The notes beneath the pieces are model-generated. The model ran no database searches, was not told the DNA's origin, and saw only the letters and a list, made by a program, of their open reading frames with translations. From an uncultured Eggerthellaceae bacterium (GTDB taxonomy: Bacteria; Actinomycetota; Coriobacteriia; Coriobacteriales; Eggerthellaceae): DNA of 42,962 bases. The translations under genes and the position numbers were made by a program. The stretch's first letter is position 1, and each line of letters opens with the position of its first letter. Of the stretch, positions 1 to 42,962 are shown piece by piece. The stretch lies in the NCBI GenBank assembly GCA_949450265.1, contig CASTMW010000002.1, positions 1 to 42,962 on the forward strand. The letters are read 5' to 3'.

Positions 1-448
1 TTGCTCTGCCACCTCTCTGGCTTCCATCCGTATTCTCATTACATAGGAAACGATGGCGCACAAAGGACGTTTTTCCGCAGCATATGGCGCGATATGGCAC
101 GATCATGACGTTTTTCTGCAATACATGGCGCAGGCGTGACGTTCTCCCGCAAGAGACGAGCAAAAAGTATGGAATGGGTCAGATTTGCATTTGATGTGCG
201 GCATTTCGTTCGTTGCGCGCCAAGACGACCGCATTCAGGCGCGATCGGATGCGCACCATGCCGCGAAAAGCTAAGGGAACAGGTGCATAGACTGCGCGAT
301 CGAGCGTATGCGAAACGAGGCACAGCGTCGGGTTCGCTTCGACGAACCAAGGTGTAGCCCCTATGGACCAACCCACAGTCTCAATCTGACCAAGCCAGAT
401 CCACCTTCAATGGGCCACATGGCAGGAGCGGTCAGGCAAGACCTGTTC

Positions 449-1738
449 TTAGTGGACCGAGCAGGAAAGGCAAGGGTCGTAAGCCCGCACCAGCTTCTCT
501 ATCTCAAGCTGGATGTCGTCGGACGCGCGGCCTTCCGCTACCAGCAGCTGGGCCAGCGTGCGCATGTCGTCTTCCAGATTGGCGATGTTCTGGCTGGTCG
601 GTGTCATGATGGTGGCATCCACCACCACGCCTTCCGTGTCAAGCTCCAGCCGATGGAACAGCGCACCGCGTGGAGCCTCCGTGAAGCCCACGCCCACACC
701 CGCGCGCACCTTGAAGGGCACCGGTTCGCTCGTGCCATCGAACGCATCGGCAGCCAGCGCACGGCAGGTGGCCGCGCACCTGACAAGCGCATCCACCAAC
801 TCCACCGCTTGTGCCACATTATTGGCGAACGGATTGAACTCGGGCGGCCGCAACCCTGCCTTCGCCGCTGCAAATCGAGCGGGCTCGGTCAGTTGATCCC
901 ACGACGCGTTCACGCGCGCCAGCGCCGATGCGAAATAGGGCCGCCTGCCCTCCTTCTCCACCGCTAGGAACGCCGCCGAATAGTCCACGGGGTACTCTTC
1001 GATGAAGCTGCTGACGTCTTGCGCGCTGAACTTCGTGCCGGAGCGCACGAACAGCGCCTCGTCCGACCCGATGACGGGATACCCATCCGGCGCCACCATA
1101 GCCAGCAGGTCTCCCTGCGTCTGAAAGCCCGGCACCGCGAAATCGTTGAACAGGTCGACCGCCGCCAGCGCAAAATCCACCATGCCGTCCATCTTCTCGG
1201 CCAAGCGCAGATACTCATCGGAGGATATCTCGTGCGTGAAACCGCCGATCACCGCCGTGATGGGATGGATGGAACGCCCGCCCACCAACGTGCACAGCTC
1301 GTTGCCGAGCGCCTTGAGCCCCAGCGCTTGCTGGAACAGCGCAGGGTCGCTCTGCGCCAGGGGAAACACGCTCTTGTGCCCCAGGAAGTCGGGCGCGGCG
1401 AACACGAACAGGTGCGTCGCGTGGTTCTGAAGGAAGCTGCCGTAGACGAGCAGCTGGCGCAGCGCGCGTGTACGCTCGGTCACCCGCACGCCGAAGATGC
1501 GCTCGATGGCAAGGATGTCGGTGAGCGTATGGCTGGCCGAGCAGATGCCGCATACGCGCGAGGCGATGTAGGGCACCTCGTCGAAGGGGCGCCCGCGCAC
1601 CATGCTCTCAAACAGACGCGCTGGCTCGGTCACCGCGAACTCGCAGCGCTGCACCTGGCCGTCGGATATCTCAAGATGGATGTCACCGTGGCCTTCGATG
1701 CGCGCCACATGGTCCACTTCGATGCGGGTCTTCGTCAT
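449..1738 (-). CDS. hydA: [NiFe] hydrogenase large (alpha) subunit, group 3b/sulfhydrogenase-like
   Basis: N-terminal RVCGIC and C-terminal DPCLSC Ni-binding motifs; operon with small, FAD/2Fe2S and 4Fe4S subunits. Confidence 0.93.
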   Translation of the reverse strand: MTKTRIEVDHVARIEGHGDIHLEISDGQVQRCEFAVTEPARLFESMVRGRPFDEVPYIASRVCGICSASHTLTDILAIERIFGVRVTERTRALRQLLVYGSFLQNHATHLFVFAAPDFLGHKSVFPLAQSDPALFQQALGLKALGNELCTLVGGRSIHPITAVIGGFTHEISSDEYLRLAEKMDGMVDFALAAVDLFNDFAVPGFQTQGDLLAMVAPDGYPVIGSDEALFVRSGTKFSAQDVSSFIEEYPVDYSAAFLAVEKEGRRPYFASALARVNASWDQLTEPARFAAAKAGLRPPEFNPFANNVAQAVELVDALVRCAATCRALAADAFDGTSEPVPFKVRAGVGVGFTEAPRGALFHRLELDTEGVVVDATIMTPTSQNIANLEDDMRTLAQLLVAEGRASDDIQLEIEKLVRAYDPCLSCSVH

Positions 1739-2508
1739 GGCTGCACCCCTTGCGTCACCTGGTTAAACATCTCAAGTGCCTTGTCGAAGCGCGCGGGCGC
1801 GATGCCGCTGTGCTGCGCGACGCGCCGAGCGCCTTTCACGTTGGCGTCAGGCGACACGCCTGCGCATCCGTTGCACGGACGCCCCAGGTCGGGACAGCGC
1901 GCGCCACACCCTTGCCTCGTCACCAATCCCAAACACATGATGCCGCGCCCGTAGAAGCAACCGCGCTCATTACGCTTGCATTCGCCGCATAGCGTGGACG
2001 TGCGCTCGTACGGGTTCGCCCCATACAGCGCTTTTTGGAGCACGCGAACGAAATCGTAGGGGTCGATGGGACAGCACGGCACCTCGTAGTCCACCTCGAT
2101 GACATCCGCGACCGCCCGCGGGCGGCAGGCGATGTCATCGATGATGGCAGGCACGGCCTGGCCGTACACTTCGTTCGCACGGGGCTCGTATCCGGCCGCC
2201 GCCATGCCAGGGATACCCGCCGTGGCCGCACAGGCCCCAATGGTGATGACCGCCCGCGCCTGCTCGCGGATGCGCTGAAGCGTGCGCACCGCCTCGTCAG
2301 TGGTCACCGCGCCTTCCACTACCGCCACATCGAATGCCTCCGGCATGGGATCGCTCGACGTGAGCTGCCAATAGCGCATGTCGATCTGCCCGAGCACCTC
2401 CATCAGGTGCGCCTCCACGTTGGTGATATTAATCTGGCAGCCGAAGCAGCTGGCCAGCCCCACCAACACGACGCGCGGTATGCTCTTCTCTTCGCTCATA
2501 GTGCTCAT
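1735..2508 (-). CDS. hydD: [NiFe] hydrogenase small (delta) subunit
   Basis: LASCFGCQINITNVEAHLME, CPIDPYDF and CGECKRNERGCFYGRGIMCLG...CNGCAG Fe-S motifs; start chosen at MSTMSEEK. Confidence 0.9.
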   Translation of the reverse strand: MSTMSEEKSIPRVVLVGLASCFGCQINITNVEAHLMEVLGQIDMRYWQLTSSDPMPEAFDVAVVEGAVTTDEAVRTLQRIREQARAVITIGACAATAGIPGMAAAGYEPRANEVYGQAVPAIIDDIACRPRAVADVIEVDYEVPCCPIDPYDFVRVLQKALYGANPYERTSTLCGECKRNERGCFYGRGIMCLGLVTRQGCGARCPDLGRPCNGCAGVSPDANVKGARRVAQHSGIAPARFDKALEMFNQVTQGVQP

Positions 2509-2509
2509 G

Positions 2510-3421
2510 TCACATGCTGCCTTGTATGTTCTTGGCTTCCCAATAATTGAACACGGGCCCATCGATGCAGCAATACTGATGCCCCACCTGGCAGTGGCCG
2601 CATTTGCCCATGCCGCACTTCATATGGCGCTCGAAGCTCATGTAGATGCGATCGTACGGGATGCCCTTCTTGCGCATCTCTTCCACCACGAACCGATACA
2701 TCACCGGCGGCCCGCAGATGGCGCCGAAGGTATTGCGCGCGTCCACGTCCAGATGCGCGAACGGCGCAGTGACCAGGCCCACTTCCCCATCCCACGTGTC
2801 GTCGGGGTTGTCCACCGTCAGGTACAGGTCGAAATCCTTGCGGTGGCGCCACATCTCGAACTGCTCGCGGAACATCACCTCGCCGGGGTTCTTCGACCCG
2901 TAGATGATGGTGACGTTGCCAAAGTCGCTGCGTTCGTCGTGGATGTTGTTGATGAGCGAGCGCAGCGGTGCGATGCCCAGGCCGCCCGCCACCAGCAGTA
3001 CATCATGCCCACGCATATCGTCGAAGGGGAACGGGCGCCCGTACGGCCCGCGCAGCCCCACGATATCGCCGCATTGCATCTGGTGCAGGCGCGTGGTGAA
3101 CTCGCCCATGCGCCGCACGCACAGCTCGATGAAGCCGCTCTTGGACGGCGAGCTGGATATGGAGATGGGCGCCTCGCCCACGCCGAAGATGCTGACCTCC
3201 ACGAACTGACCCGGCTCATGATGGAAAGCGTCCCGGATGCGCTCGTCGATCAAGCGGAACTCGAAGAGCTTCTCGTTCTCGGTCAAAGGCGTGATGGAGG
3301 TGATGCGCGCCTCCCATGGGCGGTACGGGTTCTCCGCCATCAGCTGCGCGCCATCCAGCACACTGCCCGCATGCGCCAAGGGCCCTACCGCTACCTGCGT
3401 GCTAGTCGGCATCGCGCTCAC
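2510..3421 (-). CDS. hydG: FAD/NAD(P)-binding oxidoreductase subunit (hydrogenase gamma) with C-terminal 2Fe-2S
   Basis: FNR-like fold motifs (GLRGPYGRPFPFDD, VAGGLGIAPLRSLI) and CGMGKCGHCQVGHQYCCIDGPVF. Confidence 0.9.
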   Translation of the reverse strand: MSAMPTSTQVAVGPLAHAGSVLDGAQLMAENPYRPWEARITSITPLTENEKLFEFRLIDERIRDAFHHEPGQFVEVSIFGVGEAPISISSSPSKSGFIELCVRRMGEFTTRLHQMQCGDIVGLRGPYGRPFPFDDMRGHDVLLVAGGLGIAPLRSLINNIHDERSDFGNVTIIYGSKNPGEVMFREQFEMWRHRKDFDLYLTVDNPDDTWDGEVGLVTAPFAHLDVDARNTFGAICGPPVMYRFVVEEMRKKGIPYDRIYMSFERHMKCGMGKCGHCQVGHQYCCIDGPVFNYWEAKNIQGSM

Positions 3422-4448
3422 CGTCCTCGATCCCCTTCTGCTCGAAGAACCTCAGCACCTCGATGGGCGAGATATCGGCCTTGCACGCCTTCACGCAGCG
3501 GCCGCACCCCACGCACAGGTAGCGCCCATGCTTGGCGTTGAAGCCGTTCAGCTTGTGGTACATCCGGTGCCGCACGCGCTCGCGCGGACCGGGGCGGAAG
3601 TTGTGCCCGCCGGTGACCAGCGCGAACTGGGGAGATGTGCACGCGTCCCATACGCGTTCGCGCCGCCCGGTCTTGCCCGATGGGTCCAGCACATCGCGGA
3701 TGTCAAAGCAATAGCAGGTGGGGCACACGCTGCTGCATGCCGTGCAGTTCAGACAGCGGCTGCCCAGCTCTTCCCAGAAGTCGTCGGAATGGAAGGCATC
3801 CATCAGCATGGGTATCTCCTGCACGCTGGGGATGTCCTCGTTGAACGCGCGCTGGCGGCGGCGCGTGTAGTCGCGGAACGCGCGGCGGTCCTCGTCGGTG
3901 GCCTCGCGCGGATCGCACGCTGCTTCCAGGATGTCGGCGCCTTCCACGCTGCCGATGGAGACCAGGTAGCGCCCGCCGATATCGGCCAGGAAAAGATCGT
4001 AGCCGCTGCGCACCTCGCCTGCATCCAGCAGATGGCAGAAGCAGGAATCGCCCGGCATGCAGCTGATGCCCACGATCATGGTGGCCTTCTTGTGCGCTTC
4101 GTAATACGGGTCGGGATAGCGCGGATCCTCGAAGACCAAGTTCAGCGCATTGATGGCGTTAATGTCGCACGCATGCGCACCGAACAGCACCCGAGGCCGC
4201 ACTTCCATGCGATAGTCGGTCACGCCGTCGACCATGTCGTACTCGAACAGCGTCTCGCGCGGAGGAAGGTAGTACTTCTTGAGCGATGTCAGCGTGGTGG
4301 GATAATCCAGCACGATGTCGTCGAAAGAGTCGATCGCCTCGAATGCGAAGCTCTTGCCGCTGCGCACCGGGGCGATCACCTCATAATCGCACATGAACGC
4401 CTGCACCAGGGCAGGCAGTTCATGTGCGTCGATAACCCTGTAGAGCAT
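3402..4448 (-). CDS. hydB: 4Fe-4S hydrogenase beta subunit (anaerobic sulfite reductase A-like)
   Basis: CLNCTACSSVCPTCYC and CVGCGRCVKACKADISP clusters; first gene of the hydrogenase operon. Confidence 0.9.
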   Translation of the reverse strand: MLYRVIDAHELPALVQAFMCDYEVIAPVRSGKSFAFEAIDSFDDIVLDYPTTLTSLKKYYLPPRETLFEYDMVDGVTDYRMEVRPRVLFGAHACDINAINALNLVFEDPRYPDPYYEAHKKATMIVGISCMPGDSCFCHLLDAGEVRSGYDLFLADIGGRYLVSIGSVEGADILEAACDPREATDEDRRAFRDYTRRRQRAFNEDIPSVQEIPMLMDAFHSDDFWEELGSRCLNCTACSSVCPTCYCFDIRDVLDPSGKTGRRERVWDACTSPQFALVTGGHNFRPGPRERVRHRMYHKLNGFNAKHGRYLCVGCGRCVKACKADISPIEVLRFFEQKGIEDGERDAD

Positions 4449-4460
4449 GAAGCTCCAATC

Positions 4461-4865
4461 CTAGCCGAAGAAGATGCCGATCTCGCGCTCGGCGGACTCC
4501 ACGGAATCGCTGCCGTGGATAACGTTCTCGTCCATGATAAGGCCGAAATCGCCACGGATGGTGCCCGGAGCCGCTTCTTCGGGGTTAGTGGCGCCCATCA
4601 GGCTGCGACACTTCGCCACCGCGCCCGGGCCGGAGACGACCATCTTCACCACAGGACCACTGGTGATGTAGCTGATGAGGCCTTCGTAGAACGGCTTGCC
4701 CTCGTGCTCGGCGTAGTTCGCCTTCGCCTGCTCGGGCGTGACCATGCCCATCTCCATGCGCTCGATCTTCAAGCCCGCGCGCTCGAAACGATTCACGATC
4801 TCGCCGATGTGCCCGTTGCGCACGCCGTCGGGCTTGATCATGGTATAGGTCTTCTGGTCTGCCAT
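4461..4865 (-). CDS. ndk: Nucleoside diphosphate kinase
   Basis: TYTMIKPDGVRNGHIGEI and NVIHGSDSVESAEREIGIFF signatures; start at MADQKTYT. Confidence 0.96.
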   Translation of the reverse strand: MADQKTYTMIKPDGVRNGHIGEIVNRFERAGLKIERMEMGMVTPEQAKANYAEHEGKPFYEGLISYITSGPVVKMVVSGPGAVAKCRSLMGATNPEEAAPGTIRGDFGLIMDENVIHGSDSVESAEREIGIFFG

Positions 4866-4956
4866 CTTCACTCCTTCTATCGTGTGCGGCGCCCCACGCC
4901 GCTGGATACCTTTGCCTCTGCAGTGCCCCGGCACTCGAGGTCGCGCTGCGCCGGAT

Positions 4957-6300
4957 CTACACGTTCTGGCTGGGGAAGTACAGTTCGATGCCCGATATCT
5001 TCCAGCCGATCAGGTCGCGCACCAGCTCTATCTTATAGGTGATCTTGCCGCCCTTGTCAGTAGTGGCGGTGGCGAACACGGTGGAATCGGTCATGGAGCG
5101 GTTGATGCCGTCAATCTGCACGTCGGCGTCGGTCACCACCGGCGAGAGGATGGACGCGATGCTTGACGACGAGAGCGACGAGGAGAACAGGTTCTGCTCG
5201 GCCGCTTCCGGATCGGCGAAGAGCTCCTTGGTCACGGTTTCCTGGGTGGGGAAGCCATAGCCTTGCGTGAAGGCGAACATGCCCGCGCCCAGCACCAGCA
5301 CCAGCACGATGATGAAGAACACCAGCACCTTCAGCCCTACGTTACGCCGCTTGCGATCCTGCTTGGCAAGGCCGCGCGACCACTGTTCCAGCTCGGCTTC
5401 AGTAGCGTTGAAGAAGCGGTCCTCGTCCTCGTTGTCGTAAGCACCGATGAAACCCGGCATGCTGGCGGCCTCATCCTCGTAGCCTTCGTCATAGAAGAAC
5501 GGATCGGCCGGATCGTCGTCGAAGTAGTGCCCTTCGATGCTGACATCCAGACCGGACATGTCAGCATCGCTCATGTCCACGCCACTGCGGGACAGCTCGG
5601 CCACGCAGCGCTGATAGTCCACTGCCGCCGAATCGGAGAGCGCATAGCCTGCGTCGCTGGTGGCGCGATTGAACGCCTCTACCGCCTCGGCGGGCATGCC
5701 CGCCGCCGCATACGCCTGACCCATGCTGGCATTCAAGCGATTGCGGGTGTCTTGCGCCATGTCGAAGTTCAGCGCGCTCTGATAGGATGCAATGGCATCC
5801 TGTGGGCGATTGAGCGACATGAAGCACACGCCTAGGTTCAACAGCGCCTTGGCCGGATCGGGGTTCTCTTCGTCGAGCGCCGCTTCGCGGAACGCGATGC
5901 CTGCTTCAGCGCTGCGCCCCAGCTTCAACTGTGCATTGCCCATACCCATGTAGGCCTTGTAGGGGCTCTCGTAATTGGGATCGGCTACGGCTTCCGTGAA
6001 ATGCGCCACGGCATTTTCGTAATCGCGCAGCGAGGCATACGCCATGCCGATATTGTTGTTCAACGCGCCCAGCTCGCCATAGGATGGGTCGCTGGCAGCC
6101 TGCGCATAGGCCTTGATGGCCTCGGCCGGATTCTTCAGCTTCACCAAGCAGTTGCCGATATGGTGGTAGATCAGGCCCAGCTCACCCAGTTGGAAGGGAA
6201 TGCTGGTATCCTTCAGGCATGCGGTGTACTTGCGCAGCGCGCCGCGGTGGTCGCCCGAATCGTACAGCAGGCCAGCTTGATGGAAGAGAGTGTCGTTCAC
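4957..6300 (-). CDS. TPR-repeat protein with acidic linker, one TM helix and a C-terminal extracytoplasmic domain
   Basis: Repeated TPR-like units (ALLNLGVCFMSLNRPQDAIASYQSAL), Asp/Glu-rich linker, TM VLVFFIIVLVLVLGAGMFAF. Confidence 0.8.
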   Translation of the reverse strand: MNDTLFHQAGLLYDSGDHRGALRKYTACLKDTSIPFQLGELGLIYHHIGNCLVKLKNPAEAIKAYAQAASDPSYGELGALNNNIGMAYASLRDYENAVAHFTEAVADPNYESPYKAYMGMGNAQLKLGRSAEAGIAFREAALDEENPDPAKALLNLGVCFMSLNRPQDAIASYQSALNFDMAQDTRNRLNASMGQAYAAAGMPAEAVEAFNRATSDAGYALSDSAAVDYQRCVAELSRSGVDMSDADMSGLDVSIEGHYFDDDPADPFFYDEGYEDEAASMPGFIGAYDNEDEDRFFNATEAELEQWSRGLAKQDRKRRNVGLKVLVFFIIVLVLVLGAGMFAFTQGYGFPTQETVTKELFADPEAAEQNLFSSSLSSSSIASILSPVVTDADVQIDGINRSMTDSTVFATATTDKGGKITYKIELVRDLIGWKISGIELYFPSQNV

Positions 6301-6322
6301 GAATGGCTCCGGAACCTTCGGC

Positions 6323-6844
6323 CTAACCGGCCTGGCTCTCGATGCGGATGGCCTCGATCACATCGCCCACACGCAGCTCCTCGATGACCTCCTTGCCAGT
6401 CAGCGTTTGGCCGAACACGGTGTAGTCGGGATCGAGGAAGGGCTGTTCGCCCAGGCAGAAGTAGAACTGGCTGCCTGCGGAGTTCGGGTTGGCGCTGCGA
6501 GCCATGGCAAGCGCGCCGTCCAGATGCTGGTTATGCGGGTTGGTGGTGTATTCCTCATGGATGCTATAGCCCGGGCCGCCGGTGCCGAACGGGCCCTTGC
6601 CAGCAATGACGTCAGCTGAGGTGGCGTCCTTGGTCTGCGGGTCGCCGCCTTGGATGACGAAACCCGGCACATAGCGATGGAACTTCACGCCGTCGTAGAA
6701 GCCCTTGTTCGCCAGTTCCACAAAGTTGCCCACATGGATAGGAGCATCGATGCCGTTCAGCTTCACTTGGATGGTGCCCTTGTTGGTATCGATGATGGCC
6801 ACTTCGTCACCGGTAGGCTTGTATTCGGGAGTGTAAAGAGCCAT
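6323..6844 (-). CDS. Cyclophilin-type peptidyl-prolyl cis-trans isomerase
   Basis: FHRYVPGFVIQGGDP, LAMARSANPNSAGSQFYFCLG. Confidence 0.95.
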   Translation of the reverse strand: MALYTPEYKPTGDEVAIIDTNKGTIQVKLNGIDAPIHVGNFVELANKGFYDGVKFHRYVPGFVIQGGDPQTKDATSADVIAGKGPFGTGGPGYSIHEEYTTNPHNQHLDGALAMARSANPNSAGSQFYFCLGEQPFLDPDYTVFGQTLTGKEVIEELRVGDVIEAIRIESQAG

Positions 6845-6941
6845 GCTCACTCACTTTCACTTGGTCATAGATAACGCAATTTTACCACAGCGCGCACGGA
6901 GAGGCTCCTGTTCGGACGAATCCATCGTCCATACACGCTGG

Positions 6942-7367
6942 TCATTCGATGCTGCTGCCGATCTGCTCGGCCAACGGCTCGTCACCCGCATCCAGGAACA
7001 CCTTGCGCGTGATGAAGTTGTACACCATGACCACAGCCGTGGCAAATATCTTGCTGACGAGGTAAGAAATGCCCGCAAGGCCAGTCGCGAGCCACATGAG
7101 CAGATCGTTCAATCCGAGACCGATGATCGACAACACCACGAAGATGACGAACTCGCGCCGACGGCTCATGCCATCCTTGTGCGTGAAAACGTAGCGCATG
7201 GATGCGAGGTAGTTGAAGATGACCGACACCGTGAACGATATGGTGGCACTGAGCAGGTAGTTCACGCCAAACACCTCGGTCAGGAGCACCATCAACCCGT
7301 AGTCGATGATGAAGGCGATGAGGCCCACCACCCCGAACTTGGCGAATTGCTTGAGCAGCTTCTTCAT
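6942..7367 (-). CDS. GtrA family membrane protein
   Basis: FAKFGVVGLIAFIIDYGLMVLL...ATISFTVSVIFNYLASMRYVF; four predicted TM helices. Confidence 0.9.
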   Translation of the reverse strand: MKKLLKQFAKFGVVGLIAFIIDYGLMVLLTEVFGVNYLLSATISFTVSVIFNYLASMRYVFTHKDGMSRRREFVIFVVLSIIGLGLNDLLMWLATGLAGISYLVSKIFATAVVMVYNFITRKVFLDAGDEPLAEQIGSSIE

Positions 7368-7390
7368 GGTCACCTTTCGCAGCACATCGG

Positions 7391-8707
7391 TCAGACCTGC
7401 CAGAACAGGCCCACCGTCTCCTGATGATAGGTCTGCGGGAACAGGTCAACGGGCGCAGCTTCGACCAGGCGGTAGCCTTTCGCTGCCAAGCGAGCCGCAT
7501 CGCGCGCGAAGGTCTGCGGGTCGCAGCTAACATAGGCCACGCGCTTCGGGCGCGCATCGGCCAGCGCCGCTACCACGCTCTTCTCAAGCCCGGCGCGGGG
7601 CGGGTCCACCACCACCGCATCCAAGGGCCCAAGCGTTGGCAGCACGCGCATGACGTCGTCGCCGATGATGTCCGCATCGCATCCATTGAACTCGGCGTTG
7701 CGGCGCAGATCGCGCACCGATGAGCCTTCCAGCTCCACCGCCATCACGTCAGCCCCCGCTTGGAACAAGGGCAGCGTGAATGTGCCCACGCCACAGTACA
7801 GGTCGGCCACCGCATCGCCCTCTTCGACGCGCAGGCCCGCCAGCACCAGATCGACCAGCTTCTCGGCTTGCGCAGTGTTCACCTGGAAGAACGACGGTGC
7901 GGATACCGCGAAGCTGGCGCCTGCCAGGTCCTCCTTCCAGAAGCCCTGCCCTTCCAGTGCTTCGACGCGCTTCACGCGCCGCGCAGCACCGGGCTCGGCG
8001 ATGACGCGCACCACGGATGTGGCCCGCACGGCATCCTGCAGGGTCTTCGCCACCGCCGTGCGCGGGAACGCCGATGGCGGGGTCCACAGCGCCACTTCCA
8101 CGCTCTTCGTACGCAAGCTGGCGCGCATGCCCACGCGATAGATGCCCAGATCGTCCGCGCCCTGCACATAGCGCAATGAGCCCGTGAGCGACTTGGGCAA
8201 ACGTTCGATCAGGCGATTGGCCAGCGGCGCCCTTTGCAGCGGGACCGCTTGGGCCGAACCGCTCTCGTGCATGCCCAAGCAGAACCGGCCCGCATCGTCG
8301 CGGAAGGCTGCCAGCTCTATCTTGTTGCGGTATCCCCATTCCCGCTTGCACGGGATGCAATCGGCAACGAGGCCTTCGACCTGAGCGCGCGCGATGCCGC
8401 CCGTGCGCACGAGCGCCTCGACCAGATTCTGCCGCTTCGCCGCGATCTGAGCTGCATAGGTCAGATGCGCCCACGGAGCACCGGGCATGCCACCGTTGCT
8501 GCTGTGCGCGCGACAGTTCCCCGGCTCCACCACGCCCACCAGCTCGGCTACAGCAAAGGAGGGCTTGTCCTGCACCACGCGCACTTCACACGCATCGCCC
8601 GGGGCCGCGCCTTCCACGAACACAGTCTTGCCGCTAGCAAGCCGCCCAACGGCCGCCGCACCGTAGCCCATGCGCTCTATGGTGATGATCTCGTTCATGG
8701 GGTCCAT
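7391..8707 (-). CDS. 23S rRNA (uracil-5-)-methyltransferase, RlmD/TrmA family with TRAM-like N-terminus
   Basis: VADLYCGVGTFTLPL, VDPPRAGLEKSV, YVSCDPQTFARDA. Confidence 0.93.
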   Translation of the reverse strand: MDPMNEIITIERMGYGAAAVGRLASGKTVFVEGAAPGDACEVRVVQDKPSFAVAELVGVVEPGNCRAHSSNGGMPGAPWAHLTYAAQIAAKRQNLVEALVRTGGIARAQVEGLVADCIPCKREWGYRNKIELAAFRDDAGRFCLGMHESGSAQAVPLQRAPLANRLIERLPKSLTGSLRYVQGADDLGIYRVGMRASLRTKSVEVALWTPPSAFPRTAVAKTLQDAVRATSVVRVIAEPGAARRVKRVEALEGQGFWKEDLAGASFAVSAPSFFQVNTAQAEKLVDLVLAGLRVEEGDAVADLYCGVGTFTLPLFQAGADVMAVELEGSSVRDLRRNAEFNGCDADIIGDDVMRVLPTLGPLDAVVVDPPRAGLEKSVVAALADARPKRVAYVSCDPQTFARDAARLAAKGYRLVEAAPVDLFPQTYHQETVGLFWQV

Positions 8708-8770
8708 GATACCTCGGTCCTTCAAGGAATGCGGCACATGGCGTATAATCGGAAGCACAACGCATCATGT

Positions 8771-8846
8771 GCCCTTGTAGCTCAGTGGATAGAGCACTTG
8801 CCTCCGGAGCAAGGTGTCGCAGGTTCGACTCCTGTCAAGGGCACCA
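8771..8846 (+). tRNA. tRNA-Arg(CCG)
   Basis: Acceptor GCCCTTG/CAAGGGC, anticodon loop in CTTGCCTCCGGAGCAAG, GGTTCGACTCC T-arm, encoded CCA. Confidence 0.97.
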
Positions 8847-8911
8847 TCTTCGCACCATCCCACACGATACAACATCCTAGCTGCATCCATTAAAGCACTG
8901 ATAAATGAGAA

Positions 8912-8940
8912 CAGGTCAGAGAGAAAAACCCTCTGACCTG
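8912..8940. terminator. Hairpin between two convergent tRNA genes
   Basis: Perfect 10-bp stem CAGGTCAGAG/CTCTGACCTG with 9-nt loop. Confidence 0.75.
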
Positions 8941-8949
8941 CTAAATCTT

Positions 8950-9025
8950 TGGTAGCCCCGACCGGATTTGAACCGGCGACCTCCGCCTTGAAAGGGCGGC
9001 GTCCTAACCGCTAGACGACGGGGCC
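8950..9025 (-). tRNA. tRNA-Glu(TTC)
   Basis: Reverse complement GGCCCCGTCGTCTAGCGG...CCGCCCTTTCAAGGCGG...GGTTCAAATCC...CGGGGCTACCA. Confidence 0.97.
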
Positions 9026-9170
9026 ATGCCATGCCACAAGCGCAGCCTGTTCATTATGCCAAAGCCATCCCTCCCCTGCAAGCACGAACCAGTGGGTACG
9101 GCCATAGATGCGATGCAGGAGGTCGATCAGCTCGTTTACGATCGATGCGACGCGCAAAGATCCGCGCACG

Positions 9171-11411
9171 CTATTCGAAGCGCTTGAGCAAAAGTGAGTT
9201 GCACACGACCGACACGCTGGAGAACGCCATGGCTGCACCCGCCAATGCCGGTGCCAGGATGCCCACCGCCGCCAGCGGGATCATGATGCAGTTGTAGATG
9301 AGCGCCCAGAACAGGTTCTGCTTGATCTTGCGCATGGTGCGCTTCGAGAGGCGCAGCGCGCTGATCAGATCGCTCAACCGATCGCGCATCAGCACCACCT
9401 GACCGGCGTCGATGGCGATGTCAGTGCCGCTGGCCATCACCACGCCCACGTCAGCTGCCGCAAGCGCCGGTGCATCGTTGATACCATCACCCACAAAAGC
9501 CGTCACGCCGCTTGCCTTCTTGCTCGCATCGGCACGCGCCGCCAGCACTCGCTCGCGCACTTCGCGCACTCGCTGCGCCTTGCCCTCGGGCTTCACCCCG
9601 GCGAATACGTGGTCGGCCGGGATGCCCGCCTCCTGCGCGACCGCCAAAGCTGGCGCCTCGGCATCGCCTGTGACCATGTAGCACGCCACATCGGAGCCCC
9701 GCAACTGCGCTACGGCCTCGGCCGCATCGGGCTTGACCTGATCGGCGAACGTGAAGCTGCCCTTGTCAGCGCCATCCACGATGACGCGCGCGCCCACGAA
9801 GACCTCATGCCCATCCACGCAGGCACGCACCCCTTCGCCCACGATGCTTTGGAACTCGCTCACATCAGCATCATCGAAGACCGCACCCTGGTCCTCGGCA
9901 TAGGCTCGCACCGCACGTGCCAACGGATGCTCGCTGCGCATCTCAGCTGCGGCGGCCAAGGCCAGCGCCTCCAAGGGCACATCGCACGCCACGACCGTGG
10001 GCATCCCGCGCGTCAGCGTGCCCGTCTTATCAAACACGGCGGCAGCCAGGCCGCAAAGCCGTTCGAGCACCTGTCCATCCTTGATGAGCACGCCCAGCTG
10101 CGCGCCGCGCCCCATGCCCACCATGAGCGCCGTGGGCGTTGCTAGCCCCAGCGCGCATGGGCAGGCCACCACGATCACCGCCACCGCAGGCAGCAGCGCC
10201 TGCTGCACGCGCGCCGCATCGCTTGCGGCCGGTATGGCGAAGAACCAGACGCAGAACACCACCACGGCGATCCCCAAGATGGCAGGCACGAACACCGCGG
10301 CGATGCGGTCGGCCAACCGCTGCACGGGCGCCTTGCTCCCCTGGGCATCCTCCACCGCACGCACGATGCGCGCTAGCGTGGTATCGGCGCCCACGCGACG
10401 AGCGCGCACCGTGACGGACCCAGTGCAGTTCACCGTGCCACCGGTCACCTCGTCGCCCGCCGCCTTCACCACGGGCAACGGTTCCCCGGTCAACATGCTC
10501 TCGTCGACCTCAGTGCTGCCCTCCATGACCACACCATCCACCGCCACGGCGTCCCCGGGACGCACGACCACCACATCGCCCACAGCCACCTGGGCCACCG
10601 GCACCTCCACCTGCGCTCCTCCGCGCACGACCACCGCGGTCGGTGGCGTCAGGTTCATCAGCGCTTCGATGGCCTGGTTGGTGGAGCCCTTCGCACGCGA
10701 CTCCAGCATCTTGCCCAGCAGCACGAACGTGATCAGCATGGCGCACGTTTCGTAATAGGGCATCCCTTCGTTGATCTCCATGGCGGTATGCCCGGTCCAG
10801 TCACCGGTGATGACGGGCAGGAACGTGATGTAGAGCGAGAAGAGGAACGCAATGGATGTGCCCAACGCCACGAGCACATCCATGTTGGCCGACCCGCTGC
10901 GCAGGCTTTGGAACGCACCCTTGTAGAAGCGCGCGCCACACCCGAACTGCACCGGAATGGTCAGCGCCAGCAGCACCAAGCTACCGCAGAACATGGCTTG
11001 AGCATGCGTGGGCGCGCTCACGAAGAGCCCTGCGATGGCGCTGCCCAACCCCATGTGCCACCCCGGCACCATGCCGAGGGCCACGATAAGGACGCACAGC
11101 ACCGCCGCACAGATGAAGACGTGTCTATCATGCCGTGCGCGCGCCGCCTCCTTCGCACGGCGCCCCTCATCCACCAGCGGCGCATCATCAGGGATCACCT
11201 CGGCCGTGAACGCCAGGTCATCGAAGACATGCAGCATGTCGTCGATACTGGCCACATCGGTATCGAATACCACTTGCCCAGTGTTGTTCGCCAGATTGAC
11301 CGCCACCTCCATCACGCCAGGCGTGGCTCGAAAATGCTTCTCTATATTGGCAGCGCAGTTTGCGCAGTGCATGCCGTCTATCGCCAGGCGCAGCGTCGTC
11401 TGTCGGCTCAT
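9171..11411 (-). CDS. copA: Copper-translocating P1B-type ATPase
   Basis: N-terminal [18 protein letters not shown] ([12 protein letters not shown]), [17 protein letters not shown]. Confidence 0.94.
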
Positions 11412-11428
11412 GTCATAATCCCTTCAAC

Positions 11429-11448
11429 GTATGCACATATATTCATAT
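11429..11448 (-). promoter_or_regulatory. Dyad element upstream of copA, candidate metalloregulator operator
   Basis: Minus strand ATATGAATATATGTGCATAC, 7 of 10 bp self-complementary; contains perfect ACATAT-N4-ATATGT. Confidence 0.4.
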
Positions 11449-11510
11449 GTTTTCTTCTGGAAGAAGATAGACCAAGCCATCCGTTTTGGCAAGGGCGCGA
11501 TGGTTGCGCG

Positions 11511-13040
11511 TCAGCCGCGATACTCTTCCTCGCGCCGCCGGGTCTTCGACGCCTGCAAGAAAAGGAACAGGAAGCCTACCACACCCGCCACCAGCGAGGC
11601 CAGCAAGATAGCCAGCTTCGCCTCAGCGATGAGCGCCGCATCCGCATACGCCAGATTCGCCACGAAGATAGCCATGGTGAAGCCAACGCCGCCCAGGATG
11701 GCCGCGCCCAACATGTGCATCCAGTTGACCTGATCGGGCAGCTTCGCGATGCGCAGCTTCACGCACAGGAAGCTGAACGCCATGATGCCCAACGGCTTGC
11801 CGATAACCAAGCCGAAGAACACGCCAGCGAACACATCCGAGGTCAGCACCCCGAGCAAGTCCCCGCTCGGTAAGGGCACGTCAGCATTCGTAAGCGCGAA
11901 CAGCGGCAGCACGGCGAAGTACACCCAGGGATGCAGGACCTGCTCAAGCCGCGTGACCGGCGGCAGCACGTCGCGCGAGACATTCGACAGGCTGTTCACT
12001 GTTCGCAGGTACTTCTTCTGGGCCACGATGGGCGTGTTCTCGTCATGGAACACGTTGGCCAACTTCACGCGATCGTTCGACCATTCGAGAAATGACTTCA
12101 TGTTCACACGGCTGCCCGACGGGATGACGAACGCTAGCAGCACGCCAGCGATGGTGGAATGCACACCCGACATGAAAACGCACCACCATAGCACGCAGCC
12201 CACCAGCATATAGGGCACAAGCGAGAACACATGCGCGCGGTTCATCACGATGAGCACCACATACACCACGCCAGCCACTGCAAGCCACCCCAGACTGGGC
12301 GCATTGCCGTAGAAGATGGCGATGACCAGAATGGCGATGATGTCGTCGGCCACCGCCAACGTGGAGAGGAACACGCGCAGGCCGCTGGGTACGCGACTGC
12401 CGAGCAGCGCTAGGATACCCAGCGCGAAGGCGATGTCGGTGGCCGTAGGCACACCCCAGCCGTTGAGGGTGGCCGCATCCCCCGAGTTCACGGATAGATA
12501 GATGATGATGGGCATGACCACGCCGCCTACCGCCCCCATGATAGGCAGCGCCGCTTGGCGAATGTTGGTCAGCTCGCCCACCGTCATCTCGTATTTGATC
12601 TCTAGGCCCACCAGCAAGAAGAACAGCGCCATGAACACATCGTTGATGATGTGAGCGAACGACAGGCCACCTGCCAGCGTCCCCACTTCCACATTCACGT
12701 AATTGTGATGCCAGAAATCGTAGAAGCCCTCATAGAGTCCCGTGTTCGCGATGACGAGCGCAACGATGGCCGCCAGCAGCATGACACCTGCCGCCCGCGT
12801 TGCCGAATGGGTGAAGCTCAACAGCTTGCGATAGCGACGGTTGTGACCCTGCACAGCATCGATGTAGATACCGTGCGGGTCGGGGTCGTCCGCGGTGGGC
12901 TGCACCAGCTTCGCCGCATCCGCGGGCTTGCCGAGCTGTCCAGCGCCTTCCTGCTGCGCCGGTGCGGTGGCGGTCTTCGCCGCATCCGCACTCGCGTTCG
13001 GACCCGTTCTCTGCTCGTTTGTCTCGTGATCGTCTGCCAT
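11511..13040 (-). CDS. nhaA: Na+/H+ antiporter NhaA
   Basis: NDVFMALFFLLVGLEIKYE, GWGVPTATDIAFALGILALLG, multiple TM; start at MADDHETNE. Confidence 0.95.
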   Translation of the reverse strand: MADDHETNEQRTGPNASADAAKTATAPAQQEGAGQLGKPADAAKLVQPTADDPDPHGIYIDAVQGHNRRYRKLLSFTHSATRAAGVMLLAAIVALVIANTGLYEGFYDFWHHNYVNVEVGTLAGGLSFAHIINDVFMALFFLLVGLEIKYEMTVGELTNIRQAALPIMGAVGGVVMPIIIYLSVNSGDAATLNGWGVPTATDIAFALGILALLGSRVPSGLRVFLSTLAVADDIIAILVIAIFYGNAPSLGWLAVAGVVYVVLIVMNRAHVFSLVPYMLVGCVLWWCVFMSGVHSTIAGVLLAFVIPSGSRVNMKSFLEWSNDRVKLANVFHDENTPIVAQKKYLRTVNSLSNVSRDVLPPVTRLEQVLHPWVYFAVLPLFALTNADVPLPSGDLLGVLTSDVFAGVFFGLVIGKPLGIMAFSFLCVKLRIAKLPDQVNWMHMLGAAILGGVGFTMAIFVANLAYADAALIAEAKLAILLASLVAGVVGFLFLFLQASKTRRREEEYRG

Positions 13041-13222
13041 GATGTGCCTCTTTTGCCTTGCCGCCTGCGCGGCGCGATGTCTCACAAGGATTATAGAACA
13101 AGCACCACCCGCGCCAAGCCGTTCAGTCATCGGATTCGCTACGCTTTGGTGGCGGGGCCGCGCTTGTCCGCACATTGTCCTACCATGGGGACGTAGTATC
13201 CGAATCGAAGAAGAGGTGCACC

Positions 13223-13813
13223 ATGGATGTGACCGTTTCTGGGCGTAAGATGCCCGTGAGCGACTCCCTGAAAACGTACGCGACGGAGAAGATCGGCGGT
13301 GCGGTCGAACAGATGGACGTGCGCGCCACCGCCTGCGAAATCGTGCTGTATCGCGAGAAGAATCCCAGCATCGCCAATTCCGCGATCTGCGAGGTCACCG
13401 TCCTCATACCGAACTACGTCGCGCGCGCCCAGGTCCGCGAAGAGGACATGTTCGCCGCCATCGACGTAGCCGCTGCGAAGATCGCTCGTCAGCTGCGCAA
13501 GTTCAAGACCCGCGTGAAGGACAAGAGGCGCGAGAAGACCGAAGATATACTTGGTGCCGATAAGGCCGCGGCGAAGAAGGCCGTACCCGAGAGCGACCTT
13601 GACCTAGACAAGCTGATGGACGAGCTATCCGATGATGAGGTGGTGCGCCGCAAGGAGATCAAGCTCTCGCCCAAGACCGAGGACGAAGCACTCACCGAGA
13701 TGGACCTGCTGGGCCACGACTTCTATCTGTACACCGACCGCGATTCCGGCAACACGCATGTCCTGTATCGCCGTAAGGGCGGTGGCTACGGTCTGCTCAT
13801 GCCGAAAGAATAG
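13223..13813 (+). CDS. hpf: Ribosome hibernation-promoting factor, long form
   Basis: N-terminal HPF/YfiA-like domain plus C-terminal EIKLSPKTEDEALTEMDLLGHDFYLYTDRDSGNTHVLYRRKGGGYGLL. Confidence 0.94.
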   Translation: MDVTVSGRKMPVSDSLKTYATEKIGGAVEQMDVRATACEIVLYREKNPSIANSAICEVTVLIPNYVARAQVREEDMFAAIDVAAAKIARQLRKFKTRVKDKRREKTEDILGADKAAAKKAVPESDLDLDKLMDELSDDEVVRRKEIKLSPKTEDEALTEMDLLGHDFYLYTDRDSGNTHVLYRRKGGGYGLLMPKE

Positions 13814-15104
13814 CGCGTCGCACGCTGGCCGCTGAATACAGCGAGCCGAACGCTACCACACAGCCGTCGCTGCGGGCCGCATCAAGGGCCTGCGCGGCGG
13901 CTGCTTGCGCATCAGGCGCAACGCACACCGGCACCCCTTCCGACGCCTGGCGTCGCATCGCCCGCGCCAGGTCCTCGGCGGCAAGCGCGCGCTTGTTGGC
14001 GGGCGCATACGCGGTGAAGGAGGCTGCGAAGGGCAGCACAGCCCCGATCATCCCTTCGAAATCCTTATCAGTCAACACGCCCATCACGATATGCGCGCGC
14101 AGGTCGGGCGCACCGAGCGCCTGCGCCGCTTCTGAAAACGATGCCGCCAGCGCTTCGGTCCCTTGTAGGTTATGCGCGCCATCCACGATGACCAACGGTG
14201 CGCGCAAGACCACCTCGAAGCGGGCGGGCATGAAGGCCGAGGCCACGCCTTCGCGGATGGCACGATCGCTGATGCTCCACCCCCAACGGCGCAGCGCGAA
14301 CGCCGCCTCGATGGCCACGCTGGCATTCTCTGCCTGGCAGCTTCCCAGCATGCGTGTGACATACGCCTGGTCCTTATAGGTGAACTTGCGCGCCAGCGCA
14401 TCCATATCAGGCAGCCAGCGCGCAAGGCGCGGGAAATCGGCTCGCGTCAGAGGGCAATCCCGTTCTTCGCACACATCTTCGATGACAGCCATGGCCTCGC
14501 GCGTCTGCGGCCAGCTAACCACGCGCACACCAGGCTTCACGATACCGGCCTTCTCGGCTGCAATCTCGCCCAGCGTATCCCCTAAAAACTCTGTATGGTC
14601 GAACCCGATGCGCGTGATGACGCAGACATCGGGGTGTATGACATTGGTAGCGTCCAGCCTGCCGCCCATGCCCGTTTCCAGTACGCAGATATCGCAGGCG
14701 CGTCGCGCGAAGAACAGCAGCGCCACCGCACATTGCGTCTCGAACGCGCTGGGCGTATCTCCTTCCTTGGCCTCCACCGTGCCCGCCGCACGCTGCACCT
14801 GCTCGGTGCATGCGATGAGGTCCTCCTTGCCGATGGGGTGGCCGTCCACCGTCATGGAATCTTGCAAGGTCTCGAAGGCGGGGCTGGCGAACACTCCGGT
14901 CCGCAGGCCCGCCGCGCGACAGATGGCCGCAAGATACGCGCTGGTGCTGCCCTTGCCGTTCGTGCCCGCCACATGCACGAAGCGCATGCCGTCCTGCGGA
15001 TCGCCCAACGCCCGCAGCAGCCCGCGCACCCGCGAAAGTCCTGGCTTGGTGGCTTGTTTGCTCGGGTCGGTCAGGAAAGCGATGGCACCTGCAAGCTCCA
15101 TCAT
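13797..15104 (-). CDS. folC: Bifunctional folylpolyglutamate/dihydrofolate synthase
   Basis: FVHVAGTNGKGSTSAYLAAI, VDGAHNLQGTEAL. Confidence 0.95.
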   Translation of the reverse strand: MMELAGAIAFLTDPSKQATKPGLSRVRGLLRALGDPQDGMRFVHVAGTNGKGSTSAYLAAICRAAGLRTGVFASPAFETLQDSMTVDGHPIGKEDLIACTEQVQRAAGTVEAKEGDTPSAFETQCAVALLFFARRACDICVLETGMGGRLDATNVIHPDVCVITRIGFDHTEFLGDTLGEIAAEKAGIVKPGVRVVSWPQTREAMAVIEDVCEERDCPLTRADFPRLARWLPDMDALARKFTYKDQAYVTRMLGSCQAENASVAIEAAFALRRWGWSISDRAIREGVASAFMPARFEVVLRAPLVIVDGAHNLQGTEALAASFSEAAQALGAPDLRAHIVMGVLTDKDFEGMIGAVLPFAASFTAYAPANKRALAAEDLARAMRRQASEGVPVCVAPDAQAAAAQALDAARSDGCVVAFGSLYSAASVRRAILSA

Positions 15105-15664
15105 GCGTCCTGCAGCATGCGTCCCAGCTTCGCGAAATCCTCTTCCAAGGCCTCGCGCTTGCGCACATCGTAGAGAGCGGCAGCCGGATGAAAGATGGGA
15201 AACACCTTGAAGCGACCGGCCTGATGCAGCTGACCATGCAACCGCGTGATGCCCCGATCGGTCTTCAGAATGAACTTCGTGGCAAAATTGCCCAACGTGA
15301 CGATGTATTCTGGGTCGATCGTGCGCGTCTGCTCCCGCAGGAATGGGGTGCAGGTCTGTATCTCTTCAGCTTGCGGGTCGCGATTGCCCGGCGGTCGGCA
15401 TTTCAGCACGTTGGCGATGAACACCTCATTGCGTGCCAGACCAGCGATGCCCAACAGCTCGTCCAGATACTTCCCCGCCGCACCCACGAACGGCACCCCT
15501 TGCAGATCCTCGTTCTTGCCCGGCGCCTCGCCGACGATCATCACCCGCGCATGCGGATCCCCGTCGCCGAACACGGTCTGCGTGCGGCCATCCGCCAGCG
15601 GACACGCGTGGCACGCTGCCACCTGCGCGCGCAGTTCATCTAAGGGTATCTGCGGTTTGCTCAT
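15101..15664 (-). CDS. Family 4 (Fe-S) uracil-DNA glycosylase
   Basis: CHACPLADGRTQTVFG, GEAPGKNEDLQGVPFVGAAGKYLDELL, NVLKCRPPGNRDP, FHPAAAL. Confidence 0.93.
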   Translation of the reverse strand: MSKPQIPLDELRAQVAACHACPLADGRTQTVFGDGDPHARVMIVGEAPGKNEDLQGVPFVGAAGKYLDELLGIAGLARNEVFIANVLKCRPPGNRDPQAEEIQTCTPFLREQTRTIDPEYIVTLGNFATKFILKTDRGITRLHGQLHQAGRFKVFPIFHPAAALYDVRKREALEEDFAKLGRMLQDA

Positions 15665-17121
15665 GTGTATATCCTTGGCATGCGAAGGTTCCCGAACCCG
15701 ATGCAGATCTCATAGCTGGACGTACCCAAGATGTCGGCCATCTGGTCGATAGTGGCGAACGCATCGCCCTGCTCGCCCACGATGAGCACCTCATCGCCGA
15801 TCTGCGGATCAAGATGGGCCTGTGTGCCACGGCTGCGCTGCGGCACCTCGAACATGCACTGATCCATGCAGATGTTGCCCACCTGCGGATACTGGCGCCC
15901 ACCCATCACGAAGTTGATGCGGTTGGACAGGTTGAAGCGCAGCCCGTCAGCATACCCCACGGGCACCGTGCACACCTTCGCGTACCCACCGCTGCGATAT
16001 GTGAAGAAGTAGCTGACGCCTTCGCCCAACGGCACTGTCTTCACATCGGTGATGCGCGCATGCACGCTCATAGCGGGATGCAGATCGATCAGACCGAACA
16101 TCTCGGGCGTAGAGTAGTAGCCGTACAGCGAGAGCCCCACACGCACCATGTCGTAGCGCAGATCGGGGAAGCGCGTGGTGGCAGCGCTGTTCGAGGCGTG
16201 AACGAGCCCCGGATCCACGCCTGCCGCGCGCATGGTGTCGAGCGCATACAGGAAGCGGTCCTTGGCGCGACCCACTTCCAGCGTGTCGGTTTCATCGGCC
16301 GTGGCGAAATGCGTGAACGTGCCCACCAGGTCGAGCGCCCGGTGGAAGCTGATCTGGCGCAGGAACTCGTCCACTTCGTCGAAACGCACGCCGATGCGGT
16401 TCATGCCGGTATTGACCTTCAGATGAAACGGCGCCCGCAGACCCACCTGATCAGCCGCCTCGGCATAGCGGATGGCGAATTCCACCGTGAACACCGTTGG
16501 CATGATCTGATGCGCCAGCAGCAACGGGATGGCGCTGACAGGCGGCTCGGATAGCATGAGGATGGGCGCTCCGATGCCTGCCTTACGCAGTTCGACGCCT
16601 TCATCCACCGTGGCCACGGCCAGTTGCTCGGCACCGCTGTTGAGCATGGTACGCGCGCATTGCACAGCACCGTGCCCGTACGCATCGGCCTTCACCACCG
16701 CCATCAGGCGCACGCCCGGCGCCAGAGAGCGCTTCACCGCCAGCGTGTTGTGACGAACGGCAGGCAGGCTGATCTCCACCCATGACCATCGCCGGTCGGT
16801 TGCGGGGATGTCAGCGAGCGCTTCCTCGTTGAAGATGGGACCTGTCTCGCCAGCCAGCACGTCGGGCACGCGTAGGTACCGCTTCATATCGTTGGGGTCC
16901 AGATGGCGCCCTACATCGGGGCGACGCTGCCCGTCGAAGATAATGCCTCCATGAGGCACCTGCCACCCTTGCTGTGCTGCCTTGCGGCCGCCTTCCTTAT
17001 AGCGCGTCTCGTCGTTGCCAAGCTCGGTGGCAACGCGGGCGCGACGCATGGCTTCGCCCGCCGACGTGAAGCCGGGGTCGCGCTTGGTGAAGCCAGTGAA
17101 ACCGTTCGGGAGCTCTTCCAT
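15661..17121 (-). CDS. alr: Alanine racemase with N-terminal extension
   Basis: MAVVKADAYGHGAVQ PLP-lysine motif, GYADGL, CMDQCMF; start at MEELPNGF. Confidence 0.94.
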   Translation of the reverse strand: MEELPNGFTGFTKRDPGFTSAGEAMRRARVATELGNDETRYKEGGRKAAQQGWQVPHGGIIFDGQRRPDVGRHLDPNDMKRYLRVPDVLAGETGPIFNEEALADIPATDRRWSWVEISLPAVRHNTLAVKRSLAPGVRLMAVVKADAYGHGAVQCARTMLNSGAEQLAVATVDEGVELRKAGIGAPILMLSEPPVSAIPLLLAHQIMPTVFTVEFAIRYAEAADQVGLRAPFHLKVNTGMNRIGVRFDEVDEFLRQISFHRALDLVGTFTHFATADETDTLEVGRAKDRFLYALDTMRAAGVDPGLVHASNSAATTRFPDLRYDMVRVGLSLYGYYSTPEMFGLIDLHPAMSVHARITDVKTVPLGEGVSYFFTYRSGGYAKVCTVPVGYADGLRFNLSNRINFVMGGRQYPQVGNICMDQCMFEVPQRSRGTQAHLDPQIGDEVLIVGEQGDAFATIDQMADILGTSSYEICIGFGNLRMPRIYT

Positions 17122-17159
17122 GGCTCTATTGTACGCCAACCGCGCCCGCATCGCTGCCC

Positions 17160-17633
17160 TCAGTGGCCGCCGCCGCCCATCATCTTCACAGCATGCGGGA
17201 GCGCCTCTACGATGCCCTCCCAATTCTCAGTGGCAGCCTTAGTGGAACCGGGTAGGTTGATGACCAGGACGCGCCCACGCTGCATGCACACCGCACGCGA
17301 CAGCATGGCGTACGGGGTTATCTGCAGGCTGTGGTAGCGCATGGCCTCGGCGATGCCGGGCACCTCGCGCTCGCACACGTCACGCGTGGCCTCCGGCGTC
17401 ACATCACGTAGCGAAAGGCCGCTGCCGCCACAGGTCAGCACCACGTCCACCTGCAATTCGTCAGCTGCCCGTACGATAGCAGCGGCGATGTCGGCACGGT
17501 CGTCGGTTACTACCACGCGGTCGACCAGCTGCCAACCTGCCTCCACGATGAAGCGTTCGAGCGCATCTCCTGCTTGATCCTCCTTGAGACTGCGTGTGTC
17601 CGAGCAGGTGACGATAGCGAAGCGGATACTCAT
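17160..17633 (-). CDS. MogA/MoaB family molybdopterin biosynthesis protein
   Basis: TCGGSGLSLRDVTPEAT motif; adjacent to moeA. Confidence 0.93.
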   Translation of the reverse strand: MSIRFAIVTCSDTRSLKEDQAGDALERFIVEAGWQLVDRVVVTDDRADIAAAIVRAADELQVDVVLTCGGSGLSLRDVTPEATRDVCEREVPGIAEAMRYHSLQITPYAMLSRAVCMQRGRVLVINLPGSTKAATENWEGIVEALPHAVKMMGGGGH

Positions 17634-18892
17634 AGCGGTACCTCCTCGGGAACGTCCAACAGGATGCACTCCAGCACATCCCCCGCATGCCAAATGCCCT
17701 GGCCGGTAGGCACGACCGCCAGACAGTTGGTCTTCTGGATGACGCCGAACAGGCCGCTGCTCTGGTTGTTGTCAGGCGTCACTTCGCGGGCGCCATCGGC
17801 ATCCTTGGTCAGCGTGGCGCGCAGCAGCATCATGCGCGGGTCCTTCTTCTTCACGTCCTTCGTCAGGCGCGCTGGCACGCGTGGGTGCTCGAAGCAGGCG
17901 AAGCCCTGCATCTTGCGCAACGCCGGGCGGATGATCATCTGGAAGCCGCAGTAGGCTGCCGCCGGATTGCCGGGCAGACCAAAGACCGGCGTGCCCTTTA
18001 CCAGCCCGAACGTCTGGGCCTTACCCGGGCGCATGTTCACCTGCGTCATGAGCAGCTCACCCGCATCCGCCACCACACGCTTGATGAAATCGTAGTCGCC
18101 GTTAGCCGCGCCGCCGGTGGTGACCACGAAGTCGAAGTGCTCGGCCGCTTCGCACACCGCGTTGCGCAGCGCCTTGAACGTGTCCTTCACGATGGGCAGG
18201 ATGGTAGGCTCGGCCCCAGCGGCGTGCGCACAGGCCGCCATCGCATACGAGTTCGATTCGCGAATATGGCCGGACCCAGGCATCTTGTCGGGTGGCACCA
18301 ATTCGCTGCCCGTGGCGATGATGCCCACGGTGGGCCGCCCATACACCGGCACGCTCAGGTTGCCGCAACTGGCCAGGAAGCCCGCGCCCGCCTCATGGAT
18401 GACCTCCCCGCGCACCATGATGACATCGCCCGCGCGTGCTTCCTCGCCCGCTTGACGCACGTTGCTGCCCAGCGTAGTAGGAGCGGCGAAGCTGACGATG
18501 GAGCCGCGCTTGCCGTCGCCTTCGACCACCTCGACCACTTCGTATTTGACCACCGAATCCGCATCGGGGGGCAGCTCGGCCCCGGTCATGATGCGGATGC
18601 ACTCGCCTGCGCCGATGGTACCCTCGAACACATCACCCGCGCCGATGTCGCCCACCACGTTCAGGCACACTGGAGCGCTCTCGGTGGCATCCAGGATCTC
18701 GGTCATGCGCAGCGCGAAGCCGTCCATCGCTGAGTGGGCGAACGGCGCCACGTCGATATCGCTTATCAGATCGTCCGCCGCAACGCGCCCCACCGCATCC
18801 AGCAATCCCACTTCTTCGATCGGCATGAGCTCCATGCGGCCCAGCACCAGCGCACGCGCTTCTTCGAGCGAGATCATCTCATCTCTGGACAT
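17630..18892 (-). CDS. moeA: Molybdopterin molybdenumtransferase
   Basis: APFAHSAMDGFALR, RIMTGAELPPDADSVV, TTGGAANGDYDF, GLPGNPAAAYCGF. Confidence 0.95.
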   Translation of the reverse strand: MSRDEMISLEEARALVLGRMELMPIEEVGLLDAVGRVAADDLISDIDVAPFAHSAMDGFALRMTEILDATESAPVCLNVVGDIGAGDVFEGTIGAGECIRIMTGAELPPDADSVVKYEVVEVVEGDGKRGSIVSFAAPTTLGSNVRQAGEEARAGDVIMVRGEVIHEAGAGFLASCGNLSVPVYGRPTVGIIATGSELVPPDKMPGSGHIRESNSYAMAACAHAAGAEPTILPIVKDTFKALRNAVCEAAEHFDFVVTTGGAANGDYDFIKRVVADAGELLMTQVNMRPGKAQTFGLVKGTPVFGLPGNPAAAYCGFQMIIRPALRKMQGFACFEHPRVPARLTKDVKKKDPRMMLLRATLTKDADGAREVTPDNNQSSGLFGVIQKTNCLAVVPTGQGIWHAGDVLECILLDVPEEVPL

Positions 18893-18929
18893 AATCCTCC
18901 TTGATCGCGGATAGAAGAACCTACGAGAA

Positions 18930-18949
18930 AGGGCGCCCGGTGGCGCCCT
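18930..18949 (-). terminator. Intrinsic terminator-like hairpin downstream of eno
   Basis: 8-bp stem AGGGCGCC/GGCGCCCT with 4-nt loop and short T-rich tail on the minus strand. Confidence 0.65.
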
Positions 18950-18955
18950 GCATCG

Positions 18956-20272
<1,317 letters not shown>

Positions 20273-20290
20273 CTAGGTACGAATATACTA

Positions 20291-22849
20291 TCAGTATGGC
20301 ACGGATAAATCCGCATGAGCTTGCGCATCTTGGTCAAGCGGGAAGAACTTGCCCTGACGATAGCGGTCGAGCGCCACCAGCGCGATCATGGCAGCGTTGT
20401 CGCCACAGGCCGAAAGCGGCGGCATGACCAGGCGAACGCCGCGCTTCGCGCACATGCGCTCGTAGGCCTGGCGCAGATACGGATTGGCCGCCACGCCGCC
20501 ACCCACGCAGAACGTGGGCGCGCCCGTCTGGTCAAGGGCACGACCGGCCTTCGCCACCTGCACATCCACCACCGCCGCCTGGAAACTGGCGCAGATGTCG
20601 GGCATGTTGAGCGGTTCGCCCGCTTCGCGCTGCGCGTTGATGTACTGGGTGACTGCTGTCTTCAAGCCCGACAGGCTGAAGCGCAAGTCCCCCGAATGGA
20701 GCATGGCGCGCGGGAAGTCGATGGCCGCCGGATCGCCCTGGGCTGCCAGGCGTGATATGTGCGGACCGCCCGGATAGGGCAGCCCCAGCGCCTTGGCCAC
20801 CTTGTCGAAGGCCTCCCCCACCGCGTCATCGATGGTGGCGCCCAGCACCTCATAGGCGCCCCAGTCCTTCATGTACACCAGCATGGTGTTGCCGCCGGAC
20901 ACCAGCGACACCACCGCAGGTGGTGCGAACGGCGGCTCGGTAGCGGCCAGCTTGTTGGCGTACAGATGCCCTTCCAGATGGTTGACGCCGATGAAGGGGA
21001 TGTCAGCCGCCCAGGCCGCGCCCTTCGCGAAGGCCACACCCACCACCAGCGCCCCCACCAGCCCCGGCGCATAGGTCACCGCGATGGCGTCCAGATCGGC
21101 GTAGCGCAGACCGCGAGCGTCTTCGAGCGCTTGGTCGCACACCCCGCAGATCGCCTCGATGTGCTTGCGACTGGCTATCTCGGGCACCACGCCGCCGAAG
21201 CGCGCATGGAAGTCCACTTGGCTGGCCACCACGTCCGCGCGCATGGTGCCGTCGCCGTCGATGATGGCTGCAGCCGTTTCGTCGCATGAGCTTTCGATGG
21301 CAAGGATCAACGGCTTTTGCGGGACTTCTGCATCGTGTGGTACAGGACAGGTCCCGGAGGTATCCAGTCGCTCGGACAGTCCTGACTCGCACGGAAGCGC
21401 CACTGGCGCTTCCGGCTCGTGCGGAACTCGCTTTGTGGATGCCCCCGGGACCTGTTCCTCGTCGCTATTCGAGGCTCGATCAGGAGACGCTAGCGGGCTC
21501 TCTTCCTCGCCGAGGGCAAGGGAATCGATGCGCCGCTGCATGATAAGGGCATCTTCGCCATCGGAATAATACCCAGGGCGGCTGCCCAGCGGCTGGAAGC
21601 CCTGGGACCGGTAGAACGCGATGGCGGCGGTGTTGGAAGCGCGCACTTCCAAGCTGGCCGTGGTGGCACCCAGGTTGCGCGCATCCTCCAGCACGCGGGC
21701 CAGCAGATGTCGTGCGATGCCGTGCCTGCGCGACCCGAGGTCCACTCCCACCTTCAGCACCTGCGCATCGCCATCCACGATGAGCGCTCCCGCATAGCCG
21801 ATCGTGCGCCCCTGCGCATCCGCCGCGCGCCACCAGCTGCGATCGGTTCTCGGCAGTTCGTCGGCCACCTGCGCAGCGTTCCAAGCATCCGTGCCCATGA
21901 TGGCCGCCTCCATATCGGCAACATCGGCGGCATGCACGGCATCCAGCGGTTGGAGCACTGTGCCGGACGCATCCACGAACGCACCCGCATTCGACATGGC
22001 GTGCATGGTGGCACGGCCGTCCTGCACGCCTGTGCGCAGATTCGCCGGTTCGGCAGCGGCCAGACGGCGACGCTCGTTCTCTTCGGCATCGGAGAGGCGC
22101 GTGTACACGGGCAGCAGCAGCCCCGGCTGATGGCGCACCGCATCGAAGGGGTCCGCCTCATCCGCGCGCCACGCGTTCTGCAGCGCCAGCAGCAGCCCGG
22201 CGCCCGTTGGCGTCCACAGCTGCGCGTCCACCAGGCGCCCCGCTCCTTCGAAGAGGGTCGCGTACTTGGACAGTCCATCCCCGGCAAGCCACCAGTCGGC
22301 CGCATCCACATCGTGCGCGAACGCGTCCGCCTTCACCACCCGATCGTTCGTCAGGCGCAGCGCACCCGCATCGGTCAGGTCGAACAGCACCGGATACACT
22401 TCCTTGCGCATGGCATCCGCCATCACCAGCAGGCGCCCGCGCACCCCAGAATCAAAGGCGTTCCAAGCCACCGCATCCAGCGACGACACGCCGATGAGCG
22501 CCACCCCGAGCGCGCTGGCGATGCCCTTTGCCGTGGCCAAGGCGATGCGCACGCCCGTGAACGAGCCCGGTCCGCGCCCCACGCACACACATGCGATGCT
22601 GGCGCGGCTGATGCCCGCCTTCTGCATGAGCGCGTCGATGCGCGGCACGAGCTGGGTATTCGACGCGCGGCGCGCGGGTACTTCCTCGTGCGCCTCAAGA
22701 TGGATCGCGCGGGCAGGCGCGTCCAAGCGCCCCAGACCGATGGCGATGGTCTCGTTTGCGGTATCGAAGGCCAGCACATAACGGGCGGCTTTTCCGCCTT
22801 CCCGCATGCTGCTCATATCAGTGTTTCTGCTCATGGTCCGATTGTACAC
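20291..22849 (-). CDS. TsaB-RimI-TsaD fusion (t6A biosynthesis plus N-acetyltransferase)
   Basis: TsaB-like VLAFDTANETIAIG/GRGPGSFTGVRI; GNAT VGVDLGSRRHGIARHLL; TsaD LAIESSCDETAAAI, HLEGHLYA, VSGGNT, YPGGP. Confidence 0.94.
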   Translation of the reverse strand: MYNRTMSRNTDMSSMREGGKAARYVLAFDTANETIAIGLGRLDAPARAIHLEAHEEVPARRASNTQLVPRIDALMQKAGISRASIACVCVGRGPGSFTGVRIALATAKGIASALGVALIGVSSLDAVAWNAFDSGVRGRLLVMADAMRKEVYPVLFDLTDAGALRLTNDRVVKADAFAHDVDAADWWLAGDGLSKYATLFEGAGRLVDAQLWTPTGAGLLLALQNAWRADEADPFDAVRHQPGLLLPVYTRLSDAEENERRRLAAAEPANLRTGVQDGRATMHAMSNAGAFVDASGTVLQPLDAVHAADVADMEAAIMGTDAWNAAQVADELPRTDRSWWRAADAQGRTIGYAGALIVDGDAQVLKVGVDLGSRRHGIARHLLARVLEDARNLGATTASLEVRASNTAAIAFYRSQGFQPLGSRPGYYSDGEDALIMQRRIDSLALGEEESPLASPDRASNSDEEQVPGASTKRVPHEPEAPVALPCESGLSERLDTSGTCPVPHDAEVPQKPLILAIESSCDETAAAIIDGDGTMRADVVASQVDFHARFGGVVPEIASRKHIEAICGVCDQALEDARGLRYADLDAIAVTYAPGLVGALVVGVAFAKGAAWAADIPFIGVNHLEGHLYANKLAATEPPFAPPAVVSLVSGGNTMLVYMKDWGAYEVLGATIDDAVGEAFDKVAKALGLPYPGGPHISRLAAQGDPAAIDFPRAMLHSGDLRFSLSGLKTAVTQYINAQREAGEPLNMPDICASFQAAVVDVQVAKAGRALDQTGAPTFCVGGGVAANPYLRQAYERMCAKRGVRLVMPPLSACGDNAAMIALVALDRYRQGKFFPLDQDAQAHADLSVPY
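21347..21455. repeat. 109-nt nested inverted repeat within the RimI-TsaD linker
   Basis: Outer 20-nt arms ACAGGTCCCGGAGGTATCCA (21347-21366) and TGGATGCCCCCGGGACCTGT (21436-21455), 18/20 complementary; inner 9-bp stem GGAAGCGCC/GGCGCTTCC (21393-21413). Confidence 0.85.
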
Positions 22850-22870
22850 GCTGCGCGCTCGGCGGGAGCG

Positions 22871-23338
22871 CTATGACGCGGCCCACTGTGCCAGCAGCTT
22901 TTCCGAGCGCGGCCCGCTGGACGTTGCCTGCACGTGGCGTCCTTCGCCTTCCACGGTGATGCGGATGCGAAGCGCATCGTCGGGCATGTCATCGGGGAAG
23001 CTGTCGGCCCATTCGATGCACGCGGCACCCGGCGTGGCCGCATCGGTGGCCTCGTAGAATCCGATATCATCCAGCTGATCGGCGCTCTCCAGCCGATACA
23101 GGTCGAAATGCAGCACCGTCAGCGCGGGCGCATCGTAGACCTGCATGAGGTTGAACGTGGGACTGGTCACAGGCCCCTCATACCCCAGCGCCACCAAGAG
23201 CGCCTTCACGAAATGCGTCTTGCCCGCGCCCATGTCCCCCGACAGCAGCACCGCATCGCCATCGGCAAGATGCGGCGCCAGTGCGCAGGCAAGCTGGTCC
23301 ATCGCAAGCTCATCCGGTATGTCCCATGCGTGCTCCAT
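22871..23338 (-). CDS. tsaE: tRNA t6A biosynthesis ATPase TsaE
   Basis: P-loop LLSGDMGAGKTHFVKALL, SPTFNLMQVY, HFDLYRL. Confidence 0.95.
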   Translation of the reverse strand: MEHAWDIPDELAMDQLACALAPHLADGDAVLLSGDMGAGKTHFVKALLVALGYEGPVTSPTFNLMQVYDAPALTVLHFDLYRLESADQLDDIGFYEATDAATPGAACIEWADSFPDDMPDDALRIRITVEGEGRHVQATSSGPRSEKLLAQWAAS

Positions 23339-23484
23339 GGCCCTATGGTAGCGCATGCGGGCGCGCCGAGCAGCAGCACGCTTTGGACGATCGCACAAGA
23401 AGCTGCCCTTATCTTTTCACGAACGACATGACCGCCCACGCGCCGCGCGGGTATCATGGGAGGCACCGATCGAAGGAGGCATCC

Positions 23485-24093
23485 ATGTCGAAGATGAACG
23501 CAGGCATGACGCGCGACGAGGCCTTCGCGCTGCTGAACGAGCACAACACCGACCCGTTCCATATCGAGCATGGCGAAACGGTAGAGCAGACCATGCGCTA
23601 TTTCGCCCGCGAATACGACCCGGAAAACGAAGAGTTCTGGGGCATCGTGGGGCTGCTGCACGACCTTGACTGGGAAGAGCACGACGACGAGCCAGAGCTG
23701 CACACCATCTATGCGGCACCGCTGATCGAGACAGCGGGCGGCACCCCTGAGCTGATCCGCGCCATCCAGAGCCATACGTCTGATTTCAATCCCGACCTGC
23801 CCAAGCCCGAGCTTCAGATGGAGAAGATCCTGTTTGCCACCGAAGAGCTGACGGGCCTGATCGGCGCAGCCATCGTGATGCGTCCCAGCAAGTCGGTCAT
23901 GGACTTCGAGGTGAAGAGTCTGAAGAAGAAGTTCAAGGACAAGCGCTTCGCTGCAGGCGTGGATCGCGAGGTCATCCGCAGCGGTGCAGAGATGCTGGGA
24001 TGGGAACTGGACGAGCTGTTCGCGCACACCATCGAGGCCATGCGCTCCTTCGCGCCCGACCGCGATACGTATCTGGCGGCCCAGGAAGGCTAG
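23485..24093 (+). CDS. HD-domain hydrolase-like protein
   Basis: HGETVEQTMRYFA...WGIVGLLHDLDWEEH. Confidence 0.85.
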   Translation: MSKMNAGMTRDEAFALLNEHNTDPFHIEHGETVEQTMRYFAREYDPENEEFWGIVGLLHDLDWEEHDDEPELHTIYAAPLIETAGGTPELIRAIQSHTSDFNPDLPKPELQMEKILFATEELTGLIGAAIVMRPSKSVMDFEVKSLKKKFKDKRFAAGVDREVIRSGAEMLGWELDELFAHTIEAMRSFAPDRDTYLAAQEG

Positions 24094-24920
24094 CTTGAAG
24101 CGCGGCCCGTGCGGGTGGCATGGGCCGCATACATCACCAGGCCCACGATGGCCCCACCCACGATGTTGCCCAGCGTGACCGGTATCAGGTTCGCCACCAC
24201 GAAGGTGCCCCAATCCAGCACCGCCGTGTTGATGCCCGCCGACACGATCAGCTCGCCATACGCGGGCACCATGTTCACGAAGATGCCCGCCGGAACATAG
24301 TACATGTTGGCGATGCAGTGCTCGAAGCCCGCCACCACGAACCCGAAGATAGGGAAGAGCACGCCAAGTATCTTTCCCGCCGTGTCGTGGGCGGTGTTGC
24401 CCAGGTAGATGGCCACACACACCATAAGGTTGCAAAAGATGCCCAGCACGAACGCATTGCCCCACGGCAGGCTGCATTTGGCCGCCGCCACCTTCGCCGT
24501 GTAGATGGCAAGCGTGCCGCCACCGATGTCCAGCTGACCGAAGAACGCCATGAGCGCCGCCAGCCCCACCGCACCGATGAAGTTCCCCACATACACGATG
24601 CCCCAGTTGCGCAACAGAAGGCCCCAGGTGATGTCGCCGCTGATGGCAGCGGTCACCATGAGCGCGTTGCCTGTGAACAGCTCGGTGCCCAAGAGAACGA
24701 TCATGATTAGCCCGATGGGGAATACCGCGCCCGTCACAAGGCGCGCCAGACCGGTCTCGGGAATGCCCTGGGCGGCAGTGGAGGATGCCACGGCCCCCAA
24801 CCCCACCAGCACACCGGCTAAGATGGCCAGCACGAACAGGCGCCAGGCAGGCGATTCGGCTTTGCCCACCGCTGCCTTCAAATAGTTATCGGTGATCTCA
24901 CGCGGTGAATAGATGGGCAT
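24090..24920 (-). CDS. Formate/nitrite transporter family channel
   Basis: FNT pattern: multiple TM, LLGTELFTGNALM, GNFIGAVGLAAL, GFEHCIANMYYVPAGIF, PVTLGNIVGGAIVG. Confidence 0.94.
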   Translation of the reverse strand: MPIYSPREITDNYLKAAVGKAESPAWRLFVLAILAGVLVGLGAVASSTAAQGIPETGLARLVTGAVFPIGLIMIVLLGTELFTGNALMVTAAISGDITWGLLLRNWGIVYVGNFIGAVGLAALMAFFGQLDIGGGTLAIYTAKVAAAKCSLPWGNAFVLGIFCNLMVCVAIYLGNTAHDTAGKILGVLFPIFGFVVAGFEHCIANMYYVPAGIFVNMVPAYGELIVSAGINTAVLDWGTFVVANLIPVTLGNIVGGAIVGLVMYAAHATRTGRASS

Positions 24921-24968
24921 GCGCTCTCCTTCGATCGGGTCCGGGCGTGGCGCCTTGGGTCGACATCA

Positions 24969-25820
24969 TCAGCGTTCGCGGGCTTCGGCCGCCTGCACCA
25001 CATGCTGCAACAGCACGGCCGTGGTCACAGCACCCAAGCCGCCCGGCACCGGCGTGATGCCCTCGACGATGGGCTCGACCGCAACGAAGTCCACATCGCC
25101 GCAAAACACACCATCGGCATCGGTGTTCGTGCCAACGTCCAGCACCACCTGTCCCGCGCTAAAGCACGAGGCGCCAAACGCACGGGCGTTGCCAGTGGCG
25201 CACACCACGATATCGGCAGCGCGCATGATGGCCTCCAAGTCAGCCGTGCTCGAATGGCACAGCGTCACCGTGGCATCGCGTGCCAAGAGCAGCATGGATG
25301 CGGGCTTGCCGACCACTAGGCTGCGCCCCACCACCACAACATGCTTCCCGCGCACCTCGATGCCATGGAAGTCGAGCATCTTCAAGCAGCCTTCCGCCGT
25401 GCAGGGCGCGAACCCTTCGGGCAGCCCCATGAACACGCCCGCCAACGATGTGGCACCCACGCCATCAACATCCTTGTGGGGGCTGATCATATTGCACGCC
25501 GTCAGCTCATCAAGGGAGGATGGCAGCGGGCGGAACATCAGGCATCCATGGATGCGCGCATCCACGTTGATGCCCTCGATGTCGGCATACAAGGCCAACC
25601 GGTTCACGTCCGCAGGCAGCTCGTGCACGTCCACCGCGATGCCCACCGTTTCGGCGCGCTTGAGTACCGTGCGCTCGTAGGCGGCATTCGCCGGATCGTC
25701 TCCCACGCGGATGATGGCCAAGCGCGGATGCACCTTCTGCTTCCGAAGCGCTTCCACCCGCTCGGACAGCTCGCCATAGATGGCCTCCGCCACCGGCCCT
25801 CCCAGCAACTGCTGCGCCAT
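24969..25820 (-). CDS. folD: Methylenetetrahydrofolate dehydrogenase/methenyltetrahydrofolate cyclohydrolase
   Basis: VGDDPANAAYERTVLKRAE, VVVGRSLVVGKPASMLL, ITPVPGGLGAVTTAVLL. Confidence 0.96.
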   Translation of the reverse strand: MAQQLLGGPVAEAIYGELSERVEALRKQKVHPRLAIIRVGDDPANAAYERTVLKRAETVGIAVDVHELPADVNRLALYADIEGINVDARIHGCLMFRPLPSSLDELTACNMISPHKDVDGVGATSLAGVFMGLPEGFAPCTAEGCLKMLDFHGIEVRGKHVVVVGRSLVVGKPASMLLLARDATVTLCHSSTADLEAIMRAADIVVCATGNARAFGASCFSAGQVVLDVGTNTDADGVFCGDVDFVAVEPIVEGITPVPGGLGAVTTAVLLQHVVQAAEARER

Positions 25821-26443
25821 CAGCTTCCCGCCTTCACGTTCTCGATTACGTACTGATATATCTCGTCTGCCAGGCGCGCCGTACGCGCGATCATCTCGTC
25901 GGCTTGGCTGACGTAGTGCACCGCCAGCACCTGATCGGTCATCCATCCGGCATTCACGTACACGTTCAACGCCGCACCTTGCACGGCCGCCTTCACGAAC
26001 ACCGCCGCCGCGCCCGCATCGGCAAGCGCCATACGGCTACCGTCGCGCGTCATGGCCTTGCACACCTCCAACACCTGCGCGCATTCGTGCATGATGTCCA
26101 GTGGCACGTCGCACCCCTGGGCCAGCGCCGACTGGAGGGCCAGGTCCTTCGCCGCTATTTGCTCGGGCGTATCCGATGGCATCTTGAACGCGGCCGAAAT
26201 GGGGGCGAAGGCGCGCGCGTCCAGCTCGATCAGGTGCAGCAGCCGTTCGCGCTGACCGCTCAGCTGCTCCACCAGCTGTCGCATCTCGTCGTGCACGTCA
26301 GCGTACTTCGCATTGTTCGCCGTCAGGTTGCCCACCATGGATGCCAACGCCGATGCCAACGCACCCACGCACGCGCTGGCGCCACCGCCGCCGGGTGTCG
26401 GGCTGGCACTGGCTAGCCGATCGATGAAAGCCGCGTCTAGCAT
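25820..26443 (-). CDS. fchA: Methenyl-THF cyclohydrolase/formimino-THF cyclodeaminase family protein
   Basis: SPTPGGGGASACVGALASALASMVGNLT; alpha-helical cyclodeaminase family. Confidence 0.92.
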   Translation of the reverse strand: MLDAAFIDRLASASPTPGGGGASACVGALASALASMVGNLTANNAKYADVHDEMRQLVEQLSGQRERLLHLIELDARAFAPISAAFKMPSDTPEQIAAKDLALQSALAQGCDVPLDIMHECAQVLEVCKAMTRDGSRMALADAGAAAVFVKAAVQGAALNVYVNAGWMTDQVLAVHYVSQADEMIARTARLADEIYQYVIENVKAGS

Positions 26444-26928
26444 GGCACCTCGCATTCCGCAGACGCCCGCGCGTCTGCTTGGTCGCGCACGTCCGTGCAT
26501 CCTTCGACGAAATGCGCGTGCATGTCCACCAGGAGCAGATCGGCATCGTCATGCACGTGGATAGTGGGGTTCGCAGCCAACAGGTCCATACGGGCCACCT
26601 TGCAATGATGCAGCTTGCACACCTGCGCGCGCGCCGGCCACACCATGCACGATCCGTCCTCGGCCTGCAAGCAGCAGCGCTCTCCACCGCGATCGACGGG
26701 CGCGATATCGTTCTCCAACAAGAAGCTATGGATGCGCAGCACCTCTTCGCGCGTCATGGCCAGCACGTTGATGCGACAGCACGTGCCACATTGCGCGCAT
26801 TCGGGAAAGCTGTTCTCGCGATCGAAGCGCACGATAGGTGCATTGGCTGCCTTACGCGTGCGCACGAACGACGCGCGCGCCGCGGCCATGGCTGCCATCA
26901 TGTTCTCCGGTTTGCGGAAGGTAGCCAT
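26437..26928 (-). CDS. YkgJ family cysteine cluster protein
   Basis: FPECAQCGTCCRINVLAMTREEV ... RCCLQAEDGSCMVWPARAQVCKLHHC. Confidence 0.88.
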   Translation of the reverse strand: MATFRKPENMMAAMAAARASFVRTRKAANAPIVRFDRENSFPECAQCGTCCRINVLAMTREEVLRIHSFLLENDIAPVDRGGERCCLQAEDGSCMVWPARAQVCKLHHCKVARMDLLAANPTIHVHDDADLLLVDMHAHFVEGCTDVRDQADARASAECEVPC

Positions 26929-28617
26929 CTAAAACAGACCTGAGATCACGCCGTTCTCGTCCACGTCTATCTTAAACGCAACCGGTGATTTATTCAGACC
27001 GGGCATGGTCATGATGTCCCCCGTGAGCGCCACCACGAACCCAGCGCCCGCGCTGACCTTCACCTGGCGCACCGTTACCGTGAAGCCCTCCGGTGCCCCC
27101 AGCTTGGCAGCATCGTCGCTGAACGAGTACTGGGTCTTGGCCATGCACACCGGCATATGCCCGAACCCCAGCGCTTCAAGGCGCGCGATGTCAGCCAGCG
27201 CCGCTGGTTCGAAAGCCACATCAACTCCGTGATAGATGCGGCAGACGATGGCGCGGATCTTCTCGGCGATGGATAGGTCGTCCTCATAGGCGAACTGGAA
27301 CGTGGATCGGCTGCGACCCTCAGCATCTCCCTGCTCGCACAGGCGCACCACCTCGTCCGCCAACGCCAGGCCGCCCTGACCGCCGCGCGCCCACACCTCG
27401 GACAGCGCCACGTTCACGCCCAACTCCCGGCATTTCTCTTCCACGAGCGCCAGTTCAGCAGGCGTGTCTGTGGGGAAAGCGTTGATGGCCACCACGCAAG
27501 GCAGGTGGTACACATCGGTGATGTTGCTGACGTGCTGCAGCAGATTCGGCAGCCCCGCCGCCAGCGCTTCCAGGTTCTCTTGGTTCAGGTTCTCCTTGGC
27601 AACGCCGCCGTGGTTCTTCAATGCGCGCACCGTGGCCACCACTACCACCGCATCGGGCGCGAGGTCAGCCAGACGGCACTTGATGTCCAGGAACTTTTCA
27701 GCACCCAGATCGGCGCCGAAGCCTGCTTCGGTGATGCAGTAATCACCCAGCGCCAGCGCCATGCGCGTGGCCATGATGGAGTTGCAGCCATGTGCGATGT
27801 GGGCGAACGGGCCGCCATGTACGAACGCGGGCGTGCCCTCCAGCGTCTGCACCAGGTTCGGCTTGAGCGCGTCCTTCAGCAGCGCGGTCATGGCGCCTTC
27901 TGCATGCAGGTCATGCGCGGTGACCGGCTTATCGTCGTAGGTGTAGCCCACCACGATGCGGCCCAGGCGCTCCTTCAGATCAGCGATGGAGGTGGCCAGG
28001 CAGAAGATGGCCATCACCTCGCTGGCTACTGTGATGTCGAAGCCATCTTCACGCGGCACGCCGTTCTTGGTGCCGCCCAAACCGTCCACGATGAAGCGCA
28101 GCTGGCGGTCGTTCATGTCCACCACGCGCTTCCACGTGATCTTGCGCACGTCGATGTTCAGCTCGTTGCCGTTCTGGATGTGAGCATCCAGCAGCGCAGC
28201 CAGCAGGTTGTTCGCCGCTCCGATAGCATGGAAGTCGCCGGTGAAGTGCAGGTTGATGTCCTCCATGGGGACCACCTGCGCATAGCCGCCGCCCGCGGCA
28301 CCGCCCTTGATGCCGAACACCGGCCCCAGCGACGGCTCGCGCAGCGCCACGACCACGTTCTTGCCGCGCTCGGACAGCGCGTCGGCCAAACCCACCGTGG
28401 TGGTGGTCTTGCCCTCGCCCGCGGGCGTCGGGTTGATAGCCGTCACCAGCACCAGCTTGCCGGGCGCATGGTCCTCTTCGCGAAGGAGGTTGTAGTCGAC
28501 CTTCGCTTTGTAGTTGCCGTACAGCTCCAGATACTTGTCATCAACGCCGCACGTCTGGGCGATGTCGGTTATCCGCTTGGGGGTGGCCGCTTGCGCGATC
28601 TCGATGTCGGTCAGCAT
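26929..28617 (-). CDS. fhs: Formate-tetrahydrofolate ligase
   Basis: [58 protein letters not shown]. Confidence 0.98.
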
Positions 28618-28661
28618 GATGCCTCCTTCTGCTCACGTATGCGACGATTCTAAACAATGAA

Positions 28662-28685
28662 GACGCCGCGCAGATGCGCGGCGTC
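28662..28685 (-). terminator. Terminator-like hairpin downstream of the response regulator
   Basis: Perfect 10-bp stem GACGCCGCGC/GCGCGGCGTC with 4-nt loop, T-rich tail on the minus strand. Confidence 0.75.
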
Positions 28686-28713
28686 GGATCCATACGATAT
28701 ACGGCACGATGCG

Positions 28714-29415
28714 TCAGTCGTTGACCACTTTGAACCGATAGCCATACCCGCGCACCGTTTCCACCAGACCCGCATCGTACCCGGCATCGGATATCTTGTC
28801 GCGCAGGCGCTTGATATGCGTGTCCACCGTTTTGGTCTCGGTCAGGTATTCCCAGCCCCACGCGTCGCGCAGCAGGTCTTCGCGGCTGACCACCTTACCC
28901 GCATTCTTCATCAGCGATGCCAGCAGCTCGAATTCGCGCGGCGTCAGGTCTATCTCACCGATGGAGCCGGTGGCGGTATGCGCATCCTCGTCCAGCGTGA
29001 TGCCGCTGACGACCACCTGGTTGTGAGCGCCGCCCACATCCCCCGCGCCGCGACGCAGCAGCGCTCGCACACGAGCCACCAACTCGCGCACGCCGAAGGG
29101 TTTGCTCAGGTAATCATCGCCGCCGATCTCCAGGCCCACCACCTTGTCCAACTCGGTGTCACGCGCAGAGAGGAACAGTACGGGCGCTGCGGTGTTCGTA
29201 CGCAGGCGGCGGCACAGTTCGTAGCCGTCGATGCCCGGCAGCATGATGTCAAGGATGTACAGGTCGTATTCCGCTTGAGATGCGAGCGCCAACGCATCTT
29301 CGCCATTCTTCGCGATATCGACCGAATACCCTTCAGTCTTCAGCGCGTAACCCACGAAATCGGTGATGGTAGCTTCGTCGTCTACAACGAGAATGCGGCT
29401 GGCGGTTTCGCTCAT
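28714..29415 (-). CDS. OmpR/PhoB-family response regulator
   Basis: Receiver domain ILVVDDEATITDF...YILDIMLPGIDGYELCR; winged helix LTPREFELLASLMKNAGKVVSREDLL. Confidence 0.96.
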   Translation of the reverse strand: MSETASRILVVDDEATITDFVGYALKTEGYSVDIAKNGEDALALASQAEYDLYILDIMLPGIDGYELCRRLRTNTAAPVLFLSARDTELDKVVGLEIGGDDYLSKPFGVRELVARVRALLRRGAGDVGGAHNQVVVSGITLDEDAHTATGSIGEIDLTPREFELLASLMKNAGKVVSREDLLRDAWGWEYLTETKTVDTHIKRLRDKISDAGYDAGLVETVRGYGYRFKVVND

Positions 29416-29537
29416 CATTGGCCCCTTAATCCACTGTTCGGTGCGAACCCTTCCAGGATCGCACACCTTCGCCATACTGTAATATTAGCGGATAAGCGAA
29501 ATAAATGCACTGAGACGATGAGAGGAACGGGCTGCCC

Positions 29538-30305
29538 ATGCTGCTCGCTGTGGATGTGGGGAATACGCAGACCCTGATCGGGGTCTACGCGGGAAGCGAT
29601 CTGGCAAGCATGTGGCGCATCACGACCGACCGCGCGCGCACCGCCGATGAGATACGGGTGAACCTGATCCCGTTGTTCGAGAGCGCCGGACTGCAACTGC
29701 GCAGCATCCACCGCGCCGCGCTGTCGTCGGTGGTGCCGCAGCTGACCGAGACGTGGTGCCGCGCGCTGCGCGATGCAGCTGGCGTTGACATGGTGGTCTG
29801 CAGTGCGCGCACCGCTGGCGACCTGTTCCGCACGGACTACCCCAACCCAGATGAGATCGGCGCGGACCGCGTGGCCGATTCGGTGGCGATGCGAGCGCTG
29901 TACGGCGCGCCGTGCGTGGTGGTGGACTTCGGCACCGCCACCAACATTGAGGTGATCGATGCGGAAGGCCGCTTCATCGGCGGCATCATCGCGCCAGGCT
30001 TGCAGACCTCGGCACAAACGCTGTTCAACAATGCCTCGAAGCTGCCCGCCGTTACTCTGCATGCGCCTGCGCAGGTGATCGGTACCAATACGGTGGAGGC
30101 CATGCAGGCGGGCATCGTGCTTGGCGAGGTGGATCGCGTAGACGGCTTGCTGCGGCGCGTATTCGACCAGCTGAGCTACGAGGCACCGGTGGTGGCCACA
30201 GGTGGGCTAGCACCACTGATCGCCCATCACTCGAAGCTGATCGACCACGTGAACCCCAACCTGACGCTGGAAGGGCTGCGCTTGATCGTGGAAGCGCGTG
30301 GCTAA
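29538..30305 (+). CDS. coaX: Type III pantothenate kinase
   Basis: MLLAVDVGNTQTLIGVY, VVDFGTATNIEVID, GGIIAPGLQTSAQTLF. Confidence 0.96.
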   Translation: MLLAVDVGNTQTLIGVYAGSDLASMWRITTDRARTADEIRVNLIPLFESAGLQLRSIHRAALSSVVPQLTETWCRALRDAAGVDMVVCSARTAGDLFRTDYPNPDEIGADRVADSVAMRALYGAPCVVVDFGTATNIEVIDAEGRFIGGIIAPGLQTSAQTLFNNASKLPAVTLHAPAQVIGTNTVEAMQAGIVLGEVDRVDGLLRRVFDQLSYEAPVVATGGLAPLIAHHSKLIDHVNPNLTLEGLRLIVEARG

Positions 30306-30358
30306 GCGGCCCCGCGAACGCCTAACGATCGCTCACGCATCAGGCAGCCCGCACCTGC

Positions 30359-30889
30359 TCAGCGGTCGCGCAGCTCCTTCAGCTTCGCCAGCACCTCGGG
30401 ACTGACGCGATCGGCGATGGTGTTCTTGCGCGCAATGCGCGGCGTTTCATCGGCCACCGCGCTTTCGATGGTGGCTTCCACTTCCCGACAGAACCCCTCG
30501 GCGCTCATGCGGTCAACCCCGTCGCCGAACACGGTGTCCTGAATGGTGGAATCCGACGTGACCACCAGCGTTTCCACATTGCGCTCGCGCGCGTCGTGAG
30601 CCAACTTCTCGATGATGCGGTCGGCGATCTGGCCCGCAGGCGAGAACATGATGCGCACGCCGCCCACCGTTTCCACCTCGCCGCGCGAATGCTCGTTGTC
30701 CTTGCCGTCGAACACGATGATGGCCTGCGTGTCGCGCCCGGCGTAGTCGATCACATCGTTGAGCAGCCGCTCGCGCGCCACGTTGAACGTGTCGTCGGTG
30801 TAATCGGGCAGCGTGATGCGCGCGTACCGGCTCCCCGAGCGCAGCACGTTGTACCCGTCAACGATCAGCAGTCTTTTTCGTGTCTTCAT
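30359..30889 (-). CDS. NYN-domain (YacP/Rae1-like) putative endoribonuclease
   Basis: LLIVDGYNVL, AIIVFDGKDNE, IMFSPAGQIADRIIEKLAH, VVTSDSTIQ; adjacent to an rlmB-like gene. Confidence 0.88.
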   Translation of the reverse strand: MKTRKRLLIVDGYNVLRSGSRYARITLPDYTDDTFNVARERLLNDVIDYAGRDTQAIIVFDGKDNEHSRGEVETVGGVRIMFSPAGQIADRIIEKLAHDARERNVETLVVTSDSTIQDTVFGDGVDRMSAEGFCREVEATIESAVADETPRIARKNTIADRVSPEVLAKLKELRDR

Positions 30890-30959
30890 AGGAGCGATTA
30901 TACGCGAGCGCGGAAGCGCAGGATGAGTGGCGCTGTGCCGCAGCCACCACAGGCGTTGG

Positions 30960-31706
30960 TCAGGAACGGTTCTGACGCAGCCATTCGTACATGAACACCG
31001 TGGATGCCTGCGCAACGTTGAGCGACGAGATGCGGCCTTCCTGGGGCAGGCTGGCGTGCATGTCGCAGGTTTCCAGCACCAAGCGCGACACGCCATCGTG
31101 CTCGCTGCCCATGACCAGCACGATGCGCCCCCGCAGGTCGGTGTCCCACAGCGTCCCTTCGGCATGCTCGGTGGCGGCCACGGCCCAGAAACCCTCTTCC
31201 TTGGTACGCTCGATGAAGCTGGCGATGTTGGACACCTGCGCGATAGGCAGATGCGCGATGGCCCCGGCAGAGCTCTTGTACGTGGCAGCGGTTACATGCG
31301 CGCTGCGCTTGTTGGGTATGACGATGCCGCTGGCGCCCACCGATTCCGCGCTGCGTGCGATGGCGCCCAAATTGCCCGCATCGGTGATATGGTCCAGCAC
31401 CACGATCAAGCCGCGACCGTACTCTTGCGCGTCTTCGACCGCCTGCGCCAGCACCTCACCCCCACCCCGATACGGAAACGGCGCCGCTTCGGCCACCACG
31501 CCCTGATGGGCATCGGTGCGCGCCAGCTCGTCCAAGCGCTTGCGCGATACCTGCTTCACCGGCACGCCGCGCTGCTCGCATTTGCGCAGGATATCCTTCA
31601 CCAGCCCGTCGCGCTGCATACCATCGGACAGCAGAACGCTGCGCAGGGGACATCCGCTGCGCAGCGCTTCGATGACGGCACGTTTTCCTTCGATATGATC
31701 AGCCAT
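30960..31706 (-). CDS. rlmB: SpoU/TrmH-family 2'-O-methyltransferase (RlmB-like)
   Basis: IEGKRAVIEALRSG, VLDHITDAGNLGAIARSAESVGASGIV, VMGSEHDGVS. Confidence 0.93.
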   Translation of the reverse strand: MADHIEGKRAVIEALRSGCPLRSVLLSDGMQRDGLVKDILRKCEQRGVPVKQVSRKRLDELARTDAHQGVVAEAAPFPYRGGGEVLAQAVEDAQEYGRGLIVVLDHITDAGNLGAIARSAESVGASGIVIPNKRSAHVTAATYKSSAGAIAHLPIAQVSNIASFIERTKEEGFWAVAATEHAEGTLWDTDLRGRIVLVMGSEHDGVSRLVLETCDMHASLPQEGRISSLNVAQASTVFMYEWLRQNRS

Positions 31707-31757
31707 GCGCCCTATGATACTGCATGTACCAGCGATGCAGCGGGCACAGCTGCAGCT

Positions 31758-32105
31758 TTACGCGGAGGTGTTCGCGCTGGCTTTCACCTCAGCTGCCTCT
31801 TCGGCGTGCAGCGCCTCGTCGCCGTCCACCTGGGCGGCCATGTCGGCGATGCGAGCCGCGAATTCATCGCGTTCTTCCTTGCTGAGCGAGCCCAGATAGG
31901 CGCGGATCACGTCATCGCGCACCTGCGCCGTGTTCTCATGCGCCTGATGCTGCAAGTCAGTGGCGATCTCCTTGCCCTGATCGACGGTGATCTGGCCCTT
32001 CGCGACCAGCTGGTCCACGATCTCCTTCGACTTCTCTGCGCCGATGGCCAGCGCGCCTACACCTGCCAGGAAGATATCGCGGAAGGGATCGGTCATATTC
32101 GCCAT
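31758..32105 (-). CDS. Small phasin-like helical protein
   Basis: DIFLAGVGALAIGAEKSKEIVDQLVAKGQITVDQGKEIATDL pattern of phasin-like regulators; start uncertain. Confidence 0.65.
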   Translation of the reverse strand: MANMTDPFRDIFLAGVGALAIGAEKSKEIVDQLVAKGQITVDQGKEIATDLQHQAHENTAQVRDDVIRAYLGSLSKEERDEFAARIADMAAQVDGDEALHAEEAAEVKASANTSA

Positions 32106-32253
32106 GATGCGCTCCTTAGCTTCGAACGTTGCCTCTGACATCCATGATGCGCCAATGGACCGCCGAAGCACACTGCGGCACTATGTTGTTACATAAATGT
32201 TGGGGGCATGCAGGGTCGCCCAAGGAAGCCGTCGAGGCGCCGACGGAACCAAT

Positions 32254-34005
32254 TTACTCGAACAGGCTGGCGAACAGGTTCGTACCGCCTTGGGGCATGG
32301 TCTTCATCTTGCGCGTCACGAAGGCCATCATCTCGTCCAGATAATCGAAGGTGACCTCGCGGCGTTCGCCGGTGCGGCGGCGCTTCAGCTCCACATTGCC
32401 CGCTTCCAGACCGCGCTTGCCCACGATCACCTGCAACGGCCAACCGATCAGGTCAGCATCGGCGAACTTCACGCCCGCGCGCTCGTCGCGATCGTCGATG
32501 GCCACCTCGAAGCCCATCTTGGCAATCTTGGTGGCCACATCGGTGGCTGCGTTCATGACCGCATCGTCGGCGGATAGCGGCAGCACGCACACATGCGCCG
32601 GTGCCACGCTGGGCGGCCAGATGATGCCATCGTCGTCGAAGTGCTGCTCCACCACGGCTGCCAGCGTACGCGTGACGCCCACCCCGTAGCAGCCCATGAT
32701 GAAGTACTGCTCCTTGCCATCCTTGTCCAGATAGGTGGCGTTCATGGTGCGCGAGTACTTGTCGCCCAGCTGGAACACCTGGCTGACTTCGATGCCGCGC
32801 GCCCCTTCCAGAGCGCATCCGCATTCAGGGCATGTATCACCTGGCACCGTGGTGCACAAATCGGCCCATTCGTCCACCTGGAAATCCACGCCCAGCTGCG
32901 CGCCCACGTAATGGTAGCCATCCTCGTTGGCACCGACGACCCACTGCGGCACGCTGCGCAGGTTACGGTCGGCCACCACGCGTGCGCCTTCCGGCAGGCC
33001 CACTGGGCCCATGGAGCCCTTGTGCAGCCCGAAGGCGACCATCTCCTCGTCGGTGAGGAATTGGAATCCTGGCACGGCCCGATCGGCCTTGATGTCGTTG
33101 AGCTCGTGGGTGCCCGGCACAAAGAGCACCACCAGGTCGCCCTCGGCGTTCTTGCCGGAGAGCGCCTTCACCGTGGAGGATGCCGGGATGTCCAGGAAAG
33201 CGGCCAGTTCGTCGATGGTGTGCACGCCTGGCGTGCTGGTCTTCTCCATCTTCTCCACCTTGTGCAGCGTGGCATGGCAGATGCACTCCGCCGCTTCCGC
33301 GTCGGCGGCGTATCCGCACTGGCAATGCACCAGCTCTGCCTCGCCCGATTCCGCCAGCGCCATGAACTCGGTGGTCACGCTGCCACCGATCTGCCCGCTG
33401 TCGGCCTCCACCGCGCGCCAGGTCAGCGCACAGCGATCGCAGATGCGGCCATACGCGCCCGACATGTCATCGTAGGTGGCCTGCAGGCTCTCCTGGCTAT
33501 CGTGGAAAGAATAGGCGTCCTTCATGATGAACTCGCGACTGCGCAGAAGCCCGAAGCGTGGGCGGATCTCGTCGCGGAACTTCACCTGTATTTGATAGAG
33601 CGATACGGGCAGCTGCTTGTAGGAGCGCAGCTCGTCGCGCACGAGCGAGGTGATCAGCTCTTCGTGGGTGGGCCCCAGGCAGAAGCCATGGTCGTGCCGG
33701 TCGGACAGGCGCATCAGTTCGGGGCCGTAGTCATCCCAGCGGCCGCTCTCATGCCACAGCTCGGAGGGTTGCAGCGCGGGCATCATGATCTCCTGGGCGC
33801 CGATGGCATCCATCTCGTCGCGCACGATGCCCTCCACCTTGCGCAGCACGCGGTAGCCCAGCGGCAGGAACGTGTAGACGCCGCTGGCCGTCTTGCGTAT
33901 CATGCCCGCGCGCAGCAGCAGCTTGTGACTGGCGATGTCGGCATCGGCCGGGTCTTCCTTCAACGTAGGAACGTAGAGGTTCTTCAGATGCAGTATCTCG
34001 GTCAT
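32254..34005 (-). CDS. proS: Prolyl-tRNA synthetase (bacterial type with editing insertion)
   Basis: LLLRAGMIRKTASGVYTFLPLGYRVLRKVE, LGPTHEELIT, VAPAHVCVLPLS. Confidence 0.97.
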   Translation of the reverse strand: MTEILHLKNLYVPTLKEDPADADIASHKLLLRAGMIRKTASGVYTFLPLGYRVLRKVEGIVRDEMDAIGAQEIMMPALQPSELWHESGRWDDYGPELMRLSDRHDHGFCLGPTHEELITSLVRDELRSYKQLPVSLYQIQVKFRDEIRPRFGLLRSREFIMKDAYSFHDSQESLQATYDDMSGAYGRICDRCALTWRAVEADSGQIGGSVTTEFMALAESGEAELVHCQCGYAADAEAAECICHATLHKVEKMEKTSTPGVHTIDELAAFLDIPASSTVKALSGKNAEGDLVVLFVPGTHELNDIKADRAVPGFQFLTDEEMVAFGLHKGSMGPVGLPEGARVVADRNLRSVPQWVVGANEDGYHYVGAQLGVDFQVDEWADLCTTVPGDTCPECGCALEGARGIEVSQVFQLGDKYSRTMNATYLDKDGKEQYFIMGCYGVGVTRTLAAVVEQHFDDDGIIWPPSVAPAHVCVLPLSADDAVMNAATDVATKIAKMGFEVAIDDRDERAGVKFADADLIGWPLQVIVGKRGLEAGNVELKRRRTGERREVTFDYLDEMMAFVTRKMKTMPQGGTNLFASLFE

Positions 34006-34038
34006 CAGGTCTCCTTGGACGCATCCGGCCGAGACACC

Positions 34039-35142
34039 CTACAGCTTCCCGACCTCTTCCAAGAGCGCTTCCACGATGCGCTCTTCTTCGACTTTGGTGA
34101 CGATTTTACCATTACGGAACAGCGCCGCCTGGCCCGCACCGCACGCGACGCCCACATCGGCGTCGGCCGCTTCGCCTGGGCCATTGACCACGCACCCCAT
34201 GACCGCCACCTTGATGGGCTTGTCGATGCCTGCAAGCGCGTCCTCCACACGCTTGGCGATGGGGATCATGTCGACCTGGCAGCGTCCGCAGGTGGGACAG
34301 CTGATCATCTCGGGGGTGCGGCGGCGCATGTCCAGCGCAGCCAGCAACTGCCAGGCAGCCCGCACTTCCAGCACCGGATCGTCGGTCAGCGAGATGCGCA
34401 TAGTGTCACCGATGCCCTGCTCCAGCAGCACGCCTAAGCCCGCGGCCGATTTGATGGTGCCTTGGAACACGGTGCCCGCTTCGGTGACGCCGATATGCAG
34501 CGGTACCTTAGGCAGCCGCTGGCTCAAAAGGCGATAGGTGGCGATGGTGGCAGGCACGTCGTGTGCCTTCGCGGACACCACAATGTCGTGGAAGCCCCGC
34601 TCCTCAGTGAAATAGCGCACGTACTGCGCGGCCGATTCGACCAGCTTCTGCGGCAGCGTCAGATCCTGACGCTCGGCGATGGCGGCGTCCAGCGACCCGG
34701 CGTTCACGCCGATGCGGATGGGGATGCCCGCCCCGCGTGCGGCGTCGATGACCTGGTCGGTCTTCGCAAGGCCGCCGATATTGCCCGGATTGATGCGCAG
34801 CTTGGCCGCACCCGACCAGGCCGCTTCGATGGCGATATGCGCATCGAAGTGCACATCAGCCACCACGGGCAAGGGCGAGCGGGAGCACACGCGCGCGAAG
34901 GAGCGTAGCGCAGCTCGCTCGGGAATGGCCATGCGGACAATCTCGCAGCCCGCTTCGGCCAGCGCGTCGATCTGGCGCAGATTCGCCTCCACATCGGTGG
35001 CAGGGGCGTTCAGCATGGACTGCACCGCCACCGGAGCACCGCCACCGATGGCCACCCCGCCATGGCCGGGGCGTCCCACCATCACCTGACGCGTCGCATC
35101 CCGCGGCGCCTGCGGCTTGCCCTGCGGTTCACCCATCAGCAT
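34039..35142 (-). CDS. ispG: 4-hydroxy-3-methylbut-2-en-1-yl diphosphate synthase
   Basis: VADVHFDAHIAI, LRINPGNIGG, ISCPTCGRCQVDM, MGCVVNGPGEA. Confidence 0.97.
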   Translation of the reverse strand: MLMGEPQGKPQAPRDATRQVMVGRPGHGGVAIGGGAPVAVQSMLNAPATDVEANLRQIDALAEAGCEIVRMAIPERAALRSFARVCSRSPLPVVADVHFDAHIAIEAAWSGAAKLRINPGNIGGLAKTDQVIDAARGAGIPIRIGVNAGSLDAAIAERQDLTLPQKLVESAAQYVRYFTEERGFHDIVVSAKAHDVPATIATYRLLSQRLPKVPLHIGVTEAGTVFQGTIKSAAGLGVLLEQGIGDTMRISLTDDPVLEVRAAWQLLAALDMRRRTPEMISCPTCGRCQVDMIPIAKRVEDALAGIDKPIKVAVMGCVVNGPGEAADADVGVACGAGQAALFRNGKIVTKVEEERIVEALLEEVGKL

Positions 35143-35151
35143 TCCCTTCTG

Positions 35152-36261
35152 TTACCAGTTCCCGAAGACGAAGCGCTGCACGTCTTGATTCAACATGATA
35201 ACGAAGAAACCCACGAAGAGAGCCATGCCTGCCAAGGAGAGGTAGCCCATGACGCGCGCGGGCACCTGTCGGCGGCTGACCTTCTGGATGATCTCGATAA
35301 GGAAGCGGCCGCCGTCGAGCGGCGGGATGGGGATCAGGTTCATCAGGCCCAGCGACACCGATATGACCGCCATGAAGAACAGCGCTTCAGCAACCCCTGC
35401 CGCGAAGTAGTCGGCCGACATCACCGCGATGCCGATGACGCTGGTGGAATTGGAGACGGTCTCGGCAGCAGTGGCCGGATTGAACAGGCCCACGATGGCC
35501 TGCACTGTCATGCCGATGTAGCTGAACCCAGCATAGATGGCCTTGTCGGCGCCGACCACCACATGCGAGGTGGCGCCGGTGGCCGGGTCGGTCACGTCGA
35601 ACCCGACGACCGAGTAGATGACGATGAATGCCACCATGGCGAAGATCAGGTTCACGGCGATGCCCGCCAGCAAGATGACCGAGCGCTTCCAGAAGGGTAA
35701 GCTGCGGTACTGCTGCGCCGATTCACGCTGGAAGAGCGCTGAAGGATCGGGAACCGCGCGGGGGGTGCCCGCTTCTTGCCCATGCGGGCGCGGACGGCAC
35801 AGGCGGGCGGCTTCGCGGCACTGGGCAGCCGCGGGCTCTTCGGCAGGCGTGCGATAGAGCGGCTGCGCGTCGCGCTTGCGCGGAGCCTCGATGCTGCCCC
35901 ATTCCACAAGCTGGTCGAGCGTGTCCTGGGCGTCGTCGGCGCTGATGGCGCAGGCCGCGGCCACGTCATCCACCGACACCGTACCCCGCTCGTAGACGCA
36001 CGCGAGCACCGCTTCGGCATGGTCTGAGACAGGGCCCATCTCCATGCCGCACACCTTCGCATAGCCGCCAAGGGGCACCGCAGTCACCCCGAAGCGCGTG
36101 CCCGCTCTCTTGAATCCGATGCTCGGGCCGGGCAGGCCTAACATGAACTCGGTGACGCGCACGCCGAACGCGCGAGCCGCCAGATAATGGCCACCTTCGT
36201 GGATGAACACCAAAAAGCCGATCACGAAGACGGCGCACACGATCATGAAGAGTATGTCCAT
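35152..36261 (-). CDS. rseP: Site-2 protease family (M50/RseP-like) intramembrane metalloprotease, atypical domains
   Basis: HEGGH in TM1, GGYAKVCGMEMG, and NLIPIPPLDGGRF zinc-ligand motif. Confidence 0.9.
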   Translation of the reverse strand: MDILFMIVCAVFVIGFLVFIHEGGHYLAARAFGVRVTEFMLGLPGPSIGFKRAGTRFGVTAVPLGGYAKVCGMEMGPVSDHAEAVLACVYERGTVSVDDVAAACAISADDAQDTLDQLVEWGSIEAPRKRDAQPLYRTPAEEPAAAQCREAARLCRPRPHGQEAGTPRAVPDPSALFQRESAQQYRSLPFWKRSVILLAGIAVNLIFAMVAFIVIYSVVGFDVTDPATGATSHVVVGADKAIYAGFSYIGMTVQAIVGLFNPATAAETVSNSTSVIGIAVMSADYFAAGVAEALFFMAVISVSLGLMNLIPIPPLDGGRFLIEIIQKVSRRQVPARVMGYLSLAGMALFVGFFVIMLNQDVQRFVFGNW

Positions 36262-36293
36262 ATGCTGGTTCCCATGCTTTCCGTATCAGATAC

Positions 36294-36522
36294 GCATCCG
36301 TTTTGTGCTGGACATTGTGCAATACGGGTGCGCACCGCTGCAAGAGCGGTGTCAGATCCGTGCAAGTTCTGCGCAAGAACACCAACGTTTCCCCAGAAGG
36401 CACTCGCTTGACCGCCATAAGGATCCGTGTGCGTCTGGAGACAAAGCCGATGGGGATCCGTGCATGCGAGCGGCCAGAGAACGTTCGAAACGGTGCCGAT
36501 CGGATGCGGCGAGCGTGATCCG
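36294..36522. repeat. Five copies of an ATCCGT-containing motif in the rseP/adhesin divergent intergenic region
   Basis: ATCCG(T) at 36296, 36356, 36423, 36456 and 36518; three extend to GATCCGTG. Confidence 0.5.
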
Positions 36523-36588
36523 TTCGCATCAGGTCGCATCGCTATGGTCAGAACATGGAAATGTCGATCTCGCGGATAGGAGCGCACG

Positions 36589-39500
36589 GTGACAAGACGA
36601 AGAGCATCAAGCGTGGGCGCGCGCATGCGATGGTTATTGATGATGGTGGTGGCCTTGGCCTTGATCGTAGGGCTGATACCCAAGGTGCCTTTGGGCGCCG
36701 AAGAGGCATACGCCGATGACCTGGCATACCTTGCGGTGGGAGAGTCCATACCCTATGGCGGCTACGAGACGCACCGCATGAGCGTGGAGGGCACCGTGGC
36801 CTACTGCGGGCAGCCCTCGAAGGCAACGCCGTTGGCGGGCACGTACCGAAAGGCTCCCATCACGCCCATCGCCACGGCGGGCGGTGCACCGTATGACGCC
36901 TCAGCTGTGGCCGCGGCCCTGTGGTTCGGCTACGGCGGACCGGGCTTCGATGCGTCCATATGGCCGCGCACCTGGTTCGACGGCTCTGCCATGACCGCAA
37001 ACCGCTACCTGGCCCTGACCCATATCGTGGTGGCGGACTTCTACGCCTGCGATGGTGCGGCAGCGCTCAGCGGCTGCACCGACGAGTTCCGCACATGGGC
37101 AGCCAATGCCGTCATGATGTACTGGGAGAACGTTCGCCATCCCAACGCATCACAGACCAAGATATTCGAGCGCTCGGGAGAGGTTCCTGCCGGTTTCAGG
37201 GACGGCTGCTTCCAGATGTCCACCGGCTCGGAGCGCCAGGTGATCCTGAGCTTCGTGTGCGGTGGCTGGCTGAGCATCGCGAAGCGCTCGGCGAATACAC
37301 AGACGACCGACGGCAACTCCTGTTATTCGCTGGAAGGTGCCGAATACGGCATCTATCGCGATAGCGCCTGCACGGACGCGGCGGGCACGCTGAGGTTGGA
37401 TAGAACAGGGCAGGCCACCTCGGGATATCTGCGCACGGGCATCTACTATGTGCGCGAGACGAAGGCGCCCGCGGGATATGCGCTCGACGAGCGCGTCTAC
37501 GCCGTGTCGGTGGCAAGCGGGCAGACCGCGCGCGTGAACGGCGGATCGGTGACGGATGTACCCCAATGCGCCACGGTGGAGATGCTGGTAGCCAAGATCG
37601 ATGCCGAAACGCGCGCCGCACGTGCCCAAGGAGGGGCCACGCTGGCCGATGCGCAGTTCACCGTGCGCTTCTATCCAGGGCGCTATACCACCGCAACCCA
37701 AGCGGAAGCTAGCGGGCAGCCGCAGCGCACCTGGGTGGTGCGCACCGATGCGAACGGACATGCCTGTCTGGACGAGGATCATCTGGTCTCGCAGAGCGGC
37801 GGCGGCTTCTTCCAAGCCAGCGATGGCACCCCAGCCATCCCGCTGGGCACGGTGCTCATACAGGAGACGAAGGCGCCCACCGGCTACCACCTGAGCGATA
37901 CCCAGGTGCATGTGGTGCAGCTGACCGCCAACGGCACCACCGAGACAGCGGTGGCCTACCAGGCGCCCACCGTGGCCGACCAGGTCTACCGCGGCGATGT
38001 GCAGCTGGTCAAAGCGCGTGAATCCGACCAGAACCGGCTTGCGGGCATCCCCTTCCGCATCACCTGCAACACCACGGGCGAGAGCCATGTGGTGGTGACG
38101 GACGCCAACGGGCAAGCAGGCACCCAAACCTCATGGAACGAGCATTCCCGCAACACCAATGCCAACGACCGCGCCGTGCGTGCAGACGGCACGGTGGACG
38201 AAACGGCGCTGGATGCACGTGCGGGCATCTGGTTCGGAGCAGGACGCGTGGATGATACGCGCGGTGCGCTGCCCTATGGGACCTACACGATAGAGGAACT
38301 GCCGGTAGCATCGAACGCAGGGCTGGCGCTGATCCGCATCCCGAACCTGACAATCGACGAGCGCGAAGGGCACCTGGTGGACCTGGGAACCCTGGATAAC
38401 CAAGCCATAACCGAAGTGGCCATCACCACGGCCGCTCGCGAACAGACAAGCAGCAACAAGACCACTGCTGCCGACCCGCAGACCACGATCATCGACCGCG
38501 TATCCTACACGAATCTGGATACGACGAGCGGTGTTCCCTACGAGCTACGCGCGACCTTGGTGGACCCGCTCACCGGAGAGGCGCTTCGCCACGCCAGCGG
38601 CGAGGCTATCACCGGACATGCGCGCTTCACGCCCACCCAGCCAAACGGCTATGCCGAAGTGGGCATCACGTTCGATTCACGCCCGCTAGCCGACCGCGAC
38701 GTGACCGTGTACGAGGAACTGGTGCGCTGCGACACGGGAGCGGTGGTGGCCGAACACAAGGATGCGGCCGACTACGCCCAAACCGTGCGCATCAAAGGGC
38801 AGCTGCTGCGCACCGAAGCCAGCGATGCTGCCGATGGCGACAAGCTGGTCTCGGCTGACCCGGAAGCCACCATCAGCGACCAGGTCTCCTACCGCAACCT
38901 GATACCGGGAAGCTCCTACACGCTGGAAGGGTCCCTGTGGGTCGTGAGCGATGGGACTAGCGAAATCGACAAGAGCGAAGGCGCAGACGAGGATGCCGAA
39001 GACGGGATTGATGACGCTGTGGACGAGGATGCCGAAGACGGCAATGGCGAAGGGTCAGGACCGCAGATCGTGCCGTTCTGCGATGCGGAGGGCGTTCCCT
39101 ACCGCAGCACGGTATCCTTCGTGCCGGAATACGAGGATGGCACCGTGGAAGTGCGCTTCACGTGCGATACCAGCGCCCAGGACGGACAGCGGATCGTCGT
39201 GTTCGAGCGACTGCTGAAGGATGGGCAACTGATCGCCGCCCACGAGGATGCTGCCGACGCCGACCAGACCGTCAGCGTGCAGGCACCGCGGATCGCCACG
39301 GTGGCCGCCGATCTGGCCGATGGCGATGACGTGGTGGCCGCCGATGGCGCCTCCACCGTGGTGGACGCCATCAGCTACACCGACCTGATCCCCGGCAAGG
39401 AATATCGGCTCGAAGGCAGCTTGATGCTGAAGAGCGCCGAAGTGGCCGAGGACGGGACCACGCAGTGGAACGTCGAACCGCTGACCGATGGTGAAGGACG

Positions 39501-40854
39501 CGCGGTGCAGGCGCAGACGACGTTCACGCCCGAGCTGAGCACAGGGCAGACGCAGGTGCGCTTCGACTTCGATTCGTCGAACCACGACGGGCGCGACCTG
39601 GTGGTCTACGAGAAGCTCTACCGCAACGATACCTTGGTGGCAGAGGACGAGGACCCCGCCAACGAGGACCAGAGCTTCACGGTGAACGCGCTGGATATCT
39701 GGACGATGCTGGGTGGTCCCGATGCGGCCTCCAAACAGATCAAAGCCGATTCGGAAGCTGCCTTCACCGACGAGGCCAGCTATACCGATGCAGTGGCCGG
39801 AGGGACCTACACCGCCCACGGCATGCTGGTAGACCCCACCACAGGACTCCCCCTTCTGCAACATCGCGATGATGCCGAAAGTGATGCCGCTGCTAACCAA
39901 GGCGCCGATGATAAGGCTGCCAGCCAGGCCGAACAGCTGATGCGCGAGCTGCTGGACGCATCGGGTGCAGTGCCCAAGGATAGCCGTGATGATGACCTGG
40001 GCACCCTGTTCGCTCAGCCGACAGCGCTGCCCCGCGCCTTCGATGCAGATGCCCTGCGCTCCATCGTGGAACGCTACCCTGCCATAGCCGATCGCCTGGT
40101 CGTGGCAACCACCACCTTCACCGCCGAAGCCACCACCGGACATGCCGACCTTGCCTACCGTCTGGATGCACGCGGCATGGAGGGCATGCGCGCCACGGCC
40201 GTGGTGGTGCTGGTCAAGGACGATATGGCGGTCAGCCAGGAGATGGACCTGACGAGCGAGGATCAGACCGTGCTATTCGTGACGGGCGCCATCGAAACGA
40301 CAGCCACCGATGCCACCGATGGCGACCAGATGCTACTGAACAGCGCCTCGGCCAGGATACGCGACGAGGTCCGCTTCGAAGGGCTGACCCCCGGCAAGGA
40401 ATACGTACTGGAAGGCGTGCTGTACGACCGTTCCACCGCAAGCCCGCTGCTGATCGGCGACAAGCAGATAGCCGCCAGCGCCTCGTTCGTGCCCGCCGCC
40501 GAGAACGGCAGCCAAACGGTGGAGTTCACCTTCGACGCCAGCAGGGCGGGCGGCAAGCAGGTAGTGGTGTATGAGTACCTGTACCGCAGCATGGAGACTG
40601 ACAACAACAATGCCGAGAAGGTGCTGGTGGCCCAACATGCCGATCTGGGCGCCGCTGAGCAAACGGTGTTCATAGAAGGAGAGGGCCTGCCTGGCACTGG
40701 CTACGACAAGACAGGCGATGCAAGCGGTCCCCTTACCTGTGCCGCCGTGCTGGGAGGCCTGGGGGCGCTGGGTGCCTGCGGCTATGGCATCCGATCGCTC
40801 CACCGGCGCAACCGGGCTGCCCAGCTGAGCGTAGAGCGTGCACTGCGCCGATAG
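36589..40854 (+). CDS. LPGTG-anchored surface adhesin: thioester-like N-domain, SpaA-like domains, five VaFE/ester-type repeats
   Basis: GTG start, signal peptide ending AYA, repeats such as TEASDAADGDKLVSADPEATISDQVSYRNLIPGSSYTLEGSL, LPGTG plus TM plus basic tail. Confidence 0.93.
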   Translation: MTRRRASSVGARMRWLLMMVVALALIVGLIPKVPLGAEEAYADDLAYLAVGESIPYGGYETHRMSVEGTVAYCGQPSKATPLAGTYRKAPITPIATAGGAPYDASAVAAALWFGYGGPGFDASIWPRTWFDGSAMTANRYLALTHIVVADFYACDGAAALSGCTDEFRTWAANAVMMYWENVRHPNASQTKIFERSGEVPAGFRDGCFQMSTGSERQVILSFVCGGWLSIAKRSANTQTTDGNSCYSLEGAEYGIYRDSACTDAAGTLRLDRTGQATSGYLRTGIYYVRETKAPAGYALDERVYAVSVASGQTARVNGGSVTDVPQCATVEMLVAKIDAETRAARAQGGATLADAQFTVRFYPGRYTTATQAEASGQPQRTWVVRTDANGHACLDEDHLVSQSGGGFFQASDGTPAIPLGTVLIQETKAPTGYHLSDTQVHVVQLTANGTTETAVAYQAPTVADQVYRGDVQLVKARESDQNRLAGIPFRITCNTTGESHVVVTDANGQAGTQTSWNEHSRNTNANDRAVRADGTVDETALDARAGIWFGAGRVDDTRGALPYGTYTIEELPVASNAGLALIRIPNLTIDEREGHLVDLGTLDNQAITEVAITTAAREQTSSNKTTAADPQTTIIDRVSYTNLDTTSGVPYELRATLVDPLTGEALRHASGEAITGHARFTPTQPNGYAEVGITFDSRPLADRDVTVYEELVRCDTGAVVAEHKDAADYAQTVRIKGQLLRTEASDAADGDKLVSADPEATISDQVSYRNLIPGSSYTLEGSLWVVSDGTSEIDKSEGADEDAEDGIDDAVDEDAEDGNGEGSGPQIVPFCDAEGVPYRSTVSFVPEYEDGTVEVRFTCDTSAQDGQRIVVFERLLKDGQLIAAHEDAADADQTVSVQAPRIATVAADLADGDDVVAADGASTVVDAISYTDLIPGKEYRLEGSLMLKSAEVAEDGTTQWNVEPLTDGEGRAVQAQTTFTPELSTGQTQVRFDFDSSNHDGRDLVVYEKLYRNDTLVAEDEDPANEDQSFTVNALDIWTMLGGPDAASKQIKADSEAAFTDEASYTDAVAGGTYTAHGMLVDPTTGLPLLQHRDDAESDAAANQGADDKAASQAEQLMRELLDASGAVPKDSRDDDLGTLFAQPTALPRAFDADALRSIVERYPAIADRLVVATTTFTAEATTGHADLAYRLDARGMEGMRATAVVVLVKDDMAVSQEMDLTSEDQTVLFVTGAIETTATDATDGDQMLLNSASARIRDEVRFEGLTPGKEYVLEGVLYDRSTASPLLIGDKQIAASASFVPAAENGSQTVEFTFDASRAGGKQVVVYEYLYRSMETDNNNAEKVLVAQHADLGAAEQTVFIEGEGLPGTGYDKTGDASGPLTCAAVLGGLGALGACGYGIRSLHRRNRAAQLSVERALRR
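38986..39041 (+). repeat. In-frame 20-nt direct repeat with 36-nt period within the adhesin gene
   Basis: GACGAGGATGCCGAAGACGG at 38986-39005 and 39022-39041; encodes DEDAEDG twice. Confidence 0.85.
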
Positions 40855-40931
40855 GACAAGGGCCGTCTTGCGCGGGCAAGGCGGCCGCCACCTGGGACCA
40901 ACGGACAAGAACGAACACGGAAGGAGCAACC

Positions 40932-41423
40932 ATGAAGAAGGAACGAACAGCCCTGCACCCCGCGCACGTCGCCTTGGCTGCGAGCATGATGGCAACGGTG
41001 GCCCTGTGCGCTACCATGATGGGCGTGGTCGGAGCCGCTACCGGTGCCAGCGTGGAGCAAGCGCAAGCCGAGCCCACCGACAGCGCATCCCAGCATGTCC
41101 ATTCATGGCAGCAGAACGTAGAGCTTGAGCATCACGATGCCATCACTCACCAGATGACCCACGATGCCATCATGGGTACTGCCCTGGTGCCCCATACCAT
41201 CTGCAACGCCTGCGAGGATGTCATCGACGGACAGACCGCTGAACATGCCGAAGCCACCGGGCATCTTTCCTACACACCGGACGTGCCCCGACCCGAACCG
41301 TATGTCGCGCAGGCCGCTTGGGCGGAAACGGTGGTCGACCAGGAAGCCTACGACGAAGTGGTGGCCCGCACCGAGACCTGTTCGGAGTGCGGCGCGAAGC
41401 GAGCCGTACCCACCGATGCGTAG
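40932..41423 (+). CDS. Small secreted His/Cys-rich protein with two CxxC motifs
   Basis: Signal peptide; HVHSWQQNVELEHHDAITHQMTHDAIMGT...CNAC...HAEATGH...CSEC. Confidence 0.8.
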   Translation: MKKERTALHPAHVALAASMMATVALCATMMGVVGAATGASVEQAQAEPTDSASQHVHSWQQNVELEHHDAITHQMTHDAIMGTALVPHTICNACEDVIDGQTAEHAEATGHLSYTPDVPRPEPYVAQAAWAETVVDQEAYDEVVARTETCSECGAKRAVPTDA

Positions 41424-42180
41424 CCGCGCGAACAGCTGCCGCCGTGGTCGCGCTGCCGAAGCGCGCGGCACGCATACGTCCCGACGGGCGATCTGCGCCT
41501 TCGTAGTAGCCGCCGTACTGCTCAGCATCCCCGTTGCCGTCATCGCATGGACCACCTGGTGCAGCCAGAACGCAGCCACCACAGCCGATCCGGCGCAGCC
41601 CGAGGCGGTGGATGCCGATGGATTCCCCGTGGTCGACTGGGACTACTGGCTGAGCGTGAACCCGGATGTGATCGCTTGGGTCAGCGTGCCCGGCACCAGC
41701 ATCAACAGTGCCATCGTGCAGGCTCCTGTCGACGACCCCACGTATTACCTGAGCCACGACATCCATAGGAACGAGAATCCGCTGGGCTGCCCTTACCTGG
41801 ATGCGGACTGCGCAACAGCGGGATTCTTCAGCGACAACGCCGTGGTGTTCGGCCATCACATCAAGCATGGTGCTCCCATGTTCGCGGATCTTGCCTTGTA
41901 CTCCCAGGAAGGGTTCGCCCGACAGCACAGCGTCATTCTGCTGCAAACGCCGCAGGACAAGCGGATGCTCACCGTAGCAGGAGCCGCCGTGGTGAACGGC
42001 TACGACCGCACGAAGCGCACCTCGTTCGCCGACCGCGACGACTTCGCCCGTTGGTATGCCGAGCGCCTTGGCGAATGCTGTGTGCTGCTTGATAGCGGAC
42101 CTGCCGATGGCTGCATCACGTTCGTCACGTGCAGCTATACCCGTTTCTCGAATGAAAGGACCTTGGTCTATGCAACATGA
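41416..42180 (+). CDS. Class B-like sortase
   Basis: N-terminal TM anchor; VVFGHHIKHGAPMFADL catalytic His; TFVTCSYTRFSNERTLVYAT catalytic Cys/Arg; start overlaps upstream stop by 8 bp. Confidence 0.9.
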   Translation: MRSRANSCRRGRAAEARGTHTSRRAICAFVVAAVLLSIPVAVIAWTTWCSQNAATTADPAQPEAVDADGFPVVDWDYWLSVNPDVIAWVSVPGTSINSAIVQAPVDDPTYYLSHDIHRNENPLGCPYLDADCATAGFFSDNAVVFGHHIKHGAPMFADLALYSQEGFARQHSVILLQTPQDKRMLTVAGAAVVNGYDRTKRTSFADRDDFARWYAERLGECCVLLDSGPADGCITFVTCSYTRFSNERTLVYAT

Positions 42181-42962
42181 ACGCCGGACAGGAACCGCTG
42201 CGCGACCCTGCGGGCCACAGCATCGACGTCCTCAAGCTGATCGACGCTCTCGACGGGCTGTATGTCGTGCGTGCTCATCGTTTCTTCAACGCATGCAGGG
42301 ATGTCCAGAAAGCCGCAATCGCCGCGCAAGAACGCAGCGACAGCCACTTCATTGGCGGCATTCATCGCCGCGGGCAAGGTTCCTCCCACTTCACCCGCCT
42401 GCCGAGCCAGCGCAAGACAGCGGAACGTATCGGTGTCGGGAGCCGCAAAGTCAAGCTGCCCCAACGTGCGGAAGTCCAGGGGCTGCACGGGCGCGCTCCA
42501 ACGTTCGGGATAGGACAGTGCGAACTGTATGGGGATGCGCATGTCTGTGGTCCCCAGATGCGCCTTCACGGAACCATCGGCGAATTCCACCATGGAATGT
42601 ATGGCGCTCTGAGGCTGTATCACCACCTCGATGCGCTCGTAGGGCATATCGAACAGATGATGCGCCTCGATGACCTCAAGCCCCTTGTTCATCAGCGTGG
42701 ACGAATCGATGGTGATCTTAGGTCCCATGTTCCAGGTTGGATGCGCCAGCGCATCGGCTGCCGTTACCTGCCCAAGCTGGCTGCGGGTGCGACCGCGGAA
42801 CGGGCCGCCCGATGCGGTCACCCACAGACGAGCCACCTCGCAGGGATCCTCCCCCAGCAAGCACTGGTAGATGGCCCCATGCTCGGAATCGATGGGCATC
42901 AGCTGGCCGGGGCGCTGCGCCATCGGCATCAGCAGATCGCCGCCCACCACCAAGGATTCCTT
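42168..42962 (-). CDS. dxr: 1-deoxy-D-xylulose 5-phosphate reductoisomerase, 5' end outside window
   Basis: DSEHGAIYQCL, VTASGGPFRG, HPTWNMGPKITIDSSTLMNKGLEVIEAHHLF. Confidence 0.97.
   Translation of the reverse strand, partial: KESLVVGGDLLMPMAQRPGQLMPIDSEHGAIYQCLLGEDPCEVARLWVTASGGPFRGRTRSQLGQVTAADALAHPTWNMGPKITIDSSTLMNKGLEVIEAHHLFDMPYERIEVVIQPQSAIHSMVEFADGSVKAHLGTTDMRIPIQFALSYPERWSAPVQPLDFRTLGQLDFAAPDTDTFRCLALARQAGEVGGTLPAAMNAANEVAVAAFLRGDCGFLDIPACVEETMSTHDIQPVESVDQLEDVDAVARRVAQRFLSGVHVA

Follow-up and report, generated by a model that had tools for sequence, protein, structure and literature searches.

The protein encoded at 35152-36261 (minus strand) of the window, i.e. of the 42,962-nucleotide stretch from an uncultured Eggerthellaceae bacterium analysed here, is an RseP by descent which has lost its PDZ domain and carries an additional winged-helix domain between the membrane-reentrant loop and TM2. 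These peculiarities are the outcome of two separate events: the winged helix is class-wide and the older one, and the family-wide PDZ loss came later. While this architecture is firm, the mode of substrate selection proposed below is what we infer from it.

Overall architecture and family assignment

The open reading frame, its coordinates and its strand are as given in an earlier note on this DNA. The protein and its two downstream neighbours comprise the following features, all on the minus strand.

35152..36261, minus strand: PDZ-less RseP-type site-2 protease, 369 aa (Pfam Peptidase_M50, E 1.9e-47; single RseP per genome)
36187..36201, minus strand: HEGGH zinc-binding motif in TM1, residues 21-25 (sequence; invariant in 16 relatives)
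36043..36156, minus strand: membrane-reentrant beta region with GGY, residues 36-73 (model strands; alignment to solved RseP)
35842..36021, minus strand: winged-helix domain, residues 81-140 (AlphaFold, Foldseek, weak Pfam matches; conserved across the class)
35746..35841, minus strand: Pro/Ala-rich linker, residues 141-172, of variable length among relatives
35605..35694, minus strand: TM2 region, residues 190-219 (model helix; AGxxxN motif)
35551..35604, minus strand: site of the lost PDZ domain, residues 220-237, now a short hairpin (spacing table, alignment, model)
35308..35340, minus strand: NLIPIPPLDGG catalytic motif, residues 308-318 (sequence; one position varies among relatives, the rest is invariant)
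34039..35142, minus strand: ispG/gcpE, the canonical downstream neighbour (PF04551, E 5.8e-134; gene order)
32254..34005, minus strand: proS, the second downstream neighbour (domain scan; gene order)

HEGGH, the GGY reentrant loop and NLIPIPPLDGG are all intact, and the protein thus shows the HExxH and NxxPxxxLDG motifs as well as the membrane-reentrant GGY beta-loop of RseP. With the group I site-2 proteases RseP, RasP and Rip1 it shares HExxH in TM1, the GGY reentrant loop, NxxPxPxLDG and the ispG-proS neighbours. It also matches the solved RseP structures 7w6x, 7w6y and 9j82, which align with the stretches flanking both the insert and the PDZ gap. Descent and the locus dxr-rseP-ispG-proS point to RseP as well, the window having an insertion that separates dxr from rseP; in most other Coriobacteriia sampled the order is rpsB-tsf-pyrH-frr-uppS-cdsA-dxr-rseP, and ispG-proS come next wherever the retrieved sequence is long enough. 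In the source genome (86.7% complete) there is no other RseP, and the only further M50 protein is smaller. Relatives carrying a name include Adlercreutzia, Slackia and uncultured Enterorhabdus, in keeping with the assignment to the Eggerthellaceae, class Coriobacteriia. The protein is probably an RseP by chemistry too, with predicted activity.

It differs from RseP, RasP and Rip1 in the extra winged helix between reentrant loop and TM2, in the absence of a PDZ domain after TM2, where group I members carry at least one, and in its score against the RseP family NCBIfam TIGR00054, which at 134.8 bits lies below the cut-off of 147.55. The lack of a PDZ domain is shared with SpoIVFB and the other group III site-2 proteases, which are controlled from the cytoplasmic side, although the window sequence matches group I far better than group III. 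Group III proteases carry a CBS domain (PMC10202637); since a Pfam scan found none in the window protein, it is not assigned to group III, and the most fitting description is that of an RseP derivative devoid of a PDZ domain and equipped with a winged helix specific to the class.

Absence of the PDZ domain

In agreement with the earlier reading that no PDZ domain is recognisable, a Pfam scan of the 369 residues detected none at E-values up to 10, while the same library revealed PDZ_2 in each of six relatives examined that belong to the same order but to different families. Two further Eggerthellaceae RseP proteins were scanned with Pfam, and PDZ_2 was found in neither. The spacing between TM2 and LDGG is 116 residues in the window protein and 115-116 in the Eggerthellaceae, as compared with 188-201 in all others sampled, and alignments, first order-wide and then class-wide, depict a gap of about 77 residues after TM2 in this family only. 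The constant spacing leaves no room for a PDZ domain, and at its site the AlphaFold model contains nothing beyond a short hairpin; a domain too diverged to be detected is ruled out by both.

Winged-helix insert and linker

The insert starts immediately after the reentrant beta-loop (GGYAKVCGMEMG). From GGY to TM2 the window protein spans 134 residues and Coriobacteriia in general 98-184, against 32-43 in most other sampled Actinomycetota, and the comparison of these spacings yields an insert of about 95 residues (about 91-102). Together with the 116 residues from TM2 to LDGG, this is close to the roughly 110 extra residues before TM2 and 80 after it that had been estimated from the sequence. 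The insert had also been read as winged-helix-like and followed by a Pro/Ala-rich linker; the linker is present, and AlphaFold, Foldseek and weak Pfam matches agree on the fold.

In the full AlphaFold model the mean pLDDT is 89-94 for residues 81-120 and about 80-89 for residues 121-180, and the winged-helix domain modelled alone reaches a mean of 83. Three helices (82-92, 97-103 and 108-120) and short strands give the predicted structure the H1-S1-H2-H3-wing order of the fold. The best Foldseek matches of the domain in the PDB are winged-helix proteins, namely MarR, CadC, PapI, Zalpha, Hop2 and ESCRT-II; with the full model such proteins rank after the RseP structures. Among 37 members of the insert family, 21 give a match to Pfam TrmB (best 1.6e-5) and 13 one to MarR_2 (best 2.2e-6), and an insert profile run against the sequences of solved structures gave weak matches only, mostly to winged-helix proteins. 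The window insert itself stays below the Pfam cut-offs (MarR-type 18.5 bits versus 27).

One Leu and one Trp are invariant among the 37 insert sequences. In the closest pair the insert has a pN/pS of about 0.23, indicating purifying selection, and the linker changes faster. Compared at matched core identity, inserts from the PDZ-less family are more acidic than those of the PDZ-bearing ones and also better conserved: at 70-75% core identity, for example, and over pairs that are non-independent, the value is 0.62 compared with 0.51 in the other families. No second copy of the insert was found elsewhere in the genome. In the open-access literature searched, a scope outside which most subscription journals lie, nothing was found on a site-2 protease containing a winged helix, and this class-wide, presumably cytoplasmic domain of RseP is apparently undescribed so far.

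In one relative (L071, genome G023) a repetitive Ala/Pro stretch enlarges the linker behind the winged helix, giving a GGY-to-TM2 spacing of 184. Unrelated long loops occupy the same position between TM1 and TM2 in two actinobacterial RseP proteins (L110 and L124, spacing 82 and 103); this site may therefore accept insertions repeatedly.

Distribution and history of the two changes

An orthologue is present in 136 of 140 Eggerthellaceae genomes, and all 136 are PDZ-less. Every match runs across the PDZ site uninterrupted by an insertion, splits being confined to the linker or to contig ends. The four genomes without an RseP match contain smaller M50 proteins only and are consequently not PDZ-bearing exceptions. 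In the 99% complete Eggerthellaceae genome G391 no RseP orthologue was detected, only a smaller M50 protein, by either a real loss or an assembly gap.

The insert is common to every Coriobacteriia RseP examined, at the same place, and in all families except the Eggerthellaceae it stands alongside one normal PDZ domain. In a tree of the TM core (quick search), from which the columns of insert and PDZ domain were excluded, a single branch with an SH-aLRT of 100 splits off the 35 PDZ-less sequences. The PDZ domain was lost once, in the ancestor of the Eggerthellaceae. The view of the earlier note that the insert is found instead of a PDZ domain has to be revised in this respect, as the winged helix long predates the loss and did not arise as a replacement.

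Substrate access and alternative explanations

In RseP, the PDZ domain is the standard explanation for the cutting of trimmed substrates only. The Eggerthellaceae, gut bacteria including Adlercreutzia and Slackia, have in effect deleted the PDZ domain in nature while retaining the catalytic motifs; with their sister families, which have both PDZ domain and winged helix, they offer a ready-made natural test of the size-filter model. As E. coli RseP with a disrupted PDZ domain cuts RseA without a prior first cut, the domain acting as a size filter in the size-exclusion model (PMC10202637), differently gated access, as proposed in the earlier note, is a reasonable expectation for the window protein, and the choice of its targets is probably controlled in another way than in the textbook RseP. 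The reentrant beta-loop of E. coli RseP dips into the membrane from the cytoplasmic side, and mutations in it alter substrate cleavage or choice (PMC4597795). Because the insert follows directly upon this loop, homology with E. coli RseP would place the winged helix on the cytoplasmic side. The alignment behind the AlphaFold model is shallow and confidence in the modelled TM core is low, so the model positions the winged helix only tentatively with respect to the active site.

According to the reading preferred here, which we consider about as probable as a coin toss (roughly 0.5), the window protein is a PDZ-less RseP that would choose its substrates at the inner face of the membrane and whose winged helix would dock a protein. 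The orthologue would have secondarily lost the extracytoplasmic PDZ filter and kept the acidic winged helix inside, tethered behind the reentrant beta-loop. Without the filter, entry from the outside would no longer be limited by size, and the substrates would be membrane segments whose ectodomains are short or have been trimmed beforehand; candidates are signal-peptide remnants, small membrane proteins and first-cut products, perhaps generated by HtrA. Selection would have moved to the cytoplasmic side; there the winged helix may dock proteins or gate access and would not act as a DNA binder. Both the ungated entry and the docking are what we infer. In a more specific form, advanced tentatively as a possibility, outer PDZ control would have been abandoned family-wide, and the acidic winged helix on the reentrant loop would receive a cytoplasmic partner or the cytoplasmic domain of the substrate and so decide on cleavage.

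The strongest rival is a plain loss of regulation, by which RseP in these commensals would do no more than clear away signal peptides and small membrane proteins constitutively; the PDZ domain would have become dispensable, and the winged helix would be an ancient structural insertion that plays no part in gating. Anti-sigma factors with a zf-HC2 zinc finger are a classical substrate type, and EcsB belongs to the EcsAB-RasP pathway of Bacillus; among the relatives tested the former are nearly absent (zf-HC2 type only) and the latter is absent, as this explanation would have it. The same results led to the rejection of zf-HC2 anti-sigma factors as substrates and ruled out that the winged helix docks to the EcsB pathway. 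However, the insert is retained in all Coriobacteriia RseP proteins examined, has a Leu and a Trp invariant in 37 sequences, is under purifying selection and is more conserved precisely in the PDZ-less family, which speaks against a mere loss of regulation and leaves it the less probable reading.

Alternatively, an HtrA from the same gene cluster could supply PDZ and first-cut functions in trans, trimming substrates and passing them on to RseP. In 18 of the 20 Eggerthellaceae loci with pyrH, the gene found upstream of it encodes an HtrA that combines trypsin and PDZ domains; none of 25 loci from the PDZ-bearing families shows this, and rpsB-tsf was not found at this position of the cluster in the Eggerthellaceae loci. 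The placement suggests HtrA as a site-1 partner. Five housekeeping genes intervene, though, and HtrA is not found before pyrH in G023 nor in G001, which belongs to the genus of the window, so that the linkage is not obligatory; moreover, PDZ-bearing families possess HtrA proteins elsewhere in the genome. The placement may be one inherited rearrangement unrelated to the PDZ loss, and supply in trans appears unlikely.

Binding of DNA or RNA by the winged helix, which would turn the protease into a membrane-tethered regulator, is very improbable. The fold is shared with MarR/TrmB-type winged helices, and the nearest folds include DNA-binding regulators of the MarR and ArsR types. In contrast to these, the window insert reaches no family cut-off score, has no basic DNA-binding face and is located inside a membrane protease; the acidity of the insert, with a net charge of -3 to -11 in 46/46 sequences and an acidic helix 3, argues against DNA binding.

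Finally, a frameshift, which the earlier note had considered as a source of the insert, a misassembly or an over-diverged PDZ domain can be dismissed, given the identical frame and layout across the Eggerthellaceae, gap-free in relatives of 86% and 75% identity, the codon analysis (insert pN/pS, see above) and the 115-116 residue spacing.

The rseP/dxr junction

The interval from rseP to dxr in the window is occupied, on the opposite strand, by the gene of a large surface protein (36589-40854, plus strand) with a thioester domain, SpaA and four T-Q ester-bond domains. A large ORF is found at this junction in many Eggerthellaceae genera, and 7/7 of those scanned contain adhesin-type domains (TQ/SpaA or DUF11); the rseP/dxr junction is a recurrent place for surface-protein genes.
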